Part shown: positions 1 through 54,943 of the stretch, piece by piece
How positions within the stretch are numbered: the first letter of the stretch is position 1
Layout of the letters: each line of letters begins with the position of its first letter
Assembly: GCA_017464245.1 (NCBI GenBank)
Contig: JAFUDV010000053.1
Span: 1-54,943, forward strand
DNA: 54,943 bases
Direction: 5' to 3'
Origin: Bacteroidales bacterium
GTDB lineage: Bacteria; Bacteroidota; Bacteroidia; Bacteroidales; UBA932
Notes under the pieces: generated by a model
Databases searched by the model: none
What the model saw: the letters and a program-made list of their open reading frames with translations, nothing else
Told to the model about the DNA's origin: nothing
Position numbers and translations under genes: made by a program

Positions 1-38
1 AGCAAGCTGAAGAGAGCAAAAACCTCTTCAGCCTGCTT
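1..38 (+). terminator. Stem-loop, terminator-like
   Basis: A perfect 9-bp stem (6-14 with 24-32, arms GCTGAAGAG and CTCTTCAGC) encloses a 9-base loop. A further AGC/GCT pair lies outside a small internal loop, and a T-rich stretch follows. It probably ends a transcript that enters from the left of the window. The gene it serves is not visible. Confidence 0.45.
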
Positions 39-68
39 TCTATTAAGGATTTCTATCTCATACCCTAG

Positions 69-134
69 GGGGTCATTTTCATCGGACAGAGGGGTCAGTT
101 TGAAATCGGACTGAAGGGGTCACTTTGCATCGGA
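69..134. repeat. Three imperfect direct repeats, probable end of an IS21-family element
   Basis: Three copies of a GGGGTCA-N-TTT-(n)-ATCGGA motif occur at 69-86, 91-110 and 116-134, spaced 22-25 bases apart. Arrays of short repeats inside the terminus are typical of IS21-family elements, where they bind the transposase. The transposase genes (istA/istB) would lie left of the window and are not seen. The family assignment rests on memory of such ends in Bacteroidetes, so it is tentative. Confidence 0.4.
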
Positions 135-168
135 ATTTCCAATAAGGTATTTCTCCCTATTAATTTTT

Positions 169-1201
169 AATGACTAACAAATGTTTTGCCTAAAATAGAC
201 CTTGCGCCCCATCTTGGCACAATCAGGTGCTATCTTCGTACCGACAAACGATGAAACAAGATGAACCTGATTGATTTTACCAAGGAGTTTCCCAACGAGG
301 AAGCCTGCGAGCGCAAGTTGAAAGTGTACCGAGTAAGGGAGGGCGTGGTTTGCCCCAAGTGCGGATGCGTTCACCATTACTGGAAGAATGACAAGAAATG
401 CTTCGAGTGCAAACAGTGTCGCTACCGGCAGAGCCTTACGGCCAATACCGTGATGCACGGGAGTCAGCTCCCGCTGCTGTACTGGTTCACGGCTATCCAT
501 CTGCTCACGTCCACGAAGAAGAGTTTCTCCGCGTCGGAACTTCAGCGGCAGCTCGGCCACAAGAACTATATGCCAATCTGGGCGATGCTTCATAAACTCA
601 GGATAGCGATGGGCAAACGGGACGAACGGTACACACTCAAGAACATGGTGGAACTCGACGAAGGGTTCTTCACGACGGAAGTGCCTGATGATGAGAAGGG
701 AAAGCCTCTCAAGAAAGGCCGCGGCAGCCAGCGGAAGACGAAGGTCCTGGTGATGGCCGAGACCGTGGAGGGCAACCCGACGAAGAAAAGCCACAAGCAC
801 ACGGCCGTCAAGCACATCAAGATGATCGTCATCGACAACCTCTCGTCCGAGACCATCGACGGCAAAGTAAAGGACAATATTGAATCAAGTTCAACCATCA
901 TCAGTGATCATTCCACGTCATACGCCAACTTCAAGTCCATTGTCGCCAGCCACCGTCCCCAGGTCATCCCGAAGGATCAGGTCGGCCAGATCCTGCCCTG
1001 GGTCCATATCGCCATCAGCAATGCCAAACGCCTCTTCCTGGATGTCTACCATGACATCTGCCCCGGCTACATCCAGAACTACCTCAGCGAGTTCTGCTGG
1101 AAGTTCAACCGCCGGACGATGGGCGATGAGATGTTCGACCGGCTCGTCGTGGCGGGCCTGGGCTACAAAAACTCGTTTAGGTATAACATTTAGTAGTCAT
1201 T
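169..1201 (+). mobile_element. Complete IS1595-family insertion sequence (1033 bp)
   Basis: The element is bounded by 26-bp imperfect inverted repeats at 169-194 and 1176-1201; 22 of 26 positions match when the right end is reverse-complemented. It is flanked by a perfect 8-bp direct repeat, TAATTTTT, at 161-168 and 1202-1209. Eight bases is the duplication length usual for this family. One transposase gene fills the interior, and its stop codon lies inside the right inverted repeat. Intact ends, target duplication and reading frame indicate a recent insertion. It landed at the very end of the FHA-domain gene on the opposite strand. Confidence 0.93.
261..1193 (+). CDS. IS1595-family transposase (ISXO2-like)
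   Basis: This 310-residue protein catalyses transposition of the insertion sequence around it. An N-terminal zinc ribbon has CxxC pairs at Cys31/Cys34 and Cys50/Cys53. The ISXO2-like catalytic domain shows Asp133 (in ELDEGFF), Asp216 (in ISDHS) and Asn254 followed by Lys256 (in HIAISNAKR). This is a DDN-type triad rather than DDE, and I recall Asn at this position in the ISPna2-like branch of the family. An in-frame stop follows an earlier ATG at 251, so the start is 261. The C-terminus runs into the right inverted repeat. The length is normal and no frameshift is visible, so the protein is probably active. Confidence 0.93.
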   Translation: MNLIDFTKEFPNEEACERKLKVYRVREGVVCPKCGCVHHYWKNDKKCFECKQCRYRQSLTANTVMHGSQLPLLYWFTAIHLLTSTKKSFSASELQRQLGHKNYMPIWAMLHKLRIAMGKRDERYTLKNMVELDEGFFTTEVPDDEKGKPLKKGRGSQRKTKVLVMAETVEGNPTKKSHKHTAVKHIKMIVIDNLSSETIDGKVKDNIESSSTIISDHSTSYANFKSIVASHRPQVIPKDQVGQILPWVHIAISNAKRLFLDVYHDICPGYIQNYLSEFCWKFNRRTMGDEMFDRLVVAGLGYKNSFRYNI

Positions 1202-1504
1202 TAATTTTTTATCGACAACATTGGGAGGAAAAGAAATCGGATTCTTAGGCTGCTTGGGCTTCGATGTTTGTATTATTTGCTTCCAATCAATGGAATGATT
1301 ACCGAGCAAAACAGTTGAAGAAGCGGAAAGCTTTGCCTTATTAACTCTCTCCCCATTTACAAAAGTGCCATTCTTTGAACCTAAATCTTCGATGTATACT
1401 TCGCCTATATCGGAAACTGTTATGATAGCATGAGACGAGGAAACGACGGGATCATTAATAATCACATCATTACTGGAACTTCGACCGATTTTTAGTGCTT
1501 TCAT
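1190..1504 (-). CDS. Small FHA-domain protein
   Basis: A 104-residue protein that is almost entirely one forkhead-associated domain, a fold that binds phosphothreonine peptides. The family motifs are visible: GRSSSNDVIINDP near the N-terminus, SSSHA, then DLGSKNGTFVNGERV. I start it at ATG 1504 (MKALKIGRS); the frame is open to a GTG at 1543, but that adds no domain sequence. The last three codons (Asn-Asp-Tyr) come from the inverted repeat of the adjacent insertion sequence. Without the insertion the frame would stop right after KKL, so the insertion barely changed the protein. No kinase or secretion genes are adjacent, so its partner is unknown. Confidence 0.75.
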   Translation of the reverse strand: MKALKIGRSSSNDVIINDPVVSSSHAIITVSDIGEVYIEDLGSKNGTFVNGERVNKAKLSASSTVLLGNHSIDWKQIIQTSKPKQPKNPISFPPNVVDKKLNDY

Positions 1505-1915
1505 AGGAGCGTTATATCGGTTCACGACTCCCGGAATGAACACTTAACTGTCAACAAAAAAGGCGTGGGAGTCTTACTCATTGTTAAATCTCCCGCGTCC
1601 GAGGTCTTCGCATTACCTTCTAGTCAGGAACAAACAATTTTGGAAGCCCGCGCCTGTATGAATGCGATGGGTTTGACAACATCGGATTATCACACGGCAC
1701 AGACATCTACCATTGTCTTGCTCTTTGGACTAGAATTCAGAAATTTGCGAAGTTTCGAACGGCCAAAGACAAAACGTTAAGTAAACGTCTTTTCTATGTA
1801 TCGTTAATAGAGGCGTTTATGTGCGACTATCAACTTGACAAAGTTAATAAAAAAGATTCAAAAGTCAGATAGGATTTTTATTTTTTCTTTTGTTTTTTTA
1901 TCATCTATCATGTGT

Positions 1916-1935
1916 GTCCACTAAAAGTTGTGGAC
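1916..1935. promoter_or_regulatory. Inverted repeat, possible operator of the restriction-modification operon
   Basis: Perfect 6-bp arms GTCCAC (1916-1921) and GTGGAC (1930-1935) flank an 8-base spacer. The right arm overlaps the -33 element of the putative promoter at 1927-1958. A dimeric regulator bound here could block or assist polymerase, as controller proteins do in many restriction-modification systems. No protein is linked to it by direct evidence. Confidence 0.4.
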
Positions 1936-1958
1936 TCATGTGTAATAATATATCTTAT
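1927..1958 (+). promoter_or_regulatory. Putative promoter of the leader ORF and restriction-modification operon
   Basis: A -33-like GTTG (1927-1930), a 20-base spacer, and TATCTTAT (1951-1958), which matches 6 of 8 positions of the form TATCTTTG. The start point would be near 1964, about 29 bases before the leader ORF. Confidence 0.4.
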
Positions 1959-1992
1959 CAACTGTTCGGTGTAGAATAAGAGGATTATTGAA

Positions 1993-2166
1993 ATGGATGG
2001 AAAAACGAGCATAATTAAACTTCCATCAGTTGATGGAACTGATGGAAGCGATGGAATGAGGGAAACCTGGCAATTTATCAAGATGATGCAGGACCTATCG
2101 AAAAATATCCGTAAATTTGTCGAAATAACGGATAAATGCCGATGGCTTTGGAGACCGCTCATATAG
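1993..2166 (+). CDS. 57-residue leader ORF of unknown function
   Basis: A short ORF, not recognised as a known family. Its N-terminal half encodes a PSVDGTDGSDGM repeat; the C-terminal half (ETWQFIKMMQDLSKNIRKF onward) looks helical. It overlaps the first 31 bases of the methyltransferase gene in another frame. Controller proteins sit at this position in some restriction-modification operons, but they are longer and have a clear helix-turn-helix, which I do not see. It may instead be a translated leader. The repeat closely matches a segment of the DUF3987 gene at 7289-7334. Whether it is expressed is uncertain. Confidence 0.35.
   Translation: MDGKTSIIKLPSVDGTDGSDGMRETWQFIKMMQDLSKNIRKFVEITDKCRWLWRPLI
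2021..2066 (+). repeat. GATGGAA-unit repeat, copy 1
   Basis: A 46-base tract made of repeated GATGGAA units preceded by an inverted TTCCATC. It matches the reverse complement of 7289-7334 at 40 of 46 positions. Both tracts encode a PS-x-DG-x-DG-x-DGM peptide. Confidence 0.7.
2112..2119 (+). promoter_or_regulatory. Possible -7 box for the methyltransferase gene
   Basis: TAAATTTG is a perfect match to TAnnTTTG and lies 16 bases before the methyltransferase ATG, inside the leader ORF. No good -33 element is placed correctly, so it may be fortuitous. If real, it would allow the methyltransferase to be transcribed separately from the leader. Confidence 0.3.
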
Positions 2167-3707
2167 TTCCGTTTGACGGAGATAACCCTTCTCAGTATGC
2201 TGAGAGGCTTGGGCGGGAGTATGCAAACGCATCCATCCAGAAGGACAAGAAGCACAAAGGCCAGTTCTTTACCCCGCTTGCAATCTCGGTGTTTATGGGC
2301 GGGTTAGCCACCCCGACGAAGAAGAAAGACGTGTCTGTGCTGGATCCGGGCTGCGGCCTGGCCATTCTCTCCTGTGCTTTGATAGAGCATCTGGTTGAGG
2401 AATCCAGACCGGAGACAATCTCCCTGACGCTCTATGAAACCGACAAGAATGTAGTCCCACTCACGAGACTCGTTCTGTCATACCTTCAGGAGTGGTGCAA
2501 GGAACAGGGCGCAAAACTAGATTATAGGCTGAACGAGTCTGATTTCGTCTTGGACAAATGCGAGTGCCTGGACGGTGCTGATACCATCTTCGGGGAGATG
2601 AATGCCGGGGAGAAATACGACTATATCATCTCCAATCCGCCGTATTTCAAGCTCGCGAAGGATGATATTCATACACGGTCCTGTGCCAGCATCGTAGATG
2701 GGCAGACAAATATCTATGCCCTCTTTATGGCGATTTGTGCCAAGATGCTCTCTGAGGATGGCCAGATGATATTCATCACGCCCAGAAGCTTTGCGTCCGG
2801 CCGGTATTTCCAATCCTTCCGGGATTTCCTGTTCAGCCACGTTCACATTGACCTTATCCATCTGTTCAATACCAGGAAGGATACTTTCTCCAAGGATGAA
2901 GTGCTTCAGGAGCTGGTGATTATGCGGATGCATCCGGCTGGCGAGGTGAGGAGCATTACGGTTTCATTCAGCCAGGGGATCAGAGATTTGGAGCATCCTT
3001 ATCAGAAAGAATATCCTGCCGCTGATATCGTGGATGTTACATCGGAGGAGAAGGTTGTCTATCTCCCGGTTGATGGCCGGGACGAGGCGATCCTAAACCT
3101 GTTCCGTTCTTGGGATGGGAATATGGAGAAATACGGCATCAAGATCTCGACCGGACCGGTGGTCGCATTCCGCGCGTACGATTTCATCGTGAGAGAGCCG
3201 GCCGAGGACACTGTACCACTCTACTGGCTCCACAACGTGGTGAAAATGCTGTGTGACCATCCCGTCCAGAAGAAGGACAAAGGGCAGTTCATCAAGGTTG
3301 CACCGGAAACCAAAGCGGCGCTCCTTCCCAACAAGAACTATGTGCTGCTCAGGCGTTTCAGTTCCAAGGATGACAGCAGCCGCCTGGTAGCAGCACCGTA
3401 CTTTGGCAATATGTCTCAGTATGAAGCAGTTGGAATTGAGAACAAATTGAACTATATTTACAGACCGAAAGGTCACCTGCGCAGAGACGAAGTAATGGGG
3501 CTTACTGCACTTTTGGACAGTGAGATGTTTGATGCGTATTTCCGGACGTTCAACGGGAATATCAATGTGAGTGCGACGGAACTGCGGATGATGCCGCTTC
3601 CTCCGATTGAGACCATCAGGGAGATTGGCAGGAAGATTATTTTGAGAAACAATTACTCCATCGACTACATCAATGATCTGGTCCTGGATTACTTTAAGAT
3701 TCGGTAG
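2136..3707 (+). CDS. Type II N6-adenine DNA methyltransferase (PstI/BsuBI type)
   Basis: This 523-residue protein should methylate adenine in the sequence cut by the adjacent endonuclease, protecting the host genome. Class I methyltransferase motifs are visible: KGQFFTP near residue 41 (motif X), VLDPGCGLAIL at 68-78 (motif I, AdoMet binding) and NPPY at 167-170 (catalytic motif IV). The C-terminal half is probably the target-recognition region. The start could be ATG 2136 or ATG 2142. The endonuclease gene begins two bases after this stop, so the two are co-transcribed. Base composition is lower in G+C than the genes to the right, which fits horizontal acquisition. The expected target is CTGCAG, inferred from the partner's family. 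Confidence 0.9.
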   Translation: MPMALETAHIVPFDGDNPSQYAERLGREYANASIQKDKKHKGQFFTPLAISVFMGGLATPTKKKDVSVLDPGCGLAILSCALIEHLVEESRPETISLTLYETDKNVVPLTRLVLSYLQEWCKEQGAKLDYRLNESDFVLDKCECLDGADTIFGEMNAGEKYDYIISNPPYFKLAKDDIHTRSCASIVDGQTNIYALFMAICAKMLSEDGQMIFITPRSFASGRYFQSFRDFLFSHVHIDLIHLFNTRKDTFSKDEVLQELVIMRMHPAGEVRSITVSFSQGIRDLEHPYQKEYPAADIVDVTSEEKVVYLPVDGRDEAILNLFRSWDGNMEKYGIKISTGPVVAFRAYDFIVREPAEDTVPLYWLHNVVKMLCDHPVQKKDKGQFIKVAPETKAALLPNKNYVLLRRFSSKDDSSRLVAAPYFGNMSQYEAVGIENKLNYIYRPKGHLRRDEVMGLTALLDSEMFDAYFRTFNGNINVSATELRMMPLPPIETIREIGRKIILRNNYSIDYINDLVLDYFKIR

Positions 3708-3709
3708 CA

Positions 3710-4651
3710 ATGAGCAAAATTACTGAAGCACAAGAGATTTTGAAAGCGCTGGGGCTTCCGGCTGCGCAGCAGAACGAAATGTCTGCGCTGACACTGCTGG
3801 CCCTTTGCAGCGTCAAGGAAGATACGCCGTGGGCAAAAGCAACACGCACCAGCCAGCGGATTACGAAAGAAATCATGGCCTTTGTAAATGAAAACTATAA
3901 GGCAGATGCTCCGTATGCTCCCAATACGCGGGAGACTTTCCGCAGACAGGTACTTCACCAATTCATCCAGGCAGGAGTGGCCAACTATAATCCGGATGAT
4001 CCGACGCTGCCTGTCAATAGTCCGAAAGCGCATTATGCTATAACGGAGGAGGCGCTGGAAGTCGCCCAGGCATACGGCACCAAGAATTGGGACAGCCGTA
4101 CCCAGCAGTTTGCGGTAGAGTATGAGATATTGCGTGACAGGTATGCTGCTGAACGTGATATGCACCGCATTCCTCTCGTTATCGAGGGAAATGAGTATTA
4201 TCTTTCTCCTGGCGCCCACAATGAGGTTCAGGCAGCAGTCGTTGAGGAGTTTGCCCCCCGGTTTGCTCCAGGCGGGAAACTGCTCTATATCGGCGATACC
4301 GAGGATAAAGACTTGTATGTAAATGCAACCGGGCTGGAGGCTCTTAACCTTCCGATCACGGAGCACTCGAAGCTCCCGGATATCGTCATCAGCGATGAAA
4401 AACGCGGCTGGCTGTTCCTGGTTGAGGTTGTGACCTCTCACGGACCGGTGTCAGCAAAGCGAGTGGTAGAGTTGGAGGAGTTCACCAAGGATTGCCCTTT
4501 TGGTATCGTGTATGTAACGGCATTCCCCAATGCAAGGGAGTTCAAGAAACACGTGGATGATATCGCTTGGGAGACGGAGGTCTGGCTTTCGGATACGCCG
4601 GACCATATGATTCACTTCAACGGCGACCGGTTTATCGGACCGAGAAAGTAG
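3710..4651 (+). CDS. BsuBI/PstI-family type II restriction endonuclease
   Basis: A 313-residue protein expected to cleave unmethylated foreign DNA. The family layout is present: an N-terminal helical, winged-helix-like region (about 1-150) and a C-terminal nuclease region with the conserved block [24 protein letters not shown] at about 222-246. Asp224 and Glu239 are likely metal ligands of a PD-(D/E)XK-like site. The prototypes PstI and BsuBI cut CTGCAG, so this specificity is likely but not proven. It follows the methyltransferase by two bases and is followed by a strong terminator. The full length and intact motifs suggest it works. Confidence 0.92.
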   Translation: [313 protein letters not shown]

Positions 4652-4671
4652 AGTTTCTGTCATACAGTTAC

Positions 4672-4707
4672 AAGAAAGGCTTGCGGTTGATTCCACAAGC
4701 CTTTCTT
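4672..4707. terminator. Bidirectional intrinsic terminator
   Basis: A perfect 12-bp stem (4672-4683 AAGAAAGGCTTG with 4696-4707) has a 12-base loop. Its A/T-rich outer ends can serve both directions. It lies between the rightward restriction gene and the leftward amidase operon. Confidence 0.85.
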
Positions 4708-4730
4708 TGCAGAGGGAATGTCATCAAGAC

Positions 4731-5351
4731 TTAATCCAGATACCTCCAGTCTTTCTTGTAGAACTCGTCGATGTAGGCGATGATGCCTTCGACGTGGAGG
4801 TCGATAATGGCCTGGCGGCCGGTGGAGGACAGGAGGAAGGCGGTCTCCTCCTCGTTGTCGAGGTAGAAGTTGAAGGTGACGGCGGCGGGCATCTGGGCGT
4901 GCTTGAGCAGGTACTGCGGGACCTCAACGGGAGGATAGTCGCTGGTGTTGCGGTGGTGCGCGTCTCTTCCCTTGAGGTGGCGCTTGGCGGCGGCCAGAAG
5001 GGCTTCGCCCAGGGCGTTGTCGTCTTTGTATCCCGGGAAAGTGCTGACCCACCATCCGCCTTTGTCTTTCCAGATGTTGCCGTTGCCGTCTTTGGCAATC
5101 TGGATGGAGACCAGGAAACATTCGTGGCGGCCGTAGAGGAAGGCCTTCCTGTTGGCGCGGTCCACCCGCTCGTCGTTGGGGATGTCTGCGGGCTCCGGAA
5201 CGAGGAGTTCGGCGTCGTAGCCCCGGTGAAGGAATTCTTCGCGGATGGCGCGGGCGATTTCGCGGTTGTAGCGACCGGCAATGAGCTTGCAGTCTGGTGA
5301 GGAGATTCCATCGCGGCTGGAACCGAGGCCGTTGTCGATAATGATTTTCAT
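4731..5351 (-). CDS. Amidase_3-like pseudoenzyme
   Basis: A 206-residue paralogue of the amidase encoded immediately upstream. The two align without gaps for about 190 residues and share the C-terminal block TGRQAIIDLHV-x-GII. Yet every position that should bind zinc or catalyse is changed: His9 to Leu (DPGHG becomes DNGLG), Glu25 to Ala, His84 to Gln and Glu160 to Phe. It therefore cannot be a normal zinc amidase. It might bind peptidoglycan or regulate its active neighbour; that is inference. I start it at MKIIIDNGLG (5351), in register with the partner, although the frame is open further upstream. The gap between the genes is 11 bases. Confidence 0.8.
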   Translation of the reverse strand: MKIIIDNGLGSSRDGISSPDCKLIAGRYNREIARAIREEFLHRGYDAELLVPEPADIPNDERVDRANRKAFLYGRHECFLVSIQIAKDGNGNIWKDKGGWWVSTFPGYKDDNALGEALLAAAKRHLKGRDAHHRNTSDYPPVEVPQYLLKHAQMPAAVTFNFYLDNEEETAFLLSSTGRQAIIDLHVEGIIAYIDEFYKKDWRYLD

Positions 5352-5362
5352 GGTGATTGGGA

Positions 5363-5956
5363 TTAGATGTGTGAAACATAGTTGATGATTCCTTTGACGT
5401 GGAGGTCGATGATGGCCTGGCGGCCGGTGTAGGATTCGAGGAAGCGGAGGTCTTCGGGATTGTCGTAGAAGAGGCTCTCCGTGAGGGCGGCGGCGCAAAG
5501 GGTGCGGGAAAGGATGGTGAAGTCGGACTCAAAGTCCGGGTCGCCGTCGGAGTAGTCTTTCCGGATCTTGTGCCCGGGAAGGTAAAGTTCTGCGGTCTGG
5601 TAGAGGCAGGTGGCCAGGCGGTCGCCTGCTGTTTGGCCACGGGAGGTGTAGCAGCACCAGCCCCGGGCGTTCATCCATTGCTTGCCGTTGCCGGCTGCGT
5701 TGGCGTGGATGGAGACCAGGCAGACGTTGCGGCGGCCCAGCTGGCGGCACCAGGTATTGACGCGCTCGACGCGGGCGCGGAGGGAGATGTCGTATTCTTC
5801 GGTAACAAGGAGGGTGGCATCGTAACCGGAGAAAGTGAGTTGTTTTGCTACCGCTGAGGCGATGTCGCGGTTGAAGCGGTATTCCAGGAAGCGGCCGTCG
5901 GGGCTGCGTTTGCCAGGGGTGTTGCACCCGTGGCCGGGGTCGAGAAGGATTTTCAT
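5363..5956 (-). CDS. N-acetylmuramoyl-L-alanine amidase (Amidase_3 family)
   Basis: A 197-residue enzyme expected to cut the bond between muramic acid and the stem peptide of peptidoglycan. The zinc-site residues of the family are all present: His9 in LLDPGHG, Glu25 in FLEYRFN, His84 in VSIHANA, and catalytic Glu160 in ALTESLF. There is no signal peptide or wall-binding domain, so it would act from the cytosol or need a holin-like partner, as phage endolysins do. Its ATG overlaps the stop of the DUF3987 gene (ATGA), which indicates translational coupling. Amidases at this position near VirE/DUF3987 genes are common in Bacteroidales mobile elements. Confidence 0.9.
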   Translation of the reverse strand: MKILLDPGHGCNTPGKRSPDGRFLEYRFNRDIASAVAKQLTFSGYDATLLVTEEYDISLRARVERVNTWCRQLGRRNVCLVSIHANAAGNGKQWMNARGWCCYTSRGQTAGDRLATCLYQTAELYLPGHKIRKDYSDGDPDFESDFTILSRTLCAAALTESLFYDNPEDLRFLESYTGRQAIIDLHVKGIINYVSHI

Positions 5957-7767
5957 TGTGCTGTTTTTTCGTAATTGCCTTGTTTGATTCTGTGGATGAG
6001 GCCGATCTGGCACCAGTTCTTGATGTAGCGTTCGGCGGTGGGATTGGGGATGCCGAGACGGGCGGCGTGTTCCAGGAAGGACTTGGTGCTGAAGGTGAGC
6101 GGGAGGCTCCGGAGGAACTGCTGCTGGCGGTCGGTGCGCTCGGCGGCGGGTTTGGTGAGGTCGGCGCTTGAGAGCTCGCGGTAGACGCGGACGGTGTGGC
6201 GGATGAGCACGCGGGAGATGGCCATGGCGGAGCTGAAGTCTTCATCGTCGCAGATGAGGGTGCTGACTTCCTCGCCGGTGTCGCCGAGGCGAAGCGCGGA
6301 GAGAACCATCGCGATGCGGAAGGTGATGAGGCCCAGGCGCCGGACGCTGGCGATGATGTCGTCCCCGAAGAGGAGGTGGTATTCAGCCTGCGTGGCGCCG
6401 TAGTAGGCGTTGAAGCGGTCCTGCTGGTCCGTGGTGAACTGGAACTCGATCTCCGGCTGCATCTCCAAGCGCTGGTAGAGGTCGGTGAAGCCCCAGCCGA
6501 TGTCGTCGAAGATTTCTTCGAGGGAGCTGCCCTGGGGCCGGGCGAAGACGTTGAGCCACTCCAGCTTGAAGCCGAGGTAGTAGAAGATGAAGCGGGAGAA
6601 AAGGCCGTTTTCGGCATCCGGGATGAGGGCGGATATCTGCCTGGGCGTTCCGGAGAGGACCGTCGAGAGACGCGGGCGAAGCAGCTCCACAAACTCACGG
6701 TCTTTACGGCGGGTGTAGGAAATGGGCTCGTGGTGGAAGGCCTTGCGGAAGCCGTCGCTGTAGTTGCCGAAGTCGGAGCTGAAGACGTTGGCCAGGGTGT
6801 CGCCCTCGGTCTCGAACATCAGGCCGCCTCCGCCGTTGTCATTGAGGATCTGGTAAACGGAGGTGGCGGAACTGTTGGCCGGGATGAACAGCAGGCGCAG
6901 CGGCGGCTCCTCAGGCGGATCCAGGTCTGGGTTCTTTTTCTTTGCCTGCTCGTAGCGGGACTTTTCGATGCGGTAGTTTTCCATCTCGGTGCGGTAGAGG
7001 TCGCGCATCTGCTCGTGGATGGGCTGCACGAGACGGCGGCAGAGCGTCAGGCGGCCCTTGCCGGCGGAAGCCGGTGCCGTGACGAACAGGAAGAGGTTGG
7101 GATAGACCTGGCGGCCGGCGTAGATGCCGTACACGCGCGTAAGGCAGGCCGAGAAGCTGACGATGGAGCCGAGGATGAGCAGGTCGGCGTCTTCGTTGGA
7201 GGTGGCGTTGCGGGCAACTTCGTCGAGGATGCCGGGCAGATGGCCGTAGAGTTCCTGGGAGAAGGTGGGCATCGGTTCGGGGGCGGGAGTTTCCATCATT
7301 CCATCGGTTCCATCAATTCCATCGGTTGATGGAAATTCCTGCTGCGGTTTTTCTACGGGGAAGCTGACAGAGATACCACACTCCTTGGCGCGGCCGAAGA
7401 AAGACTTGACGGTGACGGCGCCGCGGCCGGCCTTGACGCAGGCGGTGTACTGCTTGTCGGCTTCCTGCTGGTTGTACTGAGGATAGAAGCGGCTGACGCG
7501 GTGGAAGTAGTCACGGCCGCCTTCTCCCAGGGCATCGGCCAGGGCGAAGCCGACGGTGAGCCAGTTGTCGTATCCGGCGGTGATGTCAACGGCGGCCTCC
7601 TCGATGCGGCGCGTGACCTCGGCAATCTGCTCCTCCAGGGTAGCGTTCATGTCGCGGTTGATGGAGGCGCTGCGCCGGGACGGCTGGGCCTGCGGCTGCT
7701 GCTCCTGTCCGCCGGTCGCTGCCGGGCTTTCCTTCCATTCGTCGGGGTTGAATTTCTTCTTTGCCAT
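5953..7767 (-). CDS. PriCT-2 / DUF3987 helicase-like replication protein
   Basis: A 604-residue protein likely to act in replication of the element. Residues about 61-131 match a primase C-terminal PriCT-2 domain (NWLTVGFALADALGEGG, then YNQQEADKQY and GAVTVKSFFGRAKE). Residues about 170-560 form a DUF3987 domain with a Walker-A-like loop, TAPASAGKGRL (230-240). A low-complexity linker PSTDGIDGTDGM (147-158) comes from a GATGGAA-unit repeat. In many Bacteroidales these domains are fused behind a VirE_N domain. Here VirE_N is a separate gene ending five bases upstream. I start at MAKKKFNPDEW (7767); sequence upstream in the same frame is antisense-like and Arg/Pro-rich. Confidence 0.82.
   Translation of the reverse strand: MAKKKFNPDEWKESPAATGGQEQQPQAQPSRRSASINRDMNATLEEQIAEVTRRIEEAAVDITAGYDNWLTVGFALADALGEGGRDYFHRVSRFYPQYNQQEADKQYTACVKAGRGAVTVKSFFGRAKECGISVSFPVEKPQQEFPSTDGIDGTDGMMETPAPEPMPTFSQELYGHLPGILDEVARNATSNEDADLLILGSIVSFSACLTRVYGIYAGRQVYPNLFLFVTAPASAGKGRLTLCRRLVQPIHEQMRDLYRTEMENYRIEKSRYEQAKKKNPDLDPPEEPPLRLLFIPANSSATSVYQILNDNGGGGLMFETEGDTLANVFSSDFGNYSDGFRKAFHHEPISYTRRKDREFVELLRPRLSTVLSGTPRQISALIPDAENGLFSRFIFYYLGFKLEWLNVFARPQGSSLEEIFDDIGWGFTDLYQRLEMQPEIEFQFTTDQQDRFNAYYGATQAEYHLLFGDDIIASVRRLGLITFRIAMVLSALRLGDTGEEVSTLICDDEDFSSAMAISRVLIRHTVRVYRELSSADLTKPAAERTDRQQQFLRSLPLTFSTKSFLEHAARLGIPNPTAERYIKNWCQIGLIHRIKQGNYEKTAQ
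7289..7334 (-). repeat. GATGGAA-unit repeat, copy 2
   Basis: On the minus strand this tract reads as repeated GATGGAA units after an inverted TTCCATC. It encodes the linker between the PriCT-2 and DUF3987 domains and matches 2021-2066 at 40 of 46 positions. Confidence 0.7.
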
Positions 7768-7772
7768 AGGTG

Positions 7773-8702
7773 CTACAGGAGTTCGGGGTTGATGTAGGCC
7801 TGCGGGTCGCACGGCAGAAAGCAAGCGCGGCAGACGTCTTTGCCTGACTGGTCCACCTGGATGCCGTAAGTCTTCTGGACGTAGGCGGAGACGGAGCGGA
7901 AGTAGTCGCCGTGGCTGCATTCGGTAAGATCGACTGGAATGACCCATTTGAGGCCGTCGCCGGAGGGGCTGCGGAAGAGCAGCTGCGTCTCGAAGTATTC
8001 GTCCGTCTGGAGCTTGCGGAAAAGGCCCTCAACGTCCTGCAGGTGGTCGAAGTCGAGGCAGAGAAGGCCGCTGTGCTGGATGAGCTTGTCTTCCTTGCGG
8101 ACGGAGAAGGTGCCGGAAAAGGTGCAGTAGTCGAACTGCGTTGCTTTGAACTGGCGGGCACGGCGGACGTCGCGTATCCTCCGGAGGTCCTGGGTGCGGT
8201 TGTGGGCGTATCGGCCTACGATGTAATTGTAGGCGTCGCGGACGGTAATCTGCTTGTGCGGGACGGTGTTGGCCACGGGGGCCTTGAAGAAGGAGAAGTG
8301 GGGCTGCTCGACGAAGGGCGTCTGGAAAAGAAGGCCCTGATTCTCCTGCTTCCCGAGGTTGAGGTAGAGCTCGTCGCTGATCACCTGCAGGAGTTCGTCG
8401 CCGGTCTTCTGGTAGAAGCGTTCGGCGAAGTCCAGGAAGGTGCCGTCGGGGATGTGTCCGGAGGAGTCGTGGTGCCGGGCGATGCGGCGCGGCAGCTTGG
8501 CCTCAGGATCGACCTTCTCCATCCAGATGTGCAGCGACGGGCGGGAGTTGTCCCACGGGTTGCGGTTCCAGCCGCAGTCGTCTCCGGAGACTTTCATCAG
8601 GAAGTCGGCCGGGTAATACTGGCGGAGGATGTGGGAGTAAACGTCGGAGCCGTAGAGCGTGCGGGCGATGACGTTTTCTTTGGTCAGGTCGGCGGGTTTC
8701 AT
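7773..8702 (-). CDS. VirE_N / BT4734-family primase-like protein
   Basis: A 309-residue protein. The C-terminal part (about 150-309) matches the VirE_N/BT4734 family: the conserved strand LLCLDFDHL, then FRSPSGDGLKWVIPVDL. That pattern recalls archaeo-eukaryotic primase-like folds. The N-terminal region (about 35-110) resembles the DnaG CHC2 zinc-binding layout (NPWDNSRPSLHIW, then DSSGHIPDGTFLDF) but has lost the cysteines. With the downstream PriCT-2/DUF3987 gene it probably forms a split primase-helicase unit that replicates the element. It follows the small DNA-binding gene by three bases. The name VirE_N is historical and implies no T-DNA function. Confidence 0.8.
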   Translation of the reverse strand: MKPADLTKENVIARTLYGSDVYSHILRQYYPADFLMKVSGDDCGWNRNPWDNSRPSLHIWMEKVDPEAKLPRRIARHHDSSGHIPDGTFLDFAERFYQKTGDELLQVISDELYLNLGKQENQGLLFQTPFVEQPHFSFFKAPVANTVPHKQITVRDAYNYIVGRYAHNRTQDLRRIRDVRRARQFKATQFDYCTFSGTFSVRKEDKLIQHSGLLCLDFDHLQDVEGLFRKLQTDEYFETQLLFRSPSGDGLKWVIPVDLTECSHGDYFRSVSAYVQKTYGIQVDQSGKDVCRACFLPCDPQAYINPELL

Positions 8703-8705
8703 ACT

Positions 8706-9164
8706 CTAGCGGCGGATGTCACCCGGCTTGTGGTTCGCTACGTAGGTCTGGGCAATCTCCAGGGCGTTTTCCGGGTTGGCAGGACGTCCGGCATTGTTCC
8801 AGGCGATGATTTTGGTGAACGGGAAGAAGAGCTTCTTGCCGCGCTTGACGTAGGGAATCTTTTCGTCGCATACCCAGCCGTAGATGGTCTGCTGGGCGGG
8901 ATGGTCCGGCAGGAAGTCTGAGAGTTCCGTGACGCTGAATTCCTTCACGGGGTTGAGGAAGCTGGGATTGAGCCGGCACAGGAAGTCCCAGATGTAGCGG
9001 GTGAAGACGTTCAGCCGGGCAAGTGCTGCGGGGATTTCCTCCTCGGGCACAGGCTGAAGGGTGTCGAGCTCTTCTTCCAGCTGCTGCTGGAGCGTTCTTT
9101 CGGGCCGTGCGGCCTGGATGGTTGCCTGGTCGATGACGCGGGCGGATTCAGTTGTTTTGGGCAT
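8706..9164 (-). CDS. Small DNA-binding protein (excisionase-like helix-turn-helix)
   Basis: A 152-residue protein. Residues about 75-135 look like a MerR/excisionase-type winged helix: FSVTELSDFLPDH, then QTIYGWVCDEKIPYVKRGKKLFF, where a strand after the recognition helix reads a short wing. The N-terminal third is Glu/Gln-rich and may be a coiled coil. I start at MPKTTES (9164), because the sequence further upstream belongs to the terminator and repeat region. It heads the replication/amidase unit, directly after the internal terminator, so it is a good candidate regulator of that unit or an excision factor. Confidence 0.65.
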   Translation of the reverse strand: MPKTTESARVIDQATIQAARPERTLQQQLEEELDTLQPVPEEEIPAALARLNVFTRYIWDFLCRLNPSFLNPVKEFSVTELSDFLPDHPAQQTIYGWVCDEKIPYVKRGKKLFFPFTKIIAWNNAGRPANPENALEIAQTYVANHKPGDIRR

Positions 9165-9215
9165 GGCTTTGTGTTTTATGCCGCTGCCCTTTCTGAATCC
9201 TGGCGAGTGTGGGAA

Positions 9216-9246
9216 CAAAAAAGCCAGCGACGGTTGTTTCGCTGGC
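9216..9246 (-). terminator. Intrinsic terminator inside the element
   Basis: On the minus strand, GCCAGCGA and TCGCTGGC form a perfect 8-bp stem (9223-9230 with 9239-9246), followed by CTTTTTTG. It separates the integrase unit from the replication/amidase unit. Confidence 0.8.
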
Positions 9247-9268
9247 AAATATGGAGGGGGTATTATGC

Positions 9269-9300
9269 GCTGGGGTAAGCGCCGGGTGTAGCTGGGGTAA
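9269..9300 (-). repeat. Pair of 10-bp direct repeats
   Basis: GCTGGGGTAA occurs at 9269-9278 and 9291-9300, 22 bases apart (about two helical turns). The second copy is part of the near-palindrome GGGGTAACCCC. They lie just before the terminator and upstream of the small DNA-binding gene. They could be its binding sites or replication iterons. Confidence 0.45.
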
Positions 9301-9308
9301 CCCCGGAT

Positions 9309-10343
9309 TTATCCTTTCTTGTCGTTTTCTATCCTTTGGGCGACTGCGGGAAAGAGTTCCTGCAGGGCGCCTTGCACGATGCCAAGGTCTTTCTGTACGG
9401 ATTTCCGGTCAAAGTCGATGTTGAGGTATTTGCGGAGGTTCTCGATGCTGTGGCCGGAAATGAAGTGGATGAGGCGTGCCCAGGCAGTCTTGTCGGAGTT
9501 GGTGAAGTCGATGTGCAGCTCGCGGAAAAGATAGTAGAACAAGAGGGCGAGCTGGTCAGCGGTAGCTCCTTTGGTCGTTCCCCCGTCAGCGGAAGCTATG
9601 GATGGGCTCGCTGCGGCGTCGTTCGCGGCTTGCTCCGCCTTGATTTCCCGCTCCAACAGGTCGAAGCGGTGGACCAGGAGGCCGCTGACCATCCGGTACA
9701 GGTAGGATTTGTCGCCCATGAAGAGTTCGGCCGTGTCGCCGAGGAACTTCCTTTTCGCGGCCGGTTCCAAACGGGACATCGACAGCTCGACGGACTCCAT
9801 AATGGCCATGGCCAGGCACTGGTCGTGGAGGGCTATCATTTCTTCGGGTTCATGCAGAAGGTAGCGCTCATCCTCGGGTGTGAGTTTGAGAAGGATGGCT
9901 GGAAACTGAGAGTAATGTTCTTTATCGGCCAGGAAGAAGTTGTTGAAGGCAAGCTTCTGCTTCTCCGTGATGATTCTGGAGGTGACACCAATGGCCAGTG
10001 CAAGCGTCATGACGGTGCAGCGCTGACCGTTGGAGGTGGTGTGGCACTCATAGATTTTGTCATCGAGAAGCTCCGGGAGGGTGTTCTTGTATCCGGGCAT
10101 CGGCTCCAGTTGTTTGTGGAATTCCTTCAAGTAGGGTCCGATGGCCTCCTTGCCTTCAATCTCGTCGAGGATGTGCTTGACACAGTTGCAGAGGGTGACG
10201 GAGGGGAAATCGCGCTCGTATATCTGTAGTTCCGGAGTGAGACCGGCACTATAAATCTTGGTGAGGAGGGCGTATGCGCAGCCATAGTCGGGGCTCTCGA
10301 AGACGACATCTACGACGGTATGGAAGTAGCGTTTTACGAACAT
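9309..10343 (-). CDS. Element-associated protein of unknown function
   Basis: A 344-residue soluble protein that I do not recognise. It is rich in predicted helix, with no signal peptide or membrane segment. The C-terminal 80 residues (from QLALLFYYLFRELHIDF to NIDFDRKSVQKDL) are reminiscent of C-terminal regions seen in Bacteroidetes mobile-element proteins. The middle contains an Ala/Ser-rich linker near residue 245. It lies two bases after the integrase gene and before the internal terminator, so it belongs to the integration/regulation unit. Its role there is unknown. Confidence 0.6.
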   Translation of the reverse strand: MFVKRYFHTVVDVVFESPDYGCAYALLTKIYSAGLTPELQIYERDFPSVTLCNCVKHILDEIEGKEAIGPYLKEFHKQLEPMPGYKNTLPELLDDKIYECHTTSNGQRCTVMTLALAIGVTSRIITEKQKLAFNNFFLADKEHYSQFPAILLKLTPEDERYLLHEPEEMIALHDQCLAMAIMESVELSMSRLEPAAKRKFLGDTAELFMGDKSYLYRMVSGLLVHRFDLLEREIKAEQAANDAAASPSIASADGGTTKGATADQLALLFYYLFRELHIDFTNSDKTAWARLIHFISGHSIENLRKYLNIDFDRKSVQKDLGIVQGALQELFPAVAQRIENDKKG

Positions 10344-10345
10344 GG

Positions 10346-11524
10346 CTATTTGGTTTTCGGTTCAACGGGGTTCTTGCGGGGGCGGCCGCCTTTGTTCTTG
10401 GGTTTGTCGGTGAGGTCGATATCGACACCGATGTTGATGGATTCCGCAGCCTTGCGCTTGTCTTCGTCCATGATGTCGGCATAGATCTGGGTGGTGGCTA
10501 CGTTTGCGTGGGTGAGGAGTTTGGACACCGTGTAAATGGAGGTTCCCTTGCTGGTCAGCAGTGTGGCATAGGTGTGGCGGAAAGTGTGAAAGGTGACGGG
10601 CTTGGTGATGCCGGCATCGGCCACCCACTGCTTGAGGTACTTGCTGAGGGTGGTCCGGCTGAAGCCGTCGAAGATGCGGCCTTCCTTCTTCTCCCCAAGC
10701 AGGGCGAAGGCTTCTTCGCTGATGGGAATGAGCGCCACGGTGTCGGTCTTCTGGGTGCGGACGTCGAGGGCATAGCCGCCGTCGGGGTAGATCTTGACAT
10801 TGTCCCAGGTGAGCTGCTCGATGTCGGAGATACGGAGGCCGCAGAGACAGCTAAGGAGTCCGGCGCGCTTGACCTGCGAGTTGCCGCAGGGGGTGGCGGC
10901 CAGCTTGCGCACTTCGTCCAGGGTGAGGTATTCCTTGTGGATGGCCTTGAAGGGGATGCCCTCCAGCCGGGAGACGACGTCATCGAGCAGGATCTTCTCT
11001 TTCTGGGCGCGTTTGAGGACACTGACGAAGAATATCCAGTAGTTGGCGGCGGTGTTCTGGCTGACGAACTGACGGCCGTCGAGGGTGCAGTCCGGTGCCA
11101 GCAGGTAGGCCTTGAAGCGCTCGCAGAGGTCATAATTGACATCGGCAACGGTGCAGTGGCCGCCGGTGAACTTGCGGAAGTGCTTGAAGGTGCCCATGAC
11201 GTTGGAGCCTGGCTCATTTGCAATCTTCTCGAAGTAGTTGATGAAGTCGATGCGGCCGCGGGTGCGGTCGGCAAAGCCGAACTGCTCCTTGAGGATGGCT
11301 ATCTCGCGTTCGGAGCGTATGGCCTCGGCGATTTTGAGTTTCTCGGCGTTGTTGCTGCGCTCGATCTTGCCCTTGGGGTCTTTCTTCAGGTAGATACCCA
11401 GGTATTCGCGGCGGCTCTCCAGGCCGGTGCGGGGATTCTTGACCGGCGGCCAGAAGTCCAGGTAGAGCGTGATCTTGCCGCTCGGGAGCTCGCGTTTGCG
11501 GAGGGTGACTTTGGTTGCTGACAT
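10346..11524 (-). CDS. Tyrosine site-specific recombinase (integrase)
   Basis: A 392-residue integrase expected to insert and excise the element. The N-terminal third is the arm-binding region. A SAM-like core-binding domain covers about 90-190 and the catalytic domain about 200-370. Catalytic residues are visible: Arg231 (CGLRISD), a probable Lys259, His313-x-x-Arg316 (HTFRHTYATLL), His339 (LLTHANVATT) and nucleophile Tyr348 (QIYADI). The C-terminal tail is basic and Pro-rich. It starts four bases after the regulator gene's stop. The length and layout match Bacteroidetes transposon and phage integrases. Confidence 0.95.
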   Translation of the reverse strand: MSATKVTLRKRELPSGKITLYLDFWPPVKNPRTGLESRREYLGIYLKKDPKGKIERSNNAEKLKIAEAIRSEREIAILKEQFGFADRTRGRIDFINYFEKIANEPGSNVMGTFKHFRKFTGGHCTVADVNYDLCERFKAYLLAPDCTLDGRQFVSQNTAANYWIFFVSVLKRAQKEKILLDDVVSRLEGIPFKAIHKEYLTLDEVRKLAATPCGNSQVKRAGLLSCLCGLRISDIEQLTWDNVKIYPDGGYALDVRTQKTDTVALIPISEEAFALLGEKKEGRIFDGFSRTTLSKYLKQWVADAGITKPVTFHTFRHTYATLLTSKGTSIYTVSKLLTHANVATTQIYADIMDEDKRKAAESINIGVDIDLTDKPKNKGGRPRKNPVEPKTK

Positions 11525-11528
11525 AAGG

Positions 11529-12416
11529 CTATGACTTTTTCTTGTGTTTCATGATGTAGTTGTAGAGCTGGCGCCGGACGTAGAGGATCTCGCGGCCGCG
11601 CTGGATGCCTTTCATTCCGGCTTTGCGGGCGTAGTAGAGAACGCTGGCCTTGTTCATGCCGAGTTCCTTGCCGAGGCTGGTGATGGTGCAGAATTCGATG
11701 TCCTGCTCATTGAGGTTGCTGCGGAGGATGTCCCAGTCGTATTTGGAGATGAGGAGCTGGCGGCCCTGGTGCTTCTTGGGGATCTTCTTTTCGCTGACGG
11801 TATCATAGACGTGCTGGCGGGAGATGTGGTATTTGTCCATGATTTCCTGGACGGTGTACCAGTCTTCCGCCCCAGCTTCGCTGGGGTTGAAGCATTTCTT
11901 CAATGCCTTGGTGTCGAAATGGATGCGGCCGTGGAAATAGAAAGCGGTGAGTCCTTTCTGCTTGGCTCGCTCACGGATATGATCGGCCGTGAAGCCCAGG
12001 AGCGGAGCTGCGTCTTCCGGGGTGATGTATTCCTGCTGTTGGACCAGGGCATCGGCGTGAGATGTATGCAGCGGGGAGAAGCTGTTGTGGGGGTCCGTGA
12101 GCTCCCTGATGTTGATGCGGACGGTGCGGGGACCGAGTTTCACGGGATGGATGGAACCTTCCTCGATGCGTTTGTAGAGGGTAGGACGCGAGACGTTGAG
12201 GAGGATGGCGGTCTCCGTGATGGAGAGATAGTCCTTGGAAAGGAGAATCTCCCGCGTGCGGTCCTTTACTGAGGTGGATTTGTCCAGGGAGTCGGAGGGC
12301 GCCTTGTGGTCCTTATGGAAGTGGTAGTCGCAGAGGTTGGAGCAGAAGTGCGCTGCGGGGTTGGCTGCCTCGAAGGGCTTCCCGCAGTAGTCGCATATGT
12401 ATGTGCTCCTTTCCAT
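11529..12416 (-). CDS. Zinc-finger protein with four tandem helix-turn-helix units
   Basis: A 295-residue DNA-binding protein at the head of the element. An N-terminal treble-clef-like finger has Cys8, Cys11, Cys25 and Cys29 plus nearby histidines. Four excisionase/MerR-like units follow at about 63-102 (LSITETAILLNVSRPTLYKR), 129-168 (ITPEDAAPLLGFTADHIRER), 186-225 (YTVQEIMDKYHISRQHVY) and 243-282 (CTITSLGKELGMNKASVLYY). Each ends with a strand pair typical of the wing. Such a protein could bridge several sites, as an excision or integration architectural factor or a master regulator. It has its own strong promoter. Confidence 0.75.
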   Translation of the reverse strand: MERSTYICDYCGKPFEAANPAAHFCSNLCDYHFHKDHKAPSDSLDKSTSVKDRTREILLSKDYLSITETAILLNVSRPTLYKRIEEGSIHPVKLGPRTVRINIRELTDPHNSFSPLHTSHADALVQQQEYITPEDAAPLLGFTADHIRERAKQKGLTAFYFHGRIHFDTKALKKCFNPSEAGAEDWYTVQEIMDKYHISRQHVYDTVSEKKIPKKHQGRQLLISKYDWDILRSNLNEQDIEFCTITSLGKELGMNKASVLYYARKAGMKGIQRGREILYVRRQLYNYIMKHKKKS

Positions 12417-12539
12417 TGTACTTTCCTAAACTTCGGGTGCGGTTGGCGGCTTTTTCGTAAACCATTGTCAGCAGTTGTAAAGCTGGCCGGGTTTATCGGG
12501 AGAATTCCTCAAAGGGGCCTTTTCGGTCCAACCGTGGTA

Positions 12540-12571
12540 CAAAGATAGCAAAGATATCGGAATATAACAAA
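12540..12571 (-). promoter_or_regulatory. Promoter of the integrative element's leftward operon
   Basis: On the minus strand a TTTG (12568-12571), a 20-base spacer and TATCTTTG (12540-12547) form a near-perfect Bacteroidetes promoter. A second TATCTTTG at 12549-12556 lies directly upstream, nine bases away. Confidence 0.8.
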
Positions 12572-12708
12572 AAGAAAGGAAAAGTTTGATTTTATATTAA
12601 ATCGCTGATTTACTTTTGTTTAGTGTGGTTTTATCGGGGTTCCTTATCAAAACCTGCGTGGGTTTGAAATGGGTGTGGGAATGTACTTCAAATATAAGCA
12701 TTATTCCG

Positions 12709-12716
12709 TAAATTTG
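12709..12716 (+). promoter_or_regulatory. -7 box of the FAD-oxidoreductase operon
   Basis: TAAATTTG ends six bases before the ATG, so the transcript would have almost no leader. The -33 element is poor. Confidence 0.5.
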
Positions 12717-12722
12717 TAGGAG

Positions 12723-14229
12723 ATGAAACACCATTTGACACTTGGACTGTTCCTGGCCGTCCTCTCCTGTACGCCGGTTTACGACGTCGTCGTGGCCGGC
12801 GGGGGTACCGGAGGGACGGCCACCGCCATCGAGGCGGCGCGCGACGGCGCCCGGACCCTGGTCGTGGAGCCCACGCCCTGGCTGGGCGGCATGCTCACGG
12901 CCGCCGGCGTGAGCGCCGTGGACGGGAACTACCGCCTCCGGGGCGGCATTTTCGGAGAATTCACAGACTCGCTCGCGGCCCGGTACGGGGGCTATGAGGC
13001 GCTGAAATCGGGCTGGGTGTCCCACATCCTGTTCAATCCGGCCGTCGGCGCGGACGTGTTGAAAAACATGGCCGGCGAAGCCGGGGTCCGGGTCCGTTTC
13101 GGGACGGTCCCGGAGGAGATCATCCGCCGCCGTGGCGGGTGGGCCCTCCGCCTGTCCGACGGATCCACCGTCCGGGCCCGGATCCTCATCGACGGCACGG
13201 AACTGGGCGACGTCGCGGAAAAAGTGGGCGCGGAAGAGCTCCGGGACCGGGTCAGCGCCCAGGACCTCACCTATGTCGCCATCGTCAAGGAATACGACCA
13301 CGACGTGAGTATTCCCGAGCCGGAAGGCTATGACATCGACCTGTACCGGAGCTGCTGCGACAACCCCCTCGCGGACAACCGGGACGGCCTCAATCCCTAT
13401 GGACAACAACTCTGGAGTCCGGACATGATGCTCTCCTACGGCCGGCTGCCGGACGGGCACCTGATGATCAACTGGCCCGTTTTCGCCAACGACTATTTCG
13501 CGGAATACCTGGACATGGACGCGGAAGGCCGGGCGGAGGTCGTGCGGAAAGCGAAACTCCGGACGCTGGGGTTCATCTACTTCCTCCAGCACGAGCTGGG
13601 ATACCGGAACCTCGGCATCGCCGATGACGTATATCCGACCGAAGACGGGCTCCCTTTCTACCCCTACTACCGGGAAGCACGGAGGATCGCCGGGAAGGAT
13701 ACGATGACGGTCGAGGCGGCCAAGCACCCCTATGACTTCGACCTGTACACACGCGCCGTCGCTGTCGGGGGACTATCCCGTGGACCATCACCACGTCCAG
13801 AATCCCCGCCGGGAGGAGCTCTCGCACCTCTGGTTCGGGAAGATTCCTTCCTTCAGCGTGCCGATGGGCGTCCTCGTCCCCGTCCGCGTGGAAGACTTCC
13901 TGGTCGCCGACAAGGCCGTCTCCACCTCCTGGGAGATGAACGGCGGCACCCGTCTCCAGCCCGTCATCATGGGCCTGGGACAGGCCGCCGGTGCCCTGGC
14001 GGCCATCGCCGCGAAGACCGGGCGGCATCCCTCTGGAGTACCCGCCGCCGAAGTGCAGGCCGTCCTGTTGGACCATGGCTGCTATCTCCTTCCCTTCCTG
14101 GACCTCAAGCCGACGGACCCCGGCTTCCGCGACCTGCAGGAGAAGGGCGTCCGCGGCGAAGTCCGGGGCACCGGCCGCAGCGTGGGCTGGGCCAACGAAA
14201 CCTGGGTCAATCTGCCTGAAGATGAATAA
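12723..14229 (+). pseudogene. FAD-dependent oxidoreductase lipoprotein, frameshifted
   Basis: The gene encodes a FAD_oxidored-type flavoprotein of about 500 residues, but in two frames. The first frame begins with a lipoprotein signal (LAVLSC, Cys16) and the FAD-binding loop VAGGGTGGTATAIEAARDG. It runs to about 13766. The second frame continues the family sequence from GDYPVDHHHVQNPRREELSHLWFGK to the C-terminal MGLGQAAGALAAIAAK helix and stops at 14229. The switch occurs at a run of five G at 13767-13771; one G fewer restores a single frame. It may be a true mutation or a sequencing or assembly error. The substrate is unknown. The next gene overlaps by eight bases. Confidence 0.75.
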
Positions 14230-15388
14230 AAGAAACCTTGCCATCGACATGTTCCGGGGGCTCACCATGCTCCTGATGGTTTTCGTCAACGAATTCTGGA
14301 AAGTGTCCGATGTGCCCCACCCTCTGGAGCATTTCGCCACGATGGAGGACGGAATGGGCCTCTCCGACATCGTTTTCCCCATGTTCCTCTTTGCGATGGG
14401 CATGTCCATCCCGTACGCCCTGGAACGCCGGCGGGAAAAGGGATATGACACGGACAGTACCCTGAAGCACATTTTCAGCCGGACGCTGGCCCTGCTGGTC
14501 ATGGGCACCTTCATCTGCAACCAGGAATCGCGGGAAATGGCCGGGAACCGGGGCCTGTGGGTCCTCCTGATGGTCGCGGGCTTCTTCCTTACCTGGAACC
14601 AGTACCCCAGGGACTGGAAACCCGCCCGGTGGCTCAAATGCTCCGGCGTGCTGCTTCTCGTCGTCCTCGCCCTCTGTTTCCGGTCCCCGGACGGAGGCCT
14701 CTTCCAGGGCCTCTGGTGGGGCATTCTGGGGCAGATCGGCTGGATGTACCTGTTCTGCGCGATGGTCTGGCTGCTGTGCCGGGAACGGCAGTGGCTCATT
14801 CCGGTCATCTGGGCGGGCGTCTGCCTGGTGAACCTGTCCGTCATCCCCATGCGGGACGGCAGCCAGCTCATCGGCCCCAACATACTGGCGGACCTCGCCC
14901 AGGCGCTCCAGCTGGGAAAGTGTTACGGCCCGGTCATGGGCCTCGGTGGCGTCATGCTCACGGTGGCTGACTGGAGACTTTCCGACCGCCCCACCGGGCA
15001 GCGGATCGGCCTTGGAATCGCGGCCGCCGCCGTCCTGGCGGTCCTGGGGATGGCGGCCCATACCGGCTGGATTGTCTCCAAGAACCTCGGTACGCTCCCC
15101 TGGTGCCTCTTTGTCTGCGCCATCTCCGTTGCCTTGTACACCCTGCTGCGATATATGGAGAAAAGGGGCTGGACCGGCTGGTTCAAACCCCTTCTTCCTG
15201 CGGGAACCGCCACCTTGACGGTGTATATGATTCCCTATCTGTTCATTGCCCTGTGGATCTTTGTCAATCCGAACGTTCCGCAGTGGCTCTCCGGCTGGGT
15301 GGGGGTCGGCAAATGCGCCCTCATGGCCGCCGTCTATATCGCCTGCGCCTGGGGACTGACCAAGGCCGGCATCAAACTCAAAATCTGA
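14222..15388 (+). CDS. HGSNAT/NagX-like membrane acyltransferase (DUF5009)
   Basis: A 388-residue membrane protein with about ten hydrophobic segments. The N-terminus NKRNLAIDMFRGLTMLLMV and the LSDIVFPMFLFAMGMSIPY segment are characteristic of the family that includes human heparan-alpha-glucosaminide N-acetyltransferase and bacterial NagX. These proteins are thought to pass an acetyl group across the membrane to a glucosamine. The ATG lies inside the last codons of the upstream oxidoreductase, implying translational coupling. The 3' end overlaps the convergent GHL10-like gene by 11 bases. The transported group and acceptor here are inferred, not shown. Confidence 0.8.
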   Translation: MNKRNLAIDMFRGLTMLLMVFVNEFWKVSDVPHPLEHFATMEDGMGLSDIVFPMFLFAMGMSIPYALERRREKGYDTDSTLKHIFSRTLALLVMGTFICNQESREMAGNRGLWVLLMVAGFFLTWNQYPRDWKPARWLKCSGVLLLVVLALCFRSPDGGLFQGLWWGILGQIGWMYLFCAMVWLLCRERQWLIPVIWAGVCLVNLSVIPMRDGSQLIGPNILADLAQALQLGKCYGPVMGLGGVMLTVADWRLSDRPTGQRIGLGIAAAAVLAVLGMAAHTGWIVSKNLGTLPWCLFVCAISVALYTLLRYMEKRGWTGWFKPLLPAGTATLTVYMIPYLFIALWIFVNPNVPQWLSGWVGVGKCALMAAVYIACAWGLTKAGIKLKI

Positions 15389-16670
15389 CGTCCCAATAGT
15401 CGAACATCCGGATATGGCAGAGGTCGAAGAGGAAAAAGCCGTCGGCCTCGGCCCGGACCGTCCTGTCGATCTCGGGCAGGAGGGCGGCCTGACCGCCTTT
15501 TTCGAAGCCCTTCTCGTTACCGATGTCCGGTCCGGCATAGAACGGCACGTCCCCGCAGAGCCGCTTCCGGCCCAGGCGGGCAAAGCCTTCCATGGTCTTC
15601 TCGGTTTCGCCGTGGACATTGGCCGCAGGGCAATAGGTTCCGAGAAGCATGAAGTCGACCAGATCGGCCAGTCCGGTCGCCTGATAGGCCGGCGTCGCCC
15701 AGGCGAAGGTCGGTTCCTCCTTCGCCAGGTCGTACTTCGGACTCGTCCAGTTCACGCCGCTCCGGTAATACTCCGAGAACCAGGCGCCAACATAGATCCC
15801 CAAAGGCAGGTCCTTCCGGACGGAATGCACCTTGTCCGCGCAACGGGCCACGAAATCATGGATGACCCGGCAGCGGAACGTCAGCCACTCGGTTTCCAGC
15901 CCGTCCGGCGTCTTGTCCAGGAAGATATGTCCCGGCTCCGTGAACACCGGCCAGCGCTCCGGTTCGTGCCCCAGATACGCCGCAAACTGTTCCCGGGCCG
16001 TCTCCGTATAACCGGCATCCATCGCATAGTCATCATACCGGCAGCGGTCCATGACGATGCCGTCCAGGCCCTGGTAGGAGGCCAACTCGCCCAGCATCGC
16101 GAGGAGGAATTCCTGCACCTCGGCATTCGCCGGATCCAGGAAGCAGCCGCCCCGGACGGAGAAATTGTCGGCCTGGTTGGCCAGGGTACCGTCCGGCAGG
16201 AGGTCGACAGCGCACCATGCCTTCCGTTCCGGGTGGTCATACACCATCCCGGTGATGAAGTCCGTACCCATCCGCCAGCCACCCACCATCATGTTCACCC
16301 CGGCATGGACCTTGAGTCCGGCCGCATGGCCCGCTTCGATGAAGGCCTGCAGATAATCGAAATCCGCCTTCCGTTCCTTCAGGCCGACTTCCCCGCCGAA
16401 CCAGGCCGGCACTTTCGTGAGCGCCGGAACCACGGAACTCCTGAACAGCACGTCCCCGCAGGTAGGACGCACATCCACGACGATGTCCGTGAAACCCATC
16501 TGTGCGATGCGACCGCAGTCGGTCGCGATGGAATCCGCATCGTCCGCATAGCTGGAGAAATTGGCCGAAGCGTCAATCCAGAGGAAGCGGACCGGCGCCG
16601 CCTCCTGCACCTTCTGCGTGCAGGAGAGAAGAGCCGAAAGGCTGAGAAACAAAAGGATTCTTTTCATCAT
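15378..16670 (-). CDS. GHL10-like glycosidase lipoprotein
   Basis: A 430-residue lipoprotein (LSALLSC, Cys17) with a TIM-barrel glycosidase look, close to proteins labelled alpha-amylase-family or GHL10. Visible barrel strands include VRFLWIDASANFSSY, FTDIVVDVRPTCGDVLF, LKVHAGVNMMVGG, LDGIVMDRCRYDDY and LPLGIYVGAWFSEYY. Asp and Glu near these strands could be catalytic, but no activity is assigned. The ATG overlaps the stop of the PIN-domain toxin gene, so it is the third gene of a toxin-antitoxin operon. It probably acts at the cell surface or in the periplasm on the locus's glycan. Confidence 0.75.
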   Translation of the reverse strand: MMKRILLFLSLSALLSCTQKVQEAAPVRFLWIDASANFSSYADDADSIATDCGRIAQMGFTDIVVDVRPTCGDVLFRSSVVPALTKVPAWFGGEVGLKERKADFDYLQAFIEAGHAAGLKVHAGVNMMVGGWRMGTDFITGMVYDHPERKAWCAVDLLPDGTLANQADNFSVRGGCFLDPANAEVQEFLLAMLGELASYQGLDGIVMDRCRYDDYAMDAGYTETAREQFAAYLGHEPERWPVFTEPGHIFLDKTPDGLETEWLTFRCRVIHDFVARCADKVHSVRKDLPLGIYVGAWFSEYYRSGVNWTSPKYDLAKEEPTFAWATPAYQATGLADLVDFMLLGTYCPAANVHGETEKTMEGFARLGRKRLCGDVPFYAGPDIGNEKGFEKGGQAALLPEIDRTVRAEADGFFLFDLCHIRMFDYWDVRF

Positions 16671-17107
16671 CCGTTATGGAATGTCAAAAGGAAAGATGCA
16701 GGTGTAAATACTTGGGGAATGATAATTTGCGAATTCATCAGGCCATCACGGACGACAAAATCCTTTTCGTCGCGGGTAACAATGCAATCACAGTTTCCAA
16801 CAGCTGCACACACGGCTTGAAACACGTCCTCGAAGTCCTTGCCATGCTTGTAGATGGAAGCCTGCAGCATCTGACTGTCCATGGGAAGGATTTCCAGCAT
16901 CGAAGACAGATACTTCAGATTGACAACGGCCATGTCCTGCCCTACGGTTTTCCGATAGACATACGCGACATTCACCATGGTCAGGACAGACACGGCCAAT
17001 GTGCACAGCCCCTCTTCCTGCAACTGGAAAAGTTGGGCGCAGCCTTCATATCCCTCCCGTTCCAGCAAGAGGTCCAGAAGGATGTTCGTGTCCAGGAAAA
17101 CCCTCAT
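16667..17107 (-). CDS. PIN-domain toxin (VapC-like ribonuclease)
   Basis: A 146-residue PIN-domain protein, expected to be a metal-dependent RNase acting on tRNA or mRNA unless held by its antitoxin. Acidic residues of the active site are visible: Asp6 in VFLDTNILLDLL, the acidic pair in KDFEDVFQA and Asp in CIVTRDEKDF. It overlaps the antitoxin gene by ATGA upstream and the glycosidase gene by ATGA downstream. Overlapping antitoxin-toxin order is typical of VapBC. Coupling to a glycosidase is unusual. Confidence 0.85.
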   Translation of the reverse strand: MRVFLDTNILLDLLLEREGYEGCAQLFQLQEEGLCTLAVSVLTMVNVAYVYRKTVGQDMAVVNLKYLSSMLEILPMDSQMLQASIYKHGKDFEDVFQAVCAAVGNCDCIVTRDEKDFVVRDGLMNSQIIIPQVFTPASFLLTFHNG

Positions 17108-17355
17108 TTGGAAAGGAGGTACTGAAAACGGTCATCCTTGATGGCGGACAGATCCTTTCCCTTGGGAATTGCCGACCCGATGAGCCGGCTGATACCCGGG
17201 CTGTACACTGCCCTGCGGGAAACGCACGCCTCCTCCAACAGATTCTCGATGTACCGTTTCAGCGAAACACCCTGGCCGGATGCCTGCAAAGACAGTTCTT
17301 CAAACACCGCAGGCTTGATGTCGATCAGCTTCCTATGTGCAATGGCCGTTTCCAT
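17104..17355 (-). CDS. Antitoxin of the PIN-domain toxin (DUF6364-like)
   Basis: An 83-residue protein. The first half (RKLIDIKPAVFEELSLQASGQGVSLKRYIENLLEEA) has the ribbon-helix-helix pattern of DNA-binding antitoxins, with a strand followed by two helices. The C-terminal part should bind and block the toxin. I choose ATG 17355 because a good promoter (TATATTTG, 17370-17377) lies just upstream; an earlier in-frame codon would start inside that promoter. It likely represses its own operon. Confidence 0.75.
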   Translation of the reverse strand: METAIAHRKLIDIKPAVFEELSLQASGQGVSLKRYIENLLEEACVSRRAVYSPGISRLIGSAIPKGKDLSAIKDDRFQYLLSK

Positions 17356-17369
17356 ATATACACTTTCTG

Positions 17370-17377
17370 CAAATATA
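17370..17377 (-). promoter_or_regulatory. -7 box of the toxin-antitoxin operon
   Basis: TATATTTG on the minus strand lies 14 bases before the antitoxin ATG, with a T-rich stretch at the -33 position. Confidence 0.55.
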
Positions 17378-17410
17378 TATACTTTTCGGAAAACTAAAAA
17401 GCCCTTATTC

Positions 17411-17532
17411 AAAAAAGAGGAGCGCAGGCTCCCCGCAGGGAAACCAGCGCTCCTGTCAAAAAACTGTGCAGCAGACGCATCGGTTAGAAGAGGATCTTAT
17501 ACTTTCCGATGATGCTGCGTGCAGTCCTTTCC
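17411..17532 (-). ncRNA. Candidate small RNA (about 120 nt) upstream of the toxin-antitoxin operon
   Basis: A complete transcription unit without a convincing gene. The promoter is perfect: TTTG (17564-17567), 19 bases, TAAATTTG (17537-17544). The predicted RNA begins near 17532. It first forms a long imperfect hairpin (outer ACUG/CAGU, CAGCA/UGCUG, CAUCGG/CCGAUG; 17465-17525) followed by six U. It ends with an intrinsic terminator, AGGAGCGC/GCGCUCCU (17447-17454 with 17418-17425), followed by CUUUUUUG. A 23-codon ORF crosses the second half but shows no coding sign. The promoter is back to back with that of the DUF4434 gene. Confidence 0.55.
17418..17454 (-). terminator. Intrinsic terminator of the candidate small RNA
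   Basis: 8-bp perfect arms at 17418-17425 and 17447-17454. On the minus strand the stem is followed by CTTTTTTG. No leftward gene ends here, so the terminator itself argues for an RNA gene. Confidence 0.7.
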
Positions 17533-17536
17533 TTGA

Positions 17537-17567
17537 CAAATTTATAAAAAAAAGCCTCCTCCGCAAA
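17537..17567 (-). promoter_or_regulatory. Promoter of the candidate small RNA
   Basis: TTTG at 17564-17567, a 19-base spacer and TAAATTTG at 17537-17544 on the minus strand: an exact match to the Bacteroidetes consensus. Confidence 0.75.
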
Positions 17568-17578
17568 CGAATTATTGC

Positions 17579-17586
17579 TATTTTTG
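17579..17586 (+). promoter_or_regulatory. -7 box of the DUF4434/MFS operon
   Basis: TATTTTTG lies 25 bases before the chosen ATG at 17612. It is divergent from, and only 11 bases away from, the -33 box of the small-RNA promoter. Confidence 0.5.
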
Positions 17587-17611
17587 TATGAAAGCCATTT
17601 TTATTAACAAT

Positions 17612-18697
17612 ATGGAAAACCGAAGAGAATTTCTGAAGAAGGGCGCCCTGGCGGCGGCTGCGGCGCCGCTGCTGGCGACGGCCTGCAAAACCGAGCCCCG
17701 CGGCGACAAGTACGGCATCGACCCGGACCCGTCCGTCGAAAGCAAGCTGATCGTGCCCAAGGGGGCCGGCCTGCCCATCACCGGCACGTTCCTGGACGAG
17801 ATCTCCCACGACATCCCCCACCAGAACTGGGGCGAACGCGAGTGGGACCGCGATTTCCGGTATATGAAGGCCATCGGCATCGACACCGTCATCGACATCC
17901 GCTGCGGCTACCGCAAGTTCATCACCTACCCCTCCCCGTATCTCCTCAAGAAAGGTTGCTACATGCCCTCGGTGGACCTCATCGACATGTTCTGCCGCCT
18001 GGCGGAAAAATACGGGATGAAGTTCATGCTGGGTCTGTACGACTCCGGCAAGTACTGGGACACCGGCGACATGTCCTACGAGGTGGAATCCAACCGGTTC
18101 GTCATCGACGAGGTGTGGGAGCGGTACGGAAGCAAGTACAAGAGCTTCGGCGGCTGGTACATCTCCGGCGAGATCTCCCGCGCCACGAAGGGCGCCATCG
18201 AGTCCTTCCGGACGATGGGACGCCAGTGCAAGGAGGTCAGCGGCGGTCTTCCCACCTTCATTTCCCCGTGGATCGACGGGAAGAAAGCCGTCATGGGCAC
18301 CGGAAAGATGACCAACGACGAGGCCGTTTCCGTCGCCCAGCACGAGAAGGAGTGGAACGAGATCTTCGACGGCATCCACGAGTATGTCGACGCCTGCGCC
18401 TTCCAGGACGGACACATCGACTACGACGAGCTGGACGCCTTCTTCAGCGTGAACAAGAAACTCGCGGACCGCTACGGGATGCAGTGCTGGACCAATGCCG
18501 AGACCTTCGACCGGGACATGCCCATCCACTTCTTCCCGCTGAAGTTCGACAAGCTCCGCCTCAAGCTGGAGGCGGCCAGGCGCTGCGGCTACGACAAGGC
18601 CATCACCTTCGAGTTTTCGCATTTCATGAGCCCCCAGTCAGCCTACCTGCAGGCGGGCCACCTGTATGACAGATATAAAGAGTACTTCGGACTATGA
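17612..18697 (+). CDS. DUF4434 putative glycosidase, Tat-exported lipoprotein
   Basis: A 361-residue protein. The N-terminus NRREFLKKGALAAAAAPLLATAC combines a twin-arginine export signal with a lipoprotein cleavage site, so it is likely exported folded and lipid-anchored. The rest matches DUF4434: ITGTFLDEISHDIPHQNWG, then WDRDFRYMKAIGIDTVIDIRCGY, which looks like the first strands of a TIM barrel. Conserved acidic residues include Glu in WYISGEIS and the TNAETFDRD strand. The activity is unknown. I start at 17612 rather than 17588, because the earlier ATG lies against the -7 box and would place the signal out of register. It overlaps the transporter gene by ATGA. Confidence 0.75.
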   Translation: MENRREFLKKGALAAAAAPLLATACKTEPRGDKYGIDPDPSVESKLIVPKGAGLPITGTFLDEISHDIPHQNWGEREWDRDFRYMKAIGIDTVIDIRCGYRKFITYPSPYLLKKGCYMPSVDLIDMFCRLAEKYGMKFMLGLYDSGKYWDTGDMSYEVESNRFVIDEVWERYGSKYKSFGGWYISGEISRATKGAIESFRTMGRQCKEVSGGLPTFISPWIDGKKAVMGTGKMTNDEAVSVAQHEKEWNEIFDGIHEYVDACAFQDGHIDYDELDAFFSVNKKLADRYGMQCWTNAETFDRDMPIHFFPLKFDKLRLKLEAARRCGYDKAITFEFSHFMSPQSAYLQAGHLYDRYKEYFGL

Positions 18698-19995
18698 GCA
18701 AACAGGAAAAAAGCATGGGATACATCGTCTTCCTGTCCTTCGTGGCGGCGATAGGCGGTATCCTCTTCGGTTATGACACGGCCGTGATCTCGGGCACGAC
18801 GGAGATCGTCAAGGCCCAGTTCGGCCTGTCCACGGGAATGGAAGGCTGGTTCGTGGGCTGCGCCCTCATCGGATCGATCGTCGGGGTGATGGTCGCCGGG
18901 ATGCTCAGCGACTTCCTCGGCCGCAAGAAGACGATGCTCATCGCGGCCTTGATGTTCTCCGTCTCGGCCATCGGCTGCGCCGTGTGCGGGAATTTCACGC
19001 AGCTGGTCGTGTACCGCATGATCGGCGGCTTCGGCATCGGCGTCGTATCCATCGTCTCGCCCATCTACATCTCCGAGGTGGCGCCCGCCGAAAAGCGGGG
19101 CACGCTCGTCTCCCTGTACCAGCTGTTCATCACCATCGGCTTCCTGCTGGCCTACCTGATGAACTACCTCATCCTGCGCGGGGCGGCACTGGACGCCACG
19201 GGAACGGAACTGGGCACCCGCATGTTCAACCAGGAATACTGGCGGGGCATGTTCGGCTGCGAGGCCATCCCGGACCTGCTGTTCCTGGTGCTGATTTTCT
19301 TCATTCCCGAGAGTCCCCGCTGGCTCGCCGTCCGCGGACAGCGGCAGGACAAGAGCGGGGAATGGAAGGCCCTCCGCGAGCCCGGCATCCGGAGAGCGGT
19401 GCTCGTGGGCAGCGCCATCGCCATCCTGGGCCAGTTCATGGGGGTCAATGCCGTCCTGTACTACGGTCCCAAGATCTTCCAGGACGCCGGCCTGAGCGGG
19501 GAGGGGTCCATGTTCTCGACCGTCCTCGTGGGCGTGGTGAACATGCTCACCACGGTCATCGCCCTCCTCATCATCGACAAGGTCGGGCGCAAGCAGCTCG
19601 TGTGGTGGGGCGTCGGCGGGATGATCGTGTGCCTCCTGTGCATCGGCACCTGGTTCGCCGTGGGCACGCTGCCCACCTGGTTCCTCCTGACCTTCTTCCT
19701 GCTGTATGTCTTCTGCACGGCCATCTCCATCAGCGCCGTCGTGTTCGTCCTCCTGTCCGAGATGTACCCGAACCGGGTCCGCGGCCTGGCGATGTCCATC
19801 GCCGGCCTCGCCCTGTGGGTGGGAACCTACCTCATCGGCCAGCTGACGCCCTGGATGCTGGAGAACCTGACGCCGGCGGGCACGTTCTTCCTCTTCGCCT
19901 TCTGCTGTCTCCCCTACCTGTACATCATGTGGAAGTACATCCCGGAGACCACTGGAAAGACGCTCGAAGAGATTGAGGCTTACTGGAAGAAATAA
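18694..19995 (+). CDS. MFS sugar:proton symporter (XylE/sugar porter family)
   Basis: A 433-residue inner-membrane transporter with 12 predicted helices. Sugar-porter signatures are present: GGILFGYDTAVISG in helix 1, the loop DFLGRKKTM, PIYISEVAPAEKRGTL after helix 4, PESPRW at the end of helix 6, and SEMYPNRVRG near helix 10. The central loop is shorter than in XylE. It is coupled to the DUF4434 gene and probably imports the sugar released by that protein. The last 16 bases overlap the convergent mutarotase-like gene. Confidence 0.88.
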   Translation: MSKQEKSMGYIVFLSFVAAIGGILFGYDTAVISGTTEIVKAQFGLSTGMEGWFVGCALIGSIVGVMVAGMLSDFLGRKKTMLIAALMFSVSAIGCAVCGNFTQLVVYRMIGGFGIGVVSIVSPIYISEVAPAEKRGTLVSLYQLFITIGFLLAYLMNYLILRGAALDATGTELGTRMFNQEYWRGMFGCEAIPDLLFLVLIFFIPESPRWLAVRGQRQDKSGEWKALREPGIRRAVLVGSAIAILGQFMGVNAVLYYGPKIFQDAGLSGEGSMFSTVLVGVVNMLTTVIALLIIDKVGRKQLVWWGVGGMIVCLLCIGTWFAVGTLPTWFLLTFFLLYVFCTAISISAVVFVLLSEMYPNRVRGLAMSIAGLALWVGTYLIGQLTPWMLENLTPAGTFFLFAFCCLPYLYIMWKYIPETTGKTLEEIEAYWKK

Positions 19996-20828
19996 CTGAT
20001 TGTGAGTTCGAAAGGCCTGTCCGGCCCGGCGTGGAAATCCACGTAGGGTTCCGGGCAGGCGATTCTGTGGTTGGCCCAGAATACCATGTGCGAAAGCGGA
20101 CGGTCGCCCCGGACATCGACGGCGAAACCGGTTTCCGCGTCATCCAGCCGGAACCCGTACGGCATGCCTGGAGTATCCGCCGGCCGGAGGTCGCCCATGA
20201 AGACGGACTCCCCTTTTTCCAGGGGGCGGCTGAAACGGATGCCGTTTTCCCGGAGCGCCACGCTGTCATAGGCCGAGCGCCAATGTCCGGAGGGCCTGAA
20301 CGGGAAAGAGAGCCTGCGGTTCCCGTCCATCCGGAACCGGCCCAGGGTGAAGAAGTTATGATTGTACATCTGTCCCTTCAAGTCCACGGCTGCATCCAGG
20401 CGATGACGGATGCAGAATGCGTTTTCAGACAGGACCTCGACGGATTTCCGGTAGTCGTATTCCGGCATCACGTGCCGGAAACGGACGGTCCGGGCCGATT
20501 CCTCCATCTCGCGTATTCCGGCATCGGCCACCGGATACAGCCGGAACCGGTCGTAGGGATTTCCGTCGGAGCAAAGGCGGCCGACGCCGATCTTCAGGAA
20601 GGTCTCCCTCTCCCCATAGCCGATGGGCGTGAATTCTTCGGCAGGACCGCAGACGGCGTCGTGCATCGTGGGCTCATAGCGTTCGAACCACCGGTCCGTG
20701 AGGTTGACGCCGCGGAAGACGACCGCATCGAACACTCCGGCCCAGTCGAAGCGAGTGCCCCGGTAGAAGGTACCCGGCACGGACAGGCGGACCTCCAGTC
20801 CGCCCTCGCCGATGGAGACCGCGTTCAT
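19980..20828 (-). CDS. Galactose-mutarotase-like beta-sandwich protein
   Basis: A 282-residue cytosolic or periplasmic protein without a signal peptide. Its beta-rich pattern and segments such as YNHNFFTLGRF and GFAVDVRGDRPLSHMVFWAN suggest the aldose-1-epimerase/galactose-mutarotase superfold. That superfold also serves lyases and the accessory domains of glycosidases. The name is a fold-level guess. The ATG overlaps the stop of the phosphodiester glycosidase gene, so the two are co-expressed. It may convert the anomer released by that enzyme. Confidence 0.55.
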   Translation of the reverse strand: MNAVSIGEGGLEVRLSVPGTFYRGTRFDWAGVFDAVVFRGVNLTDRWFERYEPTMHDAVCGPAEEFTPIGYGERETFLKIGVGRLCSDGNPYDRFRLYPVADAGIREMEESARTVRFRHVMPEYDYRKSVEVLSENAFCIRHRLDAAVDLKGQMYNHNFFTLGRFRMDGNRRLSFPFRPSGHWRSAYDSVALRENGIRFSRPLEKGESVFMGDLRPADTPGMPYGFRLDDAETGFAVDVRGDRPLSHMVFWANHRIACPEPYVDFHAGPDRPFELTISYFFQ

Positions 20829-22408
20829 TTCCGGAAGAATCCGACGGTGGTATAGACGGCCCGGTACTCGGTGGCCGGGTTCGTGCCCAGGCCCTGTTTC
20901 CAGGTATTCAAATGCTTATCACCCAGCATCATGCCGGTAGAGCCCCCGCCGTCCAGGTTCATGGCGCTCACGCAGCCGAGGCCCTTCATGATGCGCGCGA
21001 GTTCCGGGAGCGAGGCGCCGCGGCTCTCGTCCACCCGGCCGTCACAGATGAACAGGACCACCTTCCCGTCCGCGGTGAAGCCGATGGCCGTGCGGTCGGG
21101 CATGTTCCCGGCGGCGCCGGGGAAGATGTCGGAGGCCAGGATCTCGTAATTCGTGACGTACTGGCCGGAGGCGTTGACGGTATCGTCCACGACAACCTTC
21201 CCGTCATACAGGACCATGGGCCCGGCGCTGATGGCGTACCGGGGCGACCAGGCCGTCACCGGAACGGGGAAAGTCCGCTTGTCCATGGCGGAGTATTTCG
21301 CCTCACCGGGGACGAAAGGAGCGGGCTGTGTGTAATAATAATCCTCGCTGGAGATCCACCAGTAGGCCGCAGGCTTGCCGGAGGCGTCCACGCCCACGAC
21401 GGACGGTGTGGAAGGAACCCAGACGCCGTCCTTCGCCTTGTCGGAGCCATAGCCCGGGGAAAGGACCTCCCCGCCGATGACATAGGGCATCTTCCAGGCC
21501 GATCCGGCGAAATAGCCGCCGTTCACCAGGACGCAGCAGCCCTCGGCGGCTTCCGCCTGCTTGTCGATGGTCGTGGCCCTGTCGGGGCACAGGACGCGGA
21601 GCTCCACGTCGCCCGAGCAGTCGGCGACGGCGTACCAGGCATGGAAGTTCCGGCCTTCCAGCGGGTCGGAGGTCTCATAGACCTCGACGGAAGAGGGGAT
21701 GCCGGAAGGATTCTCCAGCTTCGTCCAGGAAAAGGCATAGGCCTCCGGCTGCGGTGCCAGGGCCACTTCCTGCGTCTCGCTGTAGTGGACGGTGTCCCCT
21801 TCCCGCAGGTACACGCGCAGCCGGTAGGTCCGGCCCGCCTCCAGCGCCGGATTCGGGATGGCCTGGAAGACCGACCGGTCCTCCGGCAGGTCCGGTCCGG
21901 GGAACACGCGGTCCGACACCGTCGGATCCCCTTCCGTGCTGAGGCAGATCCCATGCGCTCCGGAAAGCGGAAGCGTATAGTTCACAGCGATATAAGCATA
22001 GGTACAAGTCACCTTTCCCACCTGCGGCATCTTGGTCCGGTCCACGGGAACCGGCACGTCATAGGCCGGCGAATAGACCACCTTGGAAGCCTGGCCGGGT
22101 TCCTTCCCGAAGGCCTGGACACCGAAATAGTACGCCTTCCCGCCCTGCAGGCCCTCGAAAGTATAGGCGGTCGCATCGGGCGCCAGCGTGGCTTCCGGCT
22201 CCACGTAATAGGTGTCGGTGGAGAGGCGGCGGAAGACGTAATAGCCGGCCTCGCCGGCGGCACGGTCCTGCCAGGTCAGGCGGACGGACGTCTCGCCGGC
22301 GGGCTCGACGGCGAGGCCGGCCGGGTCGGCCATCACGGCCGCTTCCGGGGCGGCGGCATGGCAGGAAACGAGCATGAGGAGCGGGAGGAAGCATTTCATG
22401 GGATTCAT
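20825..22408 (-). CDS. Phosphodiester glycosidase (NAGPA-like) lipoprotein with fibronectin-III-like domain
   Basis: A 527-residue lipoprotein (LLMLVSC, Cys16). Residues about 30-120 look like a fibronectin type III domain (VRLTWQDRAAGEAGYYVFRR, then GLQGGKAYYFGVQA). The C-terminal half (about 240-525) is a NAGPA-type domain, the family of the human uncovering enzyme that removes GlcNAc from a phosphodiester. Family signs are VNGGYFAG, SAGPMVLYDGKV, RTAIGFTADGKVVLFICDGR and the C-terminal NLDGGGSTGM. I start at 22408, or possibly 22399. The gene is divergent from the MFS operon. Confidence 0.82.
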   Translation of the reverse strand: MNPMKCFLPLLMLVSCHAAAPEAAVMADPAGLAVEPAGETSVRLTWQDRAAGEAGYYVFRRLSTDTYYVEPEATLAPDATAYTFEGLQGGKAYYFGVQAFGKEPGQASKVVYSPAYDVPVPVDRTKMPQVGKVTCTYAYIAVNYTLPLSGAHGICLSTEGDPTVSDRVFPGPDLPEDRSVFQAIPNPALEAGRTYRLRVYLREGDTVHYSETQEVALAPQPEAYAFSWTKLENPSGIPSSVEVYETSDPLEGRNFHAWYAVADCSGDVELRVLCPDRATTIDKQAEAAEGCCVLVNGGYFAGSAWKMPYVIGGEVLSPGYGSDKAKDGVWVPSTPSVVGVDASGKPAAYWWISSEDYYYTQPAPFVPGEAKYSAMDKRTFPVPVTAWSPRYAISAGPMVLYDGKVVVDDTVNASGQYVTNYEILASDIFPGAAGNMPDRTAIGFTADGKVVLFICDGRVDESRGASLPELARIMKGLGCVSAMNLDGGGSTGMMLGDKHLNTWKQGLGTNPATEYRAVYTTVGFFRK

Positions 22409-22431
22409 GTCGGCAACAGGTTTGGACGCCA

Positions 22432-22439
22432 CAAAAGTA
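22432..22439 (-). promoter_or_regulatory. -7 box of the phosphodiester glycosidase operon
   Basis: TACTTTTG on the minus strand, 23 bases before the ATG at 22408. The -33 match is weak. Confidence 0.45.
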
Positions 22440-22473
22440 GCAATATTTTTATGGAAGTACGAAATATTTTCCA

Positions 22474-22481
22474 TAAATTTG
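22474..22481 (+). promoter_or_regulatory. -7 box of the MFS-isomerase-kinase operon
   Basis: TAAATTTG, 32 bases before the ATG at 22514. Its last G is the first base of the shared 21-base element. Confidence 0.6.
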
Positions 22482-22501
22482 CACCACAGTACACCACACT
22501 T
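22481..22501 (+). promoter_or_regulatory. 21-base shared regulatory element, copy 1
   Basis: The element begins GCACCACAGTACACC and ends CACACTT. It is identical, in the same orientation relative to transcription, to the complement of 43757-43777. Read on the other strand it contains two TGTGGTG units ten bases apart (one helical turn). It covers the start-point region of the MFS operon, a position suited to a repressor or an RNA-level control element. Confidence 0.65.
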
Positions 22502-22513
22502 GCAAGAACGGGT

Positions 22514-23752
22514 ATGCAAAAGTATTACAAATGGGAGGTGCTCGCCCTCCTGTGGGTCGCCTATCTGCTGAACCAGGCGGACCGACAGGTATTCAACACC
22601 GTGCTTCCGGCCATCCGGGACAGCCTGAACCTGACGGATACGTCCGTCGGCCTGATCGCCACGGTCTTCAACCTTTTCTACGCCTGCATGGTTCCGCTCG
22701 GCGGCTGGGCGGGCGACCGTTTCAGCCGGAAGTGGGTCACCACCCTCTCCATCCTGTTCTGGAGCATCGCTACCATGTTCACGGGCCTGGCGAACGGGGT
22801 CGTGATGCTGGTGCTGATGCGCTCCATCGCCACCGGCGGCGGGGAAGCCTTCTTCGGACCCGCAAACTATTCCCTTCTGGGCCAGTATCACACGGATACC
22901 CGCGCCCGGGCGATGTCCATCCACCAGACCTCCTACTATGTGGGCGTCATCCTGGCCGGGTGGCTGGCCGGGAAGATCGCCGACAGCCTGGGATGGAAGT
23001 ATTCCTTCATCATTTTCGGCGCCGCCGGCATCCTCTGGGCGGTCGTGATGGCCTTCCGGCTGAAGGACGCCCCGAAGGAAGGGCAATTCCCCTCCCCCAT
23101 CCCCGCGGACAAACCGAAGATCTGGGACGGCTTCAAGACCGTGTTCACCACACCGACAGCCCTCATGCTCACCCTCGGGTTCAGCGCGTTCATCTTCGTA
23201 ATCACCGGATACATGACCTGGGTGCCGGCCTACCTGCAGGAAGAGTTCGGACAGAACCAGGAGATGGCGGGGCTGCACTCGATGCTGTGGACCTACGTCG
23301 CCGCCTTCATCGGCGTCCTCCTCGCCGGAACCCTGTCCGACCGGTGGGGCGCAAAGGACCACAAGGTCCGGATGTACATCCAGGGCGCCGGCCTCATCCT
23401 GGGCGCCGTGTTCCTGTTCCTGATGGGCGTCCGGTCGTCCATGTGGGTCCTGTACGCCTGCTTTGCAGGCTGGGGCTTCTTCCGCGCCTTCTTCGACGCG
23501 AACATCTATACGGTCCTGTACGACGTCACGCCGCCGCGCCTGCACGCCTCCTGTTCCAGCGCGATGATTACGACCGGCTTTGCCGTGGGCGCCCTCGCCC
23601 CGGTCATCCTGGGCGCGATGAAAGAGTCCATGGGCTCCCTTTCCGCCACCTTCCCCCTACTGGGGGTCATCTGGGTCGTCGCCGGCATCCTGTGCCTCGG
23701 GGTCGCCAAGGCGCGCTACCAGAAAGATTATGATAAAAACCACTGCTCATGA
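22514..23752 (+). CDS. MFS transporter (anion:cation symporter / sugar-acid type)
   Basis: A 412-residue inner-membrane transporter with 12 predicted helices. The N-terminal WVAYLLNQADRQVFNTVLP and the loop GWAGDRFSRKWVT are MFS hallmarks, and the sequence resembles the ACS and spinster-like branches rather than classical sugar porters. I start at ATG 22514, which lies downstream of a promoter; the frame is open much further upstream but antisense to the divergent gene. Its last four bases overlap the isomerase gene. It likely brings in the sugar or sugar derivative handled by the next three enzymes. Confidence 0.85.
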   Translation: MQKYYKWEVLALLWVAYLLNQADRQVFNTVLPAIRDSLNLTDTSVGLIATVFNLFYACMVPLGGWAGDRFSRKWVTTLSILFWSIATMFTGLANGVVMLVLMRSIATGGGEAFFGPANYSLLGQYHTDTRARAMSIHQTSYYVGVILAGWLAGKIADSLGWKYSFIIFGAAGILWAVVMAFRLKDAPKEGQFPSPIPADKPKIWDGFKTVFTTPTALMLTLGFSAFIFVITGYMTWVPAYLQEEFGQNQEMAGLHSMLWTYVAAFIGVLLAGTLSDRWGAKDHKVRMYIQGAGLILGAVFLFLMGVRSSMWVLYACFAGWGFFRAFFDANIYTVLYDVTPPRLHASCSSAMITTGFAVGALAPVILGAMKESMGSLSATFPLLGVIWVVAGILCLGVAKARYQKDYDKNHCS

Positions 23753-25188
23753 ACGCTGAACTAAAACTCCGGAAGCCCAAGGCCGGCCTGTTGCTGGTCG
23801 CTTCCCCCCGATTCAAGAACCTTTCCGGTCCCCAAAGGGGGACCTACCACGAGCGCAAGCTCAAGGCCGTGGAGGAGATCAAGGCCTCGCTGGACTTCCT
23901 GGACCTCGTCTATCCGGGCATCACCTACGAACGTGAAGACGCGGAAAAGGCCATCTCCCTTTTCTTCAACGAGAAGGTCGACTTCGTCCTGGTGGAGTTC
24001 CTCTCCTGGAGCGAGGACTTCGCCTGGATCCGGTTCCTGCGCGACATGCCGGACATCCCGGTCCTGTTCACCAACGTGGCCAAGCCCCGGATGACCTTCG
24101 AGACCACCCTGGACGAGGACGACTTCATCGACTACCTGTGCGCCGGCACCCTCGTGGGGTCGCTGGAAGCTTCCGGCTCCGTGAGCCGGGTGCCCCGGAA
24201 GAACGTCAAGACCATCCTGGGCACGCGGGAAGAGATCACGGCCCAGGTCCGGGTCTATGCCGACGCCGCCCGCGCCCGCGCCATCCTGCGCCGCTCCACC
24301 ATCGGCCTCATGGCCAACATGAACGAGGCCATGTGGTCCACCTACATGGACAATTATGACCTGTTCACCAAGCTCGGACCGGAAATCCGCTACCTCCCCT
24401 ACTCCGACTACGGCGACATCATCCGGAACCTCCCGCAGGACGAGGTCGATGCCTGGTACAAGGACCTTTCCACCCGCTACGAGGTGATGGACGACGTGGC
24501 GGAGGACAAGTTCCGCGGCTGCGTGGAGGCCTCCCTCGCCCTCCAGAAGATGGCGGAGAGGAACGACATCGACCTGATGGTCTACAACGACATCGACCAG
24601 GCGACTTTCCGCGTGGCGGGCTGCCGCGCCGGGTTCTACCACCCCTGGTTCAACGAGAACGTGTCCGTGCTGGTCCCGGAGGCCGACATCGGCGCAGGCA
24701 TCATCACCTACGTGCTCAAGCTCCTCTCCGGCAAGCACGTGAACTTCCTGGAGCCGTTCCACATCGAGGACGACTTCGGCACCTTCGCCGGCGGCCATGC
24801 GGGTCCCAACGACCACAATGACCCGGCCTGGCAGCAGAACGTCATCGTGTCCCGCGACGTCCGTTTCGCCAAGACCTCCTGGAAATACGCCGGCGCCCCG
24901 TTCGCCTGGTACCGCATCTCCCCGGGCCTCAAGACCATGGCCCAGCTCGTGGAATGCGAGGGCCGCTACAAGCTGGTGTGCACCCTCGTGGAGTCTCTCC
25001 CGGGCAAGCATCTGCTCGCCACCTACACGCACAGCATTTTCCGCCCGCAGGTGCCCGTAAAGCGCCTGTTCGAGGAAATCCTCCGGATCGGCACCACCCA
25101 GCACTTCGCGATCGCCGACGGCGACTGGACGGCCCAGCTCCGGAATTTCGCCGAAATGACGGGCATCGAATTCCATGACATCCGATAA
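23749..25188 (+). CDS. L-arabinose/L-fucose-isomerase-like sugar isomerase
   Basis: A 479-residue cytosolic protein of the AraA/FucI superfamily, which converts aldoses to ketoses with a bound metal. Candidate ligands Glu311 (VPEADIGAG), Glu335 (LEPFHIED), His350 (AGGHAGPND) and His452 (TTQHFAIADGD) fall almost exactly at the positions of E306, E333, H350 and H450 of E. coli L-arabinose isomerase. The overall sequence is divergent, so the true substrate is unknown. It overlaps the transporter gene by ATGA and precedes a phosphomannose-isomerase-like gene by 12 bases. Confidence 0.78.
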   Translation: MNAELKLRKPKAGLLLVASPRFKNLSGPQRGTYHERKLKAVEEIKASLDFLDLVYPGITYEREDAEKAISLFFNEKVDFVLVEFLSWSEDFAWIRFLRDMPDIPVLFTNVAKPRMTFETTLDEDDFIDYLCAGTLVGSLEASGSVSRVPRKNVKTILGTREEITAQVRVYADAARARAILRRSTIGLMANMNEAMWSTYMDNYDLFTKLGPEIRYLPYSDYGDIIRNLPQDEVDAWYKDLSTRYEVMDDVAEDKFRGCVEASLALQKMAERNDIDLMVYNDIDQATFRVAGCRAGFYHPWFNENVSVLVPEADIGAGIITYVLKLLSGKHVNFLEPFHIEDDFGTFAGGHAGPNDHNDPAWQQNVIVSRDVRFAKTSWKYAGAPFAWYRISPGLKTMAQLVECEGRYKLVCTLVESLPGKHLLATYTHSIFRPQVPVKRLFEEILRIGTTQHFAIADGDWTAQLRNFAEMTGIEFHDIR

Positions 25189-25200
25189 AGACCTGACACG

Positions 25201-27030
25201 ATGAGCTTCATGTACAATCCTTTCCCGTACGACGACCCGAAGCCGGTCAACCGGCCGCGGCTCGAGGGCCGTACGGTGAACGCCCTCGTCACGGGCAGTC
25301 CCAAAGTATTCGCCCACATCGCCTCGAAACTGTCCGGGGGCGCCGTCGTCGCCCTGGACGGCTATACGGCGGCCGATTTCGGCCGCGCCGCAAACCTTCT
25401 CCGGCAGCAGCTCCACGTCGCGGGGCGCAAGACCCGCGTCCTGCATTTCCGGGACTGCTACAAGAGCGAGGAAAAGCTCTGGGAACTGGTGGACCGCCAC
25501 CTGAGCTGGGACCGGAGCGAGGACCCCACCCTCCTGTTCGGCCGCCTGTACAAGGGCGGTTACGAGGGGCTCCTGAACCCCCGCAAGGTGGAAGCCTTCC
25601 GCTGGTCCGTCCAGCATCCCGAGGACGGGACCGTCACCATCGTGGAAGGGGCGGGCTGCCTGGTCCAGGCCATGCGCGACCTCTATGACGTCAAGGTGTG
25701 GCTGGACGTCACGCCCAAGGAATCCATCCTCCGCATCCGCCGGGGCGCCTACGTGAACCTGGGCATGGAAGCCCCGCTCACCACGCCCCTCATCATCCGC
25801 CGCTGCTACTACTGCGACTTCGAGGTAGCGGTCCACCTGCGCCGGGAACTGCTTGCGGGCGGCGGCGTGGACTTCTACGTGGAGTCCGACCATCCGGAGG
25901 ACATGAAACTCCTCCCCTACGACGCCTTCACGGAGGTCATGGACAGCCTGTCCACCTACCCGTTCCGCTGCAAGCCGGTGTACCTGGAAGGGGTCTGGGG
26001 CGGCACCTACGTCAAGAAACTCCGCCATCTGCCGGACACGATGCGAAACTGCGCCTGGGTCTTCGACCTGATCCCGATGGAAGTGTCCATCCTGGTGCAG
26101 GTGGGCGGGACCGTCGTCGAATTCCCCTTCTCCACCTTCTTCATGAAGGAAGGGACTGCGGTGCTGGGAGAGGGCTGCGTGAACAAGTTCGGCGGCTACT
26201 TCCCCATCCGCTTCAACTACGACGACTCCTACCACTCCACGGGCAACATGTCCATCCAGTGCCACTCCGGAAGTACCTACAACAAAGAACATTACGACGA
26301 GCTGGGCCGGCAGGACGAGAGCTACTACGTCGTCGCCACCGGCCATGACGCGAAGACCTTCATCGGCTTCCGGGACGATGCGGACATCCCGCAGTTCTTC
26401 CGCGACATCGAGGCCGCCGACACGGAGCACAAGCCGGTGGACTACATGAAGTACGTGAGCTACGAGGAATCCCGCCCGGGCCTCCAGGTGATGCTCCCCG
26501 CCGGGACCATCCACTCCAGCGGCCGCAACCAGGTGATCCTGGAAATCGGGTCCCTCACCGTCGGCTCCTATACCTACAAGATGTACGACTACCTGCGGCT
26601 GGACTTCGACGGCAAGCAGCGGCCCATCCACACGAAGCTGGGCAAGCTGAACGTCGCCACCGACCGCACCACTTCCTGGATCCGCAGCAACGTGGCCGTT
26701 CCGCCGCGCCTCGTCCGGGAGACGCCCGACGGGAAGGAATTCGTCGTGGGCGAACACGACCTGCTGTACTTCTCGCTCCGCCGCCTGGAATTCGACCGGA
26801 GGATGGAGGACGATACGGCCGGCCGGTTCCATGTCCTCACCCTCGTGGACGGCGAGCGGGTGCGCGTCCGTTCCCTGGACCATCCGGAGAAGTGCTACGA
26901 GGCCGATTTCATGGACCTGGTGGTCGTGCCGGCCTCGATGGGCCGCTACGTGGTCGAGAACCTGGGCGTGGAGCCCATCCGCATCCATAAGACGATGCTC
27001 AAGGACGGTTTCGAGAACGATGAGCTCTAA
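25201..27030 (+). CDS. Mannose-6-phosphate-isomerase-like protein with degenerate kinase-like N-terminus
   Basis: A 609-residue protein in two parts. The N-terminal 200 or so residues resemble uridine-kinase/phosphoribulokinase P-loop proteins (VVALDGYTAADFGRAANLL at 49-67, then LHFRDCYKSEEKLWELVDRH), but the Gly-Lys-Ser/Thr of the Walker A loop is missing. The C-terminal part matches class I phosphomannose isomerase and its cupin barrels: LEGVWGGTYVKKL, HSTGNMSIQCHSGSTY, AGTIHSSGRNQVILEIG. It probably interconverts a sugar or sugar phosphate from the preceding isomerase. The last 11 bases overlap the ROK kinase gene. Confidence 0.75.
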   Translation: MSFMYNPFPYDDPKPVNRPRLEGRTVNALVTGSPKVFAHIASKLSGGAVVALDGYTAADFGRAANLLRQQLHVAGRKTRVLHFRDCYKSEEKLWELVDRHLSWDRSEDPTLLFGRLYKGGYEGLLNPRKVEAFRWSVQHPEDGTVTIVEGAGCLVQAMRDLYDVKVWLDVTPKESILRIRRGAYVNLGMEAPLTTPLIIRRCYYCDFEVAVHLRRELLAGGGVDFYVESDHPEDMKLLPYDAFTEVMDSLSTYPFRCKPVYLEGVWGGTYVKKLRHLPDTMRNCAWVFDLIPMEVSILVQVGGTVVEFPFSTFFMKEGTAVLGEGCVNKFGGYFPIRFNYDDSYHSTGNMSIQCHSGSTYNKEHYDELGRQDESYYVVATGHDAKTFIGFRDDADIPQFFRDIEAADTEHKPVDYMKYVSYEESRPGLQVMLPAGTIHSSGRNQVILEIGSLTVGSYTYKMYDYLRLDFDGKQRPIHTKLGKLNVATDRTTSWIRSNVAVPPRLVRETPDGKEFVVGEHDLLYFSLRRLEFDRRMEDDTAGRFHVLTLVDGERVRVRSLDHPEKCYEADFMDLVVVPASMGRYVVENLGVEPIRIHKTMLKDGFENDEL

Positions 27031-27838
27031 GGGGGCATACCGGTTCCTGGACGTCGGGGGCACCTTCATCAAGTGCTCCGACGGACGGACGGTCCCGTCG
27101 AACTCCGGCGGGACCCGGGCGCAGATCGCCGAGGCCCTCCGCGCGGCCGTGGGCGACACGGACGGGCTGGACGGGATCGGCGTCGCCATCCCGGGGCCCT
27201 TCGACTTCCGGGAAGGCATCTTCCGGATGGACCATAAGTTCGCCGCCGTCAAGGGCCTCCCCTTTCGGATGCTCTCCGGCGTGCCCCGGGAGATTCCGCT
27301 CCGGTTCCTGCACGACGTCCATGCCCTGCTGGCCGGGTCGATGAAGCGGCTGGACCTGCGGGGAAACACCGCCCTCGTCACCCTGGGGACCGGCCTCGGT
27401 TTCGGGCACGCCCTGCAGGGGCGGATCCAGGAAAACCCGATGGGCTCCCCCGCCCGGAACCTGTACAACATCCCCTGCCAGGCCGGCATCCTGGAGGATT
27501 CTGTCTCCGCCCGCGGCATCCGGAACCTGTACGCCCGCCTGACCGGCGACATCGGCGTCTCCGCCTATGAAGTGGCCCTCCGGGCCCGCGCGGGCGACCT
27601 GGCCGCCATGGAGGCCTATTCCACGACGGCGACGGTCCTCGGCGAATACCTGGCTCCTGTGCTGGAGGAGCTCGGGATCGACTCCCTCCTGTTCGGCGGC
27701 CAGGTCGTCAAGTCGTTCGACCTGATGGAAAGGCCCCTGCGGAACGCCCTGGAAGGGATCCCGAAACTGGAAAGGATCGCCATCGCCCCGGAAGGGGCCG
27801 TCTATGAAGGACTTGCAACCCTGTTCGAAAACAACTAA
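27020..27838 (+). CDS. ROK-family sugar kinase
   Basis: A 272-residue kinase expected to phosphorylate the imported or isomerised sugar. The N-terminal phosphate loop FLDVGGTFIKCSDG, the GVAIPGPFDFREG segment, LHDVHALLAGS (with the probable catalytic Asp) and the ATP loop VTLGTGLGFGHAL are all visible. The usual zinc-binding cysteine cluster of many ROK proteins is not evident, a variation seen in fructokinase-like members. I start at ATG 27020 within the end of the upstream gene. The SusC promoter overlaps its stop codon. Confidence 0.85.
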   Translation: MSSKGAYRFLDVGGTFIKCSDGRTVPSNSGGTRAQIAEALRAAVGDTDGLDGIGVAIPGPFDFREGIFRMDHKFAAVKGLPFRMLSGVPREIPLRFLHDVHALLAGSMKRLDLRGNTALVTLGTGLGFGHALQGRIQENPMGSPARNLYNIPCQAGILEDSVSARGIRNLYARLTGDIGVSAYEVALRARAGDLAAMEAYSTTATVLGEYLAPVLEELGIDSLLFGGQVVKSFDLMERPLRNALEGIPKLERIAIAPEGAVYEGLATLFENN

Positions 27839-27843
27839 CTTTG
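27812..27843 (+). promoter_or_regulatory. Promoter of the susC operon, overlapping the ROK stop codon
   Basis: CTTG (27812-27815), a 20-base spacer and TAACTTTG (27836-27843); the TAA of this box is the ROK stop. The box ends five bases before the SusC ATG. SusCD could thus be transcribed both from the upstream operon and from here. Confidence 0.6.
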
Positions 27844-27848
27844 GAAAT

Positions 27849-30800
27849 ATGAAAATCAGACAAACCGTTTCCCTCCTGGCCGGCCTGGTCCTCTCCGCCC
27901 TCCTGGCGGCGGGCGCGGCCGCCCAGTCCCGGGAGGTGAAGGGCACCGTCATCGACGAGAACGAGCAGCCCCTCGCCGGTGCGACCGTCACGGTCAAGGG
28001 AGAGACCCGCGGCGTGATGACCGACGGCGCCGGGCGCTTCACCCTGTCAGTGAAGCCCACCGACTACCTCATCGTGATGTTCCTCGGCTACAACGACGAG
28101 GAAATCGCCGTCGGGAACCAGAAGGACCTGCTGGTCAAGATGGTACCCCAGGCCAACACGCTGGACGAAGTCGTCATGGTCGCCTACGGCGCCCAGAAGA
28201 AGGCCTCCGTCATCGGGTCCATCTCCACGGTCACCCAGGAACAGCTGCAGGCCCCGATCGGCCAGCTGTCCACCGGCCTCGCGGGCAAGCTCGCGGGCGT
28301 GGTGGCCATGCAGCGTTCCGGCGAACCGGGCGAGAGCGCCGAGTTCTGGATCCGCGGTGTCAACACCTTCGGGGCCAACTCCACCCCGCTCGTACTGGTG
28401 GACGGCGTGGAACGGAGCATGGACCTCGTGGACGTGGAGGATATCGCCACCTTCTCCATCCTGAAGGACGCGACGGCGACGGCCCTGTACGGCGTGCGCG
28501 GGGCGAACGGCATCGTGCTCATCACCACCCGCCGCGGCGCCGAGTCCAAGCCCAAGGTGAGCTTCAAGATGGAGACCGGCGTCACCCGGCCCACCCAGCT
28601 CCCCAAGATGGCCTCCACCTCGCAGTTCATCGACTACTACAACGAGATCTACATGGCGGAAGGGAACCCCGACCCGGTCATCTCCCCCTACCAGAAGGAG
28701 CTGTACCTGAGCGGGGCCGATCCGGACCTGTACCCTTCCGTGGACTGGATCAAGGCCATCTTCAAGGACCAGGCGCGGAACTCCCGGATCAACCTCAACG
28801 TCACGGGCGGTACCAAGAACGTGCGGTACTACGTGGGCGCGAGCTATTACTATGAGGACGGTATCTTCAACACCGTCGCGAACGACCGATACAACGCGCA
28901 GATGAACTACAACAAGTTCAACTTCCGCTCCAACGTGGACATCAACATCACCCCCACCACCACCCTGGCGATGAGCATGTCCACCCAGTTCACCACGAAG
29001 AACGCCCCGGGCGGCGGCGACGGAAACAACGTCAACTACATCTACCAGTACGCCCTCCGGAACACGCCGATCGCGATGCCGCTTTTCTACTCCGACGGGG
29101 AGCACCTCTCCAACGTGACCGGCACCGAGAACCCCTACAACTACCTGAACGAACGCGGCTACGTGTCCCGGACCAGCAACGTCGCGCAGACCACCGTCTC
29201 CCTGAACCAGGACCTCGACGTCCTCACGGAGGGTCTCTCCGCCAAGGTCCAGGTGTCCTGGGACGCCACGAACACCACCACCCTGGGCCGGACCATCCTC
29301 CCCAAGACCTGGTATGCCGATTCCCGCGACCCGGAAACGGGGGCGCTGATCTACCACGTGCGGGACGACTACGCCGGCACGATCAGCCTCTCCAACACGC
29401 CCTACGGGGTGAACGTGCTGAACCTGGAGGCCTTCCTCAACTATGAGCGGACCTTCGCCAGCGCCCACCGCGTGAGCGGGATGTTCACCTACAACATGCG
29501 CAGCCGCACCATCACCACCGCCGGCTCCTACCTGGCGGCTTTCCCGTACAAGAACATGGGTATCGCGGGCCGTGCGACCTATTCCTACAAGGACCGCTAC
29601 TTCACGGAGTTCAACTTCGGCTACAACGGGTCCGAGAACTTCGCACCGGGCCACCGGTTCGGTTTCTTCCCGTCGGGTGCCCTGGGCTGGATCGTGAGCA
29701 ACGAGCCGTTCTGGTCCCCTGTCAAGCACATCGTGAGCCTCCTGAAGTTCAAGACCTCCTACGGCAAGATCGGCAACGACCAGATCGGCGGCAGCCGGCG
29801 CTTCGCGTACAACACCACGATGCAGGGTGCCGGCGGCTGGAACTTCGGCCTGAACCAGGTGACCTACATCGCCGGAAAGGCGACCGGCGACATCGGCAAC
29901 GACGCCGTCTCCTGGGAGGAGGCGACCAAGTTCGACGCCGGCATGGAACTGAACCTGTTCCAGGACGCCCTCAAGTTCCAGATTGACTACTTCCGCGACT
30001 ACCGCGACGGCATCTTCCTCCAGCGGCGGTCCACCCCCACGGCGGCGGGCATCAACGTCCAGCAGTGGGTGAACATCGGCGAGATGATGAACCAGGGCTT
30101 CGACCTGTCGCTCCAGTTCGACCGGCAGTTCGGCGAAGTCCGCGTCTCCGCGAAGGGGAACTACACCTTCAACCGGAACAAGGTCATCAACGACGACTAT
30201 CCGGACAACATCTGGCCGTACATGAACACGGCGGGCTATGTCCACAACCAGCAGATGGGCCTCATCGCCGAAGGGCTCTTCTCCTCCCAGGAGGAGATCG
30301 ACGGCTGGGCCCGGCAGACCTTCGGTCCCGTGAAGCCCGGCGACATCAAGTACCGCGACATCAACGGTGACGGCGTCGTGGACCCGTACGACGTAGTCCC
30401 GATCGGCCGGACCACCATCCCGGAGATCAACTACGGCTTCGGCCTGAGCCTGGGCTGGAAGGGCATCGACGCCTCCGTCTTCTTCAGCGGAGTCTCCAAC
30501 GTGACCCGCATCATCGGCGGGACGAACCTGTACGGCGGCGCGGCTTCCAACATCCGCACCCAGGGACAGGTGTTCGAGGACGTGGCCCTGCACCACTGGA
30601 CGGCCGCCAACCCCGATCCGGACGCCGCCTATCCGCGCCTGACCATCTCCAAGGCGGAAAACAACAGCCAGGCCTCCACTTTCTGGCAGCGGGACATGAG
30701 TTTCCTGCGCCTGAAGAATGCGGAGATCGGCTACACCCTCCCGAAGAAATGGACCAGCCGCCTGGGCATCCAGACCACCCGCCTGTACATCCAGGGCGTG

Positions 30801-30914
30801 AACCTCCTGACCTTCTCGAAGTTCAAGCTCTGGGACCCCGAGCTCAGCTCGTCCTACGGCAACGTGTACCCGGCGACCCGGAATGTCAGCTTCGGCCTGA
30901 ACCTCAACTTCTAA
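27849..30914 (+). CDS. susC: SusC/RagA-family TonB-dependent outer-membrane transporter
   Basis: A 1021-residue porin that imports oligosaccharides with energy from TonB. Order: signal peptide (1-26, ending AAAQ), a carboxypeptidase-regulatory-like domain (about 30-110: VKGTVIDENEQPLAGATVTV), a TonB-box-like segment TLDEVVMVAYG, a plug domain (GSISTVTQEQLQ, then WIRGVNTFGANSTPLVLVDG) and a 22-strand barrel ending with aromatic RNVSFGLNLNF. It is followed 12 bases later by SusD. This pair defines the locus as a polysaccharide-utilization locus. Confidence 0.95.
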   Translation: MKIRQTVSLLAGLVLSALLAAGAAAQSREVKGTVIDENEQPLAGATVTVKGETRGVMTDGAGRFTLSVKPTDYLIVMFLGYNDEEIAVGNQKDLLVKMVPQANTLDEVVMVAYGAQKKASVIGSISTVTQEQLQAPIGQLSTGLAGKLAGVVAMQRSGEPGESAEFWIRGVNTFGANSTPLVLVDGVERSMDLVDVEDIATFSILKDATATALYGVRGANGIVLITTRRGAESKPKVSFKMETGVTRPTQLPKMASTSQFIDYYNEIYMAEGNPDPVISPYQKELYLSGADPDLYPSVDWIKAIFKDQARNSRINLNVTGGTKNVRYYVGASYYYEDGIFNTVANDRYNAQMNYNKFNFRSNVDINITPTTTLAMSMSTQFTTKNAPGGGDGNNVNYIYQYALRNTPIAMPLFYSDGEHLSNVTGTENPYNYLNERGYVSRTSNVAQTTVSLNQDLDVLTEGLSAKVQVSWDATNTTTLGRTILPKTWYADSRDPETGALIYHVRDDYAGTISLSNTPYGVNVLNLEAFLNYERTFASAHRVSGMFTYNMRSRTITTAGSYLAAFPYKNMGIAGRATYSYKDRYFTEFNFGYNGSENFAPGHRFGFFPSGALGWIVSNEPFWSPVKHIVSLLKFKTSYGKIGNDQIGGSRRFAYNTTMQGAGGWNFGLNQVTYIAGKATGDIGNDAVSWEEATKFDAGMELNLFQDALKFQIDYFRDYRDGIFLQRRSTPTAAGINVQQWVNIGEMMNQGFDLSLQFDRQFGEVRVSAKGNYTFNRNKVINDDYPDNIWPYMNTAGYVHNQQMGLIAEGLFSSQEEIDGWARQTFGPVKPGDIKYRDINGDGVVDPYDVVPIGRTTIPEINYGFGLSLGWKGIDASVFFSGVSNVTRIIGGTNLYGGAASNIRTQGQVFEDVALHHWTAANPDPDAAYPRLTISKAENNSQASTFWQRDMSFLRLKNAEIGYTLPKKWTSRLGIQTTRLYIQGVNLLTFSKFKLWDPELSSSYGNVYPATRNVSFGLNLNF

Positions 30915-30926
30915 ACGGACTGCGAC

Positions 30927-32981
30927 ATGAAAAAGATACTCTATATCCTCTGCGCCCTCCTTCCCCTCGCGGCCTGCGATTCCTGGTTCGACGTGAACCT
31001 GCAGGACCAGGAAGACCTGGAGACCACCTTCAGCCGGAAGCAGACCACCAAGCAGTTCCTCGCGCACCTGTACAACTACATTCCCCGCGAGGAGATCGTG
31101 AACGGCAAGCATGAAGGCGGCGTCACCACCCGCGGCGACGACGTCCTGTTCGGATCGTCCACCTACGCCAGCATCTGGTACAACTACCGGACGGGCGACT
31201 ATTCCAGCGCCACCCCCTCGTACAAGAACGTCGCCGACGCGACAGCCCTCGGCCGCGGCAACATCTGGCCCCGGTACTACGAGGCCATCGACCAGTGCTC
31301 CATCTTCCTGGAGAACGTGGACCGCGACGTCGAGGACACCGAGGAGGTCCGCGAATACATGAAGGCCGAGGTCCGCTTCCTCCGCGCCTACTACTACTTC
31401 ATCCTGTTCCGCCAGTACGGCCCGGTCATCATCTGGGGCGACCGGCGCGCCGGAGCCGACGTCGTGGGCAAGGAACTGGACCGGAACACGGTGAACGAGA
31501 ACGTGGATTTCATCGTCAGCGAACTGGACCACTGCATCTCCGTCCTGCCGAACAGCGTGGGCGAAGTGGGGACCCTCACCGCCGAGTCCGAGACCGGGCG
31601 CGTCACCAAGGGCGCTGCGATGGCCCTCAAGGCCCGCGTCCTGCTGTACGCGGCCTCCCCGCTGTACAACGGCCAGAACGGCCGCGGCATCTACGACGGG
31701 ATGGTGAACCGGGACGGAAAGCGGATCTTCTCCCCGTACAACACGGATGACGAAGGAGCCACCGTGGACAAGTGGAAAAGGGCCGCCGACGCGGCGGAAG
31801 CCGTGATCGGCATGTCCCAGTACCGGCTCGTCCAGGCCAAGGGCGACACTTTCCAGGACTATGCCGACGCCTACCAGAACGTCTTCTTCGACCGCTGGAA
31901 CAGCGAAACCCTCTGGGGCTGGTGGTTCCACAGCTGGGAGGACTACCTGGGCACCACCGGCGGGGCCATCGCCTACGCCGCCCCGCGCGACATCGTCCTG
32001 TACGGCTTCCAGCTCCTGACCCCGTCCCTCAAGCTCGTGGACGCCTACCCGATGTGGGAGACGGGCCGATATCCGGTGACGGGCTACAAGAAGGACGGCG
32101 ACGGACTGGACTACTCCCAGCCGGAAATCGACGAGAAGTCCGGCTACCGGGCCGAGGGATGGACGGAGAACTACCAGCAGACCGTGGACGTGGAGCCCGT
32201 CTGGGCGACGCCCTTCAAGGCCCACAACTCCACCGTGGGCCGCGACCCGCGCTACTACTCCTGCCTCGTGCCGAACGGTTTCTGGTGGCCCTCCCGCACG
32301 ACCGCGGCGACCGGCCGCAACATCCAGATCGAGGAGATGGACCCGACCACGGGCAAGATGGTTTCCAAGACCATCAACCCGGTCCGCTTCACCTGTTACG
32401 ACGCCCAGGAGGCCTCCAGCCGCTGGAAGCAGGACGGCGAGGTGAACCGCGTGGGCTATTCCTGGCGCCGCTGGTACAAGGCCGGCAACCCGCTCTCCAA
32501 GCAGACGGACTACACGTCCCTCCGCTACATCTACCCGGCATTCCGCCTGGCGGAGATGTATCTCGCGGCGGCCGAGGCCAACAACGAGATGGCCAACCGC
32601 GATGAAGCGAAGGCTCTCCGGTACCTCAACGCCGTCCGCAACCGCGTGGGTCTCAACAACATCGAGGAGGCCTACCCGGAGGTCGTGGGCAACAAGGAAC
32701 TGCTCCGCTGGTGCATCCGGCAGGAGAAGTTCGTGGAGTTCGGCATGGAAGGCGCCCAGCGCTGGTTCGACAACAACCGCTGCATGATCTCCGAGGAGGA
32801 GAACAACTGCGGCAACTGGACACTCCACGTGAAGGCGGGCACCTACGAGGACTCCTACACCCGCGTGAAGGACGACTACATGGGCAATCCGGCCGTGTTC
32901 GGCGTCCGGGACTACTTCTTCCCGATGAGTTCCGACGAGATGGCGGAGATGCCCGCTTACACCCAGAATTACAACTTTTAG
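30927..32981 (+). CDS. susD: SusD/RagB-family glycan-binding lipoprotein
   Basis: A 684-residue surface lipoprotein (LLPLAAC, Cys17) that caps SusC and binds glycan. Family signs include the N-terminal CDSWFDVNLQDQ, the TPR-like helices (VREYMKAEVRFLRAYYYFILFRQYGPVII) and the C-terminal LRYIYPAFRLAEMYLAAAEA, RYLNAVRNRVGL and FVEFGMEGAQRWF. It is somewhat longer than the usual 500-650 residues. It is co-transcribed with susC. Confidence 0.95.
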   Translation: MKKILYILCALLPLAACDSWFDVNLQDQEDLETTFSRKQTTKQFLAHLYNYIPREEIVNGKHEGGVTTRGDDVLFGSSTYASIWYNYRTGDYSSATPSYKNVADATALGRGNIWPRYYEAIDQCSIFLENVDRDVEDTEEVREYMKAEVRFLRAYYYFILFRQYGPVIIWGDRRAGADVVGKELDRNTVNENVDFIVSELDHCISVLPNSVGEVGTLTAESETGRVTKGAAMALKARVLLYAASPLYNGQNGRGIYDGMVNRDGKRIFSPYNTDDEGATVDKWKRAADAAEAVIGMSQYRLVQAKGDTFQDYADAYQNVFFDRWNSETLWGWWFHSWEDYLGTTGGAIAYAAPRDIVLYGFQLLTPSLKLVDAYPMWETGRYPVTGYKKDGDGLDYSQPEIDEKSGYRAEGWTENYQQTVDVEPVWATPFKAHNSTVGRDPRYYSCLVPNGFWWPSRTTAATGRNIQIEEMDPTTGKMVSKTINPVRFTCYDAQEASSRWKQDGEVNRVGYSWRRWYKAGNPLSKQTDYTSLRYIYPAFRLAEMYLAAAEANNEMANRDEAKALRYLNAVRNRVGLNNIEEAYPEVVGNKELLRWCIRQEKFVEFGMEGAQRWFDNNRCMISEEENNCGNWTLHVKAGTYEDSYTRVKDDYMGNPAVFGVRDYFFPMSSDEMAEMPAYTQNYNF

Positions 32982-33000
32982 CCGATAGGAGGAGCTTGCA

Positions 33001-34893
33001 GTGAAAAAACATCTGACCCTTTTACTGACCGCCGCCTGCCTCGTCGCCTGCGTGGACGAGCGCGACAGCCTGCTGCCCGCGGACGGGCTCGGCCTCTCGG
33101 TGTTCGAGCCCACGGAAGTGTCCATCTACGACGGGTCCTTCCGGATGGCCGTCCTCAAAAGCGGAAAGGGCTTCGATGCGGCCGACGTGACCGTGGAGCC
33201 CTCGGCGGAGGCCCTGCGCAGCTACAACGAAAGCGCAGGGACCCATTACTTCCCCATTGACAGCAAGTTATATACGATTGCCGGAAACGAGGCCCATTTC
33301 GGGGCGGAGGATTTCGCATCGCCCCTGACCATCACCTGGGACATCGACGCCGTGTCGGCCTACATGGACGAGTGGGCGCAGTACGGCGTGAAGGACTTCG
33401 CCATCCCCGTCGCGCTCACCGGGAACACGATTCCGGTGTACGAGGGGCACGGACTTGCGGTCCTCCACATCGCCCGGTCCGTCGTCTCCCTCGCCCAGAC
33501 GGAGATCGAAGCCCAGGTGGACCTGGAGGCGGAAGGGTCTTCCACCCTCCGGTTCCAGGTGGGTCTGGACCGGCTCGTCGGGCAGGATATCCGGCTGGAC
33601 TTCGCCATCGACAACAGCCTGATTGACAGTTACAATGCGCTTCACGGGACCTCCTTTGCGGCCGCTCCGGAGGGGCTCCTCCGCATCGCGTCGAATCCGG
33701 TCGTGCTGCCGGCGGGCGTGCAGTCGCAGCGGGTGGAACTCACCCTCACCCCGTCCGTGCTCGGCGGGGCGGACTTCGACGGCTATCTCGTGCCCGTGCG
33801 CCTCACCGGATCCGACCTGAAGGGCCTGGGCATCGGCGAGGACGTGCTCTACGTGGTCCTTACGCCCAAGAAGGCCGAGGCGGGCAAGTTCTTCCGCCTG
33901 TGGGGCAAGTACTCGCTGGAAGGCCTCTGGTTCAACGGCTGGCTGAACGGTCTCGCGGAAGGCAACGACCGCAACATCGCGATGGACGACGAATACGTGT
34001 ACGTCGTGAAGGCCGCGGCCGACGGCAAGGGCGTCTGGGCCATCAGCCTGGAGAAACCGTCCCTGGTCCGCGAAGTGGACATGACCGGCGTCGCCGGCGG
34101 CTATTTCGAGACCGCCTGCGTCCGGACCATCCCGAACCCGGCCACCGGAAAGCCCATCCTGCTGCTCTCCAGCATGTCCATGGACGCCGGTTCCCCGGTG
34201 ATGGTCTATGCCTACGAGAACGGCATCGACGCCGCCCCGAAGGCCATCCTGTCCAACTACACGATTCCGAGCTGGGCCAGCAGGCGCTTCGGCGACCAGT
34301 TCACCGTCTATGGCGACTGGCAGAGCGGCGAGTTCTGGATGCGTTCCATGACGAGCTCGACCTCCGCCCGCTGGAGCATCCGCGGCGGCGAGGTGACCAA
34401 TGCCGGACACGCCCCGGACGGCTGGGGCAACATCTGCCCGTCTTCGTCCGAAATGGGCGCCCTGTACCGCTACGACATGAATTCCAAGTCCCTCCTGTAC
34501 GTCACGCCCACCCAGGCCTCGTTCTGGGATTTCGACGGCAACGAGAAGCCCTGGTCCACCCCGACCGACCTGAGCCGCAGCTTCGGCTTCCAGGTCATCA
34601 CCTTCGGGGAGGACCACCTGATCGCCTACGTGCAGGTCGATGCGGACCGCAAGGGCGGCACCCTCAAGGTCATCCGCGACTCCTACGGCACCGAGGACGG
34701 CTTCCAGAAGGCCCTGGAGGAGAACGACGTCTTCTTCGAGGCCCCCGTCCAGTCCGAGGATCCGGAGCAGCGCTCCGCCTTCTCCACGGCCAACATGATG
34801 GGCGGCTGCGCCGCGCAGGTCGTGGGGGACAACCTGTACGTCGCCGCGCACATCCAGGGCGTCGGCCTGTCCGTGTTCAAGATGACCAAGTAA
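33001..34893 (+). CDS. Surface lipoprotein with BT_3987-type (DUF1735) N-terminal domains and a shared C-terminal domain
   Basis: A 630-residue lipoprotein (LVAC, Cys17). It begins with GTG, preceded by a strong AGGAGG (32987-32992), which is unusual in this phylum. The N-terminal half seems to hold two DUF1735-like repeats (LSVFEPTEVSIYDGSFRMAVL; VVSLAQTEIEAQVDLEAE) typical of surface glycan-binding proteins after SusD. The C-terminal 338 residues (from about 293) closely match the C-terminus of the lipoprotein at 41537-43726, including YAYENGIDAAP and NPATGK-ILLLS. This domain looks beta-propeller-like; its ligand is unknown. Confidence 0.8.
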   Translation: MKKHLTLLLTAACLVACVDERDSLLPADGLGLSVFEPTEVSIYDGSFRMAVLKSGKGFDAADVTVEPSAEALRSYNESAGTHYFPIDSKLYTIAGNEAHFGAEDFASPLTITWDIDAVSAYMDEWAQYGVKDFAIPVALTGNTIPVYEGHGLAVLHIARSVVSLAQTEIEAQVDLEAEGSSTLRFQVGLDRLVGQDIRLDFAIDNSLIDSYNALHGTSFAAAPEGLLRIASNPVVLPAGVQSQRVELTLTPSVLGGADFDGYLVPVRLTGSDLKGLGIGEDVLYVVLTPKKAEAGKFFRLWGKYSLEGLWFNGWLNGLAEGNDRNIAMDDEYVYVVKAAADGKGVWAISLEKPSLVREVDMTGVAGGYFETACVRTIPNPATGKPILLLSSMSMDAGSPVMVYAYENGIDAAPKAILSNYTIPSWASRRFGDQFTVYGDWQSGEFWMRSMTSSTSARWSIRGGEVTNAGHAPDGWGNICPSSSEMGALYRYDMNSKSLLYVTPTQASFWDFDGNEKPWSTPTDLSRSFGFQVITFGEDHLIAYVQVDADRKGGTLKVIRDSYGTEDGFQKALEENDVFFEAPVQSEDPEQRSAFSTANMMGGCAAQVVGDNLYVAAHIQGVGLSVFKMTK

Positions 34894-34895
34894 GC

Positions 34896-36416
34896 ATGAG
34901 ATTCCCCGCACCCATCCTCCTTGCCCTGCTGGCCCTGTCCTGCGGACAGCGGGCCCAGAAGTCCTACACCGGCCATCCCGCCGTGGAACTGGTGCAGGAA
35001 GAACTGACGGACAGCCATGTCCGGTTCAAGGTGAACAGCCTGAACTGCGATGCGGTCTATGCGGCCTGCCGGAGGGACGGGACGGTCCCTTCGGCGGAGG
35101 AAATCCCGTCGGAAGGGATCCAGGCCGGAGCCACCGTCTCTTTCGAGCATCTCCTTCCCTCCACGGACTACACCGCCTATGCCGTCGGCCGCCGCGGGAG
35201 CGACGAATGGGGGGAGGTCACCCGCGTCCGTTTCCGGACCGAGGCTTCCTTCCCGGAGCTCCTTCCGTGGGAGGAAGCCCGCAAGGGAGCCCCCTCCTTC
35301 TCGGACCTGACGCTCGTGAGCAGCGCCCAGCATCGGCCCGATCCGCCCCGGTGGACCGAGGAGCGCTTCCGCAGCCATGTCACCTGGACCGACGCGGAGA
35401 ACCGCGAGGACTGGCTGTTCGAGGCCTTCCTTTGCATCGAGGTCTTCGATGCAAAGCGGGGACTGAGCTATTCCATCGGCAATTCGCACCCTTCCGCGAC
35501 GAAGGATTCCTGGATCGACCTGCTGGACTACTGGCTCGCTCCCGGCGGCGCGCTTTCCACCCTGGATGAAACCATCGCGCAGGCCACCGGACGGATCGGC
35601 CTGCCTCCGGCTCCCCGGTACGTCGTCCTGACGATGCCGGACCCGGTCTTGTTCGAGCGTTTCTCGGACAAGAATTCCTCCACCGCCTACTGGGGTGAAC
35701 TGGACGGCGTGAAGCTGGATTTCGCCAAGGTGGAAGACCAGATTGCCGCCTGCACCTGGTACTGCAACGAGGCGAGAAGGCGCTTCCAGGCCCTTGCGCC
35801 CCGGTATCTGGAGCTCGCCGGCTTCTACATCCTCTCCGAGGAGCTCCCCTATGCGGGAGGCGATCCGGCGGACGGCTACAACGCGCAGTACAAGCGGTGG
35901 GAAACCATCATCCCGGCCCTGTCCGCCCACCTGCACAAATGCCGGGAGGGGCTGTACTGGATTCCGTACCACCTCGCCCCGGGCTACAAGAAATGGAAGG
36001 AATGGGGCATCGACATGGCGTTCATGCAGCCCAATTACTACTGGGACTACCACAACGACCAGGCCAGCCACCCCTTCGTCCGGACGACCGACGCCATGCG
36101 CACCTACGGGATGGGCATGGAAACCGAGTTCGAATACTCCCTCGTCACGGCCGTGATGAAGCAGCCGGGCATGATGGGGCCGGACGGCTCCGGGCGGATG
36201 ATCTACACCCTGGACGACGTCCCCGGACTGAAGGACCAGTTCCGGGAGTACATGACCCGGTTCAAGGACGGCGGCTTCTACGGGAAGGTTCCGCTCGCCA
36301 TCTATACCGGAACGGACGCCATGCACCAGCTGGCCACCTCCGCCGAGCCGGATGACATCGCCCTGTACCGGGAATTCTGCTCGTTCATCTGCGGCAGCCC
36401 CCTGCGGCGTGATTGA
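34896..36416 (+). CDS. DUF4855 putative glycosidase lipoprotein
   Basis: A 506-residue lipoprotein (LALLALSC, Cys16). A fibronectin-III-like stretch at about 25-110 (HVRFKVNSLNCDAVYAACRR) precedes a DUF4855 domain: LTLVSSAQHRPDPPRWTEERF, LFEAFLCIEVFD, SWIDLLDYWLAPGGALSTLD, AGFYILSEELPYAGG, LYWIPYHLAPGYKKWKEWGIDMAFMQPNYYW. The pattern suggests a TIM barrel with acidic residues at strand ends. Enzymatic activity is not established to my knowledge. It begins two bases after the upstream stop, so it belongs to the susCD operon. Confidence 0.78.
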   Translation: MRFPAPILLALLALSCGQRAQKSYTGHPAVELVQEELTDSHVRFKVNSLNCDAVYAACRRDGTVPSAEEIPSEGIQAGATVSFEHLLPSTDYTAYAVGRRGSDEWGEVTRVRFRTEASFPELLPWEEARKGAPSFSDLTLVSSAQHRPDPPRWTEERFRSHVTWTDAENREDWLFEAFLCIEVFDAKRGLSYSIGNSHPSATKDSWIDLLDYWLAPGGALSTLDETIAQATGRIGLPPAPRYVVLTMPDPVLFERFSDKNSSTAYWGELDGVKLDFAKVEDQIAACTWYCNEARRRFQALAPRYLELAGFYILSEELPYAGGDPADGYNAQYKRWETIIPALSAHLHKCREGLYWIPYHLAPGYKKWKEWGIDMAFMQPNYYWDYHNDQASHPFVRTTDAMRTYGMGMETEFEYSLVTAVMKQPGMMGPDGSGRMIYTLDDVPGLKDQFREYMTRFKDGGFYGKVPLAIYTGTDAMHQLATSAEPDDIALYREFCSFICGSPLRRD

Positions 36417-36426
36417 CAACCGGTTG
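36417..36426. repeat. 10-bp palindrome after the DUF4855 gene
   Basis: CAACCGGTTG follows the stop codon directly, in a 60-bp gap before the DUF6259 gene. It could be an operator; it is too short to be a terminator. Confidence 0.3.
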
Positions 36427-36476
36427 ACAGTCAGCGGATTATAATAAATGCCTTCTGTTTTTTGACATAAAGCGAC

Positions 36477-38606
36477 ATGCGTAAGAAGCTCATAATCAGC
36501 ATCATGGCGACAACGGTCGTGACGGCCTGCCAGGAACCGTGGAAGCCCGGGATGCCGGAAGGCGCCGTCCTGCAGGACGGGAAGGTGCTCGTCGTCATCG
36601 GAGAGGACGGTTCCCTCCGGGCGCTCCGGAACCTGGAGAACGGCATCGACTATGCGGGCGGTGACGGACTCTGGCGGCTGTACTACAATACGGCGGGGCA
36701 GAAGGAGATCCAGGTCCGGGCGGCGGACCAGAAGCCCCTGGTGCATGTGGACCGGGATGCCATCCATGTCGATTACCGCGGCCTCGTGAGCGGCACTGAC
36801 ACACTGGACTTTACGCTGAACCTGGCCGTCACGCTGGAAGACGGACAGGTGCGCTTCGCCGCCGAGGTACAGAACCATGAGCCCCACACCATCATCCGGG
36901 AACTCCAGTACCCGCTGGTGGGGCACCTGAACCTGCCGGAAGGCTACCGGCTGCTCACGACCCATACCGGCGGACAGGTCTTCGACGATCCGGTCCACAA
37001 GATTTCCGACGTGGACGTCCGTCCGCTGTACATGACCCCGGCGCAGAAGTTCCGCCAGTACGACCTGCAGTATCCCCGCAACGCCGCGTCCAACTGCTTC
37101 GCTTTCACGGGGGAGCGGGACGGCCTGTATTTCGGCAGCCACGACCCGTCGCTGCAGCAGACCTGGCACGGGCTCAGGACCTATCCGGACGAAGGCACCA
37201 TCGGCCATCAGACCCAGGATTTCAAGCACCTGGAAGCGGGCTTCTACCGCTATCCCAACGCGATGTGCGGGGACACCTGGGTCAATGATGCTTCCGTCAT
37301 CGTCCCCTACCGGGGCGACTGGACCGAGACCTCCCGGCTTTACCGCGCCTGGGCCGACACCTGGTGGAAACACGGCCCCGTTCCCCGGTGGGTGCAGGAC
37401 ATGACCGGCTGGCAGCGTATCATCTTCAAACACCAGTACGGCGAGTATCTGCGGAAGTACACGGACCTTCCGGGCCGCATCTTCGAAGTCGGCGAAAGCG
37501 TGGGCTGCGACGCGGTCCTGGCCTTCGGCTGGTGGGACGAGGGGATGGACAACGGCTATCCGAACTATACCGTCGATGCCTCCCAGGGCGGCGACGCGCT
37601 CTGGAAGCAGGCCATCGCCGACTACCGCGCGAAGGGCGGGCACCTGATCCTGTACTACAACGGCCGCCTGATCGACGTGGAGAGCGACTTCTACCGGTCC
37701 GGAGAGGGCTCCCGGGTCACCAACCACGACAATACCGGCCGCGAATTCACGGAGCACTACAAGTTCACCGGCGAAGGGACGACGCTGGGCTACTACGACT
37801 CCCGCACCTTCGTCATCGCGGACATGTCGCAGCGCCCGTGGAGGGACAGGCTCCTGCAGATGGCCGACCGGGCCATGGACTACGGGGCCAACAGCGTCTT
37901 CTACGACCAGCTGGGCGTCGCCGAGGAGTTCCCGGACTGGGACCTCTCCCGGGAATTCCCCGTCCAGGACGTCTTCACGGGCCGGTACAAGGCCGATGCG
38001 CTCAAGGAAATCCGCGACTACGTCAAGGCCCGCGACCCGGAGTTCTGCCTGGGTACCGAATGGCTCTCCGACTGTACGAGCCAGTTCTGCGACTTTGTCC
38101 ACATCGTCGAGTTCACGGCCCTGCCCGAGAGTTTCCCGGAATGGTTCCGCTACACCTTCCCGGAAGTCGTCTGGTCCGACCGCTGCGTCCGGGACGACAA
38201 TGACGTGCCCCGCCGGGTGAACAACACGCTCCTGAAGGGCCTCCGCAACGACATCGAAGTCTTCCGCTGCCGCGGACTCATCGACGAAACGCCGGTCTAT
38301 CAGGCCCATCTCTCGCAGGTCAACGCCATCCGCCACCGTTTCCCGGACCTCCTGCTGGAAGGCCGTTTCGCCTATCAGGAGGACTTCTCCTGCAGCAATC
38401 CGGCCATCGTCGCCCGGGAGTACGTGAACGGCAACCGCATGGCCGTCGTGGCCACCTACCTGGGCAGCGGACGGGTCAGCGGCACCCTCGAGGCCCGCGG
38501 CTGGAAACCCGTGGACAGCGCCGTCATCGGCGACGCCCAGGTCCGGGGCCGCCGCATCCGCCTGGGTTGCAACGACCTCGCCGTCCTCGTCTTCGAAAGG
38601 GATTAG
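36477..38606 (+). CDS. DUF6259 putative glycosidase lipoprotein
   Basis: A 709-residue lipoprotein (VVTAC, Cys18). A beta-rich N-terminal region (30-270) is followed by a TIM-barrel-like core: WQRIIFKHQYGEYLRKYTDL, VLAFGWWDEGMDNGYPNY, HLILYYNGRLIDVES, SVFYDQLGVAEEFPDWD and FCLGTEWLSDCTSQFCDF, then a small C-terminal beta domain. Conserved Asp and Glu at strand ends (QLGVAEE, LGTEWL) are plausible catalytic residues. This layout recalls distant alpha-galactosidase or endo-alpha-N-acetylgalactosaminidase barrels; the true substrate is unknown. Its last four bases overlap the convergent regulator gene. Confidence 0.72.
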   Translation: MRKKLIISIMATTVVTACQEPWKPGMPEGAVLQDGKVLVVIGEDGSLRALRNLENGIDYAGGDGLWRLYYNTAGQKEIQVRAADQKPLVHVDRDAIHVDYRGLVSGTDTLDFTLNLAVTLEDGQVRFAAEVQNHEPHTIIRELQYPLVGHLNLPEGYRLLTTHTGGQVFDDPVHKISDVDVRPLYMTPAQKFRQYDLQYPRNAASNCFAFTGERDGLYFGSHDPSLQQTWHGLRTYPDEGTIGHQTQDFKHLEAGFYRYPNAMCGDTWVNDASVIVPYRGDWTETSRLYRAWADTWWKHGPVPRWVQDMTGWQRIIFKHQYGEYLRKYTDLPGRIFEVGESVGCDAVLAFGWWDEGMDNGYPNYTVDASQGGDALWKQAIADYRAKGGHLILYYNGRLIDVESDFYRSGEGSRVTNHDNTGREFTEHYKFTGEGTTLGYYDSRTFVIADMSQRPWRDRLLQMADRAMDYGANSVFYDQLGVAEEFPDWDLSREFPVQDVFTGRYKADALKEIRDYVKARDPEFCLGTEWLSDCTSQFCDFVHIVEFTALPESFPEWFRYTFPEVVWSDRCVRDDNDVPRRVNNTLLKGLRNDIEVFRCRGLIDETPVYQAHLSQVNAIRHRFPDLLLEGRFAYQEDFSCSNPAIVAREYVNGNRMAVVATYLGSGRVSGTLEARGWKPVDSAVIGDAQVRGRRIRLGCNDLAVLVFERD

Positions 38607-39634
38607 AACGTATTCCGCCGGGTCATGCGGAAATCGCAGTGGACCTTGGTGAGGTGCTTTTCCAGGATCATGTCCGCCGCCAGCCGGCCCATCTGCCGGA
38701 AATCGGCGGAGACGGTCGTGAGTCCGCCCAGGATGAGTTCGTTCATGTCGAACTCGTTGTAGGAAATGATGCGGACGTCCGTGCCGATCCGGAGCCCCTG
38801 CTCCTGGATGCGGCGCGCCAGACCCACCAGCCCGGAGTCCAGCTGGGAGTTCAGGATGAGATAGGTCTCCCCCCTCGATACCTGCTCCGGAACGCCGGTC
38901 AGGTACTCGACCGGAACGGCATGTTCCGTGCAGAAGCGCTCGACGCCCTTCCGGATGCTCGATCCATAGAGACTCTTGGGCAGGGTGACCACCTTCAGGG
39001 CCGATGTCTCCCTCCGGCGGTCCAGCCCCTGGGTGAGGCCGTAGTAGATGTCATTCTCGAAGTCCTGATAGACCGCGCCGAAATTCCCGGGATAACCGGG
39101 CTGTAGGCGGTCCAGCATAATGAGCTTGGGATTCGGGATGCGGGAGATGAGCTTGACGGCCCGTTCCTGCGAGGCCTCGTCCAGCGGAAAGTGCGGGGTG
39201 ATGACATACCAGTCGAACTGGTCCAGACAGGTGTCCAGGTAGTATTCGAACAAGTCCAGGTTCTGGTTGTGCGTCTGGATGGTCAGTTCCGCCTGGTCCC
39301 CCAGGCGCTCGGCGAAAGAGTTGTACAGGATCTGTTTGTAGATGCTCAGCTTGTCAAAGAGCACCAGCACATGCGGACGCGCATCTTCCGACAAATCAGC
39401 CACATAGAAGCCCTTCCCCTGCTTGGGGACGATCAGTCCCTTTTCGCGCAGCAGGCCGTAGGTCTTCTTCACGGTCTCCTTGGAGATGCCGGTTGCGGCG
39501 GAAAGGTCGTTCATGGACGGGAGCAGCTCGCCCGTGGACAGGGCACCGCTGCGGATGAGGTTCTCGAACTGATGCAGGAGCTGCTTGTACAGGGGCGTCT
39601 TGCTGCCCGGGGCGATCTGGATTTCCAAGGCCAT
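38603..39634 (-). CDS. GntR-family regulator with LacI-type sugar-binding domain
   Basis: A 343-residue transcription factor. Residues 1-75 form a GntR winged helix (PLYKQLLHQFENLIRSGAL, LPSMNDLSAATGISKETVKKTY, GKGFYVAD). Residues about 85-343 resemble a periplasmic-binding/LacI effector domain (HVLVLFDKLSIYKQILYNSF, IISYNEFDMNELILGGLTTV). Such hybrids in Bacteroidetes respond to a sugar such as fucose or a related compound. It starts one base after the GH20 stop and is co-transcribed with it. It is the only regulator in the locus and therefore the best candidate to act at the 21-base element, which is inference. Confidence 0.85.
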   Translation of the reverse strand: MALEIQIAPGSKTPLYKQLLHQFENLIRSGALSTGELLPSMNDLSAATGISKETVKKTYGLLREKGLIVPKQGKGFYVADLSEDARPHVLVLFDKLSIYKQILYNSFAERLGDQAELTIQTHNQNLDLFEYYLDTCLDQFDWYVITPHFPLDEASQERAVKLISRIPNPKLIMLDRLQPGYPGNFGAVYQDFENDIYYGLTQGLDRRRETSALKVVTLPKSLYGSSIRKGVERFCTEHAVPVEYLTGVPEQVSRGETYLILNSQLDSGLVGLARRIQEQGLRIGTDVRIISYNEFDMNELILGGLTTVSADFRQMGRLAADMILEKHLTKVHCDFRMTRRNTF

Positions 39635-39635
39635 G

Positions 39636-41453
39636 TCAAAGGTCGTTTACGGCGTGGTAGGGATTCTCGGCGGCACCGGAGCGGAACATCGCCTCCAGGT
39701 CGCCGTTCGACAGGATTTCAAACAGGGATTCCGTCCGGCTGCGGAGGTCGGCCGCCCGGACTGCGGGCTCCAGCCGCCAGTCCTCGAAGGGATCGAGGAG
39801 GCCGTTTCCGTTCATGTCCCGGAACCCGTGGCAGTCCGCCACGATGATCCGGACGCCGGAATCCCAGCCATAGCTGAGGACGGGCCCGCCGTCATCCTGG
39901 AGGACATAGTTGTACCCCTGGCCGGAAGAGCGCTCGAAGCAGAAGGACTGCGCCCGCTCCGATTCTCCGGCCAGGTCGAAAGTGTGGTATCCCAGCCCCT
40001 GGAACAAGGGGAGGAAACCGAGGGTCCTTTCGCGGAAGTCGTCGTAAGAACGCCTCTCCTGTGGACTCCAGCCGATCTCGGCGATGGCGAAAGCACGGGG
40101 ATAGAGCATATATTCCGCATGCTCCCGGGTGGGGATGCATTCGCACCAGAGATTGCCCTGGACGCCCAGGAGGTGGTGCCGGACTTCGTCGGGAATGCCG
40201 GCTTCGGGATCGTAGGAATAGACATGCCGCAGGGACTGCAGATGTCCGAAAGCACGGGGTTCCTTGCGGATCAGGTCCTGGTAATAGTCCAGATACAGGT
40301 GCGTGTTCGGGGACATCACGACATCGTGTCCCTGGGCAATGGCCGCCCGGCCCCCGGCCGATCCCCGCCAGGACTGGACGGTCGCATCGGCGGGAAGCCC
40401 CGTCTCCACGATTTCGTCCCAGCCGATGATGCGCCGGCCGCGGCTCCGTACGAACGCATCGATCCGGCGGACCAGATAGCCCTGAAGTTCATGGACTTCC
40501 GTCATCCCTTCCTCCTGCATCCGGCGCTGGCAGTCGATGCACAGGGGCCAGTCCTTCATCACGGCCTCGTCTCCGCCTATATGGATGTACGGCGAGGGGA
40601 AAATGTCCATCACCTCGTCCAGGATGGCTTCCAGCATCCGGAAAGTATCCTCCTTGCCGGGGCACAGGTCCCAGGACCAGTCCCGGGGCGTCCCGTCCGC
40701 ATTCCGGCAGGCCAGCTCCGGGTACGACCGGTTCACCTCCAGGCTGTGGCCCGGCATCTCCACTTCGGGGATCACCGTGATATGCCGCGCCGCCGCATAG
40801 GCGACGATCTCCCGCAGGTCCTGCTTCGTATAGAAGCCGCCATAGGCTCCGGGCGTATCGGCGGAGGCGAAGCGGTATCCCCCGCCTTCCCAGTCAAAGT
40901 AGCCGTCCCCGATCCGCCAGGCGCCCGTCCGGGTGAGGTTGGGATAACTGTCGATTTCCATACGCCATCCCGCCGAATCGTCCAGATGCAGATGCAGGAC
41001 GTTCAGCTTCAGCAGGGCCATCGCATCGATCTGCCTGAGCAGGAAGTCTTTCCCCTTGAAACTCCGGGACTCGTCAATCATGAGGCCCCGGTGGCGAAAG
41101 CGCGGATAGTCGAAAATCGTGCAGCAGGTCAGTTCCGGGCCGGCCAGCCGCATCTGTTCCAAAGTCTTCCGGGCGCGGAAAACGCCCGTCTCCGTCAGGG
41201 CCTCGATCCGGATTCCTTCCGGGCCGACGGAGAGTTCATAGGCCTCCTCCTTCGCGAAGTCCGGAAGGGTGGCCGCCTTCTTCCGGAAGCGGCGGCTTCC
41301 CAGCCGGACTTCCGTGTCCTTTGCGGAGGTTGCGGCCCCCTTTCCCACCATATAGGATACCGGTCTGGGAATCAAGGCTTCCGGACCGCCCTGCGCCTGC
41401 ATGGGCAGGCCTGCAAGAAGGACAAAAAGGCTTGTAAACAGCAGTTTCCGCAT
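39636..41453 (-). CDS. GH20 beta-N-acetylhexosaminidase with GH3-like C-terminal tail
   Basis: A 605-residue exported enzyme (signal peptide 1-20) that removes terminal beta-GlcNAc or beta-GalNAc by substrate-assisted catalysis. Order: GH20b-like N-terminal domain (25-115), then a TIM barrel with RHRGLMIDESR, LNVLHLHLDDSAGWR, VIPEVEMPGHS and the catalytic pair Asp295-Glu296 in HIGGDEA. The tail is odd: RDMNGNGLLDPFEDWRLEP (545-563) followed by VRAADLRSR resembles the N-terminal start of GH3 enzymes. It could be a relic of a GH3 fusion or a calcium-binding loop. The promoter leaves almost no leader. Confidence 0.92.
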   Translation of the reverse strand: MRKLLFTSLFVLLAGLPMQAQGGPEALIPRPVSYMVGKGAATSAKDTEVRLGSRRFRKKAATLPDFAKEEAYELSVGPEGIRIEALTETGVFRARKTLEQMRLAGPELTCCTIFDYPRFRHRGLMIDESRSFKGKDFLLRQIDAMALLKLNVLHLHLDDSAGWRMEIDSYPNLTRTGAWRIGDGYFDWEGGGYRFASADTPGAYGGFYTKQDLREIVAYAAARHITVIPEVEMPGHSLEVNRSYPELACRNADGTPRDWSWDLCPGKEDTFRMLEAILDEVMDIFPSPYIHIGGDEAVMKDWPLCIDCQRRMQEEGMTEVHELQGYLVRRIDAFVRSRGRRIIGWDEIVETGLPADATVQSWRGSAGGRAAIAQGHDVVMSPNTHLYLDYYQDLIRKEPRAFGHLQSLRHVYSYDPEAGIPDEVRHHLLGVQGNLWCECIPTREHAEYMLYPRAFAIAEIGWSPQERRSYDDFRERTLGFLPLFQGLGYHTFDLAGESERAQSFCFERSSGQGYNYVLQDDGGPVLSYGWDSGVRIIVADCHGFRDMNGNGLLDPFEDWRLEPAVRAADLRSRTESLFEILSNGDLEAMFRSGAAENPYHAVNDL

Positions 41454-41457
41454 AAGA

Positions 41458-41489
41458 CAAAGATAGGGTTAATCCGGGTGAAAAACAAG
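41458..41489 (-). promoter_or_regulatory. Promoter of the GH20-GntR operon
   Basis: On the minus strand CTTG (41486-41489), a 20-base spacer and TATCTTTG (41458-41465), ending four bases before the ATG. Confidence 0.6.
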
Positions 41490-41518
41490 GGAGGACAGCC
41501 CGAAAAGGCCGTCCTCCC
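41481..41518 (-). terminator. Intrinsic terminator after the lipoprotein gene
   Basis: GGGAGGAC (41489-41496) pairs with GTCCTCCC (41511-41518). After an A-C mismatch a further GCC/GGC pair closes the stem. On the minus strand TTGTTTTT follows. It directly abuts the GH20 promoter. Confidence 0.8.
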
Positions 41519-41536
41519 CGTCATGCATTCCGGTCG

Positions 41537-43726
41537 CTATTCAATCGTCAGCTTGAACACGGACACACCCACATTGTGGAGATGGCCCATGATGTAAGCG
41601 GCATCGTCCTTGACGACCACGGCGCAGTTGGCGGAAGTCTGGTCGGTCCAGGTCGGATTCGGCATCACATTCTCGGATGCGCCTTCCTCGGCAATCTGGA
41701 TGGCGGCCTGATAGACCACCTTGTCTTCCTCGAGGGAAGCCTTGAAATCGGCGGCGGAACCCTTGTCTTCGATGACCTTGACCCAGGCGCGGGCCGCATT
41801 CTTCATCTTCGTGAAGGCGATGAACTTCCTGCCCTTGAACTCGAACGGAGTGACTCCGAACATCTTGCTCATGTTCTCCGTCGTCGCCGGAGCGTTCCAG
41901 GCCTGGCCCTCGGTGGAATTCAGGTCATAGAACATGGCGATGTCGGGCGTGACCAGCAGGCCGAACTTGTCCGTCATGTCATACATGTAGAAAGAGCCCT
42001 TGCCCTGAGAAGCGCCGTAACCGTAGTTGAAGCCGTCCGGAGTCTGGGACTTCAGCTGGCCGTTCTCGATATTGAAACGGGCGGTCGTGCTGGCGCCGGA
42101 CGTGTTGGTGCGGAACCAGACGCATCCCTTCGACCAGTCGCCGACCACCGTGAAGAAGTCGCCGAAGCGGCGTTCCGCCCAGGTCGGAAGGGTGTATTCG
42201 GAAAGAAGCTTGGTCGGAGCGGCATCGATGCCGTTCTCATAGGCGTAGAGATACAGATGCTCGCCGCCCGTCATGGACATGTTGCTGAGCAGGAGGATGT
42301 GCTTGCCCGTCGCGGGATTGTAGATCGTACGGACGCAGGAGGTAGAGAAGGTGCCCGCATCCTCGACGCCGGTCATGTTCACTTCCTTCACCTTGGAAAG
42401 GTCTCCGTCCAGCGGAATGGCCCAGACCCCCTTCTGTCCGGCACCGGCCTTGGCGACATAGACGTAGTCCTCGTCCATCGCGGCGGTCCGGTCCAGATTA
42501 TTCGAGAAAGTCGGCCACTCGGTCGGATACTTGCCCCAGACGCGCTCGACCTTCACGACGCCGGCCGGAGCGGCCGCCGCCTTCTGGGCGATGGAAATGG
42601 TCTGGATGAGCTGGTCGTTGTCGGCGCGGAGGATCTTCACGTCGCCGGTACGGACGTCACCGGTGTTGGCGGCGACTTTCAGGACGATGGTGCTCTCGGT
42701 CACGGCCTTGGTCTCCACGTAGGTGATCCATTCGGCGGCGGATTCCACCTTATAAGCAAGGTTGGAAACGACCTTGACCTCGACGTCAGCGCCTTCGGCG
42801 GCCACTTCCTCGACCGGGGAGACGGTGAAGACGGCCCCTTCGAAGGAAACCTTCTTGATGGAAGTCTTGCCGGCGCCGTTGTCGGCCCAGACGAGGATCT
42901 GGCCTTCCTCGGCCACCGCCGGAGCGGTCACCTCGACGGTACCGGAAGCCTTGTCCTCCGCTTCCTTGACGGCCACCTTGTAGGCTCCGCCGGCGAAAGC
43001 ATCGACCACGGTGTTCTTGGTGGCGTTCTTCACGGTATAAGGGATGGAGAGGGTCTCACCGCCGTCGATGACAGCCTCCTTGTCGATCTGGAGCTCGAAG
43101 GCTTCGGCCTTGGGGATGGAGATCACCGTACCGTCGGCCAGGTAGAAATCGACCTTCTCCTCGCCGTCCACGACCTTGGAGAAGATGGAGTCACCGCCGG
43201 CCGCTGGACCGGCCTCGGTCCAGGTCTTGCCGCCGTCCACGGAATACTCCCACTTGCCGTCCTTGACGCGGAACTGGGGAGCGGCCTCATAGACCGGAGC
43301 GACCTGCTTGCCGTCCACGACCCAGTACAGGATGCCGTCCACGTTCTGGACTTCCACCTTGGGAGAATGGCCGGGATCGCCGGGATTGCCGGGATCACCC
43401 TGGTCACCCTTGTCGCCCTTGTCGCCGTCCGTTCCGTTCTTGCCGTTGTAGATGGTCACGACACCCTTCTTGGCGAAGGTGATGGTGACGCCGCCTTCGA
43501 TTTCCTGGACGTTCGTCACATAGTCGCCTTTTTCAACGGCGTCCACGACGGCCTTGAGGGCATCCACCTTGGACTGGAAGGTGGCCACCTGCTCGGCGTA
43601 GCTCTTGACCTGGGCGGCGAGGTCATCGACCTTCTTGTTGATGGCCGAGTCGTCATACTCCTTGGCGCAACCGGCGATCAGGAGACCGAAAGCCAGCGCC
43701 AGAATTCCTTTCAATGCTGTTTTCAT
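41537..43726 (-). CDS. Surface lipoprotein: coiled coil, collagen-like tract, BACON domain and shared C-terminal domain
   Basis: A 729-residue lipoprotein (LLIAGC, Cys20, followed by AKEYDD, an acidic motif like a surface-export signal). Order: coiled coil (25-65), a DUF4988-like region, a short collagen-like tract (97-119, Gly every third residue), beta domains, a BACON-like domain (about 305-385, with AAEWITYV and TISIAQKA), then a 338-residue C-terminal domain homologous to that of the lipoprotein at 33001-34893. BACON domains and the coiled-coil stalk suggest surface glycan or mucin binding. Its promoter carries the 21-base shared element. Confidence 0.82.
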   Translation of the reverse strand: MKTALKGILALAFGLLIAGCAKEYDDSAINKKVDDLAAQVKSYAEQVATFQSKVDALKAVVDAVEKGDYVTNVQEIEGGVTITFAKKGVVTIYNGKNGTDGDKGDKGDQGDPGNPGDPGHSPKVEVQNVDGILYWVVDGKQVAPVYEAAPQFRVKDGKWEYSVDGGKTWTEAGPAAGGDSIFSKVVDGEEKVDFYLADGTVISIPKAEAFELQIDKEAVIDGGETLSIPYTVKNATKNTVVDAFAGGAYKVAVKEAEDKASGTVEVTAPAVAEEGQILVWADNGAGKTSIKKVSFEGAVFTVSPVEEVAAEGADVEVKVVSNLAYKVESAAEWITYVETKAVTESTIVLKVAANTGDVRTGDVKILRADNDQLIQTISIAQKAAAAPAGVVKVERVWGKYPTEWPTFSNNLDRTAAMDEDYVYVAKAGAGQKGVWAIPLDGDLSKVKEVNMTGVEDAGTFSTSCVRTIYNPATGKHILLLSNMSMTGGEHLYLYAYENGIDAAPTKLLSEYTLPTWAERRFGDFFTVVGDWSKGCVWFRTNTSGASTTARFNIENGQLKSQTPDGFNYGYGASQGKGSFYMYDMTDKFGLLVTPDIAMFYDLNSTEGQAWNAPATTENMSKMFGVTPFEFKGRKFIAFTKMKNAARAWVKVIEDKGSAADFKASLEEDKVVYQAAIQIAEEGASENVMPNPTWTDQTSANCAVVVKDDAAYIMGHLHNVGVSVFKLTIE

Positions 43727-43756
43727 ATGGCAATAGTGTTTTGGTAATAGCCCCTT

Positions 43757-43777
43757 AAGTGTGGTGTACTGTGGTGC
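43757..43777 (-). promoter_or_regulatory. 21-base shared regulatory element, copy 2
   Basis: On the minus strand it is identical to 22481-22501. It begins six bases after the -7 box, so it lies at the start of the transcript's 5' leader. The two copies are 21 kb apart and have the same orientation relative to transcription. Confidence 0.65.
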
Positions 43778-43783
43778 ACGTCA

Positions 43784-43791
43784 CAAAGATA
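43784..43791 (-). promoter_or_regulatory. -7 box of the surface lipoprotein gene
   Basis: TATCTTTG on the minus strand; the ATG is 57 bases further. The -33 position is poor (GCTT). Confidence 0.5.
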
Positions 43792-43845
43792 AGGATAAAA
43801 TCGAAAAAGTGAAGCCGTCCGGCCTGTTTTTTAGGGCAGATTCCG

Positions 43846-43853
43846 TAAATTTG
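43846..43853 (+). promoter_or_regulatory. -7 box of the GH89 gene
   Basis: TAAATTTG ends four bases before the GH89 ATG, implying a leaderless or nearly leaderless message. Confidence 0.5.
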
Positions 43854-43857
43854 TGAC

Positions 43858-46014
43858 ATGATGAACAGATGGATCCCTCTCCTGCTCCTCGTCGCCACCG
43901 CCTGTTCCACTCCTTCCGAGAAGGCGGCGGACGGCCTGGCCCGGCGCATCGTCCCCGCCTATGCCTCCCGCATCGACTTCGTCCAGACGGCGGACACCAC
44001 GGACGCCTTCGAGGTTTCAGCCAAAGGCAAACGGCTGATAATCAAGGGCAACAACGCCAATTCCATGGCCGTGGGACTGAACTGGTACCTGAACAACGTG
44101 TGCCTGTCCACGGTCTCCTGGCATGCCGACGACCCGGTGGACGTTCCGGAAGTGATGCCGCTGCCGGACTCCGCCGTCCGCATCGAAGCCCTTGTTCCCC
44201 GGCGTTTCTTCCTCAACTACTGCACCTTCGGATACACGATGCCCTGGTGGAAATGGCGCGACTGGGAGCGGTTGATCGACTGGATGGCCTTGAACGGGGT
44301 GAACGAGCCGCTCGCCATCACGGGCCAGGAGGCCGTGTGGCTGAAGGTCTGGAAGCAGTTCGGACTCACGGAAGAGGAAATCCGGGCCTACTTTACCGGA
44401 CCGGCCCACCTCCCCTGGCACCGGATGTGCAACATCGATGGAGTGGACGGTCCCCTGCCCAAAAGCTGGACGGACAGTCAGGTAAGTCTCCAGCAGCAGA
44501 TCCTCGCCCGGGAGCGCTCGCTCGGGATGCGGCCCGTCCTGCCGGCCTTTGCCGGACATGTCCCCGCCCGCCTGAAGGAACTGTACCCCGGCGCCGCCAT
44601 CACGGACATCAGCGGCTGGGCGGGATTCCCGCCGGAGAACCTTCCCCATTTTCTGGCGCCTTCCGATTCTCTCTATCCCTTGATACAGAAAGCGTTCATT
44701 GAGGAACAGACCCGTCTTTTCGGGACGGACCACATCTACGGGTTCGACCTGTTCAACGAGGTCGATGCCCCCTCCTGGGACCCGGAGACCCTCGCCGGCA
44801 TCGCGCGCGGGGCCTACGGCTCCGTGGCGGCCGTGGACCCGCAGGCGGAATGGCTCCAGATGGGCTGGATGTTCCACTACGACCGGAAGCACTGGACACC
44901 GGAAAACGTGAAAGCCTACCTGCAGGCCGTCCCGGCCGGGAAAGTGACCCTGCTGGACTACTATACGGAACACACGCCCGTCTGGACCCGGACGGAGAAG
45001 TTCTACGGGCAGCCGTTCCTCTTCTGCTACCTCGGGAACTTCGGCGGGAACACCATGCTGGCCGGGCCTTTCCGGGAGGAAAGCCGGCGGATCGGGGCCG
45101 CCCTGTCGGAGGGCGGAGCGGCGGGCATCGGCTGCACCCTGGAGGGATTCGGCCTGAACATGCCCCTGTATGAATACGTCCTGGGCCGGGCCTGGGATAC
45201 AGGCGTGTCCGATGACGTCTGGGTGGAGCGCCTTGCCGACCGGCGGGCCGGAGCGGTTTCCACCCCGGCGAGAAAAGCCTGGAGTTCCCTGATGGACAGC
45301 GTTTATGTCCATGGATCCATCTCCCAGGGCCCGCTGCTGTGCGGCCGCCCCTGCCTGGAAGGCTGGAAGGGCTGGACGGTCATCCCGAAGACCTGGTGGG
45401 AGCACAATACGCTGGTGCGGATCTGGGAATCCGTCCTGGAAGCCGGTTCCGCCTCCACCTTGCACCGGTACGACGCCGTCATGCTGGGCTGCCAGGTACT
45501 GGGCGGGTATTATTCCGTCCTCCGGGATTCCTTCTCGCAGGCCTATTATGAGGGCGACCTGGAAAGCGCCCGCGCAGCCGGAGCAAGGATGAAGGAACTG
45601 GCCGCAGACATCGACCGGCTGGCCGGATGCGAGCCGTCCTTCCGCATGGACAAGTGGCTCTCGGACGCGGCCGCCTTCGCTACGACGCCGGAAGAGGAAT
45701 CCTATTACCGGCACAATGCCTGGCACCTCGTGACCACCTGGGGCGGATCGCTCCGGGACTACGCCTCCCGCCTCTGGAGCGGACTCATATCGGCCTATTA
45801 TGCACCCCGCTGGGAACTGTTCATCGACGAAGTCCTCGCCTGCATGGCGGAGGGGCGCCCCTTCGACCAGGACGCGCTGGATGAGCGGATCGACGCCTTC
45901 GAGACGGATCTGGTCGATGCCGCCCCGGCGCTGCCGTCTCCGGATGCCGCCGACGGCCTGGAGCTGGCACGGAAGCTCTGCCGGAAATGGGCTCCGCTCT
46001 CCTCAGCGGACTGA
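43858..46014 (+). CDS. GH89 alpha-N-acetylglucosaminidase (NAGLU-like) lipoprotein
   Basis: A 718-residue lipoprotein (LLVATAC, Cys16) that should remove terminal alpha-linked GlcNAc, as found on gastric-type mucin O-glycans and heparan sulfate. Order: an N-terminal alpha/beta domain (to about 110) with RLIIKGNNANSMAVGLNWYL, a TIM barrel (FFLNYCTFGYTMPWWKWRDW, MALNGVNEPLA) and an all-helical C-terminal domain. Likely catalytic residues are Glu301 (FDLFNEVDAPSWD) and Glu429 (IGCTLEGFGLN), matching the pair known in the Clostridium perfringens enzyme. Its 3' end overlaps the convergent YolD-like gene by 12 bases. Confidence 0.93.
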   Translation: MMNRWIPLLLLVATACSTPSEKAADGLARRIVPAYASRIDFVQTADTTDAFEVSAKGKRLIIKGNNANSMAVGLNWYLNNVCLSTVSWHADDPVDVPEVMPLPDSAVRIEALVPRRFFLNYCTFGYTMPWWKWRDWERLIDWMALNGVNEPLAITGQEAVWLKVWKQFGLTEEEIRAYFTGPAHLPWHRMCNIDGVDGPLPKSWTDSQVSLQQQILARERSLGMRPVLPAFAGHVPARLKELYPGAAITDISGWAGFPPENLPHFLAPSDSLYPLIQKAFIEEQTRLFGTDHIYGFDLFNEVDAPSWDPETLAGIARGAYGSVAAVDPQAEWLQMGWMFHYDRKHWTPENVKAYLQAVPAGKVTLLDYYTEHTPVWTRTEKFYGQPFLFCYLGNFGGNTMLAGPFREESRRIGAALSEGGAAGIGCTLEGFGLNMPLYEYVLGRAWDTGVSDDVWVERLADRRAGAVSTPARKAWSSLMDSVYVHGSISQGPLLCGRPCLEGWKGWTVIPKTWWEHNTLVRIWESVLEAGSASTLHRYDAVMLGCQVLGGYYSVLRDSFSQAYYEGDLESARAAGARMKELAADIDRLAGCEPSFRMDKWLSDAAAFATTPEEESYYRHNAWHLVTTWGGSLRDYASRLWSGLISAYYAPRWELFIDEVLACMAEGRPFDQDALDERIDAFETDLVDAAPALPSPDAADGLELARKLCRKWAPLSSAD

Positions 46015-46200
46015 CGGATCCTCCTTCGCGGGCGGGAGCCCGGCGTTGACCCGCGCCGCCGTCTGTTCGATGACGTCCCCGTAGCCCGTCAGGGCGGCGA
46101 AAGGGGCGAACTGGGCGGCACGTCCTTCCATCGACATCCGGGGATGCCGCCGGGACGTCGGGTGCGGAAGGTCGATGATGTCGTCGTACTTGCCTGTCAT
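46003..46200 (-). CDS. YolD-like small protein
   Basis: A 65-residue protein with the pattern KYDDIIDLPHPTSRRHPRMSM, then RAAQFAPFAALTGYGDVI. This pattern is known from small genes next to Y-family polymerases, mostly in Firmicutes. Its function is unknown, but it is thought to assist or regulate the polymerase. Its ATG overlaps the stop of the polymerase gene. Confidence 0.75.
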   Translation of the reverse strand: MTGKYDDIIDLPHPTSRRHPRMSMEGRAAQFAPFAALTGYGDVIEQTAARVNAGLPPAKEDPSVR

Positions 46201-47642
46201 TTGCGGTGTCCTCCGATCTGGTTGTTGCGTTCACGGGCGGTCGCCCCTTCCTCGAAGTCGATGCCCGTGAGGATGGCGTTCTTGCCGAATTTGCGCCGGA
46301 TGGAAAGAATGGCTTCCTGCCGGCTGCGTTCCCGGGCCCCGCCCTCCTGCGGTTCGTCGAAAAGGCTCAGCTGGACTCCCTCCACGCGGGATTCGTCCAC
46401 GACATGGTTCGCGACCACATAGACGTGACGGATCAGGAGGCGGCGGTCCACGATGCGGTCGTACAGGTCCATCACGGCATCGGCGATCAGGGTGGTGGAC
46501 GAACTCTGGCGGCCCAGGTTCACGGAGCCGTGGGCCGGTTTGGGGACCTTCCGGCCGTACCAGTCGGCATCGACCGGTCCCCCGTACGAATCCTGGTCCA
46601 GGCTCTCGGAATCGTATCCGATATGCAGGACCATCTGGTCCGTGACCAGGCGCTTCTCCACGAGGTCCAGCACCAGCGCGTCCGTCATCTCCCGGACGAT
46701 GACCCGTCCCTTTTCGAAACTGTACGGGCTGGGCAGGACCTGGCCGCTGGACAGGCTGTTCGCCGACGGCCGGTACGCCTTGATGGCGGCGATCGTGCAG
46801 GGTTCCCAGCCCCAGGCATGGTCGATGAGCAGTTCCGCATTGACCCCGAACAGGCGGTACAGGACCTCCTCCTTGCGGAGGGAGCAGCGGGCGACGTCGC
46901 CCATCGTGTACATCCCGTTCGCCTCCAGCCGGGCGGCGATGCCCCGGCCCACGCGCCAGAAATCGGTCAGGGGCCTGTGCGTCCAGTATTTGCGCCGGTA
47001 GGTCATTTCATCCAGTTCGGCGATCCGCACGCCGTCCCTGTCGGCCGGGGAATGCTTCGCCTCGATGTCCATCGCCACCTTCGCCAGGTACAGGTTCGGG
47101 GCGATGCCCGCCGTCGCGGTGATTTTCGTCTCGTCCAGGACGCTCTGGATCATCTGCCGTGCGAGTTCATGGGCCGTCAGGCCATACAGGGGCAGGTAGT
47201 CGGTCGCGTCGATGAAGACCTCGTCGATGGAATAGACATGGATGTCCTCCGAGGAGACGAATCTCAGGTAGATCCCGTATATCTTCGCGCTGATTTCCAT
47301 GTACAGGGCCATCCGCGGCACGGCGATCTCGAAGCCGAGGGCCAGGTGCGGGTTCCGCAGGACCTCCGTATTGTCGGAGGACGTGCCGGTCAGGCGGGCC
47401 TTCCGGGCGCGGGCCGCATTGATCTCGCGCACTTTCTGCTTCACCTCGAACAGCCGTCCCCGCCCGGGGATGCCGTAGGACTTGAGCGAGGGCGAGACGG
47501 CCAGGCAGATGGTCTTGTCCGTCCGCGACGCATCCGCCACCACGAGGTTCGTCGTGAGGGCGTCCACGCCCCGGTCGGCGCATTCCACGGATGCGTAGAA
47601 CGACTTGAGGTCGATGGCGATATAGGTCCTGGCTTTCTCCAT
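46197..47642 (-). CDS. Y-family DNA polymerase (UmuC/DinB-like)
   Basis: A 481-residue translesion polymerase. Catalytic motifs: YIAIDLKSFYASVEC near the N-terminus and YSIDEVFIDATDYL near 145, which supply the metal-binding Asp and Glu. A helix-hairpin-helix region (FWRVGRGIAARLEANGMYTM) and the little-finger domain follow. I start at ATG 47642, after a TATCTTTG box (47652-47659); the frame is open further only through a TTG. It is presumably induced by DNA damage, but I see no LexA box I can defend. A C-terminal VQLSLFD motif resembles a beta-clamp-binding motif. Confidence 0.9.
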   Translation of the reverse strand: MEKARTYIAIDLKSFYASVECADRGVDALTTNLVVADASRTDKTICLAVSPSLKSYGIPGRGRLFEVKQKVREINAARARKARLTGTSSDNTEVLRNPHLALGFEIAVPRMALYMEISAKIYGIYLRFVSSEDIHVYSIDEVFIDATDYLPLYGLTAHELARQMIQSVLDETKITATAGIAPNLYLAKVAMDIEAKHSPADRDGVRIAELDEMTYRRKYWTHRPLTDFWRVGRGIAARLEANGMYTMGDVARCSLRKEEVLYRLFGVNAELLIDHAWGWEPCTIAAIKAYRPSANSLSSGQVLPSPYSFEKGRVIVREMTDALVLDLVEKRLVTDQMVLHIGYDSESLDQDSYGGPVDADWYGRKVPKPAHGSVNLGRQSSSTTLIADAVMDLYDRIVDRRLLIRHVYVVANHVVDESRVEGVQLSLFDEPQEGGARERSRQEAILSIRRKFGKNAILTGIDFEEGATARERNNQIGGHRK

Positions 47643-47651
47643 AGGGAAAGT

Positions 47652-47659
47652 CAAAGATA
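47652..47659 (-). promoter_or_regulatory. -7 box of the Y-family polymerase gene
   Basis: TATCTTTG on the minus strand, nine bases before the ATG. No clear -33 element. Confidence 0.45.
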
Positions 47660-47685
47660 AGGAATTCCGCCGGGATTCGGAATAC

Positions 47686-48969
47686 CTACGCGAGGATGTG
47701 GTGGGTCACTTCGGCAGGGATGCCCAGGGCGGCGGCCCGGCCCAGGAAGAGCTGCTCGAAATCCGCCTCCTCGATGTTCCGGGACAGGTGGACGAAGAGC
47801 TTCCCGTCATAGCCGGCACAGGAAACGGCCCCGCTGTTTCCCCGCTGCCGGCCCAGGACGAAGTCGAAGGCCTTCACATACGGGCGCATCTCCTCGGGCA
47901 GCCGGATCTCCCCAAGGTTGGAAAGCGTCTGGGAGCAGTAGGCGTCGCCGTGCCGGCGGTTGATCAGGTCGATGACCGGTTTCTTGACCGACAGGGGCAG
48001 GCAGCGGACGGCGAAGTTCTCCTCCAGCTCCACATTGGCCGCGATCTTGGGCTCCAGGTTCTCCGGACGCAGCATCGCCCGTTTCTGCATCTTCGCGAGG
48101 CGGACCAGCGGTTCCAGCTGGAGGTAGCCGCTGCGGACATCGACCCCAAGGTTCACATAGGACGAGAAGTTCCGCACCGAGCGGCTGCCGTAGAGCGGCC
48201 GGAGGTTGACCGGAACGCTCACTTTTATGACGCTGGACTTGCGGGTGTTCCCGTCGCCGCGGTACACCTTCTGGAGGGCATCCAGCATGAGTCCGGTCAG
48301 CAGTTCGGTCACCGTGCAGTCCAGCCGGCGGCAAACGGCCTTGACCGGTTCCATCGGCAGAATGGCCCGGATGTCCCGGAGGCCGGCTTCCGGCAGTTTC
48401 CTGCCCGTGAGATGATAAGCGGGAACGCCCTTCTCCAGTTCGCCTCTCCGACCGGAGAAAACGGCCTTGAAGCTGTCCTCGACCTCTCCCGCGTCCGGGG
48501 CGTCGGACGGATCCAGGACATGACCTCCGTAGGAGATGGAGAGGCCGTATTTCAGGCGAAGGTACTCGCCGGCGAGGGTGACAAGGAAGGTTTCCGCTCC
48601 CGTCCCGTCGGCCAGGGCATGGAAGACGTCCAGGACGATGCGGCCGCCGTCCGCACTCACCTTGTACAGGAAACCGCCGTTGTCGCTGAAATGGAAACGG
48701 TTCAGGGGGGCCGACGGAGACACCACCGGTTCCTTCTCCATCCGGCGGAGGTGCCACCAGAAAGCGCCGGCACGGAGTTCGCACCGGAAGGTGGGCAGCC
48801 GGTCGGCGACCGTCACCAGCGCCGTCTGCAGGACAGCCGGGTCCACCGGTTCCGTCAGCGTCACGCTCATCCGGTACAGGGACGCATAATGCTTGCTCAG
48901 GGAAGCGGGATAGATGTTCGCCGCATTGTCGATCCGCATCCGTGCGGGAATAGAGAGAGTCTGTGCCAT
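47686..48969 (-). CDS. Condensation-domain-like O-acyltransferase
   Basis: A 427-residue cytosolic protein of the CoA-dependent acyltransferase fold (alcohol acetyltransferase / WES / Pap-like). The active-site motif is FHALADG at 116-122, with His117 and Asp121, corresponding to HHxxxDG with the first His replaced by Phe. Other family marks are KVSVPVNLRPLYGSRSVRNFSSYV and QTLSNLGEI near the C-terminus. It likely transfers an acyl group to an alcohol or lipid acceptor that is not identified. It is transcribed alone from the promoter at 48994-49025. Confidence 0.75.
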   Translation of the reverse strand: MAQTLSIPARMRIDNAANIYPASLSKHYASLYRMSVTLTEPVDPAVLQTALVTVADRLPTFRCELRAGAFWWHLRRMEKEPVVSPSAPLNRFHFSDNGGFLYKVSADGGRIVLDVFHALADGTGAETFLVTLAGEYLRLKYGLSISYGGHVLDPSDAPDAGEVEDSFKAVFSGRRGELEKGVPAYHLTGRKLPEAGLRDIRAILPMEPVKAVCRRLDCTVTELLTGLMLDALQKVYRGDGNTRKSSVIKVSVPVNLRPLYGSRSVRNFSSYVNLGVDVRSGYLQLEPLVRLAKMQKRAMLRPENLEPKIAANVELEENFAVRCLPLSVKKPVIDLINRRHGDAYCSQTLSNLGEIRLPEEMRPYVKAFDFVLGRQRGNSGAVSCAGYDGKLFVHLSRNIEEADFEQLFLGRAAALGIPAEVTHHILA

Positions 48970-48993
48970 AATCCGCTCACTTTGGGTACGGTA

Positions 48994-49025
48994 CGAAGGT
49001 ACGACAAGCCCCCTCCGCCGTCAAA
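48994..49025 (-). promoter_or_regulatory. Promoter of the acyltransferase gene
   Basis: On the minus strand TTTG (49022-49025), a 20-base spacer and TACCTTCG (48994-49001), one mismatch from TAnnTTTG. Confidence 0.55.
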
Positions 49026-49078
49026 AAAAGGTGGCGAAAGGGGTGGAAATGTGACGAAAACGCTGTATTTGTGGCGAG

Positions 49079-50302
49079 TTACCGGCCCTTGCGGAGACGG
49101 CCGATGGCGTGTTCCAGGCTCTCCGTAGGCTCGATGATGTTGTAATCCCTCCAGTAGTCCGGGTCCAGGAACTCGGCGGCCTTGTCGCTCAGGATGTCGC
49201 TGGTGCGGAACATCTCCGCCCGCTGGATCGGAACGGCCGGTTCGCGGACGTCCGTCACCACCAGTTCGTTGACGGCCGTGTAGGTCGTGGCGAAAAGCCG
49301 CTTCCGCCAGTCGCAGCCGAACCGCATCGTGGAGCGGAAATACTCCAGCCGGCTCTTCCCGTCCCGCAGGCTGTAATTGATGACGACGGAGAGTTCCTTG
49401 GGGGTGAACCGCAGGGACAAGGGCTTGCGGACCACCATCATGCGGACCGCCTTGTTCACGTCGGACATGTCCAGGGACATCTCGATGCGGGTGAACGAAA
49501 GGAGCTCCCGGTCGATGTACAGCGTCCCGTAATACCGCGCCCAATCGCACGGGACCGGCCCCGGACGGAAGCGGACCACGAACTGCAGGCGGTCGCCGAT
49601 ATAGGCCGGCTGGCCCATCTCCAGATCGTAACCCGCCCATTCTTCCCGGTCGAACAGGATATCCGGATTCTTCACCACGTCAAAGGTGAGCGCCTGGGTG
49701 GGACCGCCCTGGACCTTGACGCTCAGGGTGTCCGTCCTCCGCTGGCTCAGGAGCACACGGCTCTTCTCCAGGGCCGCCCGGTCCCGATACACGCCGTCCG
49801 TATAGGCCGACTTGTACATCCGGGAAACGGCTTCGGAGATGTAGGTATAGCGGCTGCGCTTGCGGATCGTTTCCCGGTAGAAGCACTCGAGCAGTTCGGG
49901 ACGGTCGCTGAAATTGTCCCGTACCCGGTCCAGGGCCGCCTGGACGATTTCATACGGGCTGCCGGTGATGATGGACGACTCGTCCAGGGAGAGGGATTCC
50001 GGAGTCATCCGGATACGGAGACTGCCGGGGTCCGCCGGATGACGGAAGGTGCGGTAACCCAGGTGCGAGAACACCACTTCCCGGAAAGGGACGTCCGACT
50101 TGATGGTGAATTCGCCGTCCGCGTTCGTCACCGTCGCATGGTGCCGGTCCGGAACCGAGACATGGACGGCTTCGAGCGGCCGGCCCGTCACCGCGTCCAC
50201 GACGGTCCCGCGGGCCGAATAGCCCAGCCGGAGCGTGTCCGCCTGGCCGGAAAGGGCCAGCGGGAGAAGCAGCAAGGACAACAGCAGCAGAAACTTACGC
50301 AT
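49079..50302 (-). CDS. Carboxypeptidase-regulatory-like domain protein, exported
   Basis: A 407-residue protein with a signal peptide (1-19, ending SGQ). Residues about 28-95 are a CarboxypepD_reg-like domain (ARGTVVDAVTGRPLEAVHVSV, then GEFTIKSDVPFREVVFSHLGY). The remainder (from YEIVQAALDRVRDNFSDRPE) matches a family common in Bacteroidetes that pairs this domain with a beta-rich outer-membrane-like part. No enzyme motif is visible. It probably sits in the periplasm or outer membrane. Confidence 0.75.
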   Translation of the reverse strand: MRKFLLLLSLLLLPLALSGQADTLRLGYSARGTVVDAVTGRPLEAVHVSVPDRHHATVTNADGEFTIKSDVPFREVVFSHLGYRTFRHPADPGSLRIRMTPESLSLDESSIITGSPYEIVQAALDRVRDNFSDRPELLECFYRETIRKRSRYTYISEAVSRMYKSAYTDGVYRDRAALEKSRVLLSQRRTDTLSVKVQGGPTQALTFDVVKNPDILFDREEWAGYDLEMGQPAYIGDRLQFVVRFRPGPVPCDWARYYGTLYIDRELLSFTRIEMSLDMSDVNKAVRMMVVRKPLSLRFTPKELSVVINYSLRDGKSRLEYFRSTMRFGCDWRKRLFATTYTAVNELVVTDVREPAVPIQRAEMFRTSDILSDKAAEFLDPDYWRDYNIIEPTESLEHAIGRLRKGR

Positions 50303-50323
50303 GGGGAAACAGGCATTTCAATA

Positions 50324-50331
50324 CAAAAATA
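50324..50331 (-). promoter_or_regulatory. -7 box of the carboxypeptidase-regulatory-like gene
   Basis: TATTTTTG on the minus strand, 21 bases before the ATG at 50302. Confidence 0.45.
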
Positions 50332-50372
50332 ATCATTCCCCGCGAATTATCAATAAAGTCGGGGAAAATGCC

Positions 50373-50380
50373 TATCTTTG
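50373..50380 (+). promoter_or_regulatory. -7 box of the small orphan gene
   Basis: TATCTTTG, 23 bases before the ATG at 50404. Confidence 0.5.
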
Positions 50381-50403
50381 TCTTCAGATTAGACAACAAA
50401 GCC

Positions 50404-50655
50404 ATGCAGAAGCAAGAACTTGAGATATGGTGGGCCTCCCTGACCATTGCCCAGAAAGAAAGAGTCGCCCGGAAGGGCCAGTCGAAGGCCTCCCCGGACG
50501 GGAACGTGAATGAGGACGAGGTCCGTTATCCGGCCTGCACCCGCTGGTGGAATTCGCTGGACGGGGAGCGCAAGGCGGCCATCCATGAACACTGCGTGGA
50601 CCGTCACGGCTATCTCCTCCAGGAGTGGAACGACGCCAAGCCGTACGGCGACTGA
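50404..50655 (+). CDS. Small conserved-looking protein of unknown function
   Basis: An 83-residue soluble protein that I do not recognise. It is charged and Trp-rich (LEIWWASLTIAQKERVARK; ACTRWWNSLDGERKAAIHEHC) and looks helical. A good promoter stands upstream, and I start at ATG 50404 because an earlier ATG would precede the -7 box. It ends one base before the stop of the convergent kinase gene, with no space for a terminator. Confidence 0.6.
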   Translation: MQKQELEIWWASLTIAQKERVARKGQSKASPDGNVNEDEVRYPACTRWWNSLDGERKAAIHEHCVDRHGYLLQEWNDAKPYGD

Positions 50656-51543
50656 TCAGATCTTCCCCACGCGGGACGGCGGGACCACGACCCGGAGCGC
50701 TCCGGGCCGGAGGCTGAACCGAAGGTCCGTACCCGCCTCGAACGGGTCCCCGTCATAATGGGCCGGCCCCGGATGCTCCCGGCGGATGCGCACCTGTGTG
50801 CTGCGGAAGGTACGGACATGCCGGCTTGTATCGGCCTTTCCCGCCATCAGGCGGGCGGCGAGGTCCGGAATCTCCACGGTCATGAACGGCTGGACCACGG
50901 TGATGTCCAGCAGCCCGTCACATAAGGAGGCGTGGGGCGCGATCCGCGCCTCGTTTCCCCATTGGTTGGCATTCCCCACCGTCACGAACAGCGTATCCCC
51001 CGCCCAGGTTTCCGTGTCCATCTCCACTATGTACCGTTCCGGGCGGCGGTGTTTCCAGTCCTCCCATGCCGTCGTGATATAGGTGTTCAGCCCGCGCTTT
51101 TCCGACTGGGCGAAATCCAGGCTGACGGCCGCGTCCAGGCCCATGCCCGCCGTACAGAAAAACGGCCGTTCGCCCACCATCCCCACATCCATCCTTTCAA
51201 TGCAGCCGGCATTGAGCGTCTTCACGGCACGGACGGGATCCCGGCTGATCCCAAGATGCAGGGCGAGCCCGTCCCCGCTGCCGCAGGGGATGATGCCCAG
51301 CGCCTTTTCCGAACCCAGCAGCCCCTTCCCCACCTCGCTGACCGTACCGTCGCCCCCCACGGCGACGACGATGTCCGACCGGCTGTCCCGGGCCATCTCC
51401 TCCGCTTCACCGGCCCGCGAGGTCTGCAGCACCTCATAGCTATAGAGCGAGAGGTCCATATGACGGCCAACGGCGGCAAGGACGCTGGATTTGTCCTTGC
51501 CGCCGGATACCGGATTGACGATGAACGTAATGCGTTTCACCAT
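50656..51543 (-). CDS. Diacylglycerol/sphingosine-kinase-family lipid kinase
   Basis: A 295-residue protein of the DAGK catalytic family (YegS/DgkB/SPHK). The N-terminal ITFIVNPVSGGKDKS, the nucleotide loop VAVGGDGTVSEVGKGL, PCGSGDGLALHLGI and the C-terminal GDPFEAGTDLRFSLRPGALRV are characteristic. It phosphorylates a lipid at the inner membrane; in Bacteroidetes the substrate may be diacylglycerol or a sphingoid base. It starts one base after the FadL-like gene's stop. Confidence 0.88.
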   Translation of the reverse strand: MVKRITFIVNPVSGGKDKSSVLAAVGRHMDLSLYSYEVLQTSRAGEAEEMARDSRSDIVVAVGGDGTVSEVGKGLLGSEKALGIIPCGSGDGLALHLGISRDPVRAVKTLNAGCIERMDVGMVGERPFFCTAGMGLDAAVSLDFAQSEKRGLNTYITTAWEDWKHRRPERYIVEMDTETWAGDTLFVTVGNANQWGNEARIAPHASLCDGLLDITVVQPFMTVEIPDLAARLMAGKADTSRHVRTFRSTQVRIRREHPGPAHYDGDPFEAGTDLRFSLRPGALRVVVPPSRVGKI

Positions 51544-51544
51544 C

Positions 51545-53116
51545 CTAGAAACGCCAGCCCAGGGTGAGGAGGGCGTTGCAGAGGGAAGCCTGGGAACAGA
51601 TCTCCGGGGTTGCGTCTGCCGTCTTGTAGCTGCCCTGGTCATCCCAGCCGTAGTAGTAATACGGGGTGATGAACTCGTCCGGAAGGTACTGGAACCGCAC
51701 GGCCGCATCCACGAAGAAGGAGCCCGCGGAGCTGTAGCCGATGCCGAAGGAGACGCTCTGGCGTCCGGCCTTCACGTCCACGTCGGGGCTGGTCATGTAA
51801 TTGTAACCGACCCGGAGGGCCATCTGGGGAATGGGCTTGAGCTCGCCGCCGATGCGGAGGGCGTGGGTGGCGCGGGCGAAGTCGCGGATGTCCGCATTCA
51901 CGCCCGAGAAGTCCGTATAGTCGTCATCATAATCGGTGACGAAACGCATCTTGTTGTAGTTGAAGTACTCGTAGTCCGCGCTCACCAGCGCGACCTTGCC
52001 GATCGTATAGGCGACACCGGCATTCAGGCGGAGCGGAGAGCGGAGGCTGTAGTACCACTCATCCTCCGGGGAGGAATAGGACCACTCCTCGCCATGGGCC
52101 ACCGAACGGCCTTCCAGCTGGTAGTTCTCGCGGATGCGCAGGACGGTGGGCGTCTGGATGGCGGCACCGATCCGCAGGCTGCCGGTCGGACGGGCGATGA
52201 ATCCCAGTTTCGCATAGATGCCCGTACCTTCGTCCCGGAGGGCGGTGCGCATCTGGAGGGATTCGAAGCCGCTGGGATAGGTGATGCCGGACAGGCCGTC
52301 CTCGGCACGGGTCTCGTCGCTGCGGTAGTCCAGGGTGGTGATGCCGATGTTGGCACCCACGAAGAACCGGTCGGAGAAGTCCAGGGCCAGGTTCATCAGC
52401 AGGTCGTACTTGCTTCCGGAACGGCGGAGTCCGTAGTACTGTCCGATCCTGTCGGCCAGCTGGGCCTCACCGGTGGAGAGCAGGCGCTCGGTCAGGCCGA
52501 TGTAACCGCCTTCGCGGCCGCTGATCGGGTCGATCAGGCCGGCCTTGTAGCCCACCATCGTCTCCCAGGAAGGCATGTCGCTCTGGTAGAAGCCGCCCTG
52601 AAGGACGGACTCGGGATAGCCGTCCGCCTGGGAAGCCAGGGAACCGGCCAGGGTGGTCTCGGCGTTGGTGCCGGAAGCGCGGAGGCGGTAGTTGTAGTCC
52701 CGCGTGACATTCCCGACCATGCCAAAGGAGACCCGCCGCAGACCGCGGCTCTTGCGCGTATCATAGGCGATGACGGCGCCGAAGTTGGGAAGGTTCATCC
52801 GGGTGCTCTGCGTCCGGATCTTGTCCTCGAACCCATAGGGCGCATCCCCGACATAGGTACCCTGTCCTACGACGGAAGAGATGGAGAGGCCCGGGGTGAT
52901 GGTGAACTGGGAATAGCCCGCCACGGCGGAACCCGCCGGATTGAAAGTGAGGGAACCCAGGTCGCCGCCCACGGCGGTCACCGCGTTGCCCATGCCCACG
53001 GAACGGGCCGTGCCCAGGTAGTCGTTCCCCGCGAAGTCGAACGCATCCTGAAGGGTCTGGGCGCCGGCCCCGAGGGCCAGGGTCGCCAGGAAGACCGAAG
53101 CAAATATCCTTTTCAT
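51545..53116 (-). CDS. FadL/OmpP1-type outer-membrane protein
   Basis: A 523-residue outer-membrane barrel with a signal peptide (1-19, ending GAGAQ). The N-terminal hatch AFDFAGNDYLGTARSVGMGNAVTA with GDLGSLTFNPAG, and the C-terminal aromatic LTLGWRF, fit the FadL/TodX family, which admits hydrophobic compounds such as fatty acids. It precedes the lipid kinase in a likely operon, consistent with lipid uptake or turnover. Confidence 0.85.
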   Translation of the reverse strand: MKRIFASVFLATLALGAGAQTLQDAFDFAGNDYLGTARSVGMGNAVTAVGGDLGSLTFNPAGSAVAGYSQFTITPGLSISSVVGQGTYVGDAPYGFEDKIRTQSTRMNLPNFGAVIAYDTRKSRGLRRVSFGMVGNVTRDYNYRLRASGTNAETTLAGSLASQADGYPESVLQGGFYQSDMPSWETMVGYKAGLIDPISGREGGYIGLTERLLSTGEAQLADRIGQYYGLRRSGSKYDLLMNLALDFSDRFFVGANIGITTLDYRSDETRAEDGLSGITYPSGFESLQMRTALRDEGTGIYAKLGFIARPTGSLRIGAAIQTPTVLRIRENYQLEGRSVAHGEEWSYSSPEDEWYYSLRSPLRLNAGVAYTIGKVALVSADYEYFNYNKMRFVTDYDDDYTDFSGVNADIRDFARATHALRIGGELKPIPQMALRVGYNYMTSPDVDVKAGRQSVSFGIGYSSAGSFFVDAAVRFQYLPDEFITPYYYYGWDDQGSYKTADATPEICSQASLCNALLTLGWRF

Positions 53117-53155
53117 AACTGTAGTCGATTTAGTAAGTGAACAGATAGTCCTTGC

Positions 53156-54394
53156 CTATCGGCGTCCACCGCCACCGCCGCGGGAAGATCCGCCGCCGGA
53201 GGAGGAACCGCCGCCCGAATAACCACCGCTGCTGCGGGAGGAAGAGCCGCCGGAATAGCCGCCGCTGCTGCGGGAAGAGGAGCCTCCGGAGTAGCTGCCG
53301 CCGCTGCTGCGGTAGGAGCCCGAGGAGGAAGAACGGCTGGAGCTGCCATAGCTTCCGGAAGAGGACCCGCTGCTGCGGGAGGTGGAAGTGGACGGACGGT
53401 AGTTCGCCGAGCTGCTGCTCCGGGAGGAACTGCCCCGACTCACAGAGGATCCGGCGGAACGGCTGACGGAGGAACCGGAAGAACGGTTCACCGTGGTGCC
53501 GGAGGAACGGGACACGCCGCTGGTCGTGGAACGGACCGCGCTGCCGGTCGAAGAGGAACGGGCGACGCCGGTCAGGCCGGTGGTGGAACGGCGGGCCGTG
53601 GAGTTGCCGCGGGACGTGGTGACTGCACTGCCGGAACTGCCGGGACGACGGGTGACCACCGAGCCGCCTCCCGTCCGGACGGAGCGGGACAGGCTGCCGG
53701 TTCCCCGGGCGGCGCCGCCGCGGGAAACGAGGCTGCGGGAACTCAGGCTCGCGTCACGGCGTCCGATGGAGCCGGCGTGGCTCGGACCGCGGTGGAAGCG
53801 GCCGCCCCATCCGCCGGGGCCGTAATAGCCGTAATACCCGTGATGGTAGCCGTAATAACCATGGTAACCATAATAGTAGGACGGGCCCCAGTACCAGGGA
53901 TCGTAATACCAGGAAGAATAGTACCAGGGATCATAGTATCCCCAGCCCCACGGGCGGTAATAGCTGTAATAGCCCCAGGGACGATAGTACCACGGATCCC
54001 ACCAGGAATCCCAGTAGGCCCAGGAAGAGTAGAACCAGGGGCTGTAATAACCGTGCAGGTACCAGGGCCGGTTGTACCAGGAATAATCCCAGCCGTAACT
54101 GTCCACCACGGTAATGTCCGTGCCGGAATCGTTGAAACGGAGCTTGGCCGTCTTACCCGGCGGAACGACGAGGGTGTCGCCCTCCGAACTGAGCACATAT
54201 ACTTCGGATTCGACGGACTCCTTCACGAGGGCGTCCATCTCTTCCTGGGACACGGCGGCCACGGGTGCCTCCGAACGGGGATCCGCGTAGATGCCGTCTT
54301 CGAACTGCTGCGGGCTTGCAGCATACTGGGCCGACACGCCGCAGGATGTTACAGCGGCCAGTGTCAGCAGCCAGGGAGCCAGGTGTTTTTTCAT
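53156..54394 (-). CDS. Tyr/Trp-rich and Ser/Arg/Gly-rich low-complexity lipoprotein
   Basis: A 412-residue lipoprotein (AAVTSC, Cys18). A short ordered region (30-100: SQEEMDALVKESVESEVYVL, VPPGKTAKLRFNDSGTDITVV) is followed by a segment of about 100 residues dominated by Tyr, Trp, Pro and His (WYYRPWGYYSYYRPWGWGYY), then about 190 residues of Ser, Arg and Gly with a 12-residue repeat near the end. Similar proteins in Alistipes-like genomes are sometimes mislabelled vitellogenin. The composition suggests a sticky or phase-separating surface polymer. It has a clear AGGAGG ribosome site. Confidence 0.75.
   Translation of the reverse strand: MKKHLAPWLLTLAAVTSCGVSAQYAASPQQFEDGIYADPRSEAPVAAVSQEEMDALVKESVESEVYVLSSEGDTLVVPPGKTAKLRFNDSGTDITVVDSYGWDYSWYNRPWYLHGYYSPWFYSSWAYWDSWWDPWYYRPWGYYSYYRPWGWGYYDPWYYSSWYYDPWYWGPSYYYGYHGYYGYHHGYYGYYGPGGWGGRFHRGPSHAGSIGRRDASLSSRSLVSRGGAARGTGSLSRSVRTGGGSVVTRRPGSSGSAVTTSRGNSTARRSTTGLTGVARSSSTGSAVRSTTSGVSRSSGTTVNRSSGSSVSRSAGSSVSRGSSSRSSSSANYRPSTSTSRSSGSSSGSYGSSSRSSSSGSYRSSGGSYSGGSSSRSSGGYSGGSSSRSSGGYSGGGSSSGGGSSRGGGGGRR
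53211..53321 (-). repeat. Three tandem 36-39-bp coding repeats
   Basis: Units at 53211-53246, 53247-53282 and 53283-53321 encode variants of GGSSSRSSGGYS in the low-complexity lipoprotein. Unit number could vary between strains. Confidence 0.65.
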
Positions 54395-54426
54395 CTCAGA
54401 ACCTCCTATTTATCCAATAAAATAAG

Positions 54427-54434
54427 TATCTTTG
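54427..54434 (+). promoter_or_regulatory. -7 box upstream of proS
   Basis: TATCTTTG, about 105 bases before the proS ATG. The predicted leader starts with a small GCCGG/CCGGC hairpin (about 54436-54453). No T-box or known riboswitch is recognised. Confidence 0.45.
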
Positions 54435-54538
54435 TGCCGGAATAAAACCCGGCTTTGCGGCAGGTATTGCAATTTCTGTACCCTTTCCGCTTTATCGGGA
54501 CAATGTTACGGACAAAATTTGAAAAAAACAATCGAAAC

Positions 54539-54943
54539 ATGGCAAAAGAGGTAACCAGAAGGCAGGACAATTACTCCCAATGGTACAACGACCTGGTCGT
54601 GAAGGCCGACCTTGCGGAGCAGTCCGCCGTCCGCGGATGCATGGTCATCAAGCCCTACGGATACGCGATCTGGGAAAAGATGCAGCACATCCTGGACGGG
54701 ATGTTCAAGGAAACCGGACACAAGAACGCCTATTTCCCCCTGTTCATCCCCAAGTCCTTCTTCAGCCGCGAGGCCGAGCACGTGGCCGGATTCGCCAAGG
54801 AGTGCGCCGTGGTGACGCACCACCGCCTGATGAACGACCCGAACGGCAAGGGCGTCGTCGTGGACCCGGAGGCGAAGCTCGAGGAAGAGCTCATCGTCCG
54901 CCCCACTTCCGAAACCATCATTTGGAACACCTATAAGAACTGG
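54539..54943 (+). CDS. proS: Proline--tRNA ligase, 5' part (archaeal/eukaryotic-like type)
   Basis: The first 135 codons of prolyl-tRNA synthetase, cut by the window end. It charges tRNA-Pro with proline. The start [21 protein letters not shown], the class II motif region [40 protein letters not shown] and [13 protein letters not shown] are typical of the short ProS form used by Bacteroidetes. The ATG follows an A-rich stretch (GAAAAAAACAATCGAAAC) rather than a Shine-Dalgarno site. Confidence 0.95.

Follow-up and report, generated by a model that had tools for sequence, protein, structure and literature searches.

A strongly diverged pseudo-amidase gene beside an endolysin-type amidase gene on a putatively mobile Bacteroidales element

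EnvC is a periplasmic protein with a LytM fold. In the passage of PMC4946905 that deals with it, it is a hydrolase relative without catalytic residues that activates amidases; such degenerate hydrolases resemble the protein described here in their missing catalytic residues, but EnvC is not the amidase itself in an inactive form. CwlM, as treated in the same paper (PMC4946905), is a cytoplasmic amidase homologue that acts as a regulator and whose enzymatic function is non-essential. It resembles our protein in being an amidase homologue; the essential role of CwlM is regulatory rather than enzymatic. It differs in being a mycobacterial cell-wall gene, whereas ours lies on an integrase-bearing element beside an endolysin of the active type. 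Among mobile elements, the NBU-like mobilisable elements of Bacteroides group integrase, HTH, VirE, and DUF3987 genes as in the integrase-VirE-DUF3987 cluster BT4615-19 of B. thetaiotaomicron, next to which the relevant section of PMC10434189 places MobC and a relaxase (BT4621-23); the same section also has the amidase gene BT0706 near the DUF3987 gene BT0709-10. The release of the Mu endolysin, in the portion of PMC9239132 concerned with it, is a different kind of lysis control. Amidase-derived regulators are already known, but in open-licence PubMed Central papers we found no description of one that a mobile element carries together with an active endolysin.

The window analyzed here is the whole 54,943-nucleotide stretch of contig JAFUDV010000053.1 from a Bacteroidales bacterium (assembly GCA_017464245.1). 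It carries two adjacent amidase-family genes followed by a hairpin:

5363 to 5956, minus strand: P0001, active-type Amidase_3, phage-endolysin-like protein of 197 aa (PF01520, 76.7 bits; phrog_435 endolysin, E 4.9e-35; HEHE site).
4731 to 5351, minus strand: P0002, pseudo-amidase of 206 aa with 4/4 catalytic positions replaced (PF01520, 43 bits; model pLDDT 88.7).
4674 to 4704, no strand assigned: terminator-like hairpin between the pseudo-amidase and a restriction gene (fold z -5.4 for 4651-4735; matching 9219-9249 of the related element L054).

Both proteins score above the PF01520 cut-off of 27. P0002 lies directly downstream of P0001 after a gap of 11 nt, its reading frame is open over all 206 codons, and its GC3 is 0.82 versus 0.80 in P0001. 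The two proteins align with no relative gap across residues 1-197 at 39% identity, bearing out the first-pass annotation, which had described a gapless alignment of about 190 residues and the replacement of all four active-site residues: positions 9/25/84/160 are H/E/H/E in P0001 and L/A/Q/F in P0002. We take His9, Glu25, and His84 to be the zinc ligands of the Amidase_3 family and Glu160 to be its catalytic Glu; the ligand trio (His, Glu, His) is present in P0001 and absent in P0002 (L9, A25, Q84), and E160 of P0001 corresponds to F160. The description of P0002 as a dead copy holds as to family and to the four sites, but "copy" overstates the closeness of proteins of such low identity. A recent tandem duplication was rejected as the simple account: in 30-codon windows the DNA of the two genes is 41-64% identical over most of its length. 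The last window reaches 72%, and this likeness at the 3' end may be due to gene conversion.

The structure prediction that had been proposed gave a model of P0002 that falls within the amidase fold, which is thus predicted to be kept, although the AlphaFold alignment consisted almost entirely of active homologues and is biased toward the known fold. The top rows of fold searches were nearly all titled amidases or endolysins, and the absence of CwlM there is uninformative. A phmmer search of P0002 against the PDB gave no match at E 0.1, and neither protein matched PADLOC. By hydropathy no membrane-like segment is present in P0001 or P0002 (maximum 19-residue value of P0002, 0.74).

Upstream of the pair, and on the same strand, lie the backbone genes of the element:

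5953 to 7764, minus strand: PriCT_2 and DUF3987 protein (PF13148, PF08707), its end overlapping the amidase start by 4 nt.
7773 to 8702, minus strand: BT4734-like_N (PrimPol-like) protein (PF08800; PADLOC PrimPol model).
8706 to 9179, minus strand: HTH protein (weak HTH_17, below the Pfam cut-off).
9309 to 10343, minus strand: conserved protein of 344 aa, family unassigned (no Pfam match; 42-47% identical in L054-L056).
10346 to 11524, minus strand: tyrosine recombinase (integrase) (PF00589, PF13102, PF17293).
11529 to 12416, minus strand: HTH_17 protein beside the integrase (Pfam, two matched stretches; 30-32% identical in L054-L056).

The recombinase suggests that the element is mobile. Like a phage satellite, it carries an integrase together with replication-type genes of its own, and we would liken it to P4-like and PICI satellites in its integrase, HTH, primase-like genes, defence cargo, and size of ~10 kb; the window element differs in having an endolysin aboard. 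Its gene grouping also resembles what we take to be the layout of NBU1. In contrast to BT4615-23, where the section cited above puts MobC and a relaxase next, the window has the endolysin and cargo, and no relaxase or packaging gene was found among the ten window proteins scanned. The window contains no tRNA gene and no Rfam match at gathering score. The 344-aa protein, kept beside the recombinase in L054, L055, and L056, has no Pfam, PHROG, or NCBIfam match.

Closely similar phage proteins were found for P0001, which by its sequence would be an endolysin-type amidase. It matches PHROG 435 (endolysin) over residues 1-193, while P0002 matches over 147-194 only (E 1.9e-4), short of a whole-protein match. 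Among the 106 phage records matched by P0001, the 12 listed are 52-57% identical and 11 of them are annotated as endolysin, with a spanin adjoining the endolysin in some. Bacteroidales phage endolysins of this family (e.g., those of Bacteroides phages BKO1-TP3 and Versailles) thus resemble P0001 at up to 57% identity, and the three phage copies examined all have the HEHE site and a length similar to P0001. To P0002, which has none of the catalytic residues, they are only 36-39% identical (15 listed of 47 records). When short frames starting with ATG between 1800 and 12700 were screened by simple hydropathy for holin-like proteins, a single one came up (1908-2162, minus strand), which overlaps a repeat and reads as a chance match. 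If lytic, P0001 probably needs the holin of a helper phage, and such a need fits a satellite-like life without showing one.

Gene order and restriction-modification (R-M) pair are shared with a sister element, L054, from a second genome of the genus, which has a single amidase, directly before the shared hairpin. Protein identity to the window is 68-77% for recombinase, BT4734, DUF3987, and amidase, 42% for the unassigned protein, 52% for HTH, and 32% for HTH_17, and DNA identity is 81% over the R-M stretch and 76% over the longest backbone stretch. In three other loci (L055, L056, and L059) backbone genes are likewise accompanied by a single amidase. Elsewhere in 400 genomes there were 54 other DUF3987 matches, 28 of which were checked over 1-1.5 kb of downstream DNA; an amidase followed in six, always single, and none in 22. 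Three further DUF3987 matches adjoin an amidase match (L059 and, by coordinates, G396:C10 and G160:C2), and three viral DUF3987 loci were matched (L079-L081). In the 28 checked stretches, the search for other DUF3987 elements with adjacent amidase pairs, as the first-pass annotation had proposed, turned up single amidases only.

Using P0002 as query, matches were obtained in 42 of 151 genomes (E 1e-3), in 75/400 and 50/398 (E 1e-25), in 6/393 (E 1e-20), and in 22/200 (E 1e-15), these genome samples overlapping. A scan of genome contigs gave one locus (L032) and one of viral contigs two (L051, L052), all three HEHE; a clade-specific query (A3) gave no locus. Phage records matched by P0002 numbered 47, all below 60% identity, and plasmids two. 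In total 129 distinct amidase ORFs from the retrieved loci were compared, the window's own pair and the weaker matches of two P0002 genome searches being left out of this count. HEHE was found in 107, single active-site changes in L015 (H9Y) and L033 (H84Y), and one is the orthologue described below; in the remaining 19, which are incomplete, broken, or misaligned at one end, one or more of the four residues are always kept. No second tandem amidase pair was seen among the 129, most loci extending no more than 1.5 kb beyond the match, and no all-dead site besides that of the window. In one contig (G084:C97) two partial amidase matches lie 3.5 kb apart on opposite strands, one of them examined with 1.5-kb flanks.

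Our preferred, though tentative, reading, to which we give somewhat less than an even chance, is that P0002, a rare and diverged pseudo-endolysin, has been retained, for some time at least, because it binds without catalyzing and in this way tempers its partner. The 11-nt gap and the hairpin after the P0002 gene suggest one transcript, so that P0002 would be made together with P0001. It would be cytoplasmic like P0001, presumably unable to bind zinc or hydrolyze peptidoglycan, and may have been kept for binding. It could then compete or pair with an active endolysin, either its neighbor's or that of an infecting phage, most likely as a lysis brake; our guess for this brake step is that binding, either to peptidoglycan or to the active endolysin, lets it temper lysis. 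Should P0002 restrain the endolysin, lysis would be controlled by a protein that descends from the lysin.

The main rival, which we hold to be improbable but better placed than the others, is that P0002 is a relic, i.e., a second amidase gene that lost its function and is drifting, its frame open by chance or through a recent loss of constraint; it would then show gene turnover behind the amidase of such elements. Several amidase genes of the family are in fact split or partial (L005, L031, L063, and L100), and among 62 sequences no terminal branch is as long as that of P0002 (1.56, the next being 0.86). The dN/dS between P0002 and P0001 is 1.05, near 1 as a drifting gene would have it. Against active L054, L055, and L059 it is 0.62-0.70 for P0002 and 0.23-0.34 for P0001, and these high values over a longer history are compatible with relaxed selection. 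Across homologues, dN was higher for P0002 than for P0001 in 60/60 comparisons and dS in only 22/60, pointing to a speed-up at the protein level rather than extra age, with a median dS of ~1.15, near saturation, that makes the ratios rough.

The pattern of losses fits drift less well. P0002 departs from consensus at 20 of 58 strongly conserved positions (those kept in ≥90% of 61 relatives). The 20 include every catalytic position, yet despite its long branch P0002 still keeps 38 of the 58. In a post hoc hypergeometric test, the loss of 4/4 catalytic positions given 20/58 lost has P 0.011. The relatives that follow it in divergence (L032, L078, and L051) have lost 13, 12, and 11 of 59-60 conserved positions and no catalytic one, and among the 62 sequences 59 have no catalytic loss, two have one, and P0002 has four. 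In neutral simulations of active L054 the frame stayed free of stops in 5% of runs at 0.2 substitutions per site and in 0.5% at 0.5, whereas the P0002 frame is open. P0002 is thus the gene of a strongly diverged Amidase_3 pseudoenzyme with an open frame, and no fresh dead copy. Its place in trees is unstable: the full tree puts it outside 55 others, while in trees that omit the C-terminus it groups with L003/L034/L061/L004 at weak support (47-63), in a wider clade that also holds the group of P0001 (supports 96 and 79).

Further evidence on drift comes from one genome, G314. When 400 genomes of the genus were searched, it gave the one P0002 match that stood out, with 69% identity across query residues 136-205. 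The locus (L053) holds a 3' fragment (positions 1296-1487) of 64 codons, the remnant of a truncated gene, which shares 73% identity with the last part of P0002 and has Phe, as in P0002, where the catalytic Glu belongs. At covered positions lost in P0002 it is non-consensus in 6/6 and has the identical residue in five, and at covered positions kept in P0002 it keeps 9/9. No other clear amidase of the family was found in G314, the sole further P0001 match having E 0.23. An assembly artefact was considered, and is made unlikely by this independent fragment and by the sister element L054.

Between P0002 and the fragment dN is 0.173 and dS 0.508, giving a dN/dS of ~0.33 (Fisher P 0.005; bootstrap range 0.15-0.73, with 0.2% of replicates ≥1 and 99.8% below 1), an estimate that covers the last third of the gene, 63-64 codons with one catalytic site. 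Active pairs give 0.30 (L054), 0.40 (L055), and 0.46 (L059) over the same part, so that the value for the dead lineage is within their reach, and the last third of the gene was under constraint in the P0002 lineage after the change of catalytic Glu to Phe. These results leave the earlier proposals partly standing. Selection for a non-catalytic role gains from this constraint, but the sole orthologue is truncated. Decay of the second gene in homologous elements, which would have spoken against a role, is seen in that truncation, while the frame in the window is open and its last third constrained. As for recurrence of the four substitutions, the orthologue shares the Phe at the one site covered, and no other all-dead site occurs among the other ORFs.

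The reading of P0002 as a tempering binder, like the earlier functional interpretation, is partly supported, by the dead site, the predicted fold, and the constraint in the last third; counting against it, and in favor of the relic, no full-length orthologue was found and the sister element does without the pseudo gene. A bolder version, which we consider unlikely, is that small integrative elements of this bacterial family bring along a phage-type endolysin of their own, from which one lineage derived a dedicated dead partner. This partner would time lysis or stop rival phages' endolysin from acting, as a mobile amidase-fold anti-endolysin.

Still less likely, in our estimate, is that P0002 is anti-phage cargo, a decoy or dominant-negative against the endolysin of infecting phages that belongs with the R-M genes and is not a partner of P0001. 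The cargo lies downstream of the pair, with the R-M genes on the opposite strand and a repeat whose partner copy is upstream of the pair:

3710 to 4651, plus strand: BsuBI/PstI-type restriction endonuclease, cargo (PF06616, PF17728; 96.5% identical in L054).
2136 to 3707, plus strand: Eco57I/N6-type DNA methyltransferase, cargo (Pfam; 88.5% identical in L054).
2018 to 2066, plus strand: TGATGGAA-type repeat, distal copy at the outer end of the cargo slot (contains a 12-bp hairpin).
7289 to 7337, minus strand: TGATGGAA-type repeat, inverted partner copy, inside the DUF3987 gene.

On one side of the pseudo gene is the amidase, and on the other a slot often occupied by genes of defence type, in relatives R-M, weak GNAT-like, Schlafen/AlbA_2, or DNA methyltransferase genes. 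In L055 the amidase is followed by a GNAT-like gene (below the Pfam cut-off), and the P0002-like fragment of L053 by a different cargo gene (Schlafen/AlbA_2). Downstream of DUF3987 in the 22 amidase-less loci, 4/10 proteins scanned are DNA methyltransferases (L145, L150, L160, and L165), which gives this junction the look of a hotspot for defence genes. That Bacteroidales phages carry the same endolysin family would give such a decoy its target, but P0002 has no PADLOC match, and its gene has the orientation of the amidase and is on the same side of the shared hairpin. The evidence does not distinguish a brake on its own partner from a decoy for phage endolysins.

That P0002 is a cytoplasmic regulator unrelated to lysis, by analogy with the regulation of peptidoglycan synthesis by CwlM, seems very unlikely; an amidase homologue regulating in the cytoplasm has its precedent there (in the passage of PMC4946905 cited above), and P0002 belongs to the same broad family and has no membrane-like segment, but its position beside the endolysin suggests a link to the latter. 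A changed enzyme with other chemistry or another metal site would account for the strong sequence change around the pocket but is highly improbable, since no metal site is obvious with Leu, Ala, Gln, and Phe at the four positions, and P0002 has only two Cys.

The cargo slot itself yielded some further observations. The BsuBI/PstI-type R-M system occupies the same slot in two elements (2136-4651 in the window, 9276-11785 in L054), its high protein identities going with 81% DNA identity, which indicates constraint and not a very recent transfer. In a related element (L136, genome G618) a second slot, ahead of the primase genes, is filled by an EcoRI-type methylase and a GmrSD_N/HNH gene (4912-7202); its amidase is followed by a 185-aa gene (11605-12162), acetyltransferase-like by eye and with no Pfam match. 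Repeats of 44-52 bp built of TGATGGAA units occur inverted in the window, L054 (7223-7272 and 11870-11918), L055 (241-284 and 3116-3167), and L056 (263-306 and 3150-3201), one copy in DUF3987 and one past the cargo, and could be a site of cargo exchange or inversion. In L053 two direct copies (1515-1562 and 2986-3037) flank the Schlafen/AlbA_2 gene.
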